Source: Siphonobacter sp. BAB-5405 (GTDB lineage Bacteria > Bacteroidota > Bacteroidia > Cytophagales > Spirosomataceae). Taken from it: 64,000 nt of DNA. The DNA lies in contig NZ_NJAG01000011.1 of the NCBI RefSeq assembly GCF_002872335.1, positions 124,001 to 188,000 on the forward strand. Reading direction: 5' to 3'. The notes under the pieces were generated by a model. The model searched no databases, was not told the DNA's origin, and worked only from the letters and a program-made list of their open reading frames with translations. A program made the position numbers and the translations under genes. Numbering within the stretch: the stretch's first letter is position 1; every line of letters begins with the position of its first letter. This document shows positions 1-64,000 of the stretch, piece by piece.

Positions 1-961
<961 letters not shown>

Positions 962-979
962 AGCGGTATCCTTAAAGCG

Positions 980-1807
980 ATGAGTTGGTTATCAAGAACT
1001 GAATTATTGATCGGGCCAGAAGGGCTCGATTTGTTAGCAAAGGCCCACGTTCTGGTGATTGGCCTGGGTGGTGTAGGCTCCTTCGCCGCCGAATTTATCG
1101 CCCGCTCGGGTGTGGGTGAAATGACTATTGTGGATGGTGATGTGGTAGATCCTTCCAACCGAAACCGGCAATTACCCGCCCTGGCTACTACGCACGGACT
1201 TTCCAAGGCCGATCTCATGGCCGAACGCTTGCTGAGTATCAATCCGGAATTGAAACTGCACGTACGCAAGGATTTTCTTTCTCCCGAAGCCGCCCGCGAC
1301 ATTCTGAATCAGCCGTTTGATTACGTCATGGATTGTATCGATTCGATTACGCCGAAACTGACGCTGCTGGAAACGGCGTATCAGAAGGGGTATCGCATCA
1401 TTAGTTCGATGGGTGCAGGTGGAAAATTTGACCCAACGCAGGTACAGGTGGCGGACCTGTTTCAAACCAAGTCCTGTACCCTCGCCTACTACGTACGCAA
1501 ACGGCTGCGTCGCCTTGGCGTGCAATCGGGAATCAAGGCGGTATACTCGACGGAGCTGGTACGAGCCGAATCGCTCATGCATACCGACGGTTCGAATTTT
1601 AAACGTTCGGCCTACGGAACGATCTCCTACCTTCCCGCTACGTTCGGAGCCGTCTGTGCTTCGGTCGTTATTCGGGATTTGCTGGGTGAACCCATCGCCG
1701 ACTACGAAGCGTCTCAACTGGAGGCCCGGAAGAAAGAACAGCGGAAACGGGAAGAATTTTTCCGTTTACAGGCGAAGCGGAAAGCTAAACAGGCTTTAAA
1801 AAAGTAG
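980..1807 (+). CDS. tcdA: tRNA threonylcarbamoyladenosine dehydratase TcdA
   Basis: A 275-residue E1-like (ThiF/MoeB) protein. The nucleotide-binding loop GLGGVGS lies near residues 28-34, followed by DGDVVDPSNRNRQ, with DCIDSITPK in the middle. TcdA (formerly CsdL/YgdL) uses ATP to cyclise t6A at position 37 of ANN-decoding tRNAs to ct6A. The NRNRQ segment and the missing zinc-cysteine pairs separate TcdA from MoeB and ThiF. The C terminus is a basic Lys/Arg/Glu-rich tail, probably helical. It follows the TatD gene at 18 bases. The TAG stop is inside the first arm of a perfect 12-bp hairpin that starts the repeat cluster downstream. Confidence 0.92.
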   Translation: MSWLSRTELLIGPEGLDLLAKAHVLVIGLGGVGSFAAEFIARSGVGEMTIVDGDVVDPSNRNRQLPALATTHGLSKADLMAERLLSINPELKLHVRKDFLSPEAARDILNQPFDYVMDCIDSITPKLTLLETAYQKGYRIISSMGAGGKFDPTQVQVADLFQTKSCTLAYYVRKRLRRLGVQSGIKAVYSTELVRAESLMHTDGSNFKRSAYGTISYLPATFGAVCASVVIRDLLGEPIADYEASQLEARKKEQRKREEFFRLQAKRKAKQALKK

Positions 1808-1974
1808 GGCTGGACTAAAGTCCAGCCCTACGAAAAGGGTCCAGCTTACGGCTCTGGTTCGGAAGTACGCTTTAATGGTTCGGATCACAATCCTCTACCT
1901 ACGATACCTTTTGCGTACCAGAGCCGCAGGCTCGATCCATCTGGTAGCCACGGACGTTGGTCCGTGGCTACCAG
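1805..1974. repeat. REP-like cluster of three inverted repeats
   Basis: Three nested or adjacent palindromes fill the gap between tcdA and the convergent susD. First, TAGGGCTGGACT at 1805-1816 pairs perfectly with 1819-1830. Second, CGGCTCTGGT at 1849-1858 pairs with ACCAGAGCCG at 1917-1926. Third, CTGGTAGCCACGGAC at 1941-1955 pairs perfectly with 1960-1974 around a GTTG loop. No U-run follows, so simple intrinsic termination is unlikely in this form. The layout resembles repetitive extragenic palindromes that RAYT transposases mobilise; no RAYT gene lies in this window. Confidence 0.6.
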
Positions 1975-1991
1975 ATCATCGCCGTGCTTGC

Positions 1992-3677
1992 TCAATACCC
2001 CGTATTCTGAGGAAAAGCCGTAACGCCACCCGTGGTTCGGTCAATCTGCGTTTGTGGAATGGGTCGCAGGTTATGGTACTCCTGAAGATTCACGATATCA
2101 GGGTTATACTTTTTCACGCGTTCGACCAGTACACCCCAGCGTTTCAGATCGTACCAGCGAAACATTTCACCTGCCAGTTCCCGCTCGCGTTCTTCCATGA
2201 TAAATTCCATGGTTAGATCCGAAGCTTTGATTTTCATGGCTTCCTGTTGACCGGCCCATGCTGCCCGTACCCGTACCACGTTGATGGCATCGGTGGCTTC
2301 CTGCATTTTACCCAGCTTCAGATTCGCTTCGGCCAGAATCAGATAGGTCTCGGCCAGACGCATCACAAACCAGTCGCGACTGCCCCACTCCGCCGTTACA
2401 TCCTGCCGCAGTGGATCGAAGAACTTCTTCAATGGCGGAAACAACGTAGGTCTGTACTGACTTGGTACCAGCACCTGATACGGTTTGGCGGCCCGCTGAG
2501 CCTGCGTCCATTCCACACCAGGGATGAAAATGGCCGTATCCCCCGCAGCAAAGGTTACTTTCGTTTTCGAGTTATCGAACACGTTGGTAAACGTGCCCGG
2601 ATTGTTAGAGTACCAGGTGTCCTTGAACGTTTTCTTGTACCGTGAATCTTTCGTACGATCCGCTGGATTGAAAACGGTGTTCAGCATATAATTCGTCGGC
2701 ATATACCGTTTCCAGGGCCGACCATTGGCCAAATCCCGTTTCATCCCTGCCTGAACGTCGTACTCATTTCCAAAAAATAAGTGGGTTTGATTCCCATTGT
2801 AAATCGTTCCCGTATTGCTGGAACTGGGCCCAATGTCCGTCAACGCATCGTTCGTGTACTGCACCGCGAAGATAACTTCACTATTCACCTGATTGGCCTG
2901 ATCGTAGACGCTGGCAAAGTCGGTCAGTAAGGAGTATGTATAATTCTTGATCACATTTTGAGCGTAGGTAGCCGCCTTGGTATAATCATCTGACGCAGCA
3001 GCCTCTGACGTTGCTTTGGTCAGGTACACGCGAGCCAGCAGATGCTCACAGGCTCCTTTCGTGACCCGGCCATAATCAGCGGTAGTCGTCGGCAACTGCG
3101 TTAACGCCGCTTCCAGATCGGCAGTAATAGCTGCGTATACATCCTTGACCGGAGCCCGGGTAAAATCTTTTTTTGCTTCCAGATTGCCCGTTAGTGTCAG
3201 AGCAACCGGTCCCCAGTTTTGCACCAGAATGAAGTAATGATGAGCTCGCAAAAAGCGTAATTCGGCAATTCGCAAGTTTTTATTCGCATCCGTCAAACCG
3301 GAAACCTGACCCGCGTTGGCTTTATCGATGAGAATGTTCATCGTGTTGATCGCCACGTAGAAGTTATTCCATAGATCCCGGAGCAGATCCACATTCGAAT
3401 TGAATTCGGTTGTATAACGGTTCATGTACTTGTAGCTGCCGTCAGCTCCCATCGTAAACGTATCGGTGCCGAATACCGTCAGGTTGGTACCGATTTCGCG
3501 ACCGTAATAATCCCGTAACGAGGCATACGCCGCCCGAACGCCCGCTTCAAACCCCGCTGACGTGTCGTAATACTCACCGCCTACCGATGAAATGGCTTTT
3601 TCATCGAGCATGTTACTGCACGATTGCCCGGTCAGCATCAGACTGGCAATCAATAAAGAATATACTATTTTTTTCAT
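1992..3677 (-). CDS. SusD/RagB-family nutrient-binding lipoprotein
   Basis: A 561-residue SusD-like outer-membrane lipoprotein. The start is the ATG at 3677, giving a lipoprotein signal ending LTGQSC; the frame is open upstream but has no signal there. The N-terminal part carries tetratricopeptide-type helices, including the typical AELRFLRAHHYF segment. The C-terminal part has RLAETYLILAEANLKLGK and the family ending with ERERELAGEMFRWYDLKRWG. SusD proteins cap a SusC-type transporter on the cell surface and hand it glycans or peptides. It lies 43 bases after the susC-like gene and is surely co-transcribed. No glycoside hydrolase or sensor gene is next to the pair, so the substrate cannot be inferred. 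Confidence 0.93.
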   Translation of the reverse strand: MKKIVYSLLIASLMLTGQSCSNMLDEKAISSVGGEYYDTSAGFEAGVRAAYASLRDYYGREIGTNLTVFGTDTFTMGADGSYKYMNRYTTEFNSNVDLLRDLWNNFYVAINTMNILIDKANAGQVSGLTDANKNLRIAELRFLRAHHYFILVQNWGPVALTLTGNLEAKKDFTRAPVKDVYAAITADLEAALTQLPTTTADYGRVTKGACEHLLARVYLTKATSEAAASDDYTKAATYAQNVIKNYTYSLLTDFASVYDQANQVNSEVIFAVQYTNDALTDIGPSSSNTGTIYNGNQTHLFFGNEYDVQAGMKRDLANGRPWKRYMPTNYMLNTVFNPADRTKDSRYKKTFKDTWYSNNPGTFTNVFDNSKTKVTFAAGDTAIFIPGVEWTQAQRAAKPYQVLVPSQYRPTLFPPLKKFFDPLRQDVTAEWGSRDWFVMRLAETYLILAEANLKLGKMQEATDAINVVRVRAAWAGQQEAMKIKASDLTMEFIMEERERELAGEMFRWYDLKRWGVLVERVKKYNPDIVNLQEYHNLRPIPQTQIDRTTGGVTAFPQNTGY

Positions 3678-3720
3678 GAATGTCTGTAGTTGAAACCGGA
3701 ACAGCGTTCCGAATCGTTTG

Positions 3721-6700
3721 CTAGAATTTCGCGTTGATACCGAAAATGAACTGACGGGCCGAAGGCGTCTGATTTTCATCCACGTTATTCACGGTCTCAT
3801 TATCGATACCCTTGTATTTCGAACGGTATTCCGAGAAAATGAAGGGCTGCTGAGCGGCTATATAAGCCCGTAAACTGCTCATCCCCAGTTTTCTGGCAAT
3901 ACCTTCGGTGAAGTTGTATCCTACATTGATGTTACGAACTTTTACGAACGTACCGCTGAAATAGCGTAAAGTACTGGCGTACAGGGGCGATTCCTGGTTT
4001 TGGTTCGGACGAGGAAATTCGTTCGTAGGATTGTTAGGCGTCCAGTAATCAATATCCAGGTTGTTATAACGGCCAGCTAACGTGTTGAAGGTCTGGTGGA
4101 AACCACTGGTAATGGTACTTCCCACGCGGGCATACAGGAAAAAGGACAGATCAACGCCCTTGAAGCTGAAGCGGTTCGTCATACCGGCGGTGAATTTCGG
4201 AATCTGTGAACCGATAATCATCCGGTCATACGTAGCGTCTATCTTCCCGTCGGGCACGCCGTCTTTTCCACTGATGTCAAGTAGTTTTACTTCGCCTGGG
4301 TTCTGTCCGTAGCGTTTGGCTTCTTCACTTTCGCTCGTTTGCCAGATACCAATTTTCTTGAAGTCGTAGATAGCCGTAATCGGTTGACCAATGAATCGGG
4401 CATTTCCCACGTCATCTACTTTACCGTTGAACAATTCACGAATCTGTTCCTTGTTTTTGGTGAACTGCAAATCCGTTGACCAGCGGAAACCATTCGCCGC
4501 ATCGATGTTGATCGTTGACAGCGTAATCTCCAGACCCTGGTTACGGGTTTTGCCTACGTTCCGCAATACGCTTCCGTATCCGCTCGTGAACGGCAACTGA
4601 TCGGCGAGTAGTAAATCCTTGGTATCAGCCTGATAGACTTCGAGTGAACCGGCGATTCGTCCCCGGAAGAAACTGTAGTCCAAACCGACGTTTGCCGTTG
4701 TAGTCGTTTCCCAGCGTAAGTTGGGGTTCCCCAGTACGTTGGGTCGGTAGCCGTACGCCCCGATCGTGTTCCAGGCGTAGACGGTACGGGACAGGAGGTT
4801 TTGCGTTTGGTAAGGATCAATGGCCGTATTACCAATGGAACCCCAACTACCCCGAAGTTTCAACTGATCGAGCCAGCTTACGCCTTTCAGGAACGCTTCG
4901 TTACTCATATTCCAACCCACGGCCAACGAGGGAAAAAACCCGAATTTATTGTTTCTACCAAAACGCGAAGATCCATCGTACCGACCCGTCAGTGTGATCA
5001 GGTATTTATCATTATAACTATAATTGACCCGCCCCATGAACGATAGTAAAGTCCACTGAGTCAATCCGGTACCCACGCCGGCAATGGTCGATGCCTGGCC
5101 CAAACTGTAGAATTCCTGCGTAGAAGCGGGAATACCATTCACGTTGATCCGAGCTGTTTCGTAGTTATCCCGCTGAATGGAGTGCAGAGCCGTAATATTC
5201 AGATCGTGTACTTCGCGGAACTGTTTCTGATACGTCAGGATATTTTCCAGCGTATAGTTAAAGCCCTGCGAGTAATCGGTCAGACCCCGGGGATCACCAC
5301 CCCGTCGATCACTCGTGTAAGTACCCCAGAAACGGCCAAAGCGACGGTTCGTAAAGTCTGGTCCGAAATTGAGTCGGTATTTAAGTCCGTCAATGATGTT
5401 CCATTCCCCGTAAAGGCTGTTGAAAATACGGATCGTTTTCGTTTCGGCAATGTTTGATCCGGGTACTACTTCCGCCGCCGGGTTTGACTGTAAACCATCG
5501 GACGTTGGAAGGAAAATCAGATTACCGTTCTCGTCGTAGGGTTTTCCCAGCGGATTTTCCCGTAAGGTTAATCCCAGGGGGTTAAAGCCATTGCCACCAC
5601 CCGGATAGAACGTATCGTTTCCGTTCGCAACGCTGTATACGGCGAAAGTAGATGTACCCACTTTAATCCGTTTCGTTATCTGGTGATCCAGATTGATCCG
5701 GAAGGAATACCGCGTAAAATCCTGGGTTTTAATGATTCCTTTATCCTGAAAAAAGTTGCCCGAAATAGCAAACTGCGTTTTTTCGCTGCCGCCCTGTACC
5801 CCTAACTGGTGACTCTGAATTTGCCCCGTACGGAAAATATACGACTGGTAATCGGTCGTGCGATTGTTGGCAATACCATCCAATTCTACGGCTTCAAAGA
5901 TTTTACTATCGGCTGCCGGGTCCGAGTCATTGTAGCGACCTGAGGTCCGCCGCGATTCGCGTTTGTACTCGGCAAACTCAGCACCATTCATGACATCGAT
6001 CTTGCCCAGTACCTGTGAAATGCCGTAATACCCATCGTAACTCACGATGGTTTTGCCAGTAGTTCCCCGACGGGTAGAAACAATCACAACGCCATTGGCT
6101 CCCCGAGACCCGTAGATGGCAGTTGCCGACGCATCTTTCAATACTTCCATCGATTGAATATCGTTCGGGTTCAGGTCGTCAATACCTCCCGCCAACGGAA
6201 TTCCATCGACTACGTACAGGGGGTCATTGGAAGCGTTAATCGAACGACGTCCGCGAATTCGTACCGTTACGCCCGCTCCGGGTCGGCTACCCGATTGCAC
6301 GACATCAACCCCCGCGGCCCGACCCTGTAAGGCCTGCCGGGCGTTAGTGATGGGCAGTTCAGCAATTTCCTTGGAACTTACGGAGGAAATGGCTCCGGTC
6401 AACTGGCTCTTTTTCTGGGTTCCGTAACCGACGACGACCACTTCCGATAATTCAGCGGACGAAGACGGAATGACTAGTTCCAGTGAATTCTGATTTCCCA
6501 CCGGAAACTCCCGCGTGAGATACCCTACGGAAGAAACCACCAGAATAGCATTCTCAGGTACGCTCAGGGTGAATCTCCCCTCGGCGTTCGTTACGGCTCC
6601 CCGCGTGGTTCCTTTGACTGAAACGCTGGCTCCGGGAATGGGTTGCGTATCGTCTCCGGTAACCCGACCGCTAATGGGACGATCCTGAGCAAATACATTC

Positions 6701-6744
6701 CAACCAAGTCCGAGCAAGAATAGACTTAGTAATAGGTTCTTCAT
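3721..6744 (-). CDS. SusC/RagA-family TonB-linked outer-membrane protein
   Basis: A 1007-residue SusC-type transporter. After a signal peptide ending NVFAQ comes a carboxypeptidase D-like regulatory domain (residues about 22-100), then the TonB-box-like SEVVVVGYGTQKKSQLTGAI, the plug domain with the SusC signature LYVVDGIPL and SATAIYGSRGANGVVIV, and a long beta barrel ending RQFIFGINAKF. The aromatic C-terminal residue fits barrel assembly. It pairs with the SusD lipoprotein downstream and imports a large ligand with TonB-ExbBD energy. About 245 bases precede the gene before the BatA-type gene. I see no anti-sigma/ECF pair or hybrid two-component regulator nearby. Confidence 0.95.
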   Translation of the reverse strand: MKNLLLSLFLLGLGWNVFAQDRPISGRVTGDDTQPIPGASVSVKGTTRGAVTNAEGRFTLSVPENAILVVSSVGYLTREFPVGNQNSLELVIPSSSAELSEVVVVGYGTQKKSQLTGAISSVSSKEIAELPITNARQALQGRAAGVDVVQSGSRPGAGVTVRIRGRRSINASNDPLYVVDGIPLAGGIDDLNPNDIQSMEVLKDASATAIYGSRGANGVVIVSTRRGTTGKTIVSYDGYYGISQVLGKIDVMNGAEFAEYKRESRRTSGRYNDSDPAADSKIFEAVELDGIANNRTTDYQSYIFRTGQIQSHQLGVQGGSEKTQFAISGNFFQDKGIIKTQDFTRYSFRINLDHQITKRIKVGTSTFAVYSVANGNDTFYPGGGNGFNPLGLTLRENPLGKPYDENGNLIFLPTSDGLQSNPAAEVVPGSNIAETKTIRIFNSLYGEWNIIDGLKYRLNFGPDFTNRRFGRFWGTYTSDRRGGDPRGLTDYSQGFNYTLENILTYQKQFREVHDLNITALHSIQRDNYETARINVNGIPASTQEFYSLGQASTIAGVGTGLTQWTLLSFMGRVNYSYNDKYLITLTGRYDGSSRFGRNNKFGFFPSLAVGWNMSNEAFLKGVSWLDQLKLRGSWGSIGNTAIDPYQTQNLLSRTVYAWNTIGAYGYRPNVLGNPNLRWETTTTANVGLDYSFFRGRIAGSLEVYQADTKDLLLADQLPFTSGYGSVLRNVGKTRNQGLEITLSTINIDAANGFRWSTDLQFTKNKEQIRELFNGKVDDVGNARFIGQPITAIYDFKKIGIWQTSESEEAKRYGQNPGEVKLLDISGKDGVPDGKIDATYDRMIIGSQIPKFTAGMTNRFSFKGVDLSFFLYARVGSTITSGFHQTFNTLAGRYNNLDIDYWTPNNPTNEFPRPNQNQESPLYASTLRYFSGTFVKVRNINVGYNFTEGIARKLGMSSLRAYIAAQQPFIFSEYRSKYKGIDNETVNNVDENQTPSARQFIFGINAKF

Positions 6745-6898
6745 ACGAAAGTACAGGTTATCGTTTAAGGGTTCTGTGATGCTTTACATCGCTAAAATGA
6801 CCGCTTTTGTCTATACAAACCCTTATTTTTTAAACTATTCAAAGAAAAAATTTAATATTAATACTTATCAAATAAATTAATAGCTAAAATAATACAAT

Positions 6899-6931
6899 TA
6901 AAAAGGCCTCAATCCGCAGATTAAGGCCTTC
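6899..6931 (-). terminator. Intrinsic terminator of the BatA-type gene
   Basis: AAGGCCTCAATC at 6903-6914 pairs with GATTAAGGCCTT at 6919-6930 with one mismatch. On the minus strand a U-rich run follows, consistent with termination after the gene ending at 6990. Confidence 0.7.
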
Positions 6932-6989
6932 TGTATGGGAAAAATATAAATCTATACAAGTCTTTAATTCACTAGTTATCAGAGCTTTA

Positions 6990-9035
6990 CTAGCCTTTCA
7001 TCCAGCGTACTAAAGCAATTTCGGTGAGTAAGAAACTTAAAGCCGCAATAATAAACCACTTCCACAGGTCTTTTCCTATGTGTTGCTCTTTATAGGCGGT
7101 AGCGACATCGGTCCTGGTAACGTTGTCGAATACTTGTACATTTTTTCTATTCTTGAAAATGGCTCGCAGTTCATCCGGCGTATATACCTGCATCCGCGAT
7201 TCTTCATGGCCGTGGTTGAGGGCCAGCAAACGTACCAGTTGATTATTTAGTCGCAATTCATAATAGCCTGATTCCAGCGGTGTACTACTTTGGCTCGACT
7301 GCGGTAACTCCAGGTGCATTCGTGTCCCGATCATTCGTTGTACCGGAATGAGTTCCAGTTTGTCTTTACGCAACTGATACACTGCATTCTTGGGGCTGCC
7401 GGTTACATCCAGTACAAGATCTTTCGATTCAAAAGAATAGGCAATGGGTTCCTGACGTACACTTAAGGCTGCTATTTTGTAAAGAACAGGTAAAAACAGA
7501 GCATGTTGAGCGAAATCGCCATACGTTGCTTCCAGAGGAGCGGCCAGGACGTACACGTGCCCATTGCCGGATTTGGAAGACGTCAGGAAAGGCTCCCCGG
7601 ATTTAAAACTAAGCAGCTTATCTCCTACTGCTTGCCAGGACCATACTGCCGAGGCCGTGGGCATGGTCAATTGTTCCTTGCGGGTTGTTTCGTCAAAAAT
7701 GTCGCTAAAGAAGGGATTCTGCCGGGATGGTTCTGCCAGGTAAGTAGGCAGGGAAGGCTGCCCCTGAATTGAAGCCACATTCTGAATACCCAGCCCATTC
7801 AGCCAGGAGCCATCGCTGACCCGGGTGGGTGGTACAATGACCAAACTTCCGCCCCCCTGTATAAACCGCTGCAATTCCGTTAGCAGACTTCCCTCTACGC
7901 GATCTACGCCTTCGAGTACGATGACATTGGCGGCCTGAAATTTACCCACATCAACGTTGCTTACGGAAAAATTCTGTTGCTGAAAGAGGCTATCGTTCGC
8001 AAAAACATTCTCGACAAAATTGCCTGATTTCTGCCCATATACCTGAACCACATTGATCCGGGGAGCCGCATTGAGTACGAAGTAGTAATCGTTGTCAAAC
8101 AACACGGGTGAATCTTCAAAGGTGATTCGCCCCCGTTTGAAACCCTTCCCGCGTACAGTAAAATTGAACGTAGTCTGCACGTAGTTTTCAGCCGGAATGG
8201 AGACAATTTGCGTAGCTACCTGCGTTTCATCGAGCAACAGTTTAACGCCCAGATTTTCAACCGGCCTGGTACCCGAGTTACGCAGGCGTACGGTGACTAC
8301 ATTAGACTGCATTTCCCGAATGAAGGGCGTATTCAGCCACAGCGTATCTACAAAGACGTTTTGGGTAGCGGTTCCCTGCACGGGCACCAGAAAAAGCTGG
8401 GTACTGGAATCGGGTACTAGTTTCTGCAAATCCCCCGTAGTCGATTTCTGAAAGTCCGAGAACCAGAATAGTTGATTTTTACCCGTACTATGGGCGGAAG
8501 CTAATTGCTGTTGCCGTCGGTACACGCTTTCGAGCGAGCGACCCGCCGGAGCAAAATCAACGGAAGCCAGTCGATCCCGTAACTTCTGACTTCCCTGCAG
8601 GGCATGTTCTTCCGCCCCAAACGTATTGGTCACTAGTTGTAAGGTGGGAGCATTCGGGAAATTTCCCAATAACTCTTCTACCTTGGTAGCAGCCACATCG
8701 AGCAGCCGTCGGTTATCTACCAAATTCTGCATCGATAAGGAGTTATCCAAGTAGATGCTGGTGATGCCATCCCGGCTCACGCCCGTGGTTTGGCTGGCAG
8801 GAATAAAGGGTTGGGCAAAGGCCAGAGCCAGGCACACTAAGGCCAATATACGAGCCGCCATGATCAGCCAGTGTTTCAGGCGTCGAAAGCTACTGGTCGT
8901 CGTATTGATCTGCTTGAGGAAGCTGACATTCGTAAAATATACTCGCTTGACTCGCCGGAAATTAAACAGGTGAATCAGTACCGGAATAGCGGCGGCCAAG
9001 AGTCCCCAAAGAAAAGCGGGATACAAAAACTGCAT
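6990..9035 (-). CDS. BatA-domain membrane protein, vWA-like
   Basis: A 681-residue protein with the N-terminal double-transmembrane BatA signature (FLWGLLAAAIPVLIHLFNFR, then a second segment around LIMAARILALVCLALAFAQP). A von Willebrand A-like domain follows, beginning SIYLDNSLSM, a MIDAS-like DxSxS. Later parts include a domain with RFIQGGGSLVIVPP, like the glutamine-amidotransferase-like fold of this family. A final transmembrane segment lies near the C terminus (WFIIAALSFLLTEIALV). Family members occur in Bacteroidota aerotolerance (bat) loci, but here the gene stands alone, so its role is not clear. It is flanked by its own terminator and by that of infB. Confidence 0.85.
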   Translation of the reverse strand: MQFLYPAFLWGLLAAAIPVLIHLFNFRRVKRVYFTNVSFLKQINTTTSSFRRLKHWLIMAARILALVCLALAFAQPFIPASQTTGVSRDGITSIYLDNSLSMQNLVDNRRLLDVAATKVEELLGNFPNAPTLQLVTNTFGAEEHALQGSQKLRDRLASVDFAPAGRSLESVYRRQQQLASAHSTGKNQLFWFSDFQKSTTGDLQKLVPDSSTQLFLVPVQGTATQNVFVDTLWLNTPFIREMQSNVVTVRLRNSGTRPVENLGVKLLLDETQVATQIVSIPAENYVQTTFNFTVRGKGFKRGRITFEDSPVLFDNDYYFVLNAAPRINVVQVYGQKSGNFVENVFANDSLFQQQNFSVSNVDVGKFQAANVIVLEGVDRVEGSLLTELQRFIQGGGSLVIVPPTRVSDGSWLNGLGIQNVASIQGQPSLPTYLAEPSRQNPFFSDIFDETTRKEQLTMPTASAVWSWQAVGDKLLSFKSGEPFLTSSKSGNGHVYVLAAPLEATYGDFAQHALFLPVLYKIAALSVRQEPIAYSFESKDLVLDVTGSPKNAVYQLRKDKLELIPVQRMIGTRMHLELPQSSQSSTPLESGYYELRLNNQLVRLLALNHGHEESRMQVYTPDELRAIFKNRKNVQVFDNVTRTDVATAYKEQHIGKDLWKWFIIAALSFLLTEIALVRWMKG

Positions 9036-9141
9036 AAATACGACGTGTCAGCTATGGAAGGCGATCCAGAGGATGCTTCCGTGAAATGTTAGGTCCTAGA
9101 GTCGGATTCCTGAAATAACTAAAAATATAGCGTATAAACGA

Positions 9142-9174
9142 AAAAGCCTTCACCCAAGTTGGATGAAGGCTTTT
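9142..9174 (-). terminator. Terminator downstream of infB
   Basis: AAAAGCCTTCA at 9142-9152 pairs with TGAAGGCTTTT at 9164-9174. The A-run on one side and T-run on the other allow it to act in both directions; the natural user is infB, ending at 9262 on the minus strand. Confidence 0.7.
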
Positions 9175-9186
9175 ATTTTGTTACTA

Positions 9187-9213
9187 GTTTTCAGTTGTTT
9201 GTTTTCGTTGATC
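9187..9213. repeat. Lone GTTNNNN heptad arm
   Basis: Four consecutive units beginning GTT (GTTTTCA, GTTGTTT, GTTTTC, GTTGATC) lie between infB and its terminator. They match the arms of the heptad hairpins at 28317, 37994 and 53404, but no complementary arm is present here. It may be a decayed or half copy. Confidence 0.45.
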
Positions 9214-9261
9214 GAAAATTTTTGACGAATCTTCTAATCACTTACAACCCTTAACGATTCC

Positions 9262-12200
9262 TTATAACTTCCGTTTTACTTCCTGCATTTCGAAGCATTC
9301 GATGGTATCGCCTACTTCCAGGTCGTTGAAGTTTTTGATGCTCAGACCACATTCGTAACCAAATTTCACTTCGGATACATCGTCTTTGAAACGTTTTAGT
9401 GCCTGAATCTCTCCTTCGTGGATCACGATGAAGTCGCGGATTACGCGGATTTTGTTGTTCCGTTTCACCGTACCTTCGGTTACATAGCAACCCGCAACGG
9501 TACCGATTTTGGAAATCCGGAATACTTCGCGAATGTCGATGTTGGCCGTAACCACTTCCTGGAATTCGGGTTCCAGCAGACCTTCCATGGCTTTCTTGAT
9601 GTCCTCGATTGCCTGGTAGATGATGGAGTAATTCCGAATTTCGATTTGTTCCTGATCGGCCAAACGACGAGCGTTGAGCGAAGGACGAACCTGGAAGGCT
9701 ACAACTACAGCGTCCCCAGCCGAGGCTAACATTACGTCGGATTCAGTTACCTGACCTACGCCCTTATGGATGATGTTAACATTGACTTCAGCCGTCGAGA
9801 GTTTAAGCAGCGAATCGGAAAGTGCTTCCACAGAACCATCCACGTCCCCTTTAACGATGACGTTAAGCTCTTTGAAGTTTCCAATCGCTTTCCGGCGACC
9901 AATTTCTTCCAGGGTAATGTGTTTACGGGTACGGAGGGATTGTTCACGCAGCAATTGCTCACGTTTGTTCGCAATTTCACGGGCGTCACGCTCCGTTTCC
10001 ATCATATTTACTTTATCACCAGCCGTGGGAGCACCGCTCAAACCTAAGACCTGTACGGGTGTAGAAGGCCCTACCGATTTGACGCGTTGGCCTTTGTCGT
10101 CGAACATGGCCTTCACTTTACCGAAGAACGGTCCAGCCAACATCACGTCACCCACACTCATTGTACCATTCTGTACCAGAATGTTTGCGACATAACCGCG
10201 ACCTTTATCCAGGGAAGCTTCCACTACTGTACCTACGCCACGTTTGTTAGGATTGGCTTTCAGATCAAGTAACTCGGCTTCAAGCAATACTTTTTCCAGC
10301 AGTTCGTCAATACCTAAACCGCTTTTCGAAGAGATTTCCTGGGTCTGGAAACGTCCACCCCACTCTTCAACCAGAATATTCATTTGCGACAGGCCTTCAC
10401 GGATTTTCTCCGTATTCGCACCGGGCTTATCTACCTTCGAGAAAGCAAATACCATCGGAACACCCGCATTCTGGGCGTGGTTGATGGCTTCCCGGGTTTG
10501 GGGCATTACGCTGTCGTCCGCTGCAATTACGATAATGGCAACGTCCGTCAGTTTGGCTCCCCGAGCACGCATAGCGGTAAAAGCTTCGTGACCTGGGGTA
10601 TCCAAGAACGCGATTTCGCGACCGTCGTTTGTTTTTACTTTGTACGAACCAATGTGCTGGGTAATACCACCGGCCTCACCCGAAGCCACTTTCGTTTTAC
10701 GGATATAATCCAGTAAAGAGGTCTTACCGTGGTCAACGTGACCCATGATCGTAACTACCGGAGCACGGGGTACTAAGCTTTCCGGAGCATCTTCTTCTTC
10801 AATCAGAGCTGATTCAACCTCTTCTTCGGCAGAGATGAACTGAACATCGAATCCAAATTCATCCGCAATGATCGCGATGGCTTCTGCATCCAGACGCTGG
10901 TTGATGGATACGAACATCCCCATGTTCATACACGTCTGAATGATGTCGTTGATCGAAACGTCCATCAAAGACGCCAAGTCGCTGGCCGATACGAATTCGG
11001 TTACTTTCAGGATTTTTTCCTGTTCGAGTTCGTGCTGTTCGGCTTCTTCCCGGCGACGGGCCCGATCCTGACGACGTTCCCGACGACGATCTGCACCAAA
11101 GTTTTGCTTTTTGGCACCACCACCGCCCATCTGGGCCATCGTGTTCTTTACATTATCACGTACTTCCGTTTTCGAAGGCTCATCGCGACGGTTACCACCC
11201 CGGTTGTTATTATTCCGGTTGTTGTTGTTGTTGCGATTATTGTTATTGTTACCTCCGCCCTGGTTGTTATTCTGAGACGGGTTGTTGTTCGCAGCGTTGT
11301 TGGTATTGTTGTTGCGATCCTGTCCCTGATTCCGATCCTGGTTGTTAGTATTCTGGTTGCCTTGTCCTCCCCCTTGCCGGTTCTGATTAGTATTCTGGCG
11401 GTTGTTGGGGTCATTCGGATTAGTATTATTACCACGAGCCTGGTTACGATCCTGCTCGACGGGTTTAATCCGCTTGCGTTTCTTTTTCTCGTTGTTCGAA
11501 TTGCCGCCACGGTTGTTATTGCCGCGGTTATCCTGTTTCGTTGGTAATTCGATTTTACCCAGCACGGTCAACCCTTTCAATCGATCGGCTTTTGCTTCAA
11601 TCAATTCGGGCGGTGTGGCGGGAGGTGTTTCTGTCTTCACTTCCGGTTTTGGCTCTGGCTTTGGTTCTTGTTTGGTTTCTGGCCTTTGCTTCTGAAAATC
11701 TTTACGCTCATTTCCGCCACCAAACCGAGGGTTTTGCGGAGGCGTTCCGGCCGGGTTATTCGTTCGTTCGGGCGTTTGAGCTTTCTTTTCAGGCTCCTGC
11801 TTGGGAGCAGGGGCAGGCTCTACCACCGTAGCCACCGGGGGCGTTGCTACAACAGTAGGTTCAGGCTTTATTTCAGCGACAGGTTGAGGAGTTACTACGG
11901 GCTGTGGGGCTGGCGTTTCCACCTTTGCTTCCACTTTAGGTTCCGGCTTAACGGGCTCTGCCACGACGGGTTTTTCAACCACAGGTTCGGGGGCAGGTAC
12001 GACCGGTTTTTCAGCTACGGGCTGTGGTTTGGGTTCCTCGGGTTTTACGACCGGTACCTTTTCTGCCGCAGGTGTTTCCACCTTGGGTGCAGGAGGTACG
12101 GCGGGTGCCGCAGGTTCCACAGGTGAAGCTCCCGGAACAACGGGTTTACCCGTGCTCAGGTCAATCTTACCCAGCACTTTTAATCCTTGTAGCCGAGGTT

Positions 12201-12537
12201 CTTCTTTGGCTGGCTCCTGCTCCTGAGGCTTCTTTTCTTCAGCTACGGGAGCAGCGGCCGCTTCTTCCGACTTCTGACGGAAATACAGGGGCAAATCATC
12301 ATCAGCCTTGGGACGAGCCGTCGCGGCGGGTTCAGCAGGCTTAGTCCCTTCCTTAAGCAAGTCAGGAGCACTAAATTCTTTCGCCAATACCTGGAGTTGT
12401 TCTCCGGTTAGTTTGGTATTGGGATTGTTGTCAATTTTAAATCCTTTGGCCGATAGTCGATCCACAATGGTTCCCATGCCCACGTTGATCTTTCGTGCCG
12501 CCACATTTAAACGCATTGTTTGGATCTCTTCTGCCAT
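9262..12537 (-). CDS. infB: Translation initiation factor IF-2
   Basis: A 1091-residue IF-2, long for the family because of its linker. The start is the ATG at 12537 ([20 protein letters not shown]), matching the IF2_N domain. Residues about 75-330 are rich in Pro, Glu, Val and Lys. A strongly Asn/Gln/Gly/Arg-rich tract follows, and then a basic [15 protein letters not shown] segment. The G domain has GHVDHGKTS (G1), DTPGHEAF (G3) and SKVDKPG at the G4 position, where Asn is usual. The C-terminal domains bind fMet-tRNA. IF-2 positions initiator tRNA on the 30S subunit with GTP. It is the last gene of rimP-nusA-infB, with a perfect 13-bp inverted repeat upstream. Confidence 0.97.
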
Positions 12538-12602
12538 GTTACTGTCTGAATTCGTCAAAACGAGTGGTTTATAAGTAAGAGTTTAGGGTGTTTTGAATAC
12601 GG

Positions 12603-12644
12603 TATAGTGCGTAACGGATCTTGTTCAGATGGTTACGCACTATA
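12603..12644. promoter_or_regulatory. Hairpin in the nusA-infB gap
   Basis: TATAGTGCGTAAC at 12603-12615 pairs perfectly with 12632-12644 around a 16-base loop. There is no T-run, so it is not a plain intrinsic terminator. It lies 66-107 bases upstream of the infB ATG and just after nusA. It could be an RNA-processing site, a pause site or a control hairpin for IF-2. Confidence 0.55.
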
Positions 12645-12681
12645 TATCCCATAGCTCGTAACCGTTAAACCTCCGTTTGCA

Positions 12682-13926
12682 TTAATCGAATTCCTGTCGC
12701 AGAATGTCCAGTACTTCATCGATGGTTTCTTCCTCCAACTCCGTCCGGCGTACCAAGTCTTCCTTACCCATGGCAAGAACACTCTTGGCCGTATCGAGAC
12801 CTACGCGGTGGAATTCATCAATGACCCACTGTTCAATTTCGTCGGAAAACTCGTTCAGTTCTACGTCGTCGTCGTCCACGGGCCCTTCGGTTTCGCGGAA
12901 GACGTCGATTTCCATCCCTACTAATTTTCCTGCCAGCTTAATATTCTGACCACCTTTTCCGATAGCCAGTGAAATCTGATCGGGCTTGAGCCAGGCCGAT
13001 ACCCGCTTGTCATCCTTGTGAATGCTCATGCGGCTAATCTTGGCTGGACTTAAAGCCCGGGCAATCAACAACTCGATATTATCCGTAAAGTTAATCACGT
13101 CAATATTCTCATTGTTCATTTCCCGTACAATCGTATGAATCCGACTACCTTTCATTCCTACGCAAGCACCTACGGGGTCGATCCGGTCGTCGTAAGATTC
13201 TACGGCTACCTTGGCCCGCTCCCCTGGTTCACGAACCACGCGGCGTACCATGATCAATCCATCGGTTACTTCAGGAATTTCCTGCTCAAACAAACGTTCC
13301 AGGAATACTGGGGACGTCCGAGAAAGCGTGATTTTCGGCGTACCGTTGTTCATTTCTACTTTGTGAATCACGGCCTTGGTCGAATCGCCTTTTTTGAAGC
13401 GATCCCGGGGAATCTGCTGATCGCGGGGCAAACTTAACTCATTTCCCTGAGCATCCAGACAGATAATTTCCCGTCCCAGTACCTGATACACTTCTACCGT
13501 CAGCAACTCTCCTACCTGATCTTTGTAGCGATAATAGAGCAATTCCTTCTCCATATCCTTTACTTTCTGAATCAGGGTCTGGCGAGCCGTTTGTACAACC
13601 CGACGGCCAAAATCTTCCAGCTTTACTTCTTCCACTACTTCTTCGCCTACTTCAAAATCCTTTTCGATTTTTTTAGCGTCAGCCAGCGGAATTTTATCGT
13701 AATCCCAAATATCTTCTGAATCATCATCCACGATCTCGCGGGTCCGGAACATTTCCAGATCCCCGTTATCAGGGTTGATAATTACGTCAAAGTTCTCGTC
13801 AGTACCGTATTTCTTACGAATCATGGTCCGGAAGACATCTTCCAGAATTTTGATCATCGTCGGACGGTCAATGTTCTTCTCTCTCGCGAAATCAGCGAAG
13901 GAAGCAATCAGTTCTGCACTGTTCAT
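12682..13926 (-). CDS. nusA: Transcription termination/antitermination factor NusA
   Basis: A 414-residue NusA of the usual Bacteroidota length. The N-terminal RNA-polymerase-binding domain (about 1-130) is followed by an S1 domain and two KH domains marked by GMKGSRIHTIVREM and IGKGGQNIKLAGKLVGM. A short acidic tail with a helix-hairpin-helix-like end replaces the tandem acidic repeats of E. coli NusA. NusA binds RNA polymerase and nascent RNA and modulates pausing, termination and antitermination. It follows rimP after 97 bases and precedes infB, the conserved order. The start is the ATG at 13926 (MNSAELIASFADFAREKNID). Confidence 0.97.
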   Translation of the reverse strand: MNSAELIASFADFAREKNIDRPTMIKILEDVFRTMIRKKYGTDENFDVIINPDNGDLEMFRTREIVDDDSEDIWDYDKIPLADAKKIEKDFEVGEEVVEEVKLEDFGRRVVQTARQTLIQKVKDMEKELLYYRYKDQVGELLTVEVYQVLGREIICLDAQGNELSLPRDQQIPRDRFKKGDSTKAVIHKVEMNNGTPKITLSRTSPVFLERLFEQEIPEVTDGLIMVRRVVREPGERAKVAVESYDDRIDPVGACVGMKGSRIHTIVREMNNENIDVINFTDNIELLIARALSPAKISRMSIHKDDKRVSAWLKPDQISLAIGKGGQNIKLAGKLVGMEIDVFRETEGPVDDDDVELNEFSDEIEQWVIDEFHRVGLDTAKSVLAMGKEDLVRRTELEEETIDEVLDILRQEFD

Positions 13927-14023
13927 CGGTTCGTCATTGGTTTTGTTGTTTTCCAGCCCACGGCATCCGGTTACTTGCGGAGCTAGGCTTTGCCTCGTCA
14001 GCTAAAAACGCCCGGTTACGCGA

Positions 14024-14485
14024 TCATTTAAATGAAACCAGCACTTGTGCCTTCTTAATTTCGGAATAAGGTATTACGAGGTCTACCGAAGGTTCCTTTT
14101 TGGTTCCATCCGTAGTCAGGGTGATGGTGGAATCGGTTACTGCCTGCAGTGTACCTATTTTTTCCCCACCATCCAGAAACTGAACTCGTAGCTTACGACC
14201 GGCATTTCGTTGGTATTGACGAGTTTGAGTGAGTGGAAAATCGACACCAGGAGAGGATACTTCTAATGTATAAGCGTTTTCGAACAAATTCAGTTCCTCT
14301 AACTGCCGGCCTAATTCCCGACTCAATACCGCACATTCATCAATACTAATTCCGGCGTCGCTGTCTAATAAAATAGTCACTTTTGATTTGATACGGGATT
14401 CACTTACCTGTACTTCTACCAGAAAATAACTTTCATCGGGCAGTAAGGCCGTAGCCAGCTCTGTTATTTTTGCCTTCACATTCAT
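14024..14485 (-). CDS. rimP: Ribosome maturation factor RimP
   Basis: A 153-residue RimP with the usual two domains. The N-terminal part has the ISIDECAVLSRELGRQLEE segment and the LEVSSPGVDFPL motif that is diagnostic of RimP; the C-terminal part is a small Sm-like barrel. It helps 30S subunit maturation. It heads the rimP-nusA-infB operon. The start is the ATG at 14485. A leader hairpin lies about 95 bases upstream. No strict TAnnTTTG box is seen; the nearest candidate has one mismatch. Confidence 0.95.
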   Translation of the reverse strand: MNVKAKITELATALLPDESYFLVEVQVSESRIKSKVTILLDSDAGISIDECAVLSRELGRQLEELNLFENAYTLEVSSPGVDFPLTQTRQYQRNAGRKLRVQFLDGGEKIGTLQAVTDSTITLTTDGTKKEPSVDLVIPYSEIKKAQVLVSFK

Positions 14486-14578
14486 ACGACTCTTCAGGAG
14501 TTGCGTTGAAAATTAATGATAAATCCCTAATTATCAACGACTACCGCGGTACGGAATTTTCGCTTACGGTCTATAAAC

Positions 14579-14609
14579 AAAGAAGAGGAGTTTATTGCCC
14601 CTCTTCTTT
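14579..14609. promoter_or_regulatory. Hairpin upstream of rimP
   Basis: AAAGAAGAGG at 14579-14588 pairs perfectly with CCTCTTCTTT at 14600-14609 around an 11-base loop. It lies between divergent genes, so it terminates neither; on the minus strand it would sit in the rimP leader and could attenuate the operon. Confidence 0.45.
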
Positions 14610-14767
14610 CCGTTAAAATCCGATGCAAAATAAAGCTTTTTTCGCATAATAAACAATATAATGTTGCTTCAGCCCCGCGTATTTCACCGAATAAGGGCTT
14701 TTGCTTGGGCGAAATGAAACAATTTTGCGTCTTTTACGGAATCATCCCCACACCTGTCTAGTTCCAA

Positions 14768-15910
14768 ATGGCTTCCCAATATCCCACTGAAGGATTTTTT
14801 ACCAAATTACTGGCATTAGCTACCTATGTGTTGTGTGCCTTCCTACTGATTGGTTATCTCTTTGGATATACCCTGTGGTGGACGCACTGGCTTACAGGAT
14901 TCTGGCTGATTGGAATGCCCGAGGTAATGATTCTGGTAGCTCTGTTTACGCTTTTCTGGTTTTTTAAAAACGTACGCCGTGCCTGGCTTCCGCTTTTCGT
15001 CCTGATTCTGGGCTGGCCCTTCTGGCAGCGTACCATTGGCTTTTCCACTAAGCCCCCTATTGCCGCCTCAAAAAATCATAAAACACTCAACGTCACTACT
15101 TTTAATACAACATTTTTTACTGTATCTACCTACTGGCATACTAAAAATCGTAGCTTACCCCAAACGATGCTGAACTGGCTTCAACGCAGCGATTCCGATC
15201 TACTGTGTATGCAGGAATACTATAATTGGGACAACCCTGCTTTACCAGATCTGTTTAAATCGACGGCTCTTTTGCAAAAAGCTGGCTTCATATACAAAGC
15301 TCAGTTGAAAAACCTGAACTGGTATACGGGTGAAGCCCGCACAGGCGAAGCGGGCTATCTGGGACCTGTGCTTTTTTCCAAGTATCCCATCATTAACCAA
15401 GGTTACAGTGTTTTTGAAAATGCTGGAGGGCATAACGGCTATGTGCGAGCCGACATCAAAAAAGGAGCAGATACGATCCGAGTCATTAGCGTCCATTTAT
15501 TTTCAATGGGAGTACGCGTCGGAAAGGTGGTAAAAGCGGCCAATTCAAAATCCGCCAAGGCTGAAACGCGTAGTATTATCCAACAATTGAAAGCCGGTTT
15601 TATCGCTCATAACGAAGAAATTGAAGAAGTACTACAGAAAGAAGTAAAGACTAGTCCGTATCCGGTTATTCTTTGTGGTGATTACAATGAAGTACCCACG
15701 GGTATCGCTTACGGGAAAACCCGTCAGTACCTTAAAAACAGCTTCGAAGAAGCCGGAAACGGGTTTGGTTTCACGCTCAATCGCAGCCCTTGGTTCATTC
15801 GCATTGATAATCAGTTCCATAGCAATCATTTTAAGGTACTGCGTCACCAGGTGCATCGCGAGGTTAAGGGATCGGATCACTTTCCGGTACAGGTCCTTTA
15901 CGAATATTAG
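14768..15910 (+). CDS. Membrane-anchored endonuclease/exonuclease/phosphatase family protein
   Basis: A 380-residue protein with three N-terminal membrane segments (about residues 11-35, 45-65 and 70-90) followed by an EEP-fold catalytic domain. EEP landmarks are LNVTTFN at the domain start, CMQEYY (the metal-binding Glu), LCGDYNEVP (Asp/Asn) and the C-terminal GSDHFPV (catalytic His). The fold covers DNases, sphingomyelinases and inositol phosphatases; this membrane-anchored Bacteroidota subgroup has no established substrate that I know of. The gene is single, divergent from rimP and convergent with the haem operon, with which it shares a strong bidirectional terminator. Confidence 0.87.
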   Translation: MASQYPTEGFFTKLLALATYVLCAFLLIGYLFGYTLWWTHWLTGFWLIGMPEVMILVALFTLFWFFKNVRRAWLPLFVLILGWPFWQRTIGFSTKPPIAASKNHKTLNVTTFNTTFFTVSTYWHTKNRSLPQTMLNWLQRSDSDLLCMQEYYNWDNPALPDLFKSTALLQKAGFIYKAQLKNLNWYTGEARTGEAGYLGPVLFSKYPIINQGYSVFENAGGHNGYVRADIKKGADTIRVISVHLFSMGVRVGKVVKAANSKSAKAETRSIIQQLKAGFIAHNEEIEEVLQKEVKTSPYPVILCGDYNEVPTGIAYGKTRQYLKNSFEEAGNGFGFTLNRSPWFIRIDNQFHSNHFKVLRHQVHREVKGSDHFPVQVLYEY

Positions 15911-15922
15911 AATATTCCTTTA

Positions 15923-15962
15923 AGCGAAAGGCCCGGCTGATGGATCAGCCGGGCCTTTCGCT
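15923..15962. terminator. Bidirectional terminator, 19-bp stem
   Basis: AGCGAAAGGCCCGGCTGAT at 15923-15941 pairs perfectly with 15944-15962 around a 2-base turn. It lies between the convergent EEP gene and hmuY-like gene. The U-runs are short, but the stem is very stable. Confidence 0.75.
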
Positions 15963-15976
15963 TGGATAGAATCGTA

Positions 15977-17371
15977 TTAGCTTCCTTTCTTCACTAGCTT
16001 ATACTCAATATTTGGATAGCCCCGTTCACCACCGTCCGTTGAGGTATAGTTAATGAACTTCAGTTTATACACGTTGCCGGCAGCGTCTTTAATCACGTAG
16101 AAACGATCCGTTTTCACACCGGCCGGCGTTCCATTCGGTCCGGCCGACGTACGCCAGTTGCCTCCAATCACGTTACGATCGCTTTTGAAAGGCGTAGTCG
16201 CCACGTTGCTTTCGGCGTAAGCGTCGTAACTAACGGTACTGGTTAGCATTTCGGCCGCCTGTACACCCGCCCAATGGTTGATTTGTACAAAGTCGGCGTA
16301 TGGATACGGAATCGTTTCGGTGGCTTTATACGTCGTCAATCCCCAAACGATGTCCCAACTGGCTTTCGCGGGTTCTCCTGCTACGACTTTACCCTGCGGC
16401 AGCGAAACGTAGCTGAAATTGACGTTTCCATCTTTGGTTACATCCAGCGTTTTAAACGTAGTTTCAGTAATCCGGGCATACTGTACAGTGTAGCCCGTTC
16501 CCTTGCGTAAAATACGGATTTTGTACCAGGGTTTCTGACCCGTACCCGATGCTCCCGGGTTCAGGATGTATACAGGGTTGTTGGCGTCTGTTGCTGAGAT
16601 TTCCTTAATGGCCGTCTTGGTTAAATCACCATCGACATTATCAATAATGTCGAACGTTCCCTGACCCTGACCCAAAACCAGCGTGTTTGCCAGAGCTACC
16701 GTATCCGCTGCCGTCACCTGAGCCAGATCCGTTTTTGTAAGGGCTTTTACGGCCGCTCCCGTCGTTGCATTGATGATTACGCGGAAGTCGCTTCCTCCAA
16801 AAAAGCCTAACTCCCAGCTGTTCCGGGCAATGGCCGTCTGGCTGTTGCTGCTGAAATCCACGAATACCGAGTTCAGAGCACTCGATCCGCCAGCCCCACC
16901 ATTGAGTTTCAGGGCAGAACCGCTGGAAATAATGGAAGAGAACTTCAGTTTCTCCTTAGCCGTTTGTCCGACGACAAGTCCCGTACCAACGGATTTGATC
17001 GTGAAATCAATCGTTTCCGAGCCATTGAGTACGATGTTCGCCGCCTTGGTTACTTTGAATGAAGTAGTCTTGGTATTAGCCGGAACGGTCAGCGTAAGCG
17101 TATTGTTGGTGGCCGCGGGCGTCGTCGTAAAGTGCGTACCGTAGGCAACGCCCGTGGGGGTCAGTTCGACGGTAACATTGGTCGCCGCTGTCACCGTACG
17201 GTCCAGATTTACTTTCACCTCTAACTCGGTCTGATTCGCCGTAAATCCAACTTCACTGGCTTCAAATTGTACCGTATTATCGGGTAGCGGCGGATCATCG
17301 TCTTTACAGGCCGGCACCAGGGCCGTCAAGCTTAACAGCAGAAAAATAGAGCGTAGTTTTTGCATACTCAT
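15977..17371 (-). CDS. HmuY-family haem-binding lipoprotein
   Basis: A 464-residue surface lipoprotein with signal ending LTALVPAC and an Asp/Pro-rich tether. Residues about 35-150 look like a Calx-beta-type domain. The rest matches the HmuY fold, with SWELGFFGG, ASWDIVWG and the C-terminal RFYVIKDAAGNVYKLKF and GGERGYPNIEYKLV. HmuY-type haemophores take haem from host or environmental haemoproteins and pass it to a TonB receptor. The receptor gene lies 32 bases upstream, so the two form one operon. It is longer than Porphyromonas HmuY (about 216 residues) because of the extra N-terminal domain. Which residues bind haem cannot be told from the sequence alone. Confidence 0.86.
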   Translation of the reverse strand: MSMQKLRSIFLLLSLTALVPACKDDDPPLPDNTVQFEASEVGFTANQTELEVKVNLDRTVTAATNVTVELTPTGVAYGTHFTTTPAATNNTLTLTVPANTKTTSFKVTKAANIVLNGSETIDFTIKSVGTGLVVGQTAKEKLKFSSIISSGSALKLNGGAGGSSALNSVFVDFSSNSQTAIARNSWELGFFGGSDFRVIINATTGAAVKALTKTDLAQVTAADTVALANTLVLGQGQGTFDIIDNVDGDLTKTAIKEISATDANNPVYILNPGASGTGQKPWYKIRILRKGTGYTVQYARITETTFKTLDVTKDGNVNFSYVSLPQGKVVAGEPAKASWDIVWGLTTYKATETIPYPYADFVQINHWAGVQAAEMLTSTVSYDAYAESNVATTPFKSDRNVIGGNWRTSAGPNGTPAGVKTDRFYVIKDAAGNVYKLKFINYTSTDGGERGYPNIEYKLVKKGS

Positions 17372-17403
17372 GGATTTGCTTGATTGGGTTATTGGGAAAG
17401 GAA

Positions 17404-19665
17404 TTAGTGTTGACTCCAGTTAAAGGTGAGTCCCAGGAAATACGAACGTCCGTAACTCATCGGAATCGGGCCATTGGTACTATGGGCACTGCCGCCCTCG
17501 GTAGCCGTATTGTTTAATCGGGTTACGTTCAGCAGATTTTTTATGCCGCCCTGTAAGGTTAGGATTTTGAATACGGGTTGAGACAACGACAAATCAAGCC
17601 AGTGGTAGGCCGCCGTTTCGGCAAGCTGCGTCTGTAAATCAGCCGTCGTTTGATACGAAGTGCGTTTGCCGGCGTATTTATAGAAGAGGTTGATCTGCGT
17701 ACGCGATGGCTTAACGGTATAGATGACATTGGCATTGATCTCCGAAGACCAGACAAATTCCGGCAAATCCCGAGAGCTTGACAATTGATTAAAGCGTCCA
17801 ATGTAGGAATACCCAAAATTGGTTTTAAGGTCCTTCCATTGCAGCACATTGTTGAGCGTTAAACCTGCCGTTTTGAACCGATCAATGTTGACGGTACGCA
17901 TGATCTTGGAGTCCGTTGGGTCGTTTCCGTACCCGATCAGATCATGGAAATCGTTGTAAAAGCCCGTAAGCGTTGAACTCAGATATACGGTTTTCTCCTG
18001 CAAGGCTAGCCAGGCTAAGGACCCATTGAAACTGTTGGAGTACTCGGCTTTCAGATTGGGATTCCCCGCAATGGAGTGACTCGCATCGAAGAAACTGAAG
18101 TACAGTTCCCGCAACGCCGGCGAACGAAAACCCCGGGCGTACGCGAGTCGTACATCGAGTTTTTTCGTCAGTGAAAATTTGGTATTCAGCGAAGGAATAA
18201 CGGGCGGAGCATCATACGCCGAATTTCGAATAAAGCGTAAGCCAGGACGGAGTACCAGGCCAGATACGGGCCGGATTTCGGATGAAACGTACAGAGCCAC
18301 ATCCGTAATGGAAGGCGTTCCGCTGATCCGGGCTCCACTGGCGTGATCGCGGTTCAGTTCCAGACCGGGTTGTAGCGATACGGCAGATGAAAGTTTGTAC
18401 TGGGCCGTCGTACGGAACATCACATTTTCGAAACGCGAAAGATCCTGCTGACCCGGATCCGTCGAGAGCGTCCGGCGACCGGTATTCAAATCAATAACCG
18501 TCGATTGGGTGCGACGACTGTAGTCCGTATACGCGGCTACCGCATTCAGACTGAATCGCTCATTTGCTTTCCATTCAGCCTGTCCCTGATGCATCAGTCG
18601 ACGCGTAATGAAATTCTGATCCAGAGCCCGATTGGTATTGGCATTGACCGCTCCTAACGCATTGATTTTTTCGTGTAGCCCATCAAGCCGATACCGAATG
18701 TTGAAGGTTTTCCCCGTGTAACCTACGGTGCCATTTCCTAAACCCTGAGCCTTTCCGTGCCAGTCCTGCGTGCGGGTAGCCGAGTACCCCTGCCAGCCAC
18801 CAAAATCGTTACGAGTACCTCCCGCTGAGAGGGACCAGCCTTTCTTCTGCCAAGTCACATGAGCACTTTCGATGTGAGAGCCTTTCCCGGTAAAAGGAGC
18901 ATATTCCTCCCCTACGCTTTCTTCCTGTACACGGGCCATGACGGAAAGTCGTTCGGTACCGGGTTTCTTCGTGATGATGTTGATGACGCCCGCCAGAGCA
19001 TCCGAGCCGTAGGAAACGGACATGGGGCCTTCCACAATTTCAATGCGGGCGATGGTATTAATGTCGATCTGGTTAAGGCTTTCGCGGGTATCACCGCGGT
19101 CGACCATGGGTACGCCGTCGAGCAGAATTTTTACGTTGCGGCCCGCCATGCCCATGAGTTGAATGTCGGAGGTGCCCAGAGCGGGATCATTGGAAAAGCG
19201 AATGCCTAATTCCGTATTCAATACGCCCACCAGCGAGGTCGCGGCCCGGGCCTGAATGCGTTCCAGTTCAATCGTCCGTACCTGAAAAACGGATTGTCGT
19301 AGGGACTGCGGTTCAAACTGACCCGTCACAACTACTTCCTGAAAATCCTTGTTTTCACTCCGAAGCTGAATATTCAGGGTTGTGGTTTCATTTTCCTTTA
19401 CGTTCAGGGCAAGTTCCTGACTACCCATGCCTACCCGACTCACCCGAATCTGGTACGTACCCGCTTTTAGTTCTTTAAAACGATAGATACCCTGCTGATC
19501 CGAGGCCACCCCGTAAGTTGTGCCTTTAATCACTAACGAAGCAGCTTCTACGGCTTCTCCCTGTGCATCCGTCACTTTGCCCATCACCTGACCCGTTTGA
19601 GCCCATAACAAACTCGTAATCAAGCTAAAAGCCAGTGCGACACTAATGGTTCGAAGGACAGCCAC
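17404..19665 (-). CDS. TonB-dependent haem receptor (HmuR-like)
   Basis: A 753-residue TonB-dependent receptor. After the signal peptide (ending SLLWAQ) comes a carboxypeptidase-like regulatory domain, a FQEVVVTGQFEPQSLRQSV TonB-box/plug start, and a plug with VEGPMSVSYGSDALAGVINI. The barrel contains ARGFRSPALRELY followed by NPNLKAEYSNSFN, the FRAP and NPNL motifs typical of haem/haemoglobin receptors such as HmuR and HemR. The conserved His between these motifs can be matched only tentatively, to the DASHS segment. Haem is imported across the outer membrane using TonB energy. The gene is first in the operon with the HmuY-type lipoprotein, behind a promoter overlapped by a palindrome. Confidence 0.92.
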   Translation of the reverse strand: MAVLRTISVALAFSLITSLLWAQTGQVMGKVTDAQGEAVEAASLVIKGTTYGVASDQQGIYRFKELKAGTYQIRVSRVGMGSQELALNVKENETTTLNIQLRSENKDFQEVVVTGQFEPQSLRQSVFQVRTIELERIQARAATSLVGVLNTELGIRFSNDPALGTSDIQLMGMAGRNVKILLDGVPMVDRGDTRESLNQIDINTIARIEIVEGPMSVSYGSDALAGVINIITKKPGTERLSVMARVQEESVGEEYAPFTGKGSHIESAHVTWQKKGWSLSAGGTRNDFGGWQGYSATRTQDWHGKAQGLGNGTVGYTGKTFNIRYRLDGLHEKINALGAVNANTNRALDQNFITRRLMHQGQAEWKANERFSLNAVAAYTDYSRRTQSTVIDLNTGRRTLSTDPGQQDLSRFENVMFRTTAQYKLSSAVSLQPGLELNRDHASGARISGTPSITDVALYVSSEIRPVSGLVLRPGLRFIRNSAYDAPPVIPSLNTKFSLTKKLDVRLAYARGFRSPALRELYFSFFDASHSIAGNPNLKAEYSNSFNGSLAWLALQEKTVYLSSTLTGFYNDFHDLIGYGNDPTDSKIMRTVNIDRFKTAGLTLNNVLQWKDLKTNFGYSYIGRFNQLSSSRDLPEFVWSSEINANVIYTVKPSRTQINLFYKYAGKRTSYQTTADLQTQLAETAAYHWLDLSLSQPVFKILTLQGGIKNLLNVTRLNNTATEGGSAHSTNGPIPMSYGRSYFLGLTFNWSQH

Positions 19666-19692
19666 GGGGTAATTCTGTTTCGTTATATTTAT

Positions 19693-19707
19693 TTAGATTT
19701 AATCTAA
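19693..19707. promoter_or_regulatory. Palindromic operator of the haem operon
   Basis: TTAGATT and AATCTAA flank a single T, a perfect 7-1-7 palindrome located just downstream of the -7 box at the expected transcription start. The TTAG...CTAA ends resemble DtxR/MntR-family boxes more than Fur boxes. Metal-dependent repression of haem uptake is inferred, not shown. Confidence 0.6.
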
Positions 19708-19714
19708 TTAATCA

Positions 19715-19722
19715 CAAAGGTA
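19715..19722 (-). promoter_or_regulatory. -7 promoter box of the haem operon
   Basis: The minus strand reads TACCTTTG, an exact TAnnTTTG match, 50 bases upstream of the receptor ATG. The upstream -33 region is weak. The palindrome lies immediately downstream. Confidence 0.65.
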
Positions 19723-19781
19723 AAAATGATTCGGAACCCGCAAGCCTTTGCCCGAAAATTTTGATCGGCTTCAAACCAAAA

Positions 19782-19803
19782 AAGACCGCCTTCGGGCGGT
19801 CTT
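19782..19803 (-). terminator. moaE terminator with UUCG-type loop
   Basis: AAGACCGCC at 19782-19790 pairs with GGCGGTCTT at 19795-19803 around TTCG. A T-run follows on the minus strand, about 70 bases after moaE. Confidence 0.85.
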
Positions 19804-19875
19804 GGTAATCCATAAACTTTCCATCAGAAAACACAGGGCGTAAAACGCCTGTTACTCATTCTTTTTCAAGCTGAC

Positions 19876-20286
19876 TTAGGGATGGGCTTCCAGCCATTCC
19901 TCGCCGTTTTCGTAGATTTCTTTCTTCCAGATGGGTACCACCTGTTTTAAGGTATCAATCAACCAGCGGCAGGCTTCAAAGGCATCATTCCGGTGTGGCG
20001 TCGAAACAGCAATGACTACGGCCACCTCACCGATCGACAGGACGCCTTTGCGGTGTACCATCGCCACTTTTTCGACGGGCCAGCGACGCGAGGCCTCTTC
20101 CGCCAGTTCTTTCATTTTCTTAACAGCCATCGAGTCAAACGTCTCGAATTCCAGTCGTACCACGTCCTTGGACTGGTTATGATTTCGAACCGTTCCAATA
20201 AAAACGTCCACCGCTCCGGCTCGTTCGGCCTGTACCGCGTCGATACAGGCAGCAATAGCAATGGGCTGATCCGTGACAGCAATCAT
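19876..20286 (-). CDS. moaE: Molybdopterin synthase catalytic subunit MoaE
   Basis: A 136-residue MoaE. Motifs include GAVDVFIGTVRNHNQSK near the N terminus, FETFDSMAVKKMKELAEEA, MVHRKGVLSIGEVAVVIAVS, HRNDAFEACRWLIDTLKQVVPIWKKE and the C-terminal GEEWLE. The Lys of PIWKKE corresponds to a conserved active-site lysine. Together with MoaD thiocarboxylate it puts two sulfurs into cyclic pyranopterin monophosphate to make molybdopterin. It lies 21 bases after moaD and is co-transcribed with it; moaA diverges on the other side. Confidence 0.95.
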   Translation of the reverse strand: MIAVTDQPIAIAACIDAVQAERAGAVDVFIGTVRNHNQSKDVVRLEFETFDSMAVKKMKELAEEASRRWPVEKVAMVHRKGVLSIGEVAVVIAVSTPHRNDAFEACRWLIDTLKQVVPIWKKEIYENGEEWLEAHP

Positions 20287-20307
20287 ACGTAAAAGTTTGG
20301 TTGAAAA

Positions 20308-20550
20308 TTAACCGCCACTCACGGGCGGAATCAGGGCAATTTCATCCCGTTCGCTCAAGGGTGTTTCGGCCTCGGCATATTCTTCATTGACAGCTACGAG
20401 CAACGACTTCAGCTCCGCCAGCTCCGGATAGCTCGTGCGGACGGACTCCAGCAGTTGCTGTACCCGGGCTCCGGGGGGCAACTGCACGACGTATCGCGAC
20501 TGCCCGATGATATCACGGGTGATTCCGTACAGATGAATTGTTAATTCCAT
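20308..20550 (-). CDS. moaD: Molybdopterin synthase sulfur carrier MoaD
   Basis: An 80-residue ubiquitin-like MoaD, ending ALIPPVSGG. The C-terminal Gly-Gly is the site of adenylation and thiocarboxylation. The N terminus MELTIHLYGITRDIIG fits the beta-grasp family. It supplies sulfur to MoaE. First gene of a moaD-moaE pair and divergent from moaA across 60 bases, so the three genes are probably controlled together. Confidence 0.93.
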   Translation of the reverse strand: MELTIHLYGITRDIIGQSRYVVQLPPGARVQQLLESVRTSYPELAELKSLLVAVNEEYAEAETPLSERDEIALIPPVSGG

Positions 20551-20610
20551 TCTTCAAAGTTGATAAAGCTTGCGGAACAAGTGTTCAAATTTTTCGTTTA
20601 TTTGTTTATC

Positions 20611-21612
20611 ATGCCAATTGATCGCCCACAAATCTATGACAATCACGGACGGCCCATCCAGTATCTGCGATTGGCCGTTACGGATCGCTGTAACCTTCGC
20701 TGCTTTTACTGCATGCCCGAAGAAGGCATTGCCTATCTGCCGAAAAAGCAATTGCTAACCTACGAAGAAATGCTTCGCATCACGTCGGTGTTGGCAGGGC
20801 TGGGCGTACGGAAAGTGCGTATTACCGGGGGCGAACCTTTCGTACGGCATCAACTCCCTAATTTTCTGTACCAGCTCGCCGCTATTGAGGGCATTGACGA
20901 AATCGCAATTACGACGAACGGCGTTTTAACGCAGAAATACATCCCGGATTTGAAGAAAATTGGTGTCAAAACCATCAACTTAAGTCTGGATTCGCTGGAT
21001 CGGCAGCGGTTTTATGAAATTACGCGGCGGGATGAATTTCCCAAAGTGGAAGCCTGTCTTTACGAACTGCTCGACGCCGGTTTTGAAGTGAAGCTGAATG
21101 CAGTAGTAATGGAAGGCCGTAATATTGAAGATCTCATTCCGCTGGCCCGACTCACGGAAAAGTATCCGGTATCCGTGCGTTTTATTGAAGAGATGCCCTT
21201 TAATGGGGAAGGTTCGCATTACCCCACCCTTCACTGGACGTACCGCCGGATTCTGGAACACTTACAGACGGAATTTCCCGACATTCAGAAGCAAATCGAT
21301 CCGCTTAACTCTACTGCTTATCATTACCAGATTCCCGGCTTTCTGGGAAATATCGGCATCATTGCCGCCTTCTCGCGGACCTTCTGCGGCACGTGCAACC
21401 GCATCCGCATGACTGCTCAGGGTACGCTCAAAACCTGCCTGTACGACGATGGCGTATTAAACGTTCGGGATTTAATCCGCAGCGGAATCAGCGACGAAGC
21501 CTTACAACAGGAATTCATCCACGTCTTCCAGAAACGACCGAAAGACGGCTACGAAGCCGAAAACAACCGCCAGTCGCTGGTGCATGAATCCATGACGACA
21601 ATCGGTGGATAA
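20611..21612 (+). CDS. moaA: GTP 3',8-cyclase MoaA
   Basis: A 333-residue radical SAM enzyme that makes the first intermediate of molybdopterin from GTP. The radical SAM cluster motif is CNLRCFYC, followed by RITGGEPF; the second 4Fe-4S site is visible as FCGTCNRIR with a third cysteine in KTCLYDDG. The protein ends in the Gly-Gly needed for activity (MTTIGG). The start is the ATG at 20611 (MPIDRPQIYDNHGRPIQYLR); the frame is open upstream but is not conserved there. A near -7 box ending at 20604 lies only 7 bases before the ATG, so the transcript may be leaderless. A bidirectional terminator follows. Confidence 0.96.
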   Translation: MPIDRPQIYDNHGRPIQYLRLAVTDRCNLRCFYCMPEEGIAYLPKKQLLTYEEMLRITSVLAGLGVRKVRITGGEPFVRHQLPNFLYQLAAIEGIDEIAITTNGVLTQKYIPDLKKIGVKTINLSLDSLDRQRFYEITRRDEFPKVEACLYELLDAGFEVKLNAVVMEGRNIEDLIPLARLTEKYPVSVRFIEEMPFNGEGSHYPTLHWTYRRILEHLQTEFPDIQKQIDPLNSTAYHYQIPGFLGNIGIIAAFSRTFCGTCNRIRMTAQGTLKTCLYDDGVLNVRDLIRSGISDEALQQEFIHVFQKRPKDGYEAENNRQSLVHESMTTIGG

Positions 21613-21626
21613 ACGATTTTCCCAAC

Positions 21627-21659
21627 AAAAACGACCCGTAGATGCTACGGGTCGTTTTT
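21627..21659. terminator. Bidirectional terminator, moaA / TauE gene
   Basis: An A-run and ACGACCCGTAG pair with CTACGGGTCGT and a T-run, around an ATG loop. It sits between two convergent genes and has the sequence of a terminator on both strands. Confidence 0.88.
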
Positions 21660-21674
21660 GTTTAAGAGTATCGA

Positions 21675-22406
21675 TTACGTAAACAATAATTTCAGCGTAG
21701 CAATGAACAAACCCAGAGCCAGGGCATAACGCAAGGTGGGCACGTTGAAACGACGGGCTCCGGCGTAACCGCCCAGCAAGCCCCCCACAAAAGCAAAAGC
21801 CAGCCAATACAAGGTCTGCTGATCAGGTACGTAACCTTTCGTCAGTAACTTCGACAGTCCCGATACGGAATTCACAAAAATGAATAAAGCCGAGATCGCC
21901 GCGGTTTCCTTTAGCTTGGCCCAGTTCATCAGCAATAATACCGGACTCAGGATGATGCCCCCGCCAATACCGAGCATCCCTGAGAGCAGTCCAATCACCG
22001 CTCCTACAGCTAATCCACCGAGTAAGGGAACAGGTGCTGTCGGATCTTCCGTCGTTTTAGGTCGCCAGAGAATGCGGCCAATGGCCAGAATCAGACATAC
22101 GCCCAGTAACTGTTTGTACAATCCCGCACTCAGGGGTATGCCCGCCCCCACAAAGGCCATCGGCACACTGGCCAGAGCGAAAGGCCAGAATTTCGGCCAG
22201 CTAAAGTGCCCGCTCCGATAAAATTGCAGGAAAGAGGACATCGATACAAACAGATTCAGTACCAGTGCGGAAGATTTCATCAATTCGGGCTGCGTACCGA
22301 AGATAGCCAGTACGGCCAGGTATCCACTCGCCCCACCATGCCCCACCGAAGCATACAAAAAGGCCACAATGCCAATGACCAGCATAATTATTACTTCTGT
22401 ATTCAT
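21675..22406 (-). CDS. TauE/SafE-family permease
   Basis: A 243-residue, very hydrophobic protein with about eight transmembrane segments. It starts MNTEVIIMLVIGIVAFLYAS, followed by VGHGGASGYLAV, and repeats the pattern with GMLGIGGGIILSPVLLLMNW, the typical duplicated TauE/SafE (DUF81) motif. The family exports or imports sulfite, sulfonates or similar organic anions; which one cannot be told. It is next to moaA and a ferredoxin-like gene, which hints at sulfur or molybdenum metabolism, but the gene is convergent with moaA and so not in its operon. Confidence 0.88.
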   Translation of the reverse strand: MNTEVIIMLVIGIVAFLYASVGHGGASGYLAVLAIFGTQPELMKSSALVLNLFVSMSSFLQFYRSGHFSWPKFWPFALASVPMAFVGAGIPLSAGLYKQLLGVCLILAIGRILWRPKTTEDPTAPVPLLGGLAVGAVIGLLSGMLGIGGGIILSPVLLLMNWAKLKETAAISALFIFVNSVSGLSKLLTKGYVPDQQTLYWLAFAFVGGLLGGYAGARRFNVPTLRYALALGLFIATLKLLFT

Positions 22407-22555
22407 ACAACCTGAACTAGTACGATCGGAACGTTAAAAGGGCGTTGGCAAGCATTTAACGTTTGGTACAATTTTAGTTTTAAAACAAAAGATGCTTCGC
22501 CCCGATTCTTTTAAAAAGTTAGCGGCACCCCTTACGTGGGACAACCCCTATATTG

Positions 22556-22563
22556 TACTTTTG
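22556..22563 (+). promoter_or_regulatory. -7 promoter box of the ferredoxin gene
   Basis: TACTTTTG matches TAnnTTTG exactly and lies 21 bases before the ATG at 22584. No clear -33 TTTG is seen. Confidence 0.55.
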
Positions 22564-22583
22564 TTTTTTAGCACTTATAAGTA

Positions 22584-22853
22584 ATGAAACCACTACACGA
22601 TACTTGCCCCTGGATGATTTTGATTTGCGAAGGTAGCAAATGCAGTCGTCGCCAGGATGATTTACGCCGAACCTTCAAGCATGAACTGAAAGAACGGGGA
22701 TTGAAAAAACACGTAGAACTGGTCGAGATGGACTGTACCAGCCGCTGTAAGCAAGGCCCCATCGTGGCTATCCAACCAAGTAACCTCTGGCTGGGCGAAG
22801 TACACGAGTCTAACGTTCCCCGTATTCTGGATGAAATGTTTCGGGAAGAATAA
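22584..22853 (+). CDS. Thioredoxin-like [2Fe-2S] ferredoxin family protein
   Basis: An 89-residue protein with cysteines in the pattern of thioredoxin-like 2Fe-2S ferredoxins: CEGSKC near residues 15-20 and CTSRCKQGP near 52-60. An additional Cys lies at residue 8. The domain resembles the NuoE/Shethna-type fold and probably carries a 2Fe-2S cluster for electron transfer in the cytoplasm. It has its own promoter box and stands alone. Its partner is unknown; proximity to moaA and the TauE permease is only suggestive. Confidence 0.82.
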   Translation: MKPLHDTCPWMILICEGSKCSRRQDDLRRTFKHELKERGLKKHVELVEMDCTSRCKQGPIVAIQPSNLWLGEVHESNVPRILDEMFREE

Positions 22854-23237
22854 AGCAGTCTTCGTTCGTAACTAAAAAGCAGCGTACGGCCTCTTTTTAA
22901 ACACCTAGAGTAATTACCCCCTTGTTTAACTAAACTACCGATTTTATCAATCTTACCCGGCAAGCTTCCTACGTTTAAGCTTCCTCAACCTTCATCCCTT
23001 CCTCTAAGTTTTTTATCCAGTGCTCCTTCACTGGCAAGGTCTTTTTCCAATTATCTTCTGTGAATTCTTAGCGACGAGAGCCCAGAAACGGGTTTTCTCA
23101 GCGACCTCGCCAGTAGCTTTACTATCCTGCTGCCGTTTTTCTTTATACGGCTGATTCACTGGGCATACCAGGTTAGCAATTAGTTCGTTTTTTAAGCTAT
23201 CTTTAGAAGCTTGGATAACCCCATTTTCCGCCGATTT
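22854..23237. other. Intergenic region with a possible gene remnant
   Basis: No convincing intact gene. On the minus strand one frame is open from about 23234 back to about 23023 (reading through KNELIANLVCPVNQPYKEKR). If one A is added to the A5 run at 23042-23046, the frame continues about 23 more codons to a stop at 22975. There is no good start codon. This may be a decayed small gene or chance; I cannot assign it. Confidence 0.3.
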
Positions 23238-23245
23238 TATCTTTG
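23238..23245 (+). promoter_or_regulatory. -7 box adjoining the AsmA-like gene
   Basis: TATCTTTG matches TAnnTTTG exactly. Its last base is only 7 bases before the ATG at 23252, so transcription would start at about the A of the start codon: a leaderless mRNA, if the box is used. Confidence 0.5.
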
Positions 23246-23251
23246 TTACGT

Positions 23252-25759
23252 ATGAATTTCCATCACTTCCGACGCTTATCCTTACGCTTGCTTATTCTTT
23301 GCCTGTTGCTGGGAGTGGGATTGATGGCTGTGATTTATGCGTACCGGGATCGGCTTTTCCGGCAGATCAATCAGCAGATCAGTAACCAGATTCGGGGTAA
23401 TTTTCAGGCGGATAACTTTCGGGTTATTTTCTGGGAAGAAGCCACTCCGGGCTTGACGATCATTCTTCAGAATGTACGATTGGAAGATGACCGTCACGAC
23501 CAGCACCATACTGATTTCCTGAATGTTAGAGAAGTACGGGTTCGACTGAGTCTGATTGATTTGTTCCGCCGACAAGTACAGATTAAACACATCCGGGTAA
23601 TTGACGGGTCAGTAACGGCATTTCGGGATGAAACCGGATACGCCAACTGGAGTTTGTTTGAATCGGATAGCCTCACCCGCTCCATTCGCAAAAAGAAAAA
23701 CCCGAATGGATTTTTAGTGGACATCAAGAAAGTCCGGCTGGAAAATGTTCAGGTACATTTCAGTGATTCCCTACGTCATAAATGGTACGGCGGTTTATTT
23801 CGGGATGTAGAATGTCAAATCTCCCGGGATGGCAATCGCATCAAAGCCCGCATCCGGGGTCCGCTGCATTTGGATGGGCTCGCCTTCAACTCCTCCAGAG
23901 GGAGTTTTGGTACGAATCAGGAAACGGATCTTAAACTCAACGTTCAGCTTGATACGGCCCGGAAACTGCTTACACTGCAACCTTCTCGCCTGGTTTTCGA
24001 AAAGAAAGATACGTTACACGCCCACGGGCATTTCCAATTCCATACCCGACGGCCCCCGGACCTTAATCTGTTCCTGCGGGTACAGGGGCTGGCCTTTTCC
24101 AAGACACTGGATTTAATGCCTCGGAAGCTAGCCGTTGCCCTGGGGAAATTTAAGTACTATCCTGATATCAAAAAAGCGAACATACGCATCAGCGGTTCAA
24201 CGGCTCCCGGTTCGGAGCCTCATCTTGATATTCGTTTTGCTTCTGGTCCCGCCCGGATGGAATCGGTACTGGGTTTATTGACGAACCTGCGGGTAGAAGG
24301 CTATTTTACCAACCATCTTGACCCAAAACTAGCAGCGGGCGATGCCAACTCCCGAATACTATTTAGCCATTATTCCGCCGACTGGGACGATGCTTTGCCC
24401 GTCAGCGGCCGGATGGTACTGCATAACCTGCAGCACACGCGAGCCTTTCTAACCACTACGGTAGATACGGATTTGTCTACGCTCAACGAAACGCTCAATG
24501 CGACCAGCTATACTTTGAACGGCGGCAAACTGCGATTAAACGCACAGTACCGGGGACGGGTTGTGAATGTCTTTGACCCCAAAACGGGCGAACTGGCGGG
24601 TTTGCTACGCGGGAACCTGATTGTAGAAGATGGTCAGTTCCGATACCTTACCAGACATCTCAATTTTGACCAGTTAAACGTCCACGCGGTGTTTAATGAA
24701 CGGGATTTGGTGGTAAAGCAAATCCAGACCCGGTTGAATACCAGCCCCATTACGATCCGCGGAACCATCAAAAAGTTAATTCCTTTTCTGACTTCTCCGA
24801 ATACGCGTTTGTACGCCAAGGCCGAAATTTCTTCACCTAATCTGAATTTCAACGCGACCCAGTTTATGCCGCGTTCGCGTAAATCGTCGCCCCGTTTACG
24901 GGAAAAAGCTCGTCGGGACCTGATTGCCAAAGTAGATCGGGTGATTGACCAGTTGGAAACCGATGTAACCGTACGCTTCGACAAATTTCAGTACCGCCAT
25001 TTCAAAGCCTCGCAGGTGAAAGGCGAAATGTTAATTACGCAACGAAAATTACAAATCAGGAATCTGGCCATGAATGCCTTCCAGGGCAATTTCAATTTCT
25101 CGGGTCAGGTGGATTATCTCCGCAGTAACCCTTCCCGAGTCAATGTATCGTATGTACTCAAAAACACCAATGTCCCAGAGCTTTTCCGGGCTTTTGATGA
25201 TTTTCAGCAAACGACAATTACGCACCAGAATCTTCGCGGCCTGTTGAACTCCGAAGGAAAAATCAGCGTCAGGTTGCGACCCGATTACACACTGATTCCC
25301 GGTACGTTCGACGGCTACTTAAACTTCAATTTGCGAAACGGCGAGCTCATTGATTTTAAACCCATTAAAGGTATTCAGCGATTCATATTCAGGAATCGAA
25401 ACTTTGATCATATCCGTTTTGCCACCCTCTCCAATCAGTTCCGCTTCAAAGGACGTGAAATTGAAATGGACAAAATGGGTATCGAATCGACCGCTCTGAC
25501 GCTCTTTGTAGGGGGTACGTATAGCTTTGGTAATCAAACGGACCTGTACGTACAAATTCCGCTCGCTAACCTTCGGAAACGGGATAAGGATTACGAACTG
25601 GCCCGTCTGAACACCAAAGAAGCTCAGGGCTGGACGCTCAATCTGCGGGCGAAAGACGAAGGAAATGAGACCAAAATTCGGCTGGATCTAGGACAGAAAG
25701 TACGGCAACGCAAAGCCAAACGTCAGCAACTGGGTAACGAAACGGTAGATCTTCGTTAA
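23252..25759 (+). CDS. AsmA-like envelope protein
   Basis: An 835-residue protein anchored by one N-terminal membrane segment (residues about 10-30, RLLILCLLLGVGLMAVIYAY), with the remainder a long beta-rich periplasmic part. The pattern of an N-terminal AsmA region (DRLFRQINQQISNQIRGNF, then LQNVRLED) and a C-terminal AsmA_2-like region with FQGNFNFSGQVDYL and IESTALTLFVGGTYSFG fits the AsmA/TamB superfamily in Bacteroidota. Such proteins are thought to form bridge-like grooves that move phospholipids between membranes. The start is the ATG at 23252. The C terminus is basic. The Tat-exported isomerase follows after 62 bases. Confidence 0.8.
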   Translation: MNFHHFRRLSLRLLILCLLLGVGLMAVIYAYRDRLFRQINQQISNQIRGNFQADNFRVIFWEEATPGLTIILQNVRLEDDRHDQHHTDFLNVREVRVRLSLIDLFRRQVQIKHIRVIDGSVTAFRDETGYANWSLFESDSLTRSIRKKKNPNGFLVDIKKVRLENVQVHFSDSLRHKWYGGLFRDVECQISRDGNRIKARIRGPLHLDGLAFNSSRGSFGTNQETDLKLNVQLDTARKLLTLQPSRLVFEKKDTLHAHGHFQFHTRRPPDLNLFLRVQGLAFSKTLDLMPRKLAVALGKFKYYPDIKKANIRISGSTAPGSEPHLDIRFASGPARMESVLGLLTNLRVEGYFTNHLDPKLAAGDANSRILFSHYSADWDDALPVSGRMVLHNLQHTRAFLTTTVDTDLSTLNETLNATSYTLNGGKLRLNAQYRGRVVNVFDPKTGELAGLLRGNLIVEDGQFRYLTRHLNFDQLNVHAVFNERDLVVKQIQTRLNTSPITIRGTIKKLIPFLTSPNTRLYAKAEISSPNLNFNATQFMPRSRKSSPRLREKARRDLIAKVDRVIDQLETDVTVRFDKFQYRHFKASQVKGEMLITQRKLQIRNLAMNAFQGNFNFSGQVDYLRSNPSRVNVSYVLKNTNVPELFRAFDDFQQTTITHQNLRGLLNSEGKISVRLRPDYTLIPGTFDGYLNFNLRNGELIDFKPIKGIQRFIFRNRNFDHIRFATLSNQFRFKGREIEMDKMGIESTALTLFVGGTYSFGNQTDLYVQIPLANLRKRDKDYELARLNTKEAQGWTLNLRAKDEGNETKIRLDLGQKVRQRKAKRQQLGNETVDLR

Positions 25760-25821
25760 AACCGGATTACCTTTCAGGGGAAAAAGGGGCTTTTACCGTC
25801 TCTTTCTAAACTCTGAACCGT

Positions 25822-26739
25822 ATGAAATCTTCACTCTCCCGCCGGGCTTTTATCCAGCAGGCAGGCTTGCTCACTTCGGCTACACTTTTAAGTAGTACGG
25901 AGCTTTGGGCGGCTAAAAAATCAGGCTTACAGATTGGTTATTCCGCCATTACCTGGGGCGGAAAAGACACCGACGCCATCCGTGACATTGCTTCGCTGGG
26001 CTTTAAAGGCATTCAACTCCGGGCGAACGCGTTTGGTCCGTACCGCAACAAACCTTCCGAACTCAAAGCATTACTGGATGACAATCATCTCAAACTGGTT
26101 ATGTTTTCGAGCGGAAACGTAGAAATCGACCCGGATAAGGAAGAGAGTACCATCAATATGCACGTAGCTCACGCCAGTTTTGTGAAAGCCCTGGGCGGAA
26201 CGAGCATTCAGCTGACGAATAATGTTCGGCCGAAAGATCGGCAACCCACGCCGGAAGAACTCAAGCGACTGGCTCAGGTGATGAACGAAATTGGGAAGCA
26301 AACGGCCGATTTAGGCATTCAAACCGCCTACCATAACCACATGCACCAACTCGGGGAAACACCGGAAGAAGTGGATATCATTGTTCAGGAAATGAACCCC
26401 AAGTATGTGAAGCTATTACTCGACGTGGCCCATTACCACCAGGGCGGTGGTGACCCGGCCAAGGCCATCCATCAGTACAAAGACCGAATTCACGCCCTGC
26501 ATTTAAAAGACGTTCGCAGTCCCCTCCCCGACAACACGAATCCCAAATCGTACAAGTTTGTCGAGCTTGGACAGGGCAACGTCAACTTACCCGCCGTATT
26601 CAAAGCCCTCGACGACATCAAGTTTAAAGGCTGGGGAATTATTGAACTTGACGGCGTACCTGATACGGGCAAAACGGCTCTATCCTGTGCGGAAACCAGC
26701 AAGAAATTTCTTCTCGATCAGAAAATCCTGATGAGCTGA
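25822..26739 (+). CDS. Tat-exported sugar phosphate isomerase/epimerase family protein
   Basis: A 305-residue TIM-barrel protein of the AP-endonuclease-2/xylose-isomerase-like family. The N terminus SRRAFIQQAGLLTSATLL is a twin-arginine signal. The barrel carries the metal-binding set YHNHMHQ, LLDVAHYHQGG, HLKDV and IELDG at the usual barrel positions. Relatives are inosose dehydratases, hydroxypyruvate isomerases and 3-keto-sugar isomerases. It lies upstream of a DUF1080 protein and a Gfo/Idh/MocA oxidoreductase, so a role on oxidised (3-keto) sugars in the periplasm is a fair inference; the exact substrate cannot be read from sequence. Confidence 0.83.
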   Translation: MKSSLSRRAFIQQAGLLTSATLLSSTELWAAKKSGLQIGYSAITWGGKDTDAIRDIASLGFKGIQLRANAFGPYRNKPSELKALLDDNHLKLVMFSSGNVEIDPDKEESTINMHVAHASFVKALGGTSIQLTNNVRPKDRQPTPEELKRLAQVMNEIGKQTADLGIQTAYHNHMHQLGETPEEVDIIVQEMNPKYVKLLLDVAHYHQGGGDPAKAIHQYKDRIHALHLKDVRSPLPDNTNPKSYKFVELGQGNVNLPAVFKALDDIKFKGWGIIELDGVPDTGKTALSCAETSKKFLLDQKILMS

Positions 26740-26880
26740 TTCGGGCCGTACGACACGTTTCGAAGGAATCCTTTCGCTTTTACAGGGTAATGCTTAAAAA
26801 AGAGGTCTTTTACTGGAAGCTCTTCGTAAACTGGATACACGAAAAGTATTTCTGCCTTACTAATCATTAAACAAGTCTGT

Positions 26881-28317
26881 ATGAAACGATTACCTTTACT
26901 ACTGGTCGTCTGCTCTTTTGCCGGGCTTACCAGTGCCACACCACCGCAAGGGAAAGGCTCCTGGAAGAGTCTTTTCGACGGTAAAAGCCTGAAGGGCTGG
27001 AAAGTGGCCGAAGGCTCTGCTTCCGGAAAAGCCCGGTATGAAATTAAAAACGGTGAGATTATCGGCATTTCACAAACCAATACCGCCAATACCTTCTTAC
27101 TCACCGAGCAGCAATACGGAGATTTTATTTTTGAGTGCGACGTTAAGGTAGACAACTCCCTGAATTCCGGTATTCAGTTCCGCAGCCTGCAACGCGAAAA
27201 CGATGGTCGCGTATACGGCTATCAGATGGAGATTGACCCCTCGGATCGTAGCTGGAGTGGCGGTATTTATGATGAAGCCCGTCGGGGCTGGCTGGCCATG
27301 CCCACGAATTACGAGGCGGGGAAAAAGGCCTTTAAACGGGGCGAATGGAATAAGTACCGCATTGAAGCGATTGGCAATTCATTACGCACGTTCGTTAATG
27401 GCATTCCCGTTTCAAACGTCGTCGATGACCAAACGCTGAAAGGGTACATTGCACTGCAGGTACACAGCATTGGCAAAGACGCCAGTAAGGAAGGGAAAAC
27501 CATCCAGTGGAAAAATATTCGTATTCAAACCGAAAACCTTCAACCTTCTCCCGTCGATCAGGCTCCGGTCGTGAATCTGGTTCCTAATACACTGACGGAA
27601 CAGGAAAAAGCTCAGGGCTTCAAACTGCTTTTTGACGGAAAAACGAGTACGGGCTGGCGAGGTGCTTATAAAACCGCCTTCCCCGAAAAGGGCTGGACGA
27701 TTAAAGATGGCGTACTGAGCGTAGATAAAGGCGACGGAGCCGAAAGTACCAACGGAGGCGACATCGTGACCAATGATTCCTACGGAGCTTTTGAACTGAC
27801 CTTCCAATTTAAACTTACGGAAGGAGCCAACTCGGGAATGAAATATTTCGTGAAAGAATGGTTACCCTATACGCACGAATTCAAACCCGGTCAACCGATG
27901 ACTGTACCCGATGGTTACGTAAAGAAAGGATCCGCCATTGGCCTGGAATTTCAGGTACTGGATGATGCCCGTCACCCCGATGCCAAACTCGGAGCGGCTG
28001 GCAACCGTACTATTGGTTCTTTGTATGACTTGATTCCGGCGGATAAAACGGGAGCGAACAAAGCCGCCGTGAAGCCGATTGGTGAATGGAATGAAGGCCG
28101 GGTCATTGTGTATGCCAACAATCACGTTGAACACTGGCTCAATGGCTTTAAAGTAGTCGAGTACGATCGGGGCTCTCCCTTATTCAAGGCTTTGGTGGAA
28201 CGTTCAAAATACGCTTCTTACAAAGGTTTTGGCATGGCCGAAAAAGGTCCCATCCTCATTCAGGATCACGGCGATGTCGTTAGTTTCCGCAGTATAAAAA
28301 TTCGTGAACTAAAGTAG
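26881..28317 (+). CDS. Secreted protein with two DUF1080 (3-keto-disaccharide hydrolase) domains
   Basis: A 478-residue exported protein (signal MKRLPLLLVVCSFAGLTSA) made of two DUF1080 concanavalin-like domains. The first begins SLFDGKSLKGWKV (about residue 30) and contains NSGIQFRSL and YQMEIDPSD. The second begins LLFDGKTSTGWRG (about 248) and contains NSGMKYFV and GLEFQVLDD. Pfam names this family 3-keto-disaccharide hydrolase; members cleave glycosides after C3 oxidation. It is preceded by a TIM-barrel isomerase and followed by a Gfo/Idh/MocA oxidoreductase, the expected partners. Two domains in one chain might reflect two substrates or one inactive binding domain. Confidence 0.87.
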   Translation: MKRLPLLLVVCSFAGLTSATPPQGKGSWKSLFDGKSLKGWKVAEGSASGKARYEIKNGEIIGISQTNTANTFLLTEQQYGDFIFECDVKVDNSLNSGIQFRSLQRENDGRVYGYQMEIDPSDRSWSGGIYDEARRGWLAMPTNYEAGKKAFKRGEWNKYRIEAIGNSLRTFVNGIPVSNVVDDQTLKGYIALQVHSIGKDASKEGKTIQWKNIRIQTENLQPSPVDQAPVVNLVPNTLTEQEKAQGFKLLFDGKTSTGWRGAYKTAFPEKGWTIKDGVLSVDKGDGAESTNGGDIVTNDSYGAFELTFQFKLTEGANSGMKYFVKEWLPYTHEFKPGQPMTVPDGYVKKGSAIGLEFQVLDDARHPDAKLGAAGNRTIGSLYDLIPADKTGANKAAVKPIGEWNEGRVIVYANNHVEHWLNGFKVVEYDRGSPLFKALVERSKYASYKGFGMAEKGPILIQDHGDVVSFRSIKIRELK

Positions 28318-28437
28318 TTTTCAGTTTACGGTTGTCTGTTTTCAGTTGGGTTGAATCGATAAAGCTTTGACCCATTGTAGCTGAATTAGCAATAATCCAT
28401 TTTCTGAATTGAAAACAGTAAACTTCAAACTGAAAAC
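28317..28437. repeat. GTTNNNN heptad hairpin, copy 1
   Basis: The left arm (28317-28347) is a run of 7-base units each starting GTT (for example GTTTTCA, GTTTACG, GTTGTCT). The right arm (28408-28437) is made of units ending AAC and pairs with it over about 30 bases with several mismatches. A second small hairpin, CAGCGG/CCGCTG, lies at 28458-28473. It overlaps the last base of the DUF1080 stop codon and precedes the oxidoreductase gene. Confidence 0.65.
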
Positions 28438-28482
28438 GTTTCAAACTCTAAACCGCAGCGGCGGACCGCTGAACTCTAACTC

Positions 28483-29832
28483 ATGGAAAACCGTAGGGAT
28501 TTTCTTCGTAAACTTTCGCTGGCTACAGCCGGATCGATGCTGAGCGTGAATGCCATGTCGGCAGCCAGCTACCGCAAAATTGTGGGTGCGAATGACCGCG
28601 TACGTGTGGCCTGCGTGGGTTATTCTGACCGTTTCCGGGCTTCCCACGTACCTCCCTTCAAGGCTTTGGCTAAGGAAATGAACTTCGAAATGGTGGCCGT
28701 ATCTGACATCTGGAAACGCCGTCGCGAAGAAGGCAAAGCGTTTCTGGAGAAGCAATTAGGTGGTACCATTAAAGATTACCGCAATAATGATGAGCTGTAC
28801 GATTCCAAATCGGTAGACGCCGTTTTCATCAGTACAGCCGATTTTCAGCACGCCATTCATACCATCGACGCGGTAAAAGCCGGTTGCGATACCTACACGG
28901 AAAAGCCCCTGGCCGAAACCATGGAAGACGCCCGTGCGGTACTGAAAGCGGTCAAACAATCCGGAAAGATCGTTCAGATTGGCTCGCAACGCCGCAGTGG
29001 TGCCAACTACCACGCCGCCGAAGAATTCATTAAATCGGGCAAGTTCGGTCCGATTACGATGGTAGAACTGATGTGGAACGTAAACCAGCCGGGTCGCTGG
29101 CGTCGTCCGGCCCTGGTCGCTCAGTGTAAAGAGGAGGATCTGGACTGGAAACGCTACCTACTTAATCGTCCGCACGAAGCGTTTGATCCACGTAAATATC
29201 TGGAGTACCGTTTATTCTGGCCCTACTCATCAGGCATTCCCGGTCAGTGGATGAGCCACCAGATTGATACGGTACACTGGTTTTCTGGCCTGCCCCACCC
29301 CCGTTCGGCCGTCGCCAACGGAGGCATTTATCAGTGGAAAGACGGTCGTAAAAACGCCGATACGCTCACCGTGGTCTTTGATTACGGCCCACTGAATGAC
29401 CCGACCACGGGCTTCCAGGTATCTTTTGCCAGCCGTTTCAGTAACTCAGCGGGCGGTACCAAGGAAATCTATTATTCGAACGGTGGCGAACTGAATCTGG
29501 ATACCAATAACATTTCGCCCACCGGAGGCCTAACGGCCCGCGAAGCCGCTGAAATGAACATGCAGGCAAACCTGCTGGCTTCGGGCAAGCTGGAAGGCCC
29601 CCGCGTCGAAACGGGAGCGAATACGGGTGGCGATCCCCTGACGTTCAATCACATCAAAAACTGGATGGAATGCGTACGCAGCCGTAAAACGCCTAACGCT
29701 CCCATCGAAGCCGGTTACCAACACTCCATTGCTACGATCATGTCGAATGCCGCGTACCGTACAGGACTGCGGGTAACCTTTGATGAGAAAAACCAGGAAG
29801 TAATGGCTGGTACTAAAGTTTTTAAATATTAG
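28483..29832 (+). CDS. Tat-exported Gfo/Idh/MocA-family oxidoreductase
   Basis: A 449-residue NAD(P)-dependent oxidoreductase with a twin-arginine start NRRDFLRKLSLATAGSMLS. The Rossmann part shows RVRVACVGYSDR and VDAVFISTADFQHAIHTIDA, and the conserved YTEKPLAETMEDA motif marks the catalytic Lys of the EKP motif. A GQWMSHQIDTVHWF segment supplies the usual His-containing active site. Tat export fits a cofactor bound before secretion. Together with the DUF1080 protein and isomerase upstream it fits C3 oxidation of a glycoside before non-hydrolytic cleavage. The 165-base gap upstream holds a heptad hairpin, so co-transcription with the DUF1080 gene is possible but not certain. Confidence 0.9.
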   Translation: MENRRDFLRKLSLATAGSMLSVNAMSAASYRKIVGANDRVRVACVGYSDRFRASHVPPFKALAKEMNFEMVAVSDIWKRRREEGKAFLEKQLGGTIKDYRNNDELYDSKSVDAVFISTADFQHAIHTIDAVKAGCDTYTEKPLAETMEDARAVLKAVKQSGKIVQIGSQRRSGANYHAAEEFIKSGKFGPITMVELMWNVNQPGRWRRPALVAQCKEEDLDWKRYLLNRPHEAFDPRKYLEYRLFWPYSSGIPGQWMSHQIDTVHWFSGLPHPRSAVANGGIYQWKDGRKNADTLTVVFDYGPLNDPTTGFQVSFASRFSNSAGGTKEIYYSNGGELNLDTNNISPTGGLTAREAAEMNMQANLLASGKLEGPRVETGANTGGDPLTFNHIKNWMECVRSRKTPNAPIEAGYQHSIATIMSNAAYRTGLRVTFDEKNQEVMAGTKVFKY

Positions 29833-29855
29833 TTTAAGTACGTTATCGCATATGG

Positions 29856-29886
29856 AAAAAGCGGCTCTTCTAGGGCCGCTTTTTTG
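29856..29886 (+). terminator. Oxidoreductase terminator
   Basis: AAAAAGCGGC at 29856-29865 pairs with GCCGCTTTTT at 29875-29884 and runs into further Ts. Placed 24 bases after the stop codon. Confidence 0.88.
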
Positions 29887-29952
29887 GTTTAAAGTTTATA
29901 GAGAAGTAACAAGTTTGAACGGTTTACTTTGCCCGATTTCCAACTTATCCTG

Positions 29953-30441
29953 CTAGGTCGCTGCTGCCGTGGTTAGCATCGTCATGTACAAATTAATGGC
30001 GTACTGACAGGCCGTCACCAGTTCAAGCGGTACGGTTTGGTTACCTTCAATCTTTAGTTGGTACTCGTAATTCAGATTACTCCAGTTGTACTTCGGAATG
30101 ATGAGCATGAGCGTAATTCCTTCAGTATCTTCCAGAATAAAGTGGTGATTCCATACCCCCCGGCTTTTGAGTAAGTATACCTTTTCGGGACCATCTACGG
30201 ACAAACGGATGATGATTTGTCCCATCCAGTTAAACACAATATCCCCCTGATCGACACCGTCAATAAACACGTCGAATTTGGAAGCCCAGGCATTTTTGGA
30301 TTTAATCTTCAATTTCCGCTGGTTCACTTCTGCCTGGCCTACACTCGAAAACCAACTGTCATAGGTAAACGTTACTTCAGGATTTTCAGCCTCCGAGTAG
30401 ATTTCAAACCCTGATTCCACTGACTTAATTAAATAACTCAT
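29953..30441 (-). CDS. Conserved hypothetical protein, 162 residues
   Basis: I do not recognise this family with certainty. The protein begins MSYLIKSVESGFEIYSEAEN and is beta-rich, with short strands separated by turns such as WASKFDVFIDGVDQGDIVFN, WMGQIIIRLS and WNHHFILEDTEG. A helix closes the C terminus (TACQYAINLYMTMLTTAA). There is no signal peptide or membrane segment. The pattern of strands plus a final hydrophobic helix recalls tubby/LURP-like folds, but this is a weak impression. It lies 36 bases downstream of the DUF1684 gene in the same direction and may be in one operon with it. Confidence 0.7.
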   Translation of the reverse strand: MSYLIKSVESGFEIYSEAENPEVTFTYDSWFSSVGQAEVNQRKLKIKSKNAWASKFDVFIDGVDQGDIVFNWMGQIIIRLSVDGPEKVYLLKSRGVWNHHFILEDTEGITLMLIIPKYNWSNLNYEYQLKIEGNQTVPLELVTACQYAINLYMTMLTTAAAT

Positions 30442-30477
30442 CGCATACAGGCATTAACAGTTTCCTAAAATCAATCA

Positions 30478-31083
30478 CTACTCATGGTACGCCAGTTCTC
30501 CCGCCCGTATGGCAATCGGCAGATTATTCTCTTTCGGAGGAATGGGACACGTATACTCCGGCGAATACGCACAATACGGGTTGTAGGCTTTGTTAAAATC
30601 AATCGTAACCCGATTTCCCGTGATGTCGCTTTCGGGAATGTCCAGGTAACGACCCCCGCCGTAACTTTCCTTGCCCGAAGTCTGATCTTTGAAAGGGATG
30701 AAAAGCGTACCCGCCTCCGTACTTTCAAAGACGAGCAGTTCGCAGGATTTTCCCTGTAGCTCAAACCGGACTTTTCCGTATAACGTATACGTCTCGGTCT
30801 GCCCGCCCGTCATCTGTACCGCAAAGGTTTTCGTGCTTTCAGTTTCTTCCAGCTTCGCAAATACTTCATACGTAGAATCCGCCGGAAAATATTTCAGCCC
30901 CTGAAACCCGGCTTTGTCTTTGATGGGTGATTCGCTGGAAGTCCGGTAATTCTGGTCCTTCTCCAGCCGCTCCATCCGCAAATCATCGGCGTATGAGCCT
31001 TTTTTCTTACTACTGAAGGAATAGACCACAATCCCCAGAATGGCGGCAGCAACAACGAATAAGAGTATTTTTCTTCCTGACAT
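30478..31083 (-). CDS. DUF1684 family protein, membrane-anchored
   Basis: A 201-residue protein with one N-terminal membrane segment (ILLFVVAAAILGIVVYSF) and a DUF1684 domain outside. The family signature is clear: SPIKDKAGFQGLKYFPADSTY in the middle and, later, YGGGRYLDIPE, VTIDFNKAYNPYCAYSPEYTCPIPP and ENNLPIAIRAGE. The family has no proven biochemical function that I know of. The strictly kept NPYCAY...CPIPPxEN segment suggests a metal or ligand site. The start is the ATG at 31083. It precedes the 162-residue gene by 36 bases and is divergent from ribE. Confidence 0.88.
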   Translation of the reverse strand: MSGRKILLFVVAAAILGIVVYSFSSKKKGSYADDLRMERLEKDQNYRTSSESPIKDKAGFQGLKYFPADSTYEVFAKLEETESTKTFAVQMTGGQTETYTLYGKVRFELQGKSCELLVFESTEAGTLFIPFKDQTSGKESYGGGRYLDIPESDITGNRVTIDFNKAYNPYCAYSPEYTCPIPPKENNLPIAIRAGELAYHE

Positions 31084-31233
31084 AGTACGATCGGTACGCT
31101 GAATGTTAGCGTTTAGACAATGAAAGTTTCAATCTTTCGGAGCTCCGCTCTATTCGGAACCAATTGTATTGCAACTTTGCTGTATCTCAGCAGTGCAAAA
31201 ATCTACAACTTAACGGCAAAAGCCAATAATAAT

Positions 31234-31821
31234 ATGTTTACTGGAATCATTGAAGCGTTGGGAACGGTCACCGAACTTACCACTGAAGGTACTAACGTTA
31301 CCTTCAGCATCAAGTCTCCGATTTCTCAGGAGCTGAAAATAGATCAGAGCGTTTCGCACAATGGTGTTTGTCTGACGGTCATTGCCGTAGGCGATGGCTA
31401 CCATCAGGTGACGGCGATTGATGAAACGTTGAAAAAAAGTAATCTGGGACGTCTACAGGCCGGATCTACTGTAAACCTAGAACGGTGCATGCAGGCCAAC
31501 GGCCGTTTCGATGGGCACATTGTTCAGGGGCACGTAGACCAGACGGCCGTGTGTACGCGGGTACAGGATGAAAACGGCAGCTGGCTGTTTGATTTCGAGT
31601 ACGACGCTTCACTGGGGAACGTAACTGTAGAAAAGGGATCCATTTGTATCAACGGAATCAGTCTGACGGTTTTTAATTCCGGCGTTAATACGTTTCGCGT
31701 AGCCATCATTCCGTATACCTACGAACATACAACCTTTCATGCATTGGCCGAAGGCGATACGGTCAATCTGGAATTCGACATTGTGGGCAAGTACGTCAAA
31801 CGGCTCTTGGGTCAGGTTTAA
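31234..31821 (+). CDS. ribE: Riboflavin synthase, alpha subunit
   Basis: A 195-residue riboflavin synthase. It starts MFTGIIEALGTV, the family-defining N terminus, and has two similar barrel halves: SHNGVCLTVIAV and ERCMQANGRFDGHIVQGHVD in the first and KGSICINGISLTVFN and IPYTYEHTTF in the second. It dismutates two 6,7-dimethyl-8-ribityllumazine molecules to riboflavin. The frame is open upstream to 31120, but the ATG at 31234 is the only start that gives the canonical MFTG. I see no FMN riboswitch in the leader. Other rib genes are not near. Confidence 0.96.
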   Translation: MFTGIIEALGTVTELTTEGTNVTFSIKSPISQELKIDQSVSHNGVCLTVIAVGDGYHQVTAIDETLKKSNLGRLQAGSTVNLERCMQANGRFDGHIVQGHVDQTAVCTRVQDENGSWLFDFEYDASLGNVTVEKGSICINGISLTVFNSGVNTFRVAIIPYTYEHTTFHALAEGDTVNLEFDIVGKYVKRLLGQV

Positions 31822-31973
31822 GCGAGCTTCTGTTTCGCATTAAAACCAAATTAATTATTACCATATTCCATTTTTCACGTACGGATGCATACATTAGCTC
31901 GTTCGTTTATTCAGTCTACACACTGAAGACGTTTACTTTTCGACTTAATACAGAAAGCTATTCACTGCTTTTT

Positions 31974-32846
31974 ATGAACCGTAGAAATTTTATTCAGGCA
32001 TCTTTAGGAATAGGTGCTCTTTCCGCAGTCGGACTCGAAGCTCTGGCTGCTACACAGGCGAAATCCGTTGGATTACAACTCTATACGGTTCGCGATGATA
32101 TTCAGAAGCAGGGCATTGAGCGGGTACTCGAACAGGTAGCCAAGCTAGGGTACAAACAGGTAGAGAACTTTAGCTATAATCAGGGTAAGTTTTTTGGTAA
32201 AACGCCCGCTGAGTATAACAAAATTCTGAAGGACAACGGACTGAAAGCCGTCAGTGGACACTATACCACGGGTCGATCCACGAAGTTTGGTACGGGCGAC
32301 GGTTTGACCCGCAATTGGGAGAAAGCCGTTGAAGATGCAGCGGCGATCGGACAAAAATACGTAGTACTAGCCTATCTGGTGGACGACGAACGCTCGGCGG
32401 ACGATTACAAGCAGTTATTCGGTCTACTGACGAAAAGCTCCGAAACGGCGAAAAAATCCGGGTTAACACTGGGTTACCATAACCACGATTTTGAATTTAC
32501 GCAAAAAGTGGACGGCGAAAAGCCCTACGATTTGTTACTCAAGAATACACCCGTAGTAATGGAAATGGACCTGTACTGGGTGGAAAAAGCGGGCGAGAAA
32601 CCCGCCGAGTATTTTGCGAAATATCCCGGTCGTTTTCCGCTCTGGCACGTTAAGGACATGGCGAAAACGCCCCAGCAGGAATTCGCGGAAGTAGGTACGG
32701 GCAGTATTGATTTCGCGGACTTATTCAAGCACGCGAAGCAAGCAGGATTGAAGCAGTATTTTGTGGAACAGGATGTTTGCAAACGCCCACCCATGGAATG
32801 CATCAAAACCAGTATCGACAATATTCAAAAGGCCAAGTGGGGTTGA
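31974..32846 (+). CDS. Tat-exported sugar phosphate isomerase/epimerase family protein
   Basis: A 290-residue TIM-barrel protein with a twin-arginine start NRRNFIQASLGIGALSAVG. Barrel ligands appear as YHNHDFEF, MEMDLYWVEKAG, WHVKDM and YFVEQD, with VGTGSIDFADLF before the last strand. This is the second of three such proteins in the window, and it differs clearly from the first. It stands alone, with a bidirectional terminator downstream. The substrate is unknown; periplasmic 3-keto sugars are one possibility given the related cluster 4 kb upstream. Confidence 0.83.
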   Translation: MNRRNFIQASLGIGALSAVGLEALAATQAKSVGLQLYTVRDDIQKQGIERVLEQVAKLGYKQVENFSYNQGKFFGKTPAEYNKILKDNGLKAVSGHYTTGRSTKFGTGDGLTRNWEKAVEDAAAIGQKYVVLAYLVDDERSADDYKQLFGLLTKSSETAKKSGLTLGYHNHDFEFTQKVDGEKPYDLLLKNTPVVMEMDLYWVEKAGEKPAEYFAKYPGRFPLWHVKDMAKTPQQEFAEVGTGSIDFADLFKHAKQAGLKQYFVEQDVCKRPPMECIKTSIDNIQKAKWG

Positions 32847-32867
32847 TTTCCCGGTAGTAATAGAGGC

Positions 32868-32902
32868 AGCAAAGGTCAGTCGAGTTTCGACTGACCTTTG
32901 CT
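32868..32902. terminator. Bidirectional terminator, 16-bp perfect stem
   Basis: AGCAAAGGTCAGTCGA at 32868-32883 pairs perfectly with 32887-32902 around a 3-base turn. It separates two convergent genes; the stop codon of the minus-strand gene is directly next to it. Confidence 0.8.
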
Positions 32903-32903
32903 T

Positions 32904-33338
32904 TTAGTACCCATACTGCTGATCTTCCTCTTCCTCCGGATCGGCTTTATCCCACATCGCCCGGAAAGTCGGGGCCATGTACAGCATTTCTTCTACTTTA
33001 CTACGGGCCGCGTGAAATAGACGGTAGTTATAACCCTGGTTTAGAATTTCGTCAATAGCAAAGATGAGTTGAGCCATGTCCCGCACATTCACGGAAAAAT
33101 CCCTCACTACGTACATGGTAAAGCCGCGATCGTAATCGTCAGCGAAAAATAACACCAGAGCAAAATCTTCTCCCCACAAAAATGAAGTAACCTGGCTACG
33201 CGAAAAATCTTTGAACATTTCCCCATTGTCAACTAAGGCATCAATGATTTCAACGTCATTATTCGTAATGTAAAAATTGGGGGTAAGGTTGCGGGAGATT
33301 TCCTCCATAACCGGCCGTTGGGTTGATTGTTGAGCCAT
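32904..33338 (-). CDS. Conserved hypothetical protein, about 144 residues
   Basis: I do not recognise a named family. The protein begins MAQQSTQRPVMEEISRNLTP (ATG at 33338; an upstream in-frame ATG at 33350 would add MIKF). It looks like a compact alpha/beta cytoplasmic domain: ITNNDVEIIDALVDNGEMF, then ALVLFFADDYDRGFTMYVV, then a helix ending AIDEILNQG. The C-terminal tail is very acidic (DPEEEEDQQYGY). No signal or membrane segment. It is upstream in orientation of nothing else, and is separated from kdsA by the kdsA terminator. Confidence 0.72.
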   Translation of the reverse strand: MAQQSTQRPVMEEISRNLTPNFYITNNDVEIIDALVDNGEMFKDFSRSQVTSFLWGEDFALVLFFADDYDRGFTMYVVRDFSVNVRDMAQLIFAIDEILNQGYNYRLFHAARSKVEEMLYMAPTFRAMWDKADPEEEEDQQYGY

Positions 33339-33404
33339 AAATTTGATCAATTTTTGGAGAAAATGTAACGTTTCCGTCTATTTCTCTGGCTGGACAAAAA
33401 AGAA

Positions 33405-33434
33405 AAAGCCCCCGGAGAATGCTCCGAGGGCTTT
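33405..33434 (-). terminator. kdsA terminator
   Basis: A 13-bp stem with one mismatch (33405-33417 with 33422-33434), followed on the minus strand by a long T-rich run. A second small hairpin (TTGACTTC/GAAGTCAA) lies between it and kdsA. Confidence 0.85.
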
Positions 33435-33492
33435 GCTGAGTTTGACTTCAGGACTCGAAGTCAACCATTCTCCAAAATTCTTATGCCAGATT

Positions 33493-34344
33493 TTAAGCCA
33501 GCTCCTTTAACGTATTCCGGTACTTCACTTCTACGGCGTGGAGTTCCAGTAAGGGTTTCAGGAATTCTTCCAGTAAGCTAATATCCAGCTGGCTGGCCGC
33601 GTCGCACAGAGCTTCGCTGGGGCAGGTATGAGCTTCCACAAACAGACCGTCTACACCCGCAGCCACACCAGCCCGAGCCAGTACGGGCAGATACTCGCGA
33701 GCACCGCCTTTGGAATCTTTGGAAGGAATACCATACTTCCGGATGGCGTGCGTTACGTCGAACACCACGGGATAATTCGTACGAGCCATGTGGTAGAAGC
33801 TACGCGGATCGACCACGAGATCGTTGTAGCCGAAGGTGTACCCCCGTTCGGTCAGAATGATCTGATCGTTGCCGGAATCTTCAATTTTCTTCACCGGATG
33901 TTTCATGTTTTCCGGAGCCAGGAACTGACCGTGCTTCACGTTTACGACCCGACCCGTCTGGGCCGCTGCCGTTACCAGCATGGTTTGCATACACAGGTAA
34001 GCCGGAATTTGGAGTACGTCCACTACTTCAGCTACGGGAGCTGCCTGATCGGGGTAGTGAATGTCCGTCAGCAGAGGAAAACCAAACTGTTCCTTCACTT
34101 TCGCCAGAATCTTGATTCCTTTATCCAGACCGGGGCCAGAATAGTAATCCAGACTCGAGCGGTTATCCTTCTGAAACGATGATTTATAAATCATCTTGAT
34201 ATTGAGACGTTCCGAAATCTCTTTGAGTTTTTCGGCAACGGTCATCATGATTTTTTCGTCTTCGATAACGCAGGGACCTGAGATGAGAAACAACTCATCG
34301 GATCCACATTCGATATCGCCAACCCGTACGATTTTCTGCGACAT
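33493..34344 (-). CDS. kdsA: 3-deoxy-8-phosphooctulonate synthase KdsA
   Basis: A 283-residue Kdo-8-phosphate synthase. Motifs include LFLISGPCVIE at the start, YKSSFQKDNRSS, GFPLLTDIHYP, VNVKHGQFLAPENM and DVTHAIRKYG, all typical of KdsA. It joins arabinose 5-phosphate and phosphoenolpyruvate to give Kdo-8-P, the precursor of lipopolysaccharide core sugar. NVKHGQ keeps Lys-His, whereas the Asn/Cys at the metal site that divides metal-free and metal-dependent KdsA cannot be settled by eye. It lies 28 bases after the kdnB-like gene, so Kdo synthesis and its modification are coupled here. Confidence 0.95.
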   Translation of the reverse strand: MSQKIVRVGDIECGSDELFLISGPCVIEDEKIMMTVAEKLKEISERLNIKMIYKSSFQKDNRSSLDYYSGPGLDKGIKILAKVKEQFGFPLLTDIHYPDQAAPVAEVVDVLQIPAYLCMQTMLVTAAAQTGRVVNVKHGQFLAPENMKHPVKKIEDSGNDQIILTERGYTFGYNDLVVDPRSFYHMARTNYPVVFDVTHAIRKYGIPSKDSKGGAREYLPVLARAGVAAGVDGLFVEAHTCPSEALCDAASQLDISLLEEFLKPLLELHAVEVKYRNTLKELA

Positions 34345-34372
34345 AATCTTAATTTTTAAGGGGTAACGACTA

Positions 34373-35452
34373 CTAGAGCCGCTTGAATAAATCCTTCAGT
34401 ACATCAATGGTAATCACTTCCTGCCAGTTTTCACCAATGGCGTGCAGCCACATGTGGGGCAGATTGTAGGAAACGTGAGCCATTTTGGTAATGGTTTCGT
34501 CGTCCCATTCCTTGGCCAGTCCCTGCGGTAAAGTTACGTTAAAACGTTTCACCATCTGCTTAAACTCGGCAACCCCCTCGGGATAGTAATCCTCCAGGTG
34601 ATTCATGATCAGACAGTTGGCGTAGCAGTGACGCGTACCCAGAATTTTCGACAGGCCATAACTCAGGGCATGGCAAACGCCTACTTCCGAATACGTCAGA
34701 CTCAGGCCGCCCATGAGGGAAGCTACCATTAGTTTGTCGTCGTTTTCGGGCGTTTGTCCGGCATTTTCGCCTAAGTAAATATCCCGGCAAAGTTTCATGG
34801 CCTGCTCGGCGTAGGCGTGTGAGTAGGCGTTGTTGAAGTGTCCGTTTTCGGATTCGATACAGTGAATGTACGTATCCATCCCGGTATAAAACCACCAGTC
34901 GGTTGGTACCGTAGCGATCAGTTCGGGATCGAGTACCACCTGGTTAAATACGGTCCACTCACACTTCAAACCCAGTTTTTTAACCGGGCCCGTTAGTACC
35001 GCCGTCATTGAAACCTCGGCTCCGGTACCCGAAATCGTCGGTACTCCGACGTGATACACGCCCGGTACTTTCACCAGATTCAGACCCTGATACAGCGTCG
35101 AAGAACCTTCGTTGGTCAGCATCAGCGACAGAGCTTTGGCAATGTCCATGACCGAACCACCGCCAATCCCGACGACACCCGAAGGAAGACCCTGTTTCGC
35201 CAGAATTTCGTCCCGCAGTGTATCAATCTGCTCGGTAGTCGGTTCGTGAACGTCTACGTCGATGAAGTACACCAGATCTTTGGCTTCCGCGGGGATGCGG
35301 TTTTCGAGATCCTTCCCTTTGAAGTACTGATCCACAATGAAGACGAAATACTGATTATTTTCGGTCCGCTTGGGTGCCAGAATATCTCCCAGCTGACTGA
35401 AACTGCCCCGTCCGTAAACGGTTTTTTCAATTCCTTTGAAATTCTTATGCAT
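34373..35452 (-). CDS. kdnB: Probable Kdo 8-oxidase KdnB (iron-containing alcohol dehydrogenase family)
   Basis: A 359-residue member of the iron-containing alcohol dehydrogenase family. The dinucleotide motif is VGIGGGSVMDIAKALSLML, followed by GVPTISGTGAEVSMTAVLTG; metal-binding His residues lie in MDTYIHCIE and VCHALSYGLS. In Shewanella, KdnB oxidises the C8 hydroxyl of Kdo and KdnA transaminates it to Kdo8N. The gene lies between kdsA (28 bases) and a kdnA-like gene, which makes KdnB the best call. A general alcohol dehydrogenase is the alternative. The start is the ATG at 35452; an upstream TTG would add five residues. Confidence 0.85.
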   Translation of the reverse strand: MHKNFKGIEKTVYGRGSFSQLGDILAPKRTENNQYFVFIVDQYFKGKDLENRIPAEAKDLVYFIDVDVHEPTTEQIDTLRDEILAKQGLPSGVVGIGGGSVMDIAKALSLMLTNEGSSTLYQGLNLVKVPGVYHVGVPTISGTGAEVSMTAVLTGPVKKLGLKCEWTVFNQVVLDPELIATVPTDWWFYTGMDTYIHCIESENGHFNNAYSHAYAEQAMKLCRDIYLGENAGQTPENDDKLMVASLMGGLSLTYSEVGVCHALSYGLSKILGTRHCYANCLIMNHLEDYYPEGVAEFKQMVKRFNVTLPQGLAKEWDDETITKMAHVSYNLPHMWLHAIGENWQEVITIDVLKDLFKRL

Positions 35453-35495
35453 GGTACTATTGTTCAATTATCATTCAGGACTGGCTTCAGGGAAG

Positions 35496-35882
35496 TTATT
35501 CCCAAACCATAGGTAAAGCATAATCCTGGAAAAAACGATCTTTCGAAGCTACCGTTAGCTGTTCAGTCAACGCCTGAGCAATAATGATGCGGTCGAAAGG
35601 GTCTTTATGAAAAAGAGGCAGTTGTTGAAGAGTCAGCAAATGTTCAAATTCGATGGGAATGATCTGAAAATTATTCCGATCGATGAAATCGAAAAATTCC
35701 CGTAGACTGGTGCCTAACTCAAGCTTTCCCAAACTCAGCTTAATGGTAATTTCCCAGAGGCTTGCCATACTCAAATAGCATCGGTTGTCAAAGCTTTTGA
35801 TTTGTTCTCTCAGTTTTACTGGCAACGATTCATCACCGCCATAAAACCAGAGTAAAGCATGCGTATCCAGTAATACATCCAT
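35496..35882 (-). CDS. PIN-domain toxin (VapC-like)
   Basis: A 128-residue PIN-domain ribonuclease toxin. It starts MDVLLDTHALLWF, with the first catalytic Asp in LLDTHALLW, then ASLWEITIKLSLGKLEL with a conserved Glu, and HKDPFDRIIIAQA with the later Asp residues. The set is typical of the Bacteroidota/cyanobacterial PIN subfamily. The start is the ATG at 35882, two bases after the antitoxin stop, so the two are translationally coupled. Such toxins cut RNA. It sits between kdnB and kdnA in the same orientation, so it may be carried on the same transcript. Confidence 0.9.
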   Translation of the reverse strand: MDVLLDTHALLWFYGGDESLPVKLREQIKSFDNRCYLSMASLWEITIKLSLGKLELGTSLREFFDFIDRNNFQIIPIEFEHLLTLQQLPLFHKDPFDRIIIAQALTEQLTVASKDRFFQDYALPMVWE

Positions 35883-35884
35883 TT

Positions 35885-36088
35885 TTAGCAATATTCTTCG
35901 AACGCTTCCAGGGGGTCATCAAAGTCGTTACTCAGGTGTACTTTACCTTTCGCATAACCATACTCCCGTTCGTTTAGCGTAGACTCCCGGTCCATTTTCG
36001 TTTTCAAAAACTGGACAAAGTGCTCCACCTCCTGCTGTAATTCAGGACTGAGGGATCGGATTTCGGATAACAAGGTTGTACTTAACAT
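35885..36088 (-). CDS. DUF2281-family antitoxin
   Basis: A 67-residue antitoxin. The C terminus EYGYAKGKVHLSNDFDDPLE is the DUF2281 signature found with PIN toxins; the N-terminal half (LSEIRSLSPELQQEVEHFVQFL) is helical. The C-terminal part should wrap the toxin active site. The stop codon is 2 bases from the toxin start. It starts 44 bases after the stop of kdnA. Confidence 0.9.
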   Translation of the reverse strand: MLSTTLLSEIRSLSPELQQEVEHFVQFLKTKMDRESTLNEREYGYAKGKVHLSNDFDDPLEAFEEYC

Positions 36089-36132
36089 CGTAATATGCTT
36101 TAAATGCCTTTCCGTTGCTAACTCTTCACTGC

Positions 36133-37338
36133 TTAGGCTTCTACCTGCTGTACTTTTTGTACCGCTGCAGACACCTTTTCAATCAGCGTGTCGATTTCTG
36201 CGTAAGTCCAGGTAACGCGGATTCCGAACGAAATCAGCCGACCAATGACTTCCTGTGATTTGGGAATGTCCAGATTTGCGTAGTCCTGCGGAGCACCGAA
36301 TTTCTCCACGCCCAGACGAGCCGCCGTACGCATTTCTTTCAGGTGATCCCACTGGTTGATAAAGTGGTACATATTGGTATACCAGTAGTTAAAGCCTCCC
36401 ACGCCCGCGGCGTTCAGTTCAGCCACTACTTTGCCCGCCGTTTCCGTATCGGGCAGCAGCAGGTTCAGGAACGTCGCTGAATCGCCCGAAGGGTCCGGAA
36501 TGGTGGCGAAGGATACGCCGGGAACCTGTCCCAGTTTCTCCATCAGGTATTTTTTGTACTCGTTATTTTTTTCGCGTACGTAAGGTACCCGCTGGGTTTG
36601 TACTTTTCCGATGGCGGCGTGTAACTCCGAAATGCGGAAGTTGAAACCAATCACCGGATGTTGTTCCATCCCCCGGTTGTTGCCAATGTGATCGTGACCA
36701 TGGTCGGAGTAGCTGTCGGCCAGCTTATAAATCCGCTCATCGTTCGTGACCATCACGCCACCTTCGGCGGCCGTCGCGATTTTGAAGAAGTCGTAGGAAT
36801 AGGCTCCGGCTACCCCCCACAGGCCCGTCGATACACCTTTGTAGCTGGCGGCCATGGCCTGTCCGGCGTCTTCCACCAGAATCAGGTTGTGCTCTTTTAC
36901 CACTTCCATGATGGAATCCATATCGGCCATCTGACCACACATATGTACCAGACAAATGGCTTTCGTATTCGGCGTCAGAGCCTTACGGATGCCTTCTGCA
37001 CTCATACACAGCGTTTCATCCACCTCAGCGAACACGGGAATAGCTCCGGCAATCAGTACGGCTTCCACCGTGGCGATGTACGTAAAGGGCGGAACGATTA
37101 CTTCGTCACCCGCACCGATACCCGCCGCCGCCAGGGCACATTGTACGGCCGTTGAGCCGGAAGATACGGCATGAGCGTACCTGGCTCCGACGAGTTTACA
37201 TACCTCCGCTTCAAATTCGCGGGCTTTCCAGATGTTATTGCGTTGAGCGTCGTGGTTGTAACGGAAGAACATTCCGGTTTCCAGTACATCATTAATTTCC
37301 TGGCGTTCTTCTGCTCCGTATAGTTCGGTACCTGGCAT
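36133..37338 (-). CDS. kdnA: Probable 8-amino-3,8-dideoxy-octulosonate transaminase KdnA (DegT/DnrJ/EryC1/StrS)
   Basis: A 401-residue PLP-dependent sugar aminotransferase. It starts MPGTELYGAEERQEINDVLE and has VSSGSTAVQCALAAAGIG for phosphate binding, VPPFTYIATVEAV, LVEDAGQAMAASYKG and SYDFFKIATAAEGGVMVTND; the Lys of DFFK is the PLP lysine. The family also makes amino sugars such as perosamine and desosamine. Here the neighbours kdsA and a KdnB-like dehydrogenase point to KdnA, which aminates 8-oxo-Kdo to Kdo8N. Kdo8N in lipopolysaccharide strengthens the outer membrane against polymyxin in Shewanella. It is first in the cluster, with a good -7 box upstream. Confidence 0.86.
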   Translation of the reverse strand: MPGTELYGAEERQEINDVLETGMFFRYNHDAQRNNIWKAREFEAEVCKLVGARYAHAVSSGSTAVQCALAAAGIGAGDEVIVPPFTYIATVEAVLIAGAIPVFAEVDETLCMSAEGIRKALTPNTKAICLVHMCGQMADMDSIMEVVKEHNLILVEDAGQAMAASYKGVSTGLWGVAGAYSYDFFKIATAAEGGVMVTNDERIYKLADSYSDHGHDHIGNNRGMEQHPVIGFNFRISELHAAIGKVQTQRVPYVREKNNEYKKYLMEKLGQVPGVSFATIPDPSGDSATFLNLLLPDTETAGKVVAELNAAGVGGFNYWYTNMYHFINQWDHLKEMRTAARLGVEKFGAPQDYANLDIPKSQEVIGRLISFGIRVTWTYAEIDTLIEKVSAAVQKVQQVEA

Positions 37339-37413
37339 AATCTATTGTTTTCTGTTTTTACGGTTTTTCACTGTTCAGCAAACTTCCCTTTTTCGGGGAA
37401 ATTTGTACGCCTG

Positions 37414-37421
37414 CAAAAGTA
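37414..37421 (-). promoter_or_regulatory. -7 promoter box of the kdnA cluster
   Basis: The minus strand reads TACTTTTG, an exact TAnnTTTG match, 76 bases before the kdnA ATG. A TTTG at 37436-37439 is only 14 bases away, closer than the usual 19-21. Confidence 0.55.
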
Positions 37422-37480
37422 GACATTCTCCGGGACAAAGGTTGATTTGCCTTTGCCTTATTCCGGGAATAGCCGCTTGG

Positions 37481-37975
37481 CTAAGCCTCTATTTTTTCGA
37501 TGGTACTCCGTTCCAGTTCAACGAAATCAAAGGCGTATGTATGTTTTTCATCCGTGGGATGCGTCTCCCGGCTGAGTTCATGCCATTCCGCTGAATCCAG
37601 TTTAGGGAAGAAGGTATCACCTTCAACCGATGCCTGTACTTCCGTCAAATGAATCCGATCGGTGAACGGTAACGCCTGCTGATAGATTTCGGCTCCGCCA
37701 ATGATGTACACGTCGGATTCCGTGCGAATCGCCTGTTCCAAGGAAGAGACGACGATACAGCCCGATGCCTCGTAGTTTTCATTCCGGGTAATAATCACAT
37801 TGGTACGATTGGGCAACGGTTTTCCGATGGATTCATACGTTTTCCGACCCATCACCACGGTATGGCCCGAAGTGAGTTTTTTAAACTGCTTCAAATCATC
37901 CGGCAGATGCCATAACAGTTGATTATCTTTTCCAATGGCTCCATTTTCAGCCACCGCTACGACGAGGTGTATCAT
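37481..37975 (-). CDS. folA: Dihydrofolate reductase
   Basis: A 164-residue DHFR. Conserved motifs are AENGAIGKDNQLLWHLPDDL (with the catalytic acidic residue in LPDD), HTVVMGRKTYESIGKPLPNR, VYIIGGAEIYQQAL and the C-terminal TYAFDFVE strand. It reduces dihydrofolate to tetrahydrofolate with NADPH. It fits a chromosomal, trimethoprim-sensitive-type enzyme. thyA is not next to it. The heptad hairpin copy 2 begins right upstream of its start. Confidence 0.96.
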   Translation of the reverse strand: MIHLVVAVAENGAIGKDNQLLWHLPDDLKQFKKLTSGHTVVMGRKTYESIGKPLPNRTNVIITRNENYEASGCIVVSSLEQAIRTESDVYIIGGAEIYQQALPFTDRIHLTEVQASVEGDTFFPKLDSAEWHELSRETHPTDEKHTYAFDFVELERSTIEKIEA

Positions 37976-37993
37976 TTTTGTTTTTAGTTGTTG

Positions 37994-38074
37994 GTTGATG
38001 GTTTTTAGTTGTTGGTTTTAGATTGTGATACCTTTCTCTTATACTCCATCAACGAACAACTAAAAACCATCAAC
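37994..38074. repeat. GTTNNNN heptad hairpin, copy 2
   Basis: The 20-base arm at 37994-38013 (units GTTGATG, GTTTTTA, GTTGTT) pairs perfectly with 38055-38074, made of units ending AAC. A further unit, GTTGTTG, precedes the left arm. It fills the gap between folA start and sdaA stop, both minus strand. Confidence 0.7.
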
Positions 38075-38079
38075 GACAA

Positions 38080-39432
38080 TCAGCATTCCGTCATACTCAG
38101 GGCCAGACCGGCTTCTGAAGTTTCCTTGTATTTCTGCGACATGTCGCGGCCCGTGGCCCGCATCACTTTCAGTACGCTATCCAGGGATATTTTCTGGTAC
38201 GAAGGATCACTGGCCATCGCTAGCAAATACGCATTGTAAGCCTTTACGGCTCCCATCGCGTTGCGTTCAATACAGGGAATTTGTACGTACCCGCCAATCG
38301 GGTCGCAGGTCATGCCCAGGTGGTGTTCGATCCCAATTTCGGCGGCGGCCTCTACCTGACCGATACTGCCACCCGCCGCGTATACCAACATCGCAGCACC
38401 CATCGCCGAAGCCGTCCCGATTTCGCCCATACAACCCATTTCTGCTCCGGAGATACTCGCATTGTGCTTCACCAGAAAGCCAATGGCGGCGGCGGCCAGT
38501 AAGCCTTCCCGCATTTTCTGGGGCGAATAATGAAAGTGATGTTTCATCAGATACGTCAATCCGGGGAATACGCCGGAAGCTCCCGACGTAGGAGCCGTGA
38601 CGACAATACTCCCCGCCGCATTCTCCTCCGAAGCCGCCAGACAATAGGCGTTCAGAAACATTAGAAAGCTATCGGAAGTCAGGGAGTGTTTTTTGGCCTG
38701 TTCGTACACCAGTGGAGCTTTCCGCTGAAGTTTGATTTTTCCGGGTAGCGTTCCTTTCGCCCGTAAGCCGCGTTTCACGGCCTTTTCCATCGCTTCAATA
38801 ATGAAATCCAGTTTCCGGTTGATTTCCTTTTCGGTTAGCCCCGTCAGTGATTTTTCATTCTGAATCATCAGCGATGCCAGCGTTAATCCCGACGTACGAA
38901 GGTGTGCTTTCAAGCCTTCCATATGCTCGTAGGGAAAACGGGCTTCGGTTTCCCGCGTCCCTTCCATCGGTTGCCCTTTTCGCTGAATGAAGCCGCCGCC
39001 CACCGAATAGTACTCATGTTCCAGCAACACCTGCTGTGAAGCATCCGTCAGTTTAAGGATCATCGTATTCGGGTGCGGAAAGTCCGTTTTTCCCCGGTGG
39101 TAGATAAAGTCGGCTTCCCCTACCCGAATTTCGCCGGGTACGGGCAAAGTATACGTCTGGTCCGGCTTGGTCATTAGTTCCAGCAGGGCTTTCGGATCGC
39201 AGGTATCGGGCAGCCAGCCCAGCAATCCGCCCAGAATGGCCCGATCCGTACCGTGTCCTTTGCCCGTCGCCGAGAGGGACCCGTATAAATGAATTTCTAC
39301 GGAAGTTCCGGACTGTTCTTCTTTCCGGATTTCCTGAAGAAAATCGTACGCTGCTTTCATGGGACCAATCGTGTGCGAACTCGAAGGGCCCGGTCCTACT
39401 TTAAATAGGTCAAATACAGAGGTGGTAATCAT
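38080..39432 (-). CDS. sdaA: L-serine ammonia-lyase (single-chain, iron-sulfur)
   Basis: A 450-residue iron-sulfur L-serine dehydratase. The N terminus SVFDLFKVGPGPSSSHTIGP and GKGHGTDRAILGGLLGW belong to the beta domain. The alpha domain has VTAPTSGASGVFPG, NASISGAEMGCMGEIGTASAMG and GMTCDPIGGYVQIPCIERN, with the cysteines that hold the 4Fe-4S cluster. It turns L-serine into pyruvate and ammonia. The length and order fit the fused alpha-beta type of E. coli SdaA. It lies 63 bases downstream of fmt, on the same strand. Confidence 0.96.
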   Translation of the reverse strand: MITTSVFDLFKVGPGPSSSHTIGPMKAAYDFLQEIRKEEQSGTSVEIHLYGSLSATGKGHGTDRAILGGLLGWLPDTCDPKALLELMTKPDQTYTLPVPGEIRVGEADFIYHRGKTDFPHPNTMILKLTDASQQVLLEHEYYSVGGGFIQRKGQPMEGTRETEARFPYEHMEGLKAHLRTSGLTLASLMIQNEKSLTGLTEKEINRKLDFIIEAMEKAVKRGLRAKGTLPGKIKLQRKAPLVYEQAKKHSLTSDSFLMFLNAYCLAASEENAAGSIVVTAPTSGASGVFPGLTYLMKHHFHYSPQKMREGLLAAAAIGFLVKHNASISGAEMGCMGEIGTASAMGAAMLVYAAGGSIGQVEAAAEIGIEHHLGMTCDPIGGYVQIPCIERNAMGAVKAYNAYLLAMASDPSYQKISLDSVLKVMRATGRDMSQKYKETSEAGLALSMTEC

Positions 39433-39495
39433 ATATACCGTCAGGTATGTCGATGAAGTAGTATAGAACGTGTAAAACTGCGTACGAATCCGAAA

Positions 39496-40410
39496 CTAAA
39501 GCTTGCCCTGCATCCCCCGGAGAAACTCTTCAATGCCCATGCGTTTTTTGCCTTCCAGTTGTAGCTCGTCGATCGCCAGCCAGCCATCGCTGCACCGGAA
39601 TTGCAAATACGTTTTGTGGTCGGTACGGTAGCTGCCGAGTTCGGCTTCTTCCGTTGGTTCAGCAAAGGAAGCCCGGTATACTTTACAGTTTTTGCCGAGA
39701 AGCGTGGTCCAGGCCGCCGGGTACGGCGACAAACCCCGGATGTGATTCCGAACGGAAGCAGCGGATTGCTGCCAGTTGATCTCGCAGGTTTCCTTAAAAA
39801 TCTTCGGAGCCATCTTGATTTCTTCAACTTCCGGCTGCGGAATCTGCGGATACTCGCCGGCTTCAATGGCCCGAACGGTTTTCAGTACCAACTGACCTCC
39901 CCGTTTCATCAGTCGCTCGTACACCAATCCCACCGTATCGTCCTCGCTAATGGGTTCTTTTTCCTGAAAAATCAGTGGACCCGTATCGATTTCGTGTTGA
40001 AGGAAGAACGTCGTTACGCCCGTTTCCGTTTCACCGTTCATCAAGGCCCAGTTAATCGGAGCAGCTCCGCGGTATTGCGGTAATAACGAGGCGTGTAGGT
40101 TAAACGTACCTTTGGGCGGCATATTCCATACCACTTCGGGTAACATCCGAAAAGCAACGATGACCTGAAGGTCGGCCTGATAGCTTTTGAGTTCTTCCAG
40201 AAATTCCGGGTTTTTCAGCTTCTCGGGTTGCAACACGGGCAATCCCACCGATACGGCGTATTGCTTCACGGGCGATTGTTGTAATTGCTGGCCCCGCCCG
40301 GCGGGCTTGTCGGGAGCCGTCACGACCGCCACTACTTCGCACTGGTTTTCCACCAGGGTGCGTAAGCTTTCGACGGCAAATTCGGGCGTTCCCAGAAATA
40401 TAATTCTCAT
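39496..40410 (-). CDS. fmt: Methionyl-tRNA formyltransferase
   Basis: A 304-residue formyltransferase. Motifs: MRIIFLGTPEFAVESLRTLV at the start, APDKPAGRGQQL, NLHASLLPQYRGAAPINWAL (the formyl-folate site with the catalytic Asn-His-Asp set), HEIDTGPLI and the C-terminal barrel with IRGLSPYPAAWT. It formylates Met-tRNA for initiation. def, the matching deformylase, lies far away at the right end. fmt precedes sdaA on the same strand; a partial link in transcription is possible. Confidence 0.97.
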   Translation of the reverse strand: MRIIFLGTPEFAVESLRTLVENQCEVVAVVTAPDKPAGRGQQLQQSPVKQYAVSVGLPVLQPEKLKNPEFLEELKSYQADLQVIVAFRMLPEVVWNMPPKGTFNLHASLLPQYRGAAPINWALMNGETETGVTTFFLQHEIDTGPLIFQEKEPISEDDTVGLVYERLMKRGGQLVLKTVRAIEAGEYPQIPQPEVEEIKMAPKIFKETCEINWQQSAASVRNHIRGLSPYPAAWTTLLGKNCKVYRASFAEPTEEAELGSYRTDHKTYLQFRCSDGWLAIDELQLEGKKRMGIEEFLRGMQGKL

Positions 40411-40589
40411 GCGTGCGTACGTCTTTAAAGTCTAAGTACAAAAAAGCTAAAAGAGTGCCCGACAATCGGTATCCTGTCGGCATAAAACACTTTTTTTCTG
40501 CACAAACATAAGCACTTTTAAACGGACCGCTTCAGGCTTTCGCATCGCTATTGGGCCGCTTCCTCTTCCGAAAAGACTTACGATTTCAC

Positions 40590-40619
40590 TTGCTTTTGGC
40601 GATAAAAGTGCTAATTTTG
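40590..40619 (+). promoter_or_regulatory. Promoter of the greA-upstream RNA
   Basis: TAATTTTG at 40612-40619 matches TAnnTTTG exactly. TTG at 40590-40592 (in CTTGC) lies 19 bases upstream, the usual spacing for the -33 box. Transcription should start near 40625, almost 300 bases before greA. Confidence 0.65.
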
Positions 40620-40624
40620 TTCAT

Positions 40625-40755
40625 CCAATAACAAAGCAGCTGCTAGGTAGTAGATAGAAGCGGTTGCTGTTGGAACTTCGGCGAGAAGATTGACTCTGTA
40701 AAGTAAACCCAGGGGGTTTGTCAGCAGAACGATCTTGTCACCGTTCTTTTTTTTT
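40625..40755 (+). ncRNA. Candidate small RNA or attenuated greA leader
   Basis: The unit begins after a good promoter and ends in an intrinsic terminator: AGAACG at 40726-40731 pairs with CGTTCT at 40742-40747, followed by a run of nine Ts. There is no ATG in the 130 bases, so a small protein is unlikely. Near the 5' end CCAATA can pair with TGTTGG, then CAA with TTG, and AAACCC/GGGTTT forms another hairpin. It does not match the 4.5S or tmRNA signatures I know. It may be a free RNA, or a leader through which greA is reached only on terminator read-through. Confidence 0.55.
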
Positions 40756-40918
40756 GTCGTTACGTTAGAAGTCACAAGCACAGGCATACTGAAGATCAGG
40801 CCGTTATTCACTACACTGCCTGATTTTTATCCTGTGCTTACTCGTTCTAACTCAACCAGTAGCCTCTTGGCAGAGAGCTAGTAAAAAACGTTAAACCTAT
40901 AAAATTAGATTACTGATT

Positions 40919-41392
40919 ATGGGAAATATAGCCTATTACACGGAAGAAGGTCTCAATAAGCTGAAAGCCGAATTACACGAACTGAAAACCAAAGGCCGTT
41001 CGCATATTGCTCATCAGATTGCGGAAGCCCGTGATAAGGGTGATTTGTCCGAAAATGCAGAATATGACGCAGCGAAAGAAGCTCAGGGTTTGCACGAATT
41101 GAAAATTGCAAAACTTGAGCAATTGCTGGCTAATGCCCGTATTCTCGACGAGTCCATTATTGATAGCTCGAAAGTAGCGATTATGTCAACTGTGAAAATT
41201 AAAAACAAGCGGAACAACATGATTGCAACCTATACATTAGTAGCTGAAACAGAAGCTGACGTGAAAACGGGTAAGATTTCCGTACAATCACCGATTGGCA
41301 AAGGCTTGCTGGGTAAACAAGTGGGCGAAATGGCCGAAGTAGTATTACCCAATGGAAAAGCGGAATTTGAAGTACTCGAAATTTCCCGCTAG
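40919..41392 (+). CDS. greA: Transcription elongation factor GreA
   Basis: A 157-residue GreA. The N-terminal coiled coil (YYTEEGLNKLKAELHELK to about residue 75) contains the acidic tip ARDKGDLSENAEYDAAKEAQ that enters the RNA polymerase secondary channel. The C-terminal part shows SPIGKGLLGKQVGEMAEVVLPNG. GreA stimulates cleavage of backtracked transcripts. The start is the ATG at 40919. The region from about 40756 to 40918 is a second part of the leader with no clear separate promoter. A strong terminator follows. Confidence 0.97.
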   Translation: MGNIAYYTEEGLNKLKAELHELKTKGRSHIAHQIAEARDKGDLSENAEYDAAKEAQGLHELKIAKLEQLLANARILDESIIDSSKVAIMSTVKIKNKRNNMIATYTLVAETEADVKTGKISVQSPIGKGLLGKQVGEMAEVVLPNGKAEFEVLEISR

Positions 41393-41413
41393 GTAAAACT
41401 TGATTTTTACTGC

Positions 41414-41450
41414 AAACGAGGTTTGATCTGGTATCAAACCTCGTTTTTTT
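41414..41450 (+). terminator. greA terminator
   Basis: AAACGAGGTTTGAT at 41414-41427 pairs with ATCAAACCTCGTTT at 41433-41446 and runs into a series of Ts. It lies about 20 bases after the stop codon. Confidence 0.9.
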
Positions 41451-41480
41451 ATGCCCTTCGCCCCTTGTCAAACCGTCACC

Positions 41481-41513
41481 TTTGGCTACTTTACGCTGTT
41501 CTGTTTATTTTTG
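41481..41513 (+). promoter_or_regulatory. Promoter of the HIT gene
   Basis: TTTG at 41481-41484 and TATTTTTG at 41506-41513 are 21 bases apart, matching the Bacteroidota -33/-7 consensus in both boxes and in spacing. The leader to the ATG at 41553 is about 33-35 nt. Confidence 0.75.
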
Positions 41514-41552
41514 AACGGCATACCTATTCTATTTTACGTAAACCTCGTTACC

Positions 41553-41945
41553 ATGGCTTCTATCTTCACGCGAATCATTCAGGGCGAAATTCCCGCTCAT
41601 AAAGTATACGAAGACGATCAGTATCTGGCCTTTCTGGATATTTCGCCGCTCACCGAAGGACATACCCTGGTGGTACCCAAGAAAGAAGTGGATTACATTT
41701 TTGACCTGGACGATGACACACTGACGGGCCTGATGCTGGTTGCTAAAAAACTGGCTCCAGCCATTCAGAAAGCCTGTCCCTGTCTGCGGATTGGCGTAAG
41801 CGTCATTGGGCTGGAAGTGCCGCATACCCACGTCCACCTGATTCCCATGCAGTCCATGCGGGACATGAATTTTTCGAACCCCAAACTACAGTTCTCCCCG
41901 GATGAACTGGCTGCTACGGCCAGTCGCATCAGAGCTAATGTGTGA
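41553..41945 (+). CDS. HIT-family nucleotide-binding protein (HinT-like)
   Basis: A 130-residue HIT protein. It starts MASIFTRIIQGEIPAHKVYE, has DISPLTEGHTLVVPK and the signature HTHVHLIP (His-x-His-x-His-x-x) at residues about 94-101. HIT proteins hydrolyse AMP-linked or phosphoramidate nucleotides. The ATG at 41553 is chosen because the sequence MASIFTRII matches family starts; the frame is open upstream to 41451 without similarity. The YciI gene follows after 3 bases, so they form one operon. HIT genes next to greA are common in Bacteroidota. Confidence 0.92.
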   Translation: MASIFTRIIQGEIPAHKVYEDDQYLAFLDISPLTEGHTLVVPKKEVDYIFDLDDDTLTGLMLVAKKLAPAIQKACPCLRIGVSVIGLEVPHTHVHLIPMQSMRDMNFSNPKLQFSPDELAATASRIRANV

Positions 41946-41948
41946 GCT

Positions 41949-42236
41949 ATGCAGTACTACATTCAGGCGTATGACTTTACGGACGAAAACGCCCTCAATC
42001 GCCGCATGCAGGCCCGGCCGGCCCATTTGCAACGCATGCGGGAATTAAAACAAGCGGGTCACTTCATTATGGGTGGAGCCATTTTATCCGATACCGGGCA
42101 AATGATCGGATCGGTGGTAATTATGGACTTCCCGGAAGAATTCATGTTGATGAAATGGCTGGAAACTGAACCTTACCTACTGGAGAAAGTCTGGGATCGG
42201 GTTGAAATTAAACCCTTCCGGCAAGCCGATGTCTAA
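41949..42236 (+). CDS. YciI-family protein
   Basis: A 95-residue YciI-like protein with ferredoxin-like fold. The typical segments are RPAHLQRMRELKQAGHFIMG (with the conserved His of the family), GGAILSDTGQMIGSVVIMDF and a C-terminal WDRVEIKPFR. The fold is thought to have weak catalytic activity through the His-Asp pair, with no general function known. It is coupled to the HIT gene by a 3-base gap. Confidence 0.9.
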   Translation: MQYYIQAYDFTDENALNRRMQARPAHLQRMRELKQAGHFIMGGAILSDTGQMIGSVVIMDFPEEFMLMKWLETEPYLLEKVWDRVEIKPFRQADV

Positions 42237-42310
42237 TCGTTTCTACCTTACCCTATGGTCTGTTTAGGGTTTTCTGTATATTCGTCGTCTCTCTTGTATA
42301 AAACCTGTTT

Positions 42311-43201
42311 ATGAATAGACGTTCCATGCTGAAGAAAACGGCTTCAGCAGCCACGGTAGCAGCCCTTCCTACTTTGGGTACTTCTCTGGAGGCAGCGGCC
42401 TCACCCCTGCTTAAGTTAAAAGGCAATATTAAACATTCGGTATCGCGGTGGTGCTTTGGCTCCATTCCACTCGATGAATTCGCTCAGGCCTGTAAAAACA
42501 TTGGTATTGAATCCATTGAACTGACTGGCCCAAGTGAATGGCCTACACTGGCCAAATACGGCTTGACTTCTGCCTTAGGCCAAGCCGACAAATGGCCCGA
42601 CGGTACAGGACTGACGAGCTTTTTTAATAACCTCAGAAACCACGATAAGCTGGTTGATTTGTACGAAAAGCTTATTCCCGAAGCAAAGGCAGCTGGCGTT
42701 ACCAACCTGATCTGTTTTTCAGGAAACCGGAATGGTCTGGATGATTACCAGGGCATTCTGAATTGCCAGAAAGTACTCAAGCGGATCATGCCGACGGCGG
42801 AAAAAAATGGGGTCACCCTTACCATGGAGTTGCTCAGTTCCCGCCACTCCCACCCGGATTACCAGTGCGATACCGTCCAGTGGGGGTCGGCCTTATGCGA
42901 AGCCGTAGGTTCCGAGCGTTTTAAACTGCTCTACGATATCTTCCACATGCAATCCATGCACGGTGATCACATTCGTAACATTCAGCGGTACGGACAGTAC
43001 ATTAGCCATTACCACACGGGTGGCATGCCCAACCGTACGGAAATTGATGATCGACAGGAAATTTATTACCCCGCCATCGTCAAAGCACTCGTGGCGACGG
43101 GTTATAAAGGATATATTGGTCAGGAATTCGTTCCAACGCCGAAGGATAAAGCCGGCATGCTGGAGTCCCTCAAGCAGGGTGTCCTGATTTGTGATGTGTA
43201 A
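42311..43201 (+). CDS. Tat-exported hydroxypyruvate isomerase-like TIM-barrel protein
   Basis: A 296-residue protein with a twin-arginine start NRRSMLKKTASAATVAALP. The barrel resembles hydroxypyruvate isomerase: HSVSRWCFGSIPLDEFAQAC near the start, TMELLSSRHSHPDYQCD (metal-binding Glu), LLYDIFHMQSMHGD (Asp, His), YHTGGMPNRTEI and GYIGQEFVPT (last Glu). It is the third TIM-barrel isomerase of the window and the only one of clear Hyi type. Export to the periplasm argues against the usual cytoplasmic hydroxypyruvate role, so the name describes similarity, not activity. Confidence 0.85.
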   Translation: MNRRSMLKKTASAATVAALPTLGTSLEAAASPLLKLKGNIKHSVSRWCFGSIPLDEFAQACKNIGIESIELTGPSEWPTLAKYGLTSALGQADKWPDGTGLTSFFNNLRNHDKLVDLYEKLIPEAKAAGVTNLICFSGNRNGLDDYQGILNCQKVLKRIMPTAEKNGVTLTMELLSSRHSHPDYQCDTVQWGSALCEAVGSERFKLLYDIFHMQSMHGDHIRNIQRYGQYISHYHTGGMPNRTEIDDRQEIYYPAIVKALVATGYKGYIGQEFVPTPKDKAGMLESLKQGVLICDV

Positions 43202-43225
43202 ACACAAAGCTTGCTAACCACTCCC

Positions 43226-43256
43226 AGAGGAGCCTTTCAAGGCTCCTCTTTTTTTT
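43226..43256 (+). terminator. Terminator after the Hyi-like gene
   Basis: AGAGGAGCCTT at 43226-43236 pairs with AAGGCTCCTCT at 43239-43249 around a 2-base turn, followed by a run of Ts. Confidence 0.9.
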
Positions 43257-43593
43257 GCTCCATTCCTTTCCCATCTTCCGTTTTGAACCGGTACCGTTTA
43301 TGCTCATTCTTCGTAGATCTGTTCCGCCTTTTTTCCGAAAAAAACGTAAAATAGAAACGTCCAGAAATACTTTCCCGAACGCCGTTTTTTCAAAATCCCG
43401 CTGCTTTTGCAGGTCAGCCGCTGTTTAGTACGGTTGATCGAATTACGCCCCCCTACCCTTCATTTTGCCTTCATCTTTGTACAGTCAAACGGCAAGAACC
43501 CCACCGGCTTTTACAGGCGAAATCGTTCCGGGCCGCAAGGTCAAAATACGAGTCACGCAATCGTTTTTACCGCTCATTTGCTCTATCGTTTTT
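43257..43593. other. Upstream region of the TonB receptor
   Basis: No gene seen. A reading frame is open in front of the receptor start, but it is not protein-like. A near -7 box, CATCTTTG, lies at about 43469-43476; no other clear element. Confidence 0.4.
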
Positions 43594-46007
43594 ATGAAAC
43601 CGCTGCAATCAAGTATTCATATTGGAAGTATAGCTCTATTTGTATGGATTGGTATGGGAGTTGCTTACGCACAGCAATTAGCCTCAACCGATAGAAACAT
43701 GCGGACGCTTCGGGGCTACGTGCGGGAAGCTCAAACAGGATCGGCTTTACCCGGCGTAACGGTATCCATTGCCAACTTAGGCCTCGGTACCATTACGGAC
43801 ATGAATGGTTATTATTCCATCGCCTTACCCGGTCGGCCGTTCGTAAAAATCGCTTTCTCCTTTATTGGTTACAAAACCGAAAGCATGGCTACCGATATTA
43901 CTTCCAACGTGGATTTGAACATTGAAATGCAGCCTCAAAATACCACTTTGAAGGAAGTAGTTGTAAAAAGCCAATCCGGCACTTCAGGCAAAATTTCTGA
44001 ATCGGTACAAATGTCCTCCGTTTCCGTACCCATTCAGCAGATCAAAGAGATTCCTACGCTTTTAGGCGAAAAAGATATTATTAAAACCCTGCAATTAATG
44101 CCGGGTGTACAGAAAGGTGCGGAGGGTTCGACGGGTATGTATGTACGCGGTGGCGGACCCGATCAAAATCTGATTTTGCTCGACGACGCTCCGATTTATA
44201 ACACTTCCCACTTGTTTGGTTTTTTCTCGCTGTTTAACGGCGATGCCATTAAATCCGTTAACCTGACCAAAGGTGGATTTGCCGCTCATCAGGGCGGTCG
44301 GTTATCTTCCATCATTGAAATGGAAATGAAAGATGGTGATCAGCATAAGTTACACGGTGAAGGCGGCATTGGTTTGATTTCCAGCCGATTTACCTTTGAC
44401 GGACCAATCAAAAAAGGAAAATCTTCTTTTCTGGTATCCGGACGCCGTACCTACGCGGACCTGGTGCTGAGCCCGTTCATTAGTGAAATGAAAAACAATA
44501 CGGGTTATTTCTACGATCTAAACCTGAAAGCCAGTTTCGACGTAACGCCCGATGATTACGTAAGCATCAGTGCTTACACTGGAAACGATCATTTCAAATA
44601 CAAAACCAACAGCAAGCTTTCTAACGAAAGCGGAAGCCTGAACTGGGGCAACACCGCAGCTACCTTACGCTGGAAACACCGGTTCAATCCAGGTCTTTCC
44701 CTGACGACATCGGCGGTATACTCCCAGTACCGTTCACTGGCCCGCATGAATCGGGATCTAGTCAATGACGAGGAAACCACGACGTACCATCTCAATAATC
44801 AGTCTGATATTCGGGATCTGATTTTTAAATCGGACCTAACCTGGATTCCCAGTGCTCAACACGTAATCAAAACGGGAATAACGGCGACTTCCCACCTGTT
44901 TACGCCCTCCAGTAAAACGACGGTAGGCACCCAAAATGACCCCATCATTGGAAACGCCGTCCAGCTGAATGGTACAGAAGGGGCCGTTTATGTAGAAGAC
45001 ACCTACAGCCCCATTCCAGCACTGAAAATAAATGCAGGGTTACGCGTAAGCGGCTTCCAGGGTGAAAGTAAAACGTACGTACAGCCCGAACCCCGTCTGG
45101 CCATTGCCTATACCATGCCCCGTAACTGGGCGGTAAAAGCCTCCTACGCCAGCATGAGTCAGTATGTTCATTTGCTGACAAACTCAGGAATTGGACTTCC
45201 CACGGATTTGTGGGTTCCGGCTTCCGATCACATCGCTCCTCAGTTTTCGCAACAGGTTGCTTTGGGTGTGGCGAAAGATATGCGTTCAGGTCTGAGCTTT
45301 ACGGCCGAAGGCTTTTATAAAACCATGGATCATATGGTTGCGTACAAAGAAGGAGCCAGCTCGCTTTCGTTCGGTACAGCAAATGCAGGAAACTGGGCAA
45401 ATCAGATTACCCAGGGAAAAGGCTGGAGCTACGGTGCTGAGTTTTTACTGCAGAAAAAACCGGACGTTTTACGGGCTGGGCAGGATATACCCTCTCGTGG
45501 ACGCAGCAGCAATTTGACGAACTCAATTTTGGCAAAAAATTCTGGGCTCGCTATGACCGCCGCCACGACGTTTCGCTGGTAGGAATTTATCACCTGAACA
45601 GTAAGGTAACTGTATCCGCTACCTACGTTTATGGAACCGGTCAGGCTCTGACGTTGCCTCAGGGGCAGTACTGGATTCAGGGAAATTCGTCGGTGAAAAC
45701 GTTAGGCGATACAAAAAATTACTACACCGGACGGGTGTTTAATGAATACGGTCAACGGAATAATTTTCGGGCAGCTGCCTACCAGCGTTTAGACGTAGGC
45801 GTACAATTTCATAAAGCTAAAAACGGCCACGAGCGTATCTGGGAAATTAGCCTGTACAACGCTACAAACCACCAAAACCCTTTTTTCTACTACTTCGACG
45901 CTACGAATACATCTACCGTAGCCGGGGCGAAGAAAACGGTAAACACACTGAAGCAGGTTACGCTGTTCCCGGCATTGCCGAGCGTTTCCTACAACTTCAA
46001 ATTCTAA
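43594..46007 (+). pseudogene. TonB-dependent receptor with one frameshift (DUF4249 partner)
   Basis: A TonB-dependent receptor of about 800 residues in two frames. The start is the ATG at 43594 (MKPLQSSIHIGSIALFVWIG signal). A carboxypeptidase-like domain (TLRGYVREAQTGSALPGVTV), the TonB-box region TTLKEVVVKS and a plug with GMYVRGGGPDQNLILLDDAP and YNTSHLFGFFSLFN follow. At 45454-45459 a run of six As breaks the frame: frame one stops at 45582, while the -1 frame gives KTGRFTGWAGYTLSW and goes on to the natural barrel end VTLFPALPSVSYNFKF at 46007. One extra A would repair it. Sequencing error, real mutation or transcript slippage are all possible. The DUF4249 lipoprotein downstream is its expected partner. 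Confidence 0.85.
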
Positions 46008-46043
46008 TAAAAGCAGTTTCATAATAATAGAGCAGATTACGGA

Positions 46044-46078
46044 AAAGGGAGAGGATATTCCACTCTCTTTTTTTTGTT
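46044..46078 (+). terminator. TonB receptor terminator
   Basis: A ten-pair stem (AAAGGGAGAG with CTCTCTTT, including two G-U pairs) followed by a long T-run, about 40 bases after the stop codon. Confidence 0.8.
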
Positions 46079-46163
46079 TTTATACGTATCCAGCACTCGT
46101 AGGTACGAGTAGTACCTTTTCGCTGCTTCTCCAAATCCGCCCTTAACATAGCTCAGTTTTGTA

Positions 46164-46194
46164 GTAATACTTGAATTCTCGTGTAGTATTACTT
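46164..46194. repeat. Inverted repeat AGTAATACT / AGTATTACT
   Basis: AGTAATACT at 46164-46172 is the exact inverse of 46186-46194, separated by 13 bases. Each half is itself nearly symmetric. The size suits an operator or a phase marker of the upstream region; no T-run follows. Confidence 0.5.
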
Positions 46195-46400
46195 CTACTT
46201 TTCACTACTCCTTTCCTGTTAAAAAAAGGGCATTTGAAGCCATTCAGGGCAGTTTTGATAAATATCAAGTTCAAACAACCTTATACATTTACCAAATACA
46301 GACTATATTTTACACTTGATCGAATTGAAAAATATAAAACATAACAATCTGCCATATTTGTAATGTCAAACGACAACAACTATTTTTAAAGTAGATAATT

Positions 46401-46742
46401 GGTAACCGCTACAGTACCGATGCCATGTCAGGACGTTTCAAGACTATAGTATGAAGCGTCACATTATTTGAAATCGTTCGCTTTTTTCTCCGCCAGGGTG
46501 ATCCCACCCAACTAAGCGACAAACACTCCGCCAAGTGATGATTCCCCTGAGGGACCTGACGGTCTCGGTGCGAGTCATGCCCATGCTTTATTTCGATTAA
46601 AAACAACTGCTACCTGCCAGAGACCGCTACGCTCTCGCTACTAGTTGTGTTTCGGCCTCAGTCTGACCACTGAAGCTGATCGCGTATTCCGCCAAGTCAT
46701 TCATAATCATTTAAAACTCTCCAGACTTCCCCTACAAGTCTG
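46401..46742. ncRNA. Hairpin-rich region, candidate structured leader or RNA
   Basis: At least seven local hairpins lie in order: GACGTTTC/GAAGCGTC (46432-46439, 46453-46460); TCGCTT/AAGCGA (46478-46483, 46514-46519) enclosing GGGTG/CACCC; CACT/AGTG (46524-46537); ATGATTC/GAGTCAT (46538-46544, 46572-46578) enclosing CCC/GGG and ACC/GGT; ACAACT/AGTTGT (46603-46608, 46643-46648); TCAGT/ACTGA (46658-46673); CAGACTT/AAGTCTG (46722-46742). CCGCCA occurs three times (46489, 46529 and 46689 areas). It ends about 54 bases before the DUF4249 start. A CATATTTG box lies near 46353. Orientation is not certain. Confidence 0.4.
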
Positions 46743-46796
46743 TCAGGAATACTAGTGCCTAACCGCTCATTGTTAACGATTTGTCGAAACAGAATC

Positions 46797-47693
46797 ATGA
46801 AAGCTTTCTCCGTCCTGTCCGCCCTTCTACTTGTCTTCGGACTTACCTCCTGCGTTAAACAATCTGACGATATTACGATTACGAGCGATCCCAAATTGAT
46901 CGTAGAATGCTACCTAAACCCTACAGATACTGAGATTACGGCTATTGTGAATGAAAATCGTCCGATTACGGGTGAAGGTAGCGGCAGTCGCAGTATCAGC
47001 AATCCTGTACTGGATGCTACGGTTCTGCTATCCGATGGAAACAGGGAAGTAAAGCTTACGAATAATAAAAATAGTACGTATAAGATTCAGGCTAAAGACT
47101 TTATGCTGGTCGCTGGACGTACATACACGTTAAAAGTAACGGCTCCGGGACTGCCTGCAACGGAAGCTACCTGCACAATCCCGAAGATGATCCGTACGCT
47201 GGATGCAACAGACAGCGACCTGAGTTATGAACTGGCTGACGCTTCAACGTATAATGTTTATCGTAAAAGAAGCTTAAGCTGGACCAATACGGAAGCTAAC
47301 AAGACGAATTATTACATGGTGGGTAGTGGCGAAGGCACCAACGTTAAAATTAAAACACTTGCAGGTGACTCTACCTGCGTTCGTTTGAAAAATGCCGCTG
47401 TCATTGCGTTTCTGGATGATTCAAAGACCACGGATCAGCACTTTACGACGGGCACAATGCGTTTCCTGCTCGGTAAATCCACCAGCAAAACTGATCCAAA
47501 GATCACGAGTTCGGCCCCTATGTACTCGTTTGTATACCACGTAGATCGTAACTACTACGAATTCTTCCGTACCGTTAAATTACAGCGAGAAGTAGGCGAT
47601 AATCCGTTTGCTGAAGCGGTACCCGTTTATTCCAACATCAAGAATGGTCTGGGTGTATTTGGAGCTTACGTCGTTCAGGTAAAGAATTTGTAA
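46797..47693 (+). CDS. DUF4249 surface lipoprotein
   Basis: A 298-residue lipoprotein with the signal ending FGLTSC (MKAFSVLSALLLVF start at 46797). The DUF4249 features are LIVECYLNPTDTEITAIVNENRP, DATVLLSDGNREVKL and the second region TYTLKVTAPGLPATEATCTIP, an Ig-like start to the domain. The family sits next to TonB-dependent receptors in Bacteroidota and is thought to help in ligand uptake at the surface. Here the receptor upstream is frameshifted. The start chosen is the ATG at 46797, which gives the lipobox. Confidence 0.88.
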   Translation: MKAFSVLSALLLVFGLTSCVKQSDDITITSDPKLIVECYLNPTDTEITAIVNENRPITGEGSGSRSISNPVLDATVLLSDGNREVKLTNNKNSTYKIQAKDFMLVAGRTYTLKVTAPGLPATEATCTIPKMIRTLDATDSDLSYELADASTYNVYRKRSLSWTNTEANKTNYYMVGSGEGTNVKIKTLAGDSTCVRLKNAAVIAFLDDSKTTDQHFTTGTMRFLLGKSTSKTDPKITSSAPMYSFVYHVDRNYYEFFRTVKLQREVGDNPFAEAVPVYSNIKNGLGVFGAYVVQVKNL

Positions 47694-47717
47694 CAACACC
47701 CGTATGCTTTACATAGA

Positions 47718-47745
47718 AAACCCCGGCCTTATCAAGCCGGGGTTT
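47718..47745. terminator. Bidirectional terminator
   Basis: AAACCCCGGC at 47718-47727 pairs with GCCGGGGTTT at 47736-47745; T-rich bases follow on the plus strand and an A-run precedes. It is shared by the convergent DUF4249 gene and the 219-residue gene. Confidence 0.85.
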
Positions 47746-47768
47746 ATTTTATTGATACGAACGCAGGT

Positions 47769-48428
47769 TTACAGTTCGGCCAGCACCTGCCGAATCTCTT
47801 CCCAGTTTTTCAGTTTCAATTTTCGCTGACCAGCTATTTCCTCAATTCGGGTGGCCTGCTCAGGCAAGGCTTCCAGTACTGATTTTTTATCTTTCTTAAC
47901 GCGTATGATTTTCTGGTCGGGTCGGTACACGTAGTACGCCTCATTAAAATCAAAGCGTTTCTTTTTTGTAGCTGAATTAAAGCTCGTTACGTCTAGCAAC
48001 GCAGCTTTGGTGTATTTCAGCAGCTTTACGGAGCCTTTGCTTAATACCTGATAGAAACTCTTCGCTGTCTGCTGGTCGATGGCTGGAAAGCCATTCTGAA
48101 AGTATACGCCACTGGCGGTATCTCCGAGCGTAAAAGCGGCTAAATCAAGTTTAGGATTGAACCGCTTTTCTCCCTGCTGAAACTCCGGCTGATTGGTAGA
48201 TACATTATAATTCAGCTTTTCAGCCGCATACCACTTTCCTGTCGTTGCCTTCAGGTAGCCTTTGGACCAGTCTTCCAGTAGATACGGCTGATTTTCGTAC
48301 TCGGTATAGGCTCCCACCGCAATCTGGTTACCGCCTTCAATTTGATTAGTTCCGAATTGATTGGTGTTTACCTGCCCCCAGACCGGGACAGCCCAAATGC
48401 AGGCGAAAATCCAGCCGTATGTTTTCAT
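47769..48428 (-). CDS. Secreted hypothetical protein, 219 residues
   Basis: I do not recognise a family. A signal peptide (MKTYGWIFACIWAVPVWG) is followed by a protein with motifs such as NQFGTNQIEGGNQIAVG and KRFDFNEAYYVYRPDQKIIRV, and a C-terminal helix rich in Lys and Glu (EQATRIEEIAGQRKLK). It has no lipobox. The gene lies 5 bases downstream of murD and is transcribed with it. A role at the envelope is possible from export alone. Confidence 0.72.
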   Translation of the reverse strand: MKTYGWIFACIWAVPVWGQVNTNQFGTNQIEGGNQIAVGAYTEYENQPYLLEDWSKGYLKATTGKWYAAEKLNYNVSTNQPEFQQGEKRFNPKLDLAAFTLGDTASGVYFQNGFPAIDQQTAKSFYQVLSKGSVKLLKYTKAALLDVTSFNSATKKKRFDFNEAYYVYRPDQKIIRVKKDKKSVLEALPEQATRIEEIAGQRKLKLKNWEEIRQVLAEL

Positions 48429-48433
48429 TGTTT

Positions 48434-49786
48434 CTAGCTATTTTTCTGAATCAGTTGCTGTACCTGCGAGCGGAACTGGTTACCCCGATCTTCGTAATTT
48501 TTAAATAAGTCGAAACTGGCACAGGCGGGTGATAAGAGTACCACATCGCCAGCAGTGCCGTATTCATATCCCCACGCAACGGCCTGTTCGATGTGTTGCG
48601 TCTCCAGAATGAAGGGTATTTTCCCGTTAAAGAATGTCTGGAGTTTCGTATTGTCGGTACCCAGACAAATCAGCACTTTAACTTTTTCGACCACCAGACT
48701 TTCAATTTGCGTGTAATCGTTGCCTTTATCGACACCTCCCATGATTAGAATCAGCGGTTCCGTATAACTGCCCAAAGCAAAGAATACGGAATCAACATTG
48801 GTCGCTTTCGAATCATTTATGAAACGGATACCTTTCAATTCTCCTACGGGCTCTAGGCGGTGCGGAGCATTTTGAAACGTCCGCAGGCCTTCGCGAATTG
48901 CTTCATTGGAGACCTCCAGCGAAAGAGCGGCCAAAACAGCACAACTTGCATTCAACGCATTGTGGGTACCCGCAATGGGCAAATCCGCTAATGCTATTTC
49001 AAACTCCTGCGTCGCCGTACGAGCGATGAGCTGAGTATCAGTGATAGACACTCCCTTAGCTAGCTGTGTATGGGTCGAAACAGGCAAGGTTTGGAAAATA
49101 ATAGTGCGTTTGCCCAATTCCTGAGCGATTGCTTCGCTTTCCTGCCAGTAAATGAACGTATCCGCCGGACCCATGTTCTGTAGAATACGAAACTTAGAAT
49201 CGATATACTGCTGAAAATCGTACTGATAGCGGTCAAGGTGATCGGGCGTGATATTGGTCAGAATGGCAATATCAGCCTTGAACTCAACCATTGAATCGAG
49301 CATAAAGCTACTGATTTCCAACACATAATAGTCAAAGGAATCCGTAATGACCTGTTTGGCGAAGCTATCCCCAATGTTTCCGGCCAGACCTACGTTCAGT
49401 CCTGCCGTTTTTAGGAGGTGGTACGTCAACAGCGTAGTGGTGGTTTTTCCATTCGAGCCCGTAATCGCAATGAGACGGGCCTTCGTGAAGCGAGCGGCAA
49501 ACTCAATTTCCCCAATGACCGGAATTTGTTTTTCCCGCAGGCTTTTGATTAAAGGAATATGATCAGGAATGCCGGGGCTTTTGATGACTTCATCCGCCTC
49601 GAAAATTCGAGTTTCCGTATGTTGTTTTTCCTCGAATGGAATGCCGTGTTCAAGTAGTTGGTTGCGATACGCTTCACCGAGTTCACTTTTATCGGATAGA
49701 AAAACGTCGTACCCTTTAGCCTGAGCGAGTAAAGCGGCACCTACCCCACTTTCGCCGCCGCCCAAAACCACAATCTTTTTTGCCAT
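48434..49786 (-). CDS. murD: UDP-N-acetylmuramoyl-L-alanine--D-glutamate ligase MurD
   Basis: A 450-residue Mur ligase. It starts AKKIVVLGGGESGVGAALLA (N-terminal UDP-binding part), has ITGSNGKTTTTLLTYHLL as ATP loop, ILTNITPDHLDRY and LEPVGELKGIRFINDSKATN typical of MurD, and a C-terminal ligase domain with PLILIMGGVDKG and LLSPACASFDLFKNYEDRGN. It adds D-Glu to the peptidoglycan precursor. murD usually lies in the dcw cluster; here it is alone with one hypothetical gene, so the cluster is broken up in this genome. Confidence 0.97.
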   Translation of the reverse strand: MAKKIVVLGGGESGVGAALLAQAKGYDVFLSDKSELGEAYRNQLLEHGIPFEEKQHTETRIFEADEVIKSPGIPDHIPLIKSLREKQIPVIGEIEFAARFTKARLIAITGSNGKTTTTLLTYHLLKTAGLNVGLAGNIGDSFAKQVITDSFDYYVLEISSFMLDSMVEFKADIAILTNITPDHLDRYQYDFQQYIDSKFRILQNMGPADTFIYWQESEAIAQELGKRTIIFQTLPVSTHTQLAKGVSITDTQLIARTATQEFEIALADLPIAGTHNALNASCAVLAALSLEVSNEAIREGLRTFQNAPHRLEPVGELKGIRFINDSKATNVDSVFFALGSYTEPLILIMGGVDKGNDYTQIESLVVEKVKVLICLGTDNTKLQTFFNGKIPFILETQHIEQAVAWGYEYGTAGDVVLLSPACASFDLFKNYEDRGNQFRSQVQQLIQKNS

Positions 49787-49870
49787 GATGTCTGTATACG
49801 ATCTATTGAGGCGAATTTAAGGGCTGAATCCTGTATTTCACATGATGAGTATCCGGATCACATTCGAAAA

Positions 49871-49939
49871 GGATTGCCTTACTACCAAAAAAATAGTCTG
49901 ACCCGAAGATCAGACTATTTTTTGGTAGTAAGGCAATCC
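49871..49939. terminator. Very long terminator stem after mscL
   Basis: The left arm 49871-49901 and right arm 49910-49939 pair almost completely (about 30 bp, with a one-base difference in the A/T run). It begins 2 bases after the mscL stop codon. Minus strand use as a terminator is likely. Confidence 0.75.
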
Positions 49940-49941
49940 AC

Positions 49942-50274
49942 TTACTCCTCCTTCTTCTGCATCAAACCCGTATGGTTGGCTGCTTTTACTACTAAAAATA
50001 ATACCCAGGCGATAATCATGAATTCAATCACCACCTGTAGAAAAGAACCGTAAGTAATAGCTACCTCGGGTTGCTTGGCCGCTTCATTGGCTGCTTTCAA
50101 TACCCATTTGGCATCCTTTAAATCAACTCCCGCTAACAATAAGCCGATGGGTGGCATCAGAATATCATTTACCAAAGCTGTAGTAATTTTTCCAAAGGCC
50201 GCTCCAATGACTACCCCGATGGCCAGGTCCAGAACATTTCCTTTGGCAATAAATTCTCTAAATTCCTTTAGCAT
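49942..50274 (-). CDS. mscL: Large-conductance mechanosensitive channel MscL
   Basis: A 110-residue MscL. The N-terminal helix and first membrane segment read EFREFIAKGNVLDLAIGVVIG with the channel-pore hydrophobic stretch; the second segment is FLQVVIEFMIIAWVLFLVV, and the tail ends KKEE. The protein opens when membrane tension rises in osmotic downshock. The length is short for MscL (E. coli 136) but normal for Bacteroidota types. It lies alone with a long stem terminator behind it. Confidence 0.96.
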   Translation of the reverse strand: MLKEFREFIAKGNVLDLAIGVVIGAAFGKITTALVNDILMPPIGLLLAGVDLKDAKWVLKAANEAAKQPEVAITYGSFLQVVIEFMIIAWVLFLVVKAANHTGLMQKKEE

Positions 50275-50324
50275 GACGGTAAGGTTTTAAGGTGCAAACG
50301 ATAACTGAGTAGATTACCAGAAGA

Positions 50325-51272
50325 TTACTTAAAGGTATACAAAAATCCTAATCCCATGGATTGAGCATATTGAATTTTGGTAACCTGATCCTGATCGTAT
50401 AGGGCAATCAGATCGAAGTTAAAATTGAGGAAACGGTTGATCTTAGCCGTAATCTTTGCATCCAGTCGGTTATCGATTGCCGCCAGATCTTTGAAGCTGG
50501 CAAAGGCCTGGTAACGGAACTTCAGGTTTACGTTTTTGAAAATGTCTTTATCGAAGTTAGCTACCAGCTGCATCAGGGCTACTTCCGTTAAGGCTCGGTT
50601 GCCCCGCTTGACGCCGTAGTTTTTGAACTCATAAGGTGTGCCGCCCGCTTCTACTTCGGTAGCATTGCGAGCGTCAATTTCCCGGTACAAATCTTTATCA
50701 GCCAGAATGGTATGGCGTACGGAGCCCGGTAAAAAGTTCAGATTGAAAAATGAAGTGGGTCGCCACTCAATACCAATCGCTTCCGTTAAAAAGAAAGGCG
50801 TAATCAGACCTGATATGTGTGGATACGTTTGATTGGCGTAAGCGTAATTAAAGTCAAATCCATTGGCAAACTGGGTCAGTACGTTGAGGTTAGCGACAAA
50901 AGCCCAAATGGTATCCTGCCCTAATTTCCGGCCGTATTTTGAGTCAAAAAACAAACGATCAATGCTCTTTCGAAACTCCTGATCCTTGATTTTCTGAAAG
51001 CCAAACTGACTCTGAAAATCGTTCACCCAGCTATCCCGCTCTTTGCGGTATTCGGCTTTGGCATTAAAAAAAGCCCCTAAACCCAGGTTATTGACGCCCC
51101 CACCCTGCCAGTTATTGCTAAACGAACCCTGGTTAAAATTCAGGCCGAATTCTTTTTTCTTTCGCCAGTACGTCGTGTCTTTTTTTACGGGGATGGGCTC
51201 TGTTTGGGCTTGAGCGAAGAAAGAAAATGAGCTTAATAGTAGTAGAAGATAGATTACTTTTTTAGATACCAT
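50325..51272 (-). CDS. DUF3078 outer-membrane protein
   Basis: A 315-residue exported protein of the DUF3078 family: signal MVSKKVIYLLLLLSSFSFFA, then KEFGLNFNQGSFSNNWQGGG, NAKAEYRKERDSWVNDFQ and ERLFF-like KSIDRLFFDSKYG. It is predicted to be a beta barrel by its alternating pattern and ends in an aromatic tail (GLGFLYTFK). The function of the family is unknown to me. It stands alone with a -7 box at 51303-51310. Confidence 0.88.
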   Translation of the reverse strand: MVSKKVIYLLLLLSSFSFFAQAQTEPIPVKKDTTYWRKKKEFGLNFNQGSFSNNWQGGGVNNLGLGAFFNAKAEYRKERDSWVNDFQSQFGFQKIKDQEFRKSIDRLFFDSKYGRKLGQDTIWAFVANLNVLTQFANGFDFNYAYANQTYPHISGLITPFFLTEAIGIEWRPTSFFNLNFLPGSVRHTILADKDLYREIDARNATEVEAGGTPYEFKNYGVKRGNRALTEVALMQLVANFDKDIFKNVNLKFRYQAFASFKDLAAIDNRLDAKITAKINRFLNFNFDLIALYDQDQVTKIQYAQSMGLGFLYTFK

Positions 51273-51302
51273 GGATTAGGAAAACATTAGATAGGATATG
51301 AG

Positions 51303-51310
51303 CAAAAATA
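51303..51310 (-). promoter_or_regulatory. -7 box of the DUF3078 gene
   Basis: The minus strand reads TATTTTTG, an exact TAnnTTTG match, 31 bases upstream of the ATG at 51272. Confidence 0.55.
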
Positions 51311-51381
51311 TTTATAATTCTTAAATAAGCCCACGTTTATGCTTATAAATACTTATGATTATTCTAAAAACTATATAAAAA

Positions 51382-51411
51382 AACGGCTTACGGATCACCC
51401 CGTAAGCCGTT
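51382..51411 (-). terminator. tsf terminator
   Basis: AACGGCTTACGG at 51382-51393 pairs perfectly with 51400-51411, followed on the minus strand by a run of Ts. It ends the rplM-rpsI-rpsB-tsf block. Confidence 0.9.
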
Positions 51412-51430
51412 AAAACGATACGCTACAGAA

Positions 51431-52267
51431 TTAAGCTAAAGCAATACGCTTGAATTCTTTTACGGTCAATCCTTTTTGCGTTTTTTCCAGTAACTGGGCA
51501 ATCGTGATTGAGCTATCTTTTACGAACTCCTGCGAAAGCAGCGTGTTTTCTTTGTAGAATTTCTCCAGACGACCCTGAGCGATCCGATCGAGGATGGCTT
51601 CGGGTTTTCCTTCGGCACGAGCCTGCTCGCGACCGATTTCCAGTTCTTTCTCAGCCAACGTAGGATCTACTTCGTCTTTGCTTACGGCTACGGGTTTCAT
51701 CGCAGCAATTTGCATCGCGATGTCTTTGCCTACTTCCTGTACTTCAGCCCCCTGAACGTTATTGAAAGCCAGCAGTACGCCTAATTTACCGTTTGAGTGA
51801 ATGTAGCTAACTACTTGTTCAGCATTTACGTTTTCGTAAGCACCGATAACGATTTTCTCGCCGATTTTACCAACCAGTTCCGTAATCGTTTCCTGGATCG
51901 TACGACCATCAGCTAAGGTATAAGCTGATAATTCTTCGATCGTAGCAGGGTTTTTCTCAACGGCTGTTTCGATGATGGCGTTAGCCAGGTTCCGGAAGTC
52001 TTCTACTTTAGAAACGGGTTCCGTTTCACAAGCCAGAGCAACCAGTTTACCGTTGGTACCGTCTTCGCTCAGTTTAACCAGGATGAGTCCTTCGGAAGTA
52101 GCGTTGTCAGCCCGTTTCGCAGCCACTTTCTGGCCCGCTTTACGGAGAATTTCAATCGCTTTTTCGAAATCGCCATCGGCTTCAGACAGAGCCTTTTTGC
52201 AATCCATCATCCCCGCACCAGTCATTTGGCGGAGTTTGTTCACGTCAGCAGCGGTAATTGCAGCCAT
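51431..52267 (-). CDS. tsf: Elongation factor Ts
   Basis: A 278-residue EF-Ts. It starts MAAITAADVNKLRQMTGAGM (ATG at 52267), with the LRQMTGAGMMDCKKAL signature of EF-Ts, AAKRADNATSEGLILV and ACETEPVSK-type motif in the core. It exchanges nucleotide on EF-Tu. The frame is open upstream of the ATG, but the start is fixed by alignment to the family. It lies in the usual order behind rpsB, separated by about 257 bases with a hairpin. Confidence 0.97.
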   Translation of the reverse strand: MAAITAADVNKLRQMTGAGMMDCKKALSEADGDFEKAIEILRKAGQKVAAKRADNATSEGLILVKLSEDGTNGKLVALACETEPVSKVEDFRNLANAIIETAVEKNPATIEELSAYTLADGRTIQETITELVGKIGEKIVIGAYENVNAEQVVSYIHSNGKLGVLLAFNNVQGAEVQEVGKDIAMQIAAMKPVAVSKDEVDPTLAEKELEIGREQARAEGKPEAILDRIAQGRLEKFYKENTLLSQEFVKDSSITIAQLLEKTQKGLTVKEFKRIALA

Positions 52268-52466
52268 TGTAGTGAGTTTGTTTTTACCGTGAAGTAGGGA
52301 CAATTGTCCCAGATTATGAAATTAAGCTTTTGTTAAGAAGAGCGAAGCATATCTGGTTTGAATGCGTTTCAGTGGCTTGAAGTTTAACGTTGACCCGCGT
52401 ACGAGACCTCGCTTTAAACCTTTTCACCCCCCCTACCCATCCAACCATTCTTCAAACTTCTAAACG

Positions 52467-52498
52467 GAATAGCCCAAAGCTAAAGCTCCGGGCTATTC
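52467..52498. promoter_or_regulatory. Hairpin between rpsB and tsf
   Basis: GAATAGCCC at 52467-52475 pairs perfectly with 52490-52498; an inner AGCT/AGCT pair may extend it. No T-run follows, so it is probably a processing or partial termination site that sets tsf against rpsB. Confidence 0.45.
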
Positions 52499-52524
52499 AC
52501 AGGGATCAAAGATCTAACCTAAGA

Positions 52525-53325
52525 TTAGGCTTCTTCCTCCGTCGTTGCCGCAGGAGCTTCAGCTACGTCAGCACCTGAATCAACGGCCCGTTTGGCTTCT
52601 TCTTCTTCCTGAACGCGAGCATCGTCTTTATCTTGCTTACGCTCCATCAGACCTTCTTCGATAGCCTTACCAATCGCCAGGGTAATCAGGCTGATTGATT
52701 TGTAGGCATCGTCATTGGCAGGAATCGGGAAATCAACCAATTCGGGGTTAGAGTTGGTATCGCACATGGCGAATACCGGAATACCTAAACGCTGAGCTTC
52801 AGCCACAGCGATATGCTCACGCTTCACGTCAATCACAAACAGAGCTGCGGGCAGACGAGTCAGGTCAGCAATACCACCAAGTACACGCTCCAATTTATCT
52901 TTTTCGCGAGTAAGGACCAGTTTTTCTTTTTTGTTCAGGTTCGCTGACGTCGTCTCATCCTTAAGCATTTTCTCAAGTTGAGTCATTTTCTTCAACGACT
53001 TGCGAATCGTCGCGAAGTTAGTCAGCATACCACCTAACCAACGGTCGGTTACGTAAGGCATTTTCAGGCGACGAGCTTCTTCCGAAACGATCTCCTGAGC
53101 CTGCTTTTTCGTAGCTACGAACATGATTTTGCGGCCTGAACGAACGATTGATTTGAGGGCGGTAGACGCTTCATCGAGAAGGGTTACCGTTTTGTTCAAA
53201 TCGATAATGTGGATGCCGTTTTTCTCCATGAAGATGTAAGGAGCCATCTTCGGGTCCCACTTACGGGTCAAGTGACCAAAGTGTACACCGGCATCGAGGA
53301 GTTCTTTATAGCTTACTTGTGCCAT
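52525..53325 (-). CDS. rpsB: 30S ribosomal protein S2
   Basis: A 266-residue uS2. Motifs include [20 protein letters not shown] near the N terminus, [32 protein letters not shown] and a central [21 protein letters not shown]. The C-terminal tail is acidic and Ala-rich ([20 protein letters not shown]), an extension common in Bacteroidota. It binds S1 and sits on the 30S back. The leader between rpsI and rpsB has a heptad hairpin. Confidence 0.97.
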
Positions 53326-53403
53326 TTTGTTGTTAAGTCAAAAAGGATGTAAAAAAAGCATGATTCGGCGTCGGACACTGCAAGCCTGAATCAGAGGCGA
53401 ATG

Positions 53404-53466
53404 AGTTTTCAGTTGTCGGTTTTCAGTTTGCAGTTCTGGACAATCCAAAAACTGAAAACTGAAAAC
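53404..53466. repeat. GTTNNNN heptad hairpin, copy 3
   Basis: GTTTTCAGTTTGCAGTT at 53419-53435 pairs with 53450-53466 with one mismatch; two more heptads (GTTTTCA, GTTGTCG) lie left of the arm. It lies inside the ribosomal gene block, between rpsI stop and rpsB start. Confidence 0.65.
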
Positions 53467-53481
53467 GGCAGACTGAGAAAA

Positions 53482-53871
53482 TTAACGCTTGCTGAACTGG
53501 AAGCGACGACGAGCTTTGCGACGACCTGGTTTCTTACGTTCCACCATACGATCATCACGCGTCAGGAAGCCAACTTTCTTCAGAGCCGTGTGGAATTCAG
53601 GGTTCACCTGATCCAACGCACGAGAGATACCCATGCGAAGAGCTTCGGCTTGACCGGCTACTCCACCGCCATCCAGGTTTGCTTTAATGTCATAAGCACC
53701 CAGGGTGTTGGTAGTAGTAAAAGGCTGGTTTACAACAATTTGGAGAACTTCAGAAGGGAAGTACTCCTTGAAATCGCGGCCGTTTACCGTGATCGTACCG
53801 TTACCCGGCGTCAAATAAACGCGAGCTACGGCAGTTTTCCGGCGGCCGAGCGTATTAATTACTTCTGCCAT
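53482..53871 (-). CDS. rpsI: 30S ribosomal protein S9
   Basis: A 129-residue uS9, starting [20 protein letters not shown] (ATG at 53871). An in-frame ATG at 53886 would add MNTKP; the shorter start fits the family. Motifs include [34 protein letters not shown], and the basic C terminus [17 protein letters not shown] that reaches the P-site tRNA. It follows rplM, the universal L13-S9 order. Confidence 0.96.
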
Positions 53872-53970
53872 TGGTTTGGTATTCATTTACCGTTAATCGT
53901 AACCTAGTTTCTGGAACCTCAGTGTACATCTGTACTGAACCCCCACGAACCATTCACGAGCAACGAAAGA

Positions 53971-54414
53971 TTACAATTCGATTTTCTTCGGTTGTTGAGC
54001 TTCGTGCGGATGGTTAGGGCCAGCATACACGTGCAGGTTCGTAAACAGGCGACGACCCAGACGCGTTTTCGGCAACATACCTTTTACGGCATATTCGATA
54101 ACCCGAGCAGGAATCTTTTCCAAAACTTCCCGAGGCGTAGCAAAACGCTGTCCACCGGGGTGACCCGTGTGACGCACGTACTGCTTGTCAGTCATTTTGT
54201 TACCCGTCAGACGAATCTTGTCGGCGTTGATTACGATCACGTTATCCCCACAATCGATATGAGGCGTGTAGTTGGTTTTGTGCTTACCCCGCAGGATAGC
54301 GGCGATCTGGCTGGTCAGACGACCCAAGATCGCGTTTTCAGCGTCAACAATGACCCACTCCTTAGTTACGGTCGCTGGATTGGCTGAAACAGTTTTGTAG
54401 CTTAACTGGTCCAC
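53971..54414 (-). CDS. rplM: 50S ribosomal protein L13
   Basis: A 147-residue uL13, with VTKEWVIVDAENAILGRLTSQ, ILRGKHKTNYTPHIDCGDNV, KQYVRHTGHPGGQRF and KGMLPKTRLGRRLFTNLHVY, all typical of L13. First gene of the block rplM-rpsI-rpsB-tsf, behind a promoter with both boxes. The leader is about 65 nt and might hold the L13 autoregulation site known from other phyla, but I see no clear structure. Confidence 0.97.
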   Translation of the reverse strand: MDQLSYKTVSANPATVTKEWVIVDAENAILGRLTSQIAAILRGKHKTNYTPHIDCGDNVIVINADKIRLTGNKMTDKQYVRHTGHPGGQRFATPREVLEKIPARVIEYAVKGMLPKTRLGRRLFTNLHVYAGPNHPHEAQQPKKIEL

Positions 54415-54485
54415 GATTAATTATCTTTGAATGTTTCCTCTTGATTTTCAGATACTTTTGGGCATCATAGCTGAAAAAGGGAGTG

Positions 54486-54517
54486 CAAATATAGCGGGTT
54501 TATTACTGAAATTCAAA
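54486..54517 (-). promoter_or_regulatory. Promoter of the rplM operon
   Basis: On the minus strand TTTG (54514-54517) and TATATTTG (54486-54493) are 20 bases apart, a full match to the Bacteroidota consensus. Transcription should start near 54480. Confidence 0.75.
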
Positions 54518-54606
54518 GGCTTACTCCCTATTTTCCAGAAAAATCAAGTATTTTCTTTCCGATCAGCCCTGTCACTCAGCCCAAAACAAGCTGGGCCAAA
54601 AGCAAA

Positions 54607-54633
54607 AAGGGCCCGTCGCTGAACGGACCCCTT
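54607..54633 (-). terminator. uvrA terminator
   Basis: A stem with one mismatch and one bulge (AAGGGCCCGT with ACGGACCCCTT) is followed on the minus strand by a T-run. It lies about 22 bases after uvrA. Confidence 0.7.
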
Positions 54634-54654
54634 ATACTGCAATCACTTATCTGC

Positions 54655-57513
54655 TTACTCGGCCATTTTTTCTTTCAAAAACTGAGCCGTATAATTCTCA
54701 TCTTCCAGCTGTATCATCTCTTCCGGCGTTCCCGTAAAGGTGATCTGCCCACCGGCCTCGCCCCCGTCTGGTCCAATATCGATGATGTAATCGGCACACT
54801 TGATGACTTCCGTATTGTGCTCGATAATGATTACCGAGTCGCCCTGTTCTACCAAGGCGTTGATGGATTTCAGCAGCTTGCGGATGTCGTGGAAGTGGAG
54901 TCCAGTCGTAGGTTCGTCAAAAATGAAGAGCGTTTTCCCGGCGTTCGGATTCCCTTTTCCCAGGAAGCTCGCCAGTTTTACCCGCTGAGCTTCTCCACCC
55001 GAAAGCGAATTGGATGATTGACCTAGGGTTACGTAACCTAAACCTACTTCCTGTAAGGGCATCAGCTTTTCATAAATCTTCGGTTCATCCCGGAAGAAAG
55101 TGACGGCTTCGTCAACGGTCATATCCAGAATTTCAGCCACATCTTTATCCTTGTACTTGACCTCCAGAATTTCCTGCTTGAAGCGTTTACCGCCGCAGGA
55201 CTCGCAGGTCAGGTAAATGTCGGCCATGAATTGCATTTCAATCTTCACCTGCCCTTCGCCCTGACACGTCTCGCAACGACCGCCATCCACGTTAAAGGAA
55301 AAATGACTCGGTTTGTAGGTACGGGCTTTGGCCAGTTGCTGGTCACTCATCAGCTGACGAATGTGATCGTAGGCTTTTACGTACGTAACCGGGTTCGAAC
55401 GGCTGGATTTTCCGATCGGATTCTGATCGACCATTTCCACCGCTGACAATCCTTTCAGATCGCCAACCAGTTCGGTATACTTACCCGATTCGTCCGAATA
55501 CGTTCCTAACATCTTACCCAGGGCTGGATACAGAATCTTCCGGATCAGCGTAGATTTTCCGGAGCCACTCACGCCCGTAATCACTGTCAGCGTACCGAGC
55601 GGAAAACGGACATTTACATCCCGCAGGTTGTTTTCCCGGGCTCCTTTCAGTTCCAGCCAACCCGAAGGCCGACGGCGGAATTTAGGCGTTTGAATCACGT
55701 CCTGTCCCGTCAGGAAAGCCAGCGTATGCGACTGATTCGTCGCTTCGCGTGGCCCTTCCAGGCGTAAATCTTCAATGGTATTCCAGTCGCCGTGGAAAAC
55801 AACCTGTCCCCCGCCCGTACCGGCTTCGGGGCCAATGTCAATAATCTCATCGGCGGCCTTCATGACTTCTTCCTCGTGTTCTACCACGATTACCGTATTG
55901 CCCAGATCACGAAGAGACTTTAATACTGAAATCAATCGTTGTGTATCACGGGGGTGCAATCCGATACTGGGTTCATCCAGAATATACATCGATCCTACCA
56001 GAGCACTACCTAGAGAAGTCGCCAGTTTAATCCGCTGGAATTCTCCGCCCGACAGGGTATTCGTTAATCGGTTGAGCGTTAGGTAACCCAGCCCTACCCG
56101 TTCCATATAATCCAGTCGGTTCTGAATTTCCGTCAGAATCCGGCGGGCTACTTTTTCCTGATACTCCGGCAGTTCCATTTCGCGGAAGAGCTGAGCGATT
56201 TCGGAGATGGGGCGTAAGACGATATCAACGATGGATTTACCGTTGATTTTTACGTATCCGGCATCCTTCCGCAATCGCGAACCCCGGCATTCCGGACATA
56301 CCGTACGGCCCCGGTACCGGCTCAATAGCACCCGATACTGGATTTTGTACGATTCGCCTTCCAGCATTTTGAAGAAATCATCCAGACCGCCAAAGTACTT
56401 GTTGCCTTTCCAGAGTAAGTCCTTTTCGGCTTGGCTCAGTTCTTTGTACGCCCGGTGAATGGGAAAATCAAAGCGGATGCCATTGCGTAACAGCGGCGTG
56501 AGCCACTCGCCCATTTTTTCCGTACGCCAGGGGGCAATGGCTCCTTCGAATACAGACAGGTTACGATCCGGGAATACCAGATCGGGATCAATACCCAGAA
56601 TGGTACCAAATCCTTCACAGCGTTTGCAGGCTCCGTACGGGTTATTAAAACTGAATAGGTTGACGCTAGGTTCTTCAAACGCGATACCGTCGAGTTCGAA
56701 ACGGTCAGAAAACTGCCGCCGCTCGCCGCCCAGCACCTGCACGAAACAAGAGCCTTCGCCTTCGAAAAAAGCCGTTTGCACGGAATCCCCTAGACGAAAC
56801 TGCGTTTCTTCGTCTTCTTTCTTTACCGCCAGACGGTCAATCAAAATATGCAGGGGCAGGTCCGCAATCCGCTGACTCGTTGCGGCATCTTCCAATGCTT
56901 CCTCAATCTGAATGGTTTCGTCTTCGGCCACAATCCGCGTAAAGCCTTTTTGTACCAGAATGGTCAATTCTTCGGCCAGACTCCGGTTGTTTTTACGAAT
57001 GAGCGGTGTAGTGATCAGTACACGGACGTTTTCTTCCAGCGAAAGAATATAGTCTACGACGTCCGTTACGGTATCTTTTCGTACTTCCTGACCCGATACG
57101 GGCGAGTACGTGCGGCCAATACGGGCGAAGAGTAATTTGAGGTAATCGTAAATTTCGGTAGTAGTACCCACCGTCGAGCGGGGGTTTTTCGTACTCACTT
57201 TCTGCTCGATGGCGATGGCGGGTGATACGCCTTTGATCCAGTCTACTTCCGGTTTTTCCATCCGGCCCAGGAACTGCCGGGCGTAACTGCTCAGACTTTC
57301 CACGTACATCCGCTGACCTTCCGCAAAAAGCGTATCAAACGCCAGCGATGATTTCCCGCTACCCGACAATCCAGTAATGACAATCAGCTTATTACGGGGG
57401 ATAGAAACGTCTATATTTTTAAGGTTATTGACACGTGCTCCTTTGATGAGGATGTATTGCTTCGGATCGAGGGTTTCGACCGACGGGCGACCCAGCGTTT
57501 CAATTGAATTCAT
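54655..57513 (-). CDS. uvrA: Excinuclease ABC subunit A
   Basis: A 952-residue UvrA. It has two ATPase modules with [12 protein letters not shown] and [11 protein letters not shown] as Walker [13 protein letters not shown] and [12 protein letters not shown] as signatures, and zinc-binding cysteines in [17 protein letters not shown] and CETCQGEG...CESCGGKRF. It finds bulky DNA damage in nucleotide excision repair with UvrB. The start is the ATG at 57513 ([20 protein letters not shown]); the frame is open upstream without similarity. An exact -7 box ends 5 bases before the ATG, so the mRNA may be leaderless. Confidence 0.97.
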
Positions 57514-57517
57514 TCGA

Positions 57518-57525
57518 CAAAGATA
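57518..57525 (-). promoter_or_regulatory. -7 box adjoining uvrA
   Basis: The minus strand reads TATCTTTG, an exact TAnnTTTG match. Its last base is 5 bases before the A of the uvrA ATG; with usual spacing transcription starts at the start codon. Confidence 0.6.
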
Positions 57526-57765
57526 ACCCGCTTCGGGGTTGGAAGAAATGGTGGCTTTCAATGTTTTCCGAATGCTCACATTCGGGCACCTACGTCGCTA
57601 AAAAGGTTCATTCCAGCACTGGATTTGACTCCTTCATACAAGAATTTGCGGCGAAGACCGTTACTTTGGGAAATGTTAGCGAAAAAAGGTAGACGTTGGT
57701 GCCAGAGAGATAACCAAATTCAGGCCCGTCGAGTTCTTTGCTGACCTGACTTCTTTACGTTGTCC

Positions 57766-58467
57766 ATGAACATAACATCCATGATTCGATCTGTACTGGC
57801 CGCCTGTTTACTGATCCTAGCGGTCACCCCCTTTGCTTCTGCCCAGTATGATTCCATTCCCCGGCCCGCCGAGCGACCCGTTATTATTCAGCAGCAGCCC
57901 CTTGATGAGAACTACCAGCGAGAACAGGAAATGCCCTGGAAAGCCCGCCCCTTTAAGGATAAGCTGCGGTATGGGTTGAATATTACGACGCCATCGCTAA
58001 GTTTCTTTGGTGGAAGCAGCTTCTTCAGCTTTGATATTTCCCCCATGGCCGGTATCCGGGTTACGCCCACGACCACCACGGGTTTGGGAATTACCTACAG
58101 CTATAGCAGTCAACCGGATGGTTACATTAACTCTGCGGGACGCCAGGGCCGTCAAAAGGCAAGCCTGCTGGGCGGGCGAGTTTTCATTCAGCAACACCTG
58201 AGTTTCCTGGAGAACGTGGTACCAGGTTTATTCCTGTGGGGTGAAGCCGAGCAGTATAAAGTGCTGTCCCTCAAAAACTCTCAAGCCAAAATCACGGGAT
58301 ACGAATATGATACTGGCTTTCTGATAGGAGGCGGTTATGGCGTACCGGCGGGCGAACCTGGTTTCCAGATCACGCTTCTGTACCATGCCAATTACAATTC
58401 CAATCCCAATACGTATTCTTCCAGTGGTAGTCCGCTGGTCATTCGTTTTGGCTACTGGTTTAAATAA
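57766..58467 (+). CDS. Outer-membrane beta-barrel protein, 233 residues
   Basis: An exported protein with signal SVLAACLLILAVTPFASAQ and a short Pro-rich linker (PRPAERPVIIQQQPLDE). The rest is a run of amphipathic strands with Gly and aromatic residues, from KLRYGLNITTPSLSFFGGSS to the end SPLVIRFGYWFK; the last aromatic residue fits a barrel inserted by BAM. No named family is recognised. The start is the ATG at 57766; a second ATG at 57781 is also possible. It has its own terminator downstream. Confidence 0.78.
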   Translation: MNITSMIRSVLAACLLILAVTPFASAQYDSIPRPAERPVIIQQQPLDENYQREQEMPWKARPFKDKLRYGLNITTPSLSFFGGSSFFSFDISPMAGIRVTPTTTTGLGITYSYSSQPDGYINSAGRQGRQKASLLGGRVFIQQHLSFLENVVPGLFLWGEAEQYKVLSLKNSQAKITGYEYDTGFLIGGGYGVPAGEPGFQITLLYHANYNSNPNTYSSSGSPLVIRFGYWFK

Positions 58468-58487
58468 TTTCATTCCGTTACAGAAGA

Positions 58488-58518
58488 GAAAAGTCCCGGC
58501 GTTGTGTCGGGACTTTTC
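58488..58518 (+). terminator. Terminator of the barrel-protein gene
   Basis: GAAAAGTCCCG pairs with CGGGACTTTTC at 58508-58518 around a 9-base loop, with further T-rich bases, about 20 bases after the stop. Confidence 0.85.
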
Positions 58519-58626
58519 TTTTATCCGGACTCCTACTGAAAAGCCGTTTGTCCGACGGCATACCGCCGAAAACTCGTTACCTTTAGGGACTCTTTTTCTA
58601 TACGCCTTCGTATTTATCCATCCCTT

Positions 58627-59433
58627 ATGCTTACAACCGAATCCTCCTCTCATTACGATCATCTGGAAGAAATGACCGTCCGGCAGTTACTGGAAGGCAT
58701 TAACAATGAAGATAAAACGGTACCGCTGACCGTTGAAAAAGCACTGCCGCAGATTGAAGCCCTGGTTACGCAGATTGTTGCCCGCATGAAGCAGGGCGGA
58801 CGCTTGTTTTACATTGGTGCGGGTACCAGTGGCCGTTTGGGCATCCTCGATGCTTCGGAATGCCCGCCCACCTACGGCGTACCGTTTGGCCTGGTCGTCG
58901 GGCTCATTGCTGGAGGCGATACCGCCATTCGGAAAGCCGTTGAAAATGCCGAAGACAACGCCGAACAGGCCTGGAAAGATTTGCAGGAATACGAAATCAA
59001 CGAGCTGGATTCGCTCGTTGGGATTGCTGCGTCGGGTACAACGCCTTACGTCATTGGTGGCGTGAAAGCTGCCCGCGAACGGGGCATTCTGACGGGTTGC
59101 GTCGTTTGTAATGCCGGTAGTCCTCTCGCTGCGGCGGTTGAATACCCCGTAGAAGCCGTGGTAGGCCCTGAGTTTGTAACGGGTAGCACGCGAATGAAAT
59201 CGGGTACGGCTCAGAAACTCATTCTGAATATGATCTCGACGAGTACGATGATTCAGCTCGGTCGGGTGAAGGGCAACCGGATGGTGGATATGCAGTTGTC
59301 TAACTACAAGCTCGTCAATCGGGCTATCCAGATGGTCATGGCTGAACTCAATACCACCCGCGAGAAAGCCGAGGATTTGCTTGCCCGCCACGGTAGTGTA
59401 CGAAAAGCAGTAGAAGCCGGTAACAATCCTTAG
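58627..59433 (+). CDS. murQ: N-acetylmuramic acid 6-phosphate etherase
   Basis: A 268-residue MurQ. It starts with MLTTESSSHYDHLEEMTVRQ, followed by RLFYIGAGTSGRLGILDASE in the SIS domain, PPTYGVPFGLV, and the catalytic region with GEDNAE-like AVENAEDNAEQA, and GPEFVTGSTRMKSGTAQKL. It cleaves the lactyl ether of MurNAc-6-P to give GlcNAc-6-P and D-lactate in peptidoglycan recycling. At 268 residues it is slightly shorter than E. coli MurQ (298), losing the C-terminal end. No murP or amgK gene lies beside it. Confidence 0.94.
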   Translation: MLTTESSSHYDHLEEMTVRQLLEGINNEDKTVPLTVEKALPQIEALVTQIVARMKQGGRLFYIGAGTSGRLGILDASECPPTYGVPFGLVVGLIAGGDTAIRKAVENAEDNAEQAWKDLQEYEINELDSLVGIAASGTTPYVIGGVKAARERGILTGCVVCNAGSPLAAAVEYPVEAVVGPEFVTGSTRMKSGTAQKLILNMISTSTMIQLGRVKGNRMVDMQLSNYKLVNRAIQMVMAELNTTREKAEDLLARHGSVRKAVEAGNNP

Positions 59434-59496
59434 AAAAGCGAGTTATTACCATCGATTCTTTTGCAATTATTAACAAAGCGTCCGTATAATTTTACG

Positions 59497-59504
59497 TACT
59501 TTTG
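59497..59504 (+). promoter_or_regulatory. -7 box of the cytochrome gene
   Basis: TACTTTTG matches TAnnTTTG exactly, 53 bases before the ATG of the cytochrome c gene. The TTTG at 59460-59463 is too far away to be its -33 box. Confidence 0.55.
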
Positions 59505-59557
59505 CGTTCTAACGATTAAACAAAACGAGCATTTTCTTAAATTTTTTATAGCTTACT

Positions 59558-59908
59558 ATGAACAAAACGCTTCTTCCCCTGCTGGGTCTGGTGGCCGCCT
59601 TATTCGTAGGTACCGACGCCTCTGCACAAAGTAAAACTGATCCTCCGGCTGAAATCAAAGCCCTGCTTGAGAAAAACATCTGTCTTACCTGTCACAAAGT
59701 AAACGAACGCCTGGTAGGTCCGGCGTACACGGATGTCGCCAAGAAGAAATACAAGCCGGAGCAAATCGTTGAATTGATCTACAAACCGAAGCCTTCGAAC
59801 TGGCCCGGTTATCCTCCAATGGCTCCGATGACGCAGGTTCCCAAGGAAGATGCCATGAAAATCGCCAAGTGGATCGTTTCGCTTAACGCTCCCGCGAAGA
59901 AAAAATAA
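59558..59908 (+). CDS. Small c-type cytochrome
   Basis: A 116-residue exported cytochrome c. Signal MNKTLLPLLGLVAALFVGTD, then one haem motif CLTCHK near residues 42-47, GPAYTDVAKKY-like helix (VGPAYTDVAKKKY) and the axial Met in YPPMAPMTQVP. The C-terminal helix ends the fold (DAMKIAKWIVSLN). Class I monohaem cytochrome c, likely a periplasmic electron carrier; its partner oxidase is not here. It has its own -7 box and terminator. Confidence 0.93.
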   Translation: MNKTLLPLLGLVAALFVGTDASAQSKTDPPAEIKALLEKNICLTCHKVNERLVGPAYTDVAKKKYKPEQIVELIYKPKPSNWPGYPPMAPMTQVPKEDAMKIAKWIVSLNAPAKKK

Positions 59909-59959
59909 GACCAGCACGGTTTCGGATTCGGCCTTTCAGCCGTTTCTTACCCCCTGCTG

Positions 59960-60005
59960 AAACCTTTCCAAGGTTTGAAAAGCCCCGACTCGAATCGGGG
60001 CTTTT
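59960..60005 (+). terminator. Two hairpins ending the cytochrome gene
   Basis: AAACCTT/AAGGTTT at 59960-59976 with a 3-base turn comes first, then AAAAGCCCCGA at 59978-59988 pairs with TCGGGGCTTTT at 59995-60005, followed by a T-run. Confidence 0.88.
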
Positions 60006-60029
60006 TTCGTGGATGTGCGTATCATTCCG

Positions 60030-60037
60030 TATTTTTG
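60030..60037 (+). promoter_or_regulatory. -7 box of the sugar kinase gene
   Basis: TATTTTTG matches TAnnTTTG exactly, 74 bases before the ATG at 60111. The -33 region reads TTTC-like rather than TTTG. Confidence 0.55.
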
Positions 60038-60110
60038 CCTGATTTTCAGGATACCTGTTTTAACTTATTCATCAGAAACAGCACACCGAATAAACTGTAA
60101 ACATCAATAC

Positions 60111-61025
60111 ATGAGTCTTTTAGCAATCGGTACGGTGGCTTTCGATGCCATTGAATCCCCTTTCGGCAAAACGGATAAAATCATTGGCGGAGCCTGTACG
60201 TTCATTTCCCTGGCGGCGTCGTACTTTACGAAACCCATCCATATTGTAGCCGTAGTCGGCGATGATTTCCCCCGGGAATACATCCAACTGCTGCAAAATC
60301 AGGGTGTTGATACGGAAGGTTTGCAAGTGAAGGCGGGAGAAAAATCCTTCTTCTGGTCGGGCAAGTATCACAACGACATGAATACCCGTGATACGCTGGT
60401 GACCGAACTGAACGTACTGGCTGACTTTGATCCCATTATTCCCGAATCGTACCAAGATTGCGAATACCTGATGCTGGGTAACCTAACCCCTCAGGTACAA
60501 ATGACGGTACTGGATCGTCTGAAAAATCGTCCGAAGCTCGTGGTACTCGATACCATGAATTTCTGGATGAACGTGGCTATGGATGATCTTAAAAAGGTTA
60601 TCCAACGCGTCGACGTGCTGAGCATCAATGACGAAGAAGCTCGCCAACTTTCCGGTGAATATAGCTTACGCAAAGCTGCGAAAATTATTATGGCGATGGG
60701 ACCCCGTACGCTCATCATCAAAAAAGGCGAGCACGGAGCCCTGTTGTTCCAGGGCGAAGAAATCTTCTTTGCTCCGGCCCTGCCGCTGGAAGAAGTTTTC
60801 GATCCAACCGGAGCGGGCGATACCTTCGCGGGTGGTTTCATCGGCTACCTCGCCGCTACTAATGACACCAGCTTTGAAAACATGAAGCGGGCGATCATTT
60901 ACGGGTCAGCCCTGGCTTCCTTCTGCGTAGAGAAATTTGGTACTGAACGGCTGCTCGGCCTTTCCAAAGAAGAGGTAGATGCTCGCGTACAGGAGTTCGT
61001 AAAACTGTCAGGATTTACGGTATAA
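60111..61025 (+). CDS. PfkB-family carbohydrate kinase
   Basis: A 304-residue ribokinase-like enzyme. It starts MSLLAIGTVAFDAIESPFGK, with IIGGACTFISLAASYF (in place of GGxGxN) in the substrate region and the C-terminal signature FDPTGAGDTFAGGFIGYLA with the catalytic Asp of GAGD. PfkB kinases phosphorylate sugars or nucleosides; the substrate cannot be named. Conserved order in Cytophagales is unknown to me. The frame is open before the ATG at 60111, but the start aligns with other members. Confidence 0.9.
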   Translation: MSLLAIGTVAFDAIESPFGKTDKIIGGACTFISLAASYFTKPIHIVAVVGDDFPREYIQLLQNQGVDTEGLQVKAGEKSFFWSGKYHNDMNTRDTLVTELNVLADFDPIIPESYQDCEYLMLGNLTPQVQMTVLDRLKNRPKLVVLDTMNFWMNVAMDDLKKVIQRVDVLSINDEEARQLSGEYSLRKAAKIIMAMGPRTLIIKKGEHGALLFQGEEIFFAPALPLEEVFDPTGAGDTFAGGFIGYLAATNDTSFENMKRAIIYGSALASFCVEKFGTERLLGLSKEEVDARVQEFVKLSGFTV

Positions 61026-61034
61026 TAAATGATA

Positions 61035-61098
61035 GAATGAATAATAGAATGAGTGAATAAGGATCATAAAAATCATTTACTCATTCTATCATTCATTC
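61035..61098. repeat. Hairpin of repeated A/T-rich units
   Basis: The 24-base arm at 61035-61058 pairs with 61075-61098 with two mismatches. The arm is itself repetitive (AATGATAG, GAATGAAT, ATAGAATG). It sits between two convergent genes and may terminate both. It looks built like the GTTNNNN hairpins but differs in sequence. Confidence 0.6.
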
Positions 61099-61107
61099 AA
61101 AATTATA

Positions 61108-62535
61108 TCAAGCCCTCCGCCCTGAATTCCGAATGGGCAGACCCTGTTCGGCCAGAATCTTTCCTTCCTGATAGGCTAGTTTTCCGTTTAGAATGACGGC
61201 TTTGATTCCTGCCGAATCGGTATTGGGATTTTCAACGGTAGCCAGGCCCTGTACGGTTTTCGGATTAAAAATCGTCAGATCGGCGATGGCCCCTTCTTTG
61301 ATTTCACCCCGGTTCTGTACGGCCCGACGAATCAAATCCGCGGGCATACTCGTCAGCTTCGGTAACATCTTTTCCAGCGGTATACCAATCGCCTGAGCGT
61401 GTTGCAGAGCCGTGGCAAAACAGCCGGCTCCACGCGGATGCGAGTTAGCGGCTTCTAGGGAAGCAATTCCCCCATCTGATCCAATCATACAGAAATCCGT
61501 TTGCAAGGCCAGATCAATCGTGGTCTCAAAGGGCATAGCTCCCTCGGGTACGGCTACCAGATAGCCGGGATGCTGGCGGTAATATTGAAACGTTTTTTTG
61601 CTGATTCGTTCCTGAGTACCCACCAGCCGCAGATCGCTGTAGTCCAGATTATATCGTTCTTTCCAGCCTTCGTCAAAGCGTTTGGAATGCAAATACGTAG
61701 CCCAGTAACTATAAGGATATACGCAGGTGGTAATATCCAAGCCCGACTGCCGGGACTCGTGAATCAAATCCAGAGCTTCAGCCATATGAAAGGTCCCGCC
61801 TGTGGAGTGCAGGTGATCAATATGCATCCGGACGCCCGTTTCTCGGGCCAGGCGAATGGCTTCTTTTACACCCTCCAGTTCATGTTCTTTATCCGAATAC
61901 CGTAAGTGTAGAAACATCGGGCGTTCGTACCGCCTAGCGAGTTGGGCATACGCCTTCACTTCCTCGTAAGGTGTAGGCTGATATTCCAGACTATGCGATA
62001 CGCTTAAGGCTCCTTCCGCCAGCATTTTTTCCACGTGTTTGAGTCGGTGCGGTAAATCTGCGGCAAGCCGAATGCCCATCACGTAAATGCCTACGCCGTA
62101 GTTAGTATAATGCGGTTTAGGATCAAAAAAGCGGTGGTATTCTTCCGGATTTTCCCGTCCGCCGTGTAACTGCAAGGTGGTGGTTACGCCATCGGTTAGT
62201 TTGAAGCGTTCGAAGACGTGGTAATCGTTCGTCAGGTTTTTCGGTCCATCGGCTAAAATATCAACAAAACCCGGACTGACTATATGGTGACTGGCGTCAA
62301 TCACCTGCGTTCCCTGTAGCTCCAGTGGACTTAGATGCAACAACCCAGCATCGGTAACGCCTATGTTTAGCGGTTCTAGTTTCCCTTCCGTAAAAACGGA
62401 TCCTTTCTGAATGACCAGGGGGAATACTTGCTCCTGAACCGGCGAAGCTTTTACCCAGGTTTTAGTGAAACCCCAGCCGCCCAATAAAGCAACGGAGCTT
62501 AGCGAAAGATGGCTTAAGGCCTTCCGACGATTCAT
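61108..62535 (-). CDS. Tat-exported N-acyl-D-amino-acid deacylase-like amidohydrolase
   Basis: A 475-residue amidohydrolase with a twin-arginine signal NRRKALSHLSLSSVALLGG. The usual start of the metal domain is ASHHIVSPGFVDILADGP, but the HxH pair expected after PGFVDxHxH is not there: DILADG takes its place. Later motifs are MFLHLRYSDKE, MHIDHLHSTGG and MIGSDGGIAS (catalytic Asp), and HPRGAGCFA as in D-aminoacylase. It likely cleaves an N-acyl amino acid or related amide in the periplasm. The missing HxH suggests a mono-metal enzyme, as in D-aminoacylase, which uses the beta site. Confidence 0.84.
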   Translation of the reverse strand: MNRRKALSHLSLSSVALLGGWGFTKTWVKASPVQEQVFPLVIQKGSVFTEGKLEPLNIGVTDAGLLHLSPLELQGTQVIDASHHIVSPGFVDILADGPKNLTNDYHVFERFKLTDGVTTTLQLHGGRENPEEYHRFFDPKPHYTNYGVGIYVMGIRLAADLPHRLKHVEKMLAEGALSVSHSLEYQPTPYEEVKAYAQLARRYERPMFLHLRYSDKEHELEGVKEAIRLARETGVRMHIDHLHSTGGTFHMAEALDLIHESRQSGLDITTCVYPYSYWATYLHSKRFDEGWKERYNLDYSDLRLVGTQERISKKTFQYYRQHPGYLVAVPEGAMPFETTIDLALQTDFCMIGSDGGIASLEAANSHPRGAGCFATALQHAQAIGIPLEKMLPKLTSMPADLIRRAVQNRGEIKEGAIADLTIFNPKTVQGLATVENPNTDSAGIKAVILNGKLAYQEGKILAEQGLPIRNSGRRA

Positions 62536-62654
62536 AGATTATACAATGGAGAATAAAAAGGAAATGTAAAAGAGGTCTATGGAATGACTTGGCTTTTCGT
62601 CGGTCCTTCTTGCAATCATTGGCCTCTACTTGGGTAACAGACGGGTAATTAACG

Positions 62655-63287
62655 CTAGTACTGCGTTAATTCTTTCAATTTTAAAGACTGGGCTATTTCC
62701 TTGACCAAATCCGTGTTTTCCTGATTCGTCGCGGAAACCTGTACCAGAAAGCGTTCGCCCACACTAACGGTTACTTTAGCCTGTTTACCCTTCTTGTAGA
62801 ATTCTTCGTAGCCTCTTACGGATTCCATTCCCGTTGCCCAGCTTTTGGTAATCTGATTTTCGTTTTCGATCTCCATTCCTGAGGACATCGCCACAGTAGC
62901 CATGCTTAGCAAAGCCGCCGAAGCGTTGTAGTCAGCCAGCTCGATCTTCACTTCTGAATCCTCACCCTTTTTAAATTTTAGTTCATAAGAGGAATACGAA
63001 AAGCCTTCGTTGTTGGTCGTTTGTCCCGAGGGTTCGCCATCTGTTTTGTAGCCCTCTACTTCCGTAGGCATAAACTGGGCTAAGGTTCGAAACGGCAGGG
63101 CCAGGGTGTCTCCTTTGGCCCGGCGTTCTTCTACTTTTTTGTTAATCGCTTCCGTACCTTCACTGACGTTCCGGGCGGCCTGGGTCATCTGCTGGTAACC
63201 GTCTGCGGTTTCTTTCGCGGCACTCACCCATCCGCACGATGTAACGATTCCACTCAACAGGACGAAAAGTATAGCACTGGTTTTCAT
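62655..63287 (-). CDS. Lipoprotein of unknown function, 210 residues
   Basis: A lipoprotein with signal MKTSAILFVLLSGIVTSCGW (ATG at 63287; the frame is open upstream but has no signal). The mature part starts with a helix (KETADGYQQMTQAARNVSEG and KKVEERRAKGDTL) and continues with ELKFKKGEDSEVKIELADYN, MATVAMSSGMEIENENQI and a C-terminal strand/helix part (VSVGERFLVQVSATNQ). No family recognised. It stands alone between the amidohydrolase and def. Confidence 0.75.
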   Translation of the reverse strand: MKTSAILFVLLSGIVTSCGWVSAAKETADGYQQMTQAARNVSEGTEAINKKVEERRAKGDTLALPFRTLAQFMPTEVEGYKTDGEPSGQTTNNEGFSYSSYELKFKKGEDSEVKIELADYNASAALLSMATVAMSSGMEIENENQITKSWATGMESVRGYEEFYKKGKQAKVTVSVGERFLVQVSATNQENTDLVKEIAQSLKLKELTQY

Positions 63288-63597
63288 GATTGGCTTGAAT
63301 ACAATTGGTTGAACGATTAAATACGATGGAAAATTAGCTCGTCTATGCCCTGTCGTACCAGCGGTGTTGGGATGAATTGACAATACAGTGTGATGAACTG
63401 TTCATACACGCAGTCAGACGAAAACGCAGCAGGTATTAGCTAAGTCGAAGGATGAATACGGACGGGAAATACTGGCAGAAAAAAGTCAACGGATGGGATA
63501 ATGACGCTGGCGTTCGGAAAAGCCGCCAGCTTTCACGAATTTTGTCTTTTCATTCTCAACAAACCGCGTAACGTAAGCGGATTACTTTTCAGAGATT
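63288..63597. other. Intergenic region before def
   Basis: No gene seen. It separates divergent genes (lipoprotein and def) and must hold both promoters, but no exact TAnnTTTG box is found. One reading frame of the lipoprotein strand is open for 32 codons here without meaning. Confidence 0.4.
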
Positions 63598-64000
63598 ATG
63601 ATTTTACCCATCGTCGCCTACGGTGATCCGGTATTGCGGAAGGAAGCCGTCGACATTCAAAAAGATACAGATCTCGACCTGCAAGCACTGGTCGATAATA
63701 TGTTTGAAACGATGTACAAAGCCTCGGGTGTCGGTCTGGCGGCCCCGCAGGTCGGCATGAGCCTGCGTTTGTTCGTCGTAGACGGTACGCCGATCATCGA
63801 CGGAGAAGAGGAAGACAGTGAAGATTTTGATCCGAGTCTGGTAGGTTTTAAAAAGGCCTTCATCAATCCCGAAATTCTGGAAGAAGATGGCGAAGAATGG
63901 GCCTACGAAGAAGGCTGTTTATCCATTCCGGGTATTCGTTCGGATGTCAGTCGCCCCGAACGGGTCAAGATTAAATACTACGATCTGGACTGGAACGAGC
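63598..64000 (+). CDS. def: Peptide deformylase (N-terminal part)
   Basis: The first 134 residues of peptide deformylase, cut by the window edge. It starts MILPIVAYGDPVLRKEAVDI, has the first motif GVGLAAPQVG and the second motif EEGCLSIPG with the metal-binding Cys. The HEXXH motif lies beyond the edge. It removes formyl groups from new proteins, the partner of fmt at 40 kb. A short acidic insert (GEEEDSEDFDPS) lies between the two motifs. Confidence 0.96.
   Translation, partial: MILPIVAYGDPVLRKEAVDIQKDTDLDLQALVDNMFETMYKASGVGLAAPQVGMSLRLFVVDGTPIIDGEEEDSEDFDPSLVGFKKAFINPEILEEDGEEWAYEEGCLSIPGIRSDVSRPERVKIKYYDLDWNE

Follow-up and report, generated by a model that had tools for sequence, protein, structure and literature searches.

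What kind of element do the paired heptad arms of this locus represent? Within the window analysed here, a 64,000-nt stretch of the genome of Siphonobacter sp. BAB-5405, successive 7-nt units that all begin with GTT form a left arm and are faced by units ending in AAC. The initial annotation reported such hairpins at 28317-28437, 37994-38074 and 53404-53466, and all three are present when the letters are re-read. We consider it moderately probable that these copies are ORF-less intergenic members of the hairpin element associated with S23p (four-helix-bundle, or "IVS protein") genes.

The hairpins, listed here without strand, differ in size and in the strength of their stems. Site B (28317-28437) consists of a GTT arm of 5 heads (28317-28347), a loop and an AAC arm of 4 heads (28414-28437). 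Its 5' end lies within the stop codon of a 3-keto-disaccharide hydrolase gene, with a GFO/IDH/MocA gene downstream. Site C is indeed a hairpin but begins earlier than the reported position 37994, its GTT arm of 6 heads starting at 37980 (37980-38017) and its AAC arm of 4 heads closing the structure at 38051-38074. It separates a serine dehydratase gene from a dihydrofolate reductase gene, both on the minus strand, and fills the gap between them, leaving 4 and 5 nt to the neighbouring genes; several other pairs of arms are likewise gap-filling. At site D (53405-53466), located between rpsI and rpsB on the minus strand (gene names from translations), a GTT arm of 5 heads (53405-53435) faces an AAC arm of 3 heads (53450-53466). 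A long ORF of the window (53401-53907) overlaps this site. Site A, downstream of infB, had been described as a lone arm at 9187-9213; the arm is real, at 9180-9203 with 4 heads, but it does have a partner, a weak AAC arm of 2 heads at 9246-9255. By eye, an apparent intrinsic terminator (about 9144-9179) adjoins it. RNA folding yielded stems at sites B, C and D (z of -6.42, -6.95 and -3.34, respectively) and none at site A (z of -0.35), so that stem-forming inverted arms, a feature of ribosomal intervening sequences (IVS), are found in three of the four copies (z from -3.3 to -7.0), site A failing. The loops measure 14-66 nt and no ORF lies inside any of the four; all four copies are located between protein genes and none in 23S rRNA. 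An Rfam search of the window gave nothing at gathering score. When all 64 trinucleotides were scanned as heads across the window, chains of at least 4 heads were obtained for GTT (4), AAC (2) and AAA (1).

The seven-base step is a property of the whole genome. The host genome (G000, 6.49 Mb) is one of 101 sampled genomes from 36 genera of its family, and 595 kb of it, namely the whole of contig C1 and contig C4 minus 4 kb, were scanned at every step from 3 to 14. With a minimum of 4 heads, step 7 yielded 21 GTT chains and 14 AAC chains, and every other step 0-2 of each kind. Over the whole genome the pattern (GTTNNNN)3GTT gave 275+268 overlapping matches, against 32+21 for the reversed pattern. 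These counts agree with the genome-wide, mostly intergenic family that the initial annotation had proposed and confirm the seven-base-step observation. Neither of the outcomes it had named as telling against a family, i.e. a copy number at the level of shuffled sequence or a lack of 7-nt period in other copies, was seen, with reversed patterns and alternative steps and heads serving as the chance baseline. Arm order is polar as well: within 200 nt, 15 pairs in the 595 kb have GTT on the left and 2 have AAC on the left, and since such a hairpin is identical when read from either strand, the GTT-first order amounts to a structural rule and does not reflect strand bias. A long perfect array of 13 heads of GTTTCCA occurs at G000:C1:258600-258686. 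In a sample of the phylum, 302 of 395 genomes contain at least one GTT-heptad match; such presence alone says little, because the reversed control is equally common in many of those genomes.

Arm anatomy and placement were surveyed in the 595 kb of the host genome together with 340 kb of its relative G020, sites common to both not being independent. Of 52 arms with at least 4 heads, 48 are intergenic, although about 88% of the surveyed DNA is coding. The 26 GTT..AAC pairs lie between tandem genes (19), divergent genes (2) or convergent genes (1), within ORFs (3, as assigned by a crude ORF picker) or at an edge (1); 19 of 22 intergenic pairs are thus in tandem placement, compared with 279 of 436 gene pairs in the background (p 0.027). 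Numerous pairs abut stop or start codons, many of them following stop codons, and the hairpins are often squeezed into the space that separates a stop codon from the start of the following co-directional gene. A T-run (at least 5 T within 12 nt) follows the stem on 1 of 52 stem sides. Arms have 4 heads in 27 cases, 5 in 21 and 6 in 3, one array of at least 9 heads being excluded. That the units vary while the GTT head stays constant had been noted from the window; a position table drawn from 180 GTT heptads refines this. Position 6 is a per-arm letter (identity 0.68 within arms, 0.31 between) and defines dialects such as GTTnnCn, GTTnnGn and GTTnnTn; position 4 is weakly arm-specific (0.68 within, 0.52 between), and positions 5 and 7 vary freely with no arm-specific constancy.

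A candidate partner for these arms emerges from copies in which the loop is a gene. At C4:95372-95904 of the host genome, an ORF between the arms encodes a member of the 23S rRNA intervening-sequence protein family, and two of the three S23p genes (PF05635) of this genome lie between GTT-heptad arms. The flank pair scores of the two armed loci are 20.0 (L055) and 16.5 (L054), the latter just below the 95% line of mismatched flanks (17.0). In L054 the GTT and AAC heads are plain by eye, and its dialect is common to other loci of the scoring set. No significant arms flank the third S23p gene, whose pair score is 12.5. L054, the S23p locus between leuC and leuD, matches PF05635 and TIGR02436 ("four helix bundle protein"), and its product is related to the solved chain 2gsc, Xcc0516 (E 3.9e-21), described as homopentameric in the text of PMC4990558. 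Genes for S23p/four-helix-bundle proteins are common in the family, at least one being present in 94 of the 101 sampled genomes. The best PF05635 loci of 29 more family genomes (L057-L085) mostly have inverted arms of 7-nt period, usually in a dialect of their own. Over 32 family loci, a set that includes one misplaced window (L061), a flank scored on average 19.9 against its own partner and 11.5 against mismatched ones.

The association extends far beyond the family. From a public genome collection, 80 named loci were picked by protein only, as the best 80 of 583 confirmed; they come from Bacteroidota, Ignavibacteria, Planctomycetes, Clostridia, Gemmatimonadetes, Proteobacteria, Chloroploca, one Methanophagales archaeon and others, many being metagenome-assembled, with host labels as in the records. 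On either side of these genes, lags 7 and 14 are prominent. The lag-7 mean (of 24) is 17.9 and 16.6 for the two flanks outside Bacteroidota and 15.4 and 15.3 within, compared with 10-12.6 at other lags and 11-12.4 in far flanks. In the 76 of 80 loci with both flanks long enough for the partner test, own partners scored a mean of 20.5 and mismatched partners 10.7, and the own-partner alignment exceeded the mismatched 95th percentile at 33 of 50 Bacteroidota loci and 21 of 26 others. A per-side shuffle test combined these 76 loci with 31 from the family (L061 being dropped). Among the 107, lag 7 passed upstream in 73, downstream in 74, on both sides in 57 and on at least one side in 90, while 50 did not pass on both sides; lag 8 passed on both sides in 14 and lags 5, 6 and 9-12 in 1-3 each, lags other than 7 passing on at least one side in 10-30. 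Strong arms at S23p loci are G-rich when 5' (30 of 32) and C-rich when 3' (28 of 36). The element comprises two inverted arms of about 4-6 units each with a 7-nt period, the 5' arm usually G-rich and C-poor and the 3' arm C-rich, with a single S23p ORF or else a short, variable loop between them. The link between heptad arms and S23p is well supported, and GTT is one dialect among many, the 7-nt rule not being specific to it.

Genes of another kind provide a control. GxxExxY ORFs (PF13366, TIGR04256) are small and occur in the leuC-leuD slot too. Of 30 such loci, 2 were too short and were dropped; in the other 28 the flanks are likewise inverted (24.3 with own partner and 11.9 with mismatched ones, 19 of 28 above the 95th percentile). 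Passes on both sides, however, were 0 at lag 7, 5 at lag 8, 3 at lag 9 and 6 at lag 10. GxxExxY arms thus have other periods; the 7-nt period accompanies S23p and is not a general property of small inserted ORFs.

Gene content follows the same direction at genome scale. In genomes picked from the phylum sample as GTT-rich, PF05635 was found in 24 of 24 (mean 7.2 copies), and in those picked for zero GTT matches, the GTT dialect alone being counted, in 10 of 24 (mean 0.7). With size restricted to 2.4-4.5 Mb, the proportions were 11 of 11 and 7 of 17, respectively, in counts that ignore kinship. Within the host genome, 3 S23p genes stand beside roughly 160 paired hairpins (extrapolated from 15 in 595 kb). 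A recognition code leading from S23p sequence to dialect was considered and rejected: arm likeness is flat for non-syntenic pairs of up to 60% identity. Above 60% it rises mildly, to 13.1, 14.2 and 12.9 from 10.2-11.5 below, the upstream-to-upstream (UP-UP) value being 13.1 for 81 non-syntenic pairs. Dialect follows the protein only over short distances, and therefore the period is constant while the letters vary. Syntenic pairs are far more alike (UP-UP 22.9-47.7 in bins above 45%, in windows that may include neighbouring genes), and since they often retain similar flanks, turnover is not universal. The idea that every arm has exactly five heads, to match a pentamer, was also rejected: four heads are commoner than five in the survey above, and the 68 strong S23p arms have a median of 5.0 and a mean of 6.7 units.

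The gap between leuC and leuD, read in 70 of the 101 family genomes, offers the strongest evidence that forms with and without an ORF occupy a common site and can be lost cleanly. It holds an S23p gene in 9, a GxxExxY gene in 7, other long inserts in 8 and a short gap in 44, leuC being unlocated in 2. In one of these last two (G010), a PF05635 match adjoins leuD. Among the 27 gaps of 60-300 nt, 8 contain a significant inverted repeat, and ORF-less hairpins of 7-nt period account for 5 of the 27 (G002, G004, G026, G038 and G039); as to other inverted repeats, G056 is a near miss, and those of G008 and G080 are non-heptad. The S23p element is present at this site in the host genome and in G072, and the gap is 34 nt in G020 and 29 nt in G060. 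Between the host genome and G072, identity is 410/490 for the element, 424/511 for leuC and 451/540 for leuD; because it matches that of the flanking genes, the element is most simply old at this site in the two genomes.

Orthologous gaps in related genomes, a comparison suggested by the initial annotation, reveal that the gaps mostly keep a hairpin and that some hairpins are replaced wholesale. Over 74 kb, covering the window plus the following 10 kb, G020 is collinear with the host genome at 91.8% identity. Site A is little changed in G020 and has fuller arm pairs in G072 and G083; site B lies at the same place in G020 with arms and loop both different; site C is nearly identical in G020 and is built from other heptads in G072, G083 and G046; site D in G020 has both arms and the loop unlike those of the host genome. 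Across the four sites and the four genomes G020, G072, G083 and G046, a heptad hairpin is found in 14 of 16 comparisons, the remaining two being site B in G046, with no heptad hairpin, and site A in G046, which was not anchorable. The GTT-heptad hairpin between rpsI and rpsB occurs in all 6 of the 6 sampled genomes of the genus, with differing heptads. On contig C4, 11 paired sites were compared by eye with G020: 5 are kept with small changes (94325, 133180, 161980, 309450 and 310575), 5 are replaced between flanks that are 91-100% identical (95372, ORF included, and 152317, 177405, 226271 and 260808), one has a large indel (312315) and none is empty. At C4:95372, 78 of 154 S23p residues are identical between the host genome and G020, and because so diverged a protein sits in flanks that are 91-95% identical, the element and its arms look replaced together. 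Arms and loop are thus exchanged wholesale at some sites. A search of six genomes of the genus for the source of the site-B loop gave short matches (best E 0.0186) and no donor.

Heptamers have precedents, so that the statement of the initial annotation that no named element follows this rule is partly right at most, Xanthomonas, TAACTGA and Coxiella heptamers being known. One precedent is the 23S rRNA IVS of Coxiella, described in the text of PMC4990558 as an S23p-bearing insert that forms a stem, is cut by RNase III and has GACAGAT heptamers ahead of its ORF. As here, inverted arms form a long stem, presence varies among relatives and tandem heptamers adjoin an S23p ORF, which sister copies in the host genome also contain. 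The window hairpins would work like the IVS hairpin, but they lack two features that define an IVS: they are located between protein genes and not in rRNA, and they have no ORF in the loop, which two sister copies in the host genome do have. The GGGAATC heptamers of Xanthomonas (Rehm 2015, PMC4692102) resemble the present arms in their 7-nt units, preference for about four units per arm, intergenic placement mostly between aligned ORFs, and inverted pairs, of which that text counts 70 and 75 cases in two genomes. They differ in having a single G-rich dialect, GGGNATC units not being found among the 180 GTT heptads. No tie to S23p was seen for them, and Xcc0516, the S23p protein of X. campestris, is not named in the main text of PMC4692102. 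TAACTGA direct repeats (MacGregor 2015, PMC4679880) of Beggiatoaceae, cyanobacteria and Bacteroidetes are intergenic heptamers as well, and their other strand, TCAGTTA, resembles the CAGTT heptads seen here; according to that text, however, they repeat a single unit in direct orientation, and in Maribeggiatoa they mostly precede start codons and are inverted in 1 of 170 sets, unlike the differing units, paired arms and frequent positions after stop codons found in this study. In the literature searched, from which most subscription papers fell outside, no report was found that ties heptamer arms generally to S23p or GxxExxY genes, the Coxiella case aside.

Several explanations would dispense with S23p. 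The hairpins may be selected operon-internal mRNA structures (stabilisers, processing sites or translation insulators) whose sequence drifts or recombines, a reading that we regard as rather unlikely, although the tandem placement of 19 of 22 intergenic pairs, the many abutted stop and start codons, the persistence of a hairpin in 14 of 16 comparisons and the absence of empty sites among the 11 compared with G020 all favour it. It leaves unexplained the 7-nt period and its sharing with S23p ORFs across phyla, and it sits poorly with the change of whole loops and with traceless absence at leuC-leuD in close relatives. Replication slippage in 7-nt steps, as proposed for long simple sequence repeats, would yield functionless heptamer arrays, and long perfect arrays such as the 13 heads of GTTTCCA do exist; a survey cited in the text of PMC4679880 has heptanucleotides as the most abundant repeat category in most genomes. 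Yet the arms are short (mostly 4-5 heads), their units differ, they have an inverted partner and are polar (15 to 2), some sites are replaced wholesale, and the GxxExxY flanks of the same genomes are without a 7-nt period, which makes slippage improbable. The heptamers of Xanthomonas and Nostoc (GGGAATC) have been interpreted as G-quadruplexes, and unit length, four-unit preference, placement between aligned genes and inverted pairs all match the Xanthomonas case as given in the text of PMC4692102. Such an interpretation has next to no likelihood for the present hairpins, however: G-tracts of three are seldom possible in the GTT dialect, judging from the heptad position table, and several S23p dialects (AGACAAG and TAGTGGT types) are also without G-tracts.

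Intrinsic termination fits the many hairpins that follow stop codons, and site A adjoins a terminator, which in G072 and G083 its arms enclose (by eye). The pairs are nevertheless located inside co-directional runs, e.g. rpsI-rpsB, with 1 of 22 between convergent genes, and because the T-run is missing on 51 of 52 stem sides, the heptad hairpins are almost certainly not intrinsic terminators. REPIN/RAYT systems likewise consist of short intergenic repeats in inverted pairs, and the majority of their copies carry no gene. Inverted intergenic pairs of about 60-160 nt and three PF01797 genes in the host genome would suit REP/REPIN or MITE elements mobilised by a Y1 transposase (RAYT) or another transposase. 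In the 1.6 kb around each of these three genes of the host genome, inspected by eye, GTT/AAC marks of at most two heads and no paired arms were found, and a Y1 mobiliser was rejected. Nor is a conserved REP sequence seen: the compared copies have a common heptad rule, a period and not a motif, without common loops, and the site-B loop has no donor. We therefore consider mobilisation of this kind very improbable.

We return to the S23p-associated element, for which a mechanism can be proposed. Within operon mRNA, the 5' arm, being poor in C, would be unable to fold on itself and would pair with the 3' arm; the long stem would then close and isolate the loop, like the stem of the 23S rRNA intervening sequence ahead of RNase III cleavage. 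The tie between the 7-nt step and S23p would be explained most simply if the protein read that step, a pentameric ring touching successive heptads. S23p may further act in trans on many ORF-less copies, which would help their spread, their exchange and their tolerance inside operons. Fixed-slot hairpins would be swapped as complete alleles, the arms moving together with their loop or ORF, presumably by recombination between their flanks, or cleanly lost; such exchange of whole alleles would account for sister species keeping a hairpin at a site in a different dialect. A bolder and doubtful extension is a widespread class of hairpin elements in which the ORF family sets the arm period, with 7 nt for S23p and about 8-10 nt for GxxExxY. 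Copies without an ORF would be non-autonomous, and an S23p-dependent process, perhaps RNA-templated and related to the action of Avd in diversity-generating retroelements, would rewrite or swap the arms at fixed operon slots. S23p and Avd have weak similarity below cut-offs (NF033474, 27.2 bits with a cut-off of 80; PF22296, 29.5 bits with a cut-off of 40). The likeness of PF05635 to Avd is remarked in the text of PMC10053308, and that of PMC5524665 merely lists four helix bundle genes.

Hairpins in operon gaps can turn over fully between sister species and yet remain hairpins. Heptamer repeats have so far been reported piecemeal, with translation sites, G-quadruplexes and slippage as separate explanations; if the proposed class were real, those of Bacteroidota, Xanthomonas, cyanobacteria and Beggiatoaceae would be one phenomenon. 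S23p/four-helix-bundle genes are widespread and unexplained, and the link described here supplies a candidate ligand that makes their function directly testable. Annotators, in turn, gain a rule for finding many unmarked elements.

At the counterparts of site A, the heptad-hairpin site downstream of infB, in two relatives (G072, about L151:398-682; G083, about L156:14731-14977), an apparent intrinsic terminator lies between the heptad arms. A loop can therefore carry a terminator, an ORF or nothing.

The gap between leuC and leuD contained other long inserts in 8 of the 70 genomes in which it was read (G071, G082, G058, G016, G099, G083, G055 and G033). In G008 this gap (L296) is filled by a long inverted repeat that lacks the 7-nt period and probably belongs to a dispersed repeat family other than the heptad hairpins.

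In the rpsI-rpsB gap, about 60 nt immediately upstream of rpsB (approximately 53325-53400 in the window) are conserved in many family genomes (corresponding gaps, L092-L110), and this rpsB-proximal stretch is often terminated by variants of gtgctgcgta. The stretch could represent a ribosomal protein S2 leader; in an Rfam search of the whole window, this stretch included, nothing reached the gathering score.

At three places in the host genome, G000 (C1:258600-258686, C8:83608-83680 and C8:190731-190789), GTTTCCA or GTTTTCC is repeated in long tandem arrays that are nearly perfect and unlike the hairpin arms. One of the three reaches a contig end, and such arrays may break assemblies.

ORFs of the GxxExxY (PDDEXK_3) control family (L266-L295, including L294 at G000:C58:94803-95150) often sit between inverted arms whose CACAGAG-like units repeat about every 8-10 nt. 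GxxExxY ORFs with these arms constitute a parallel element class.
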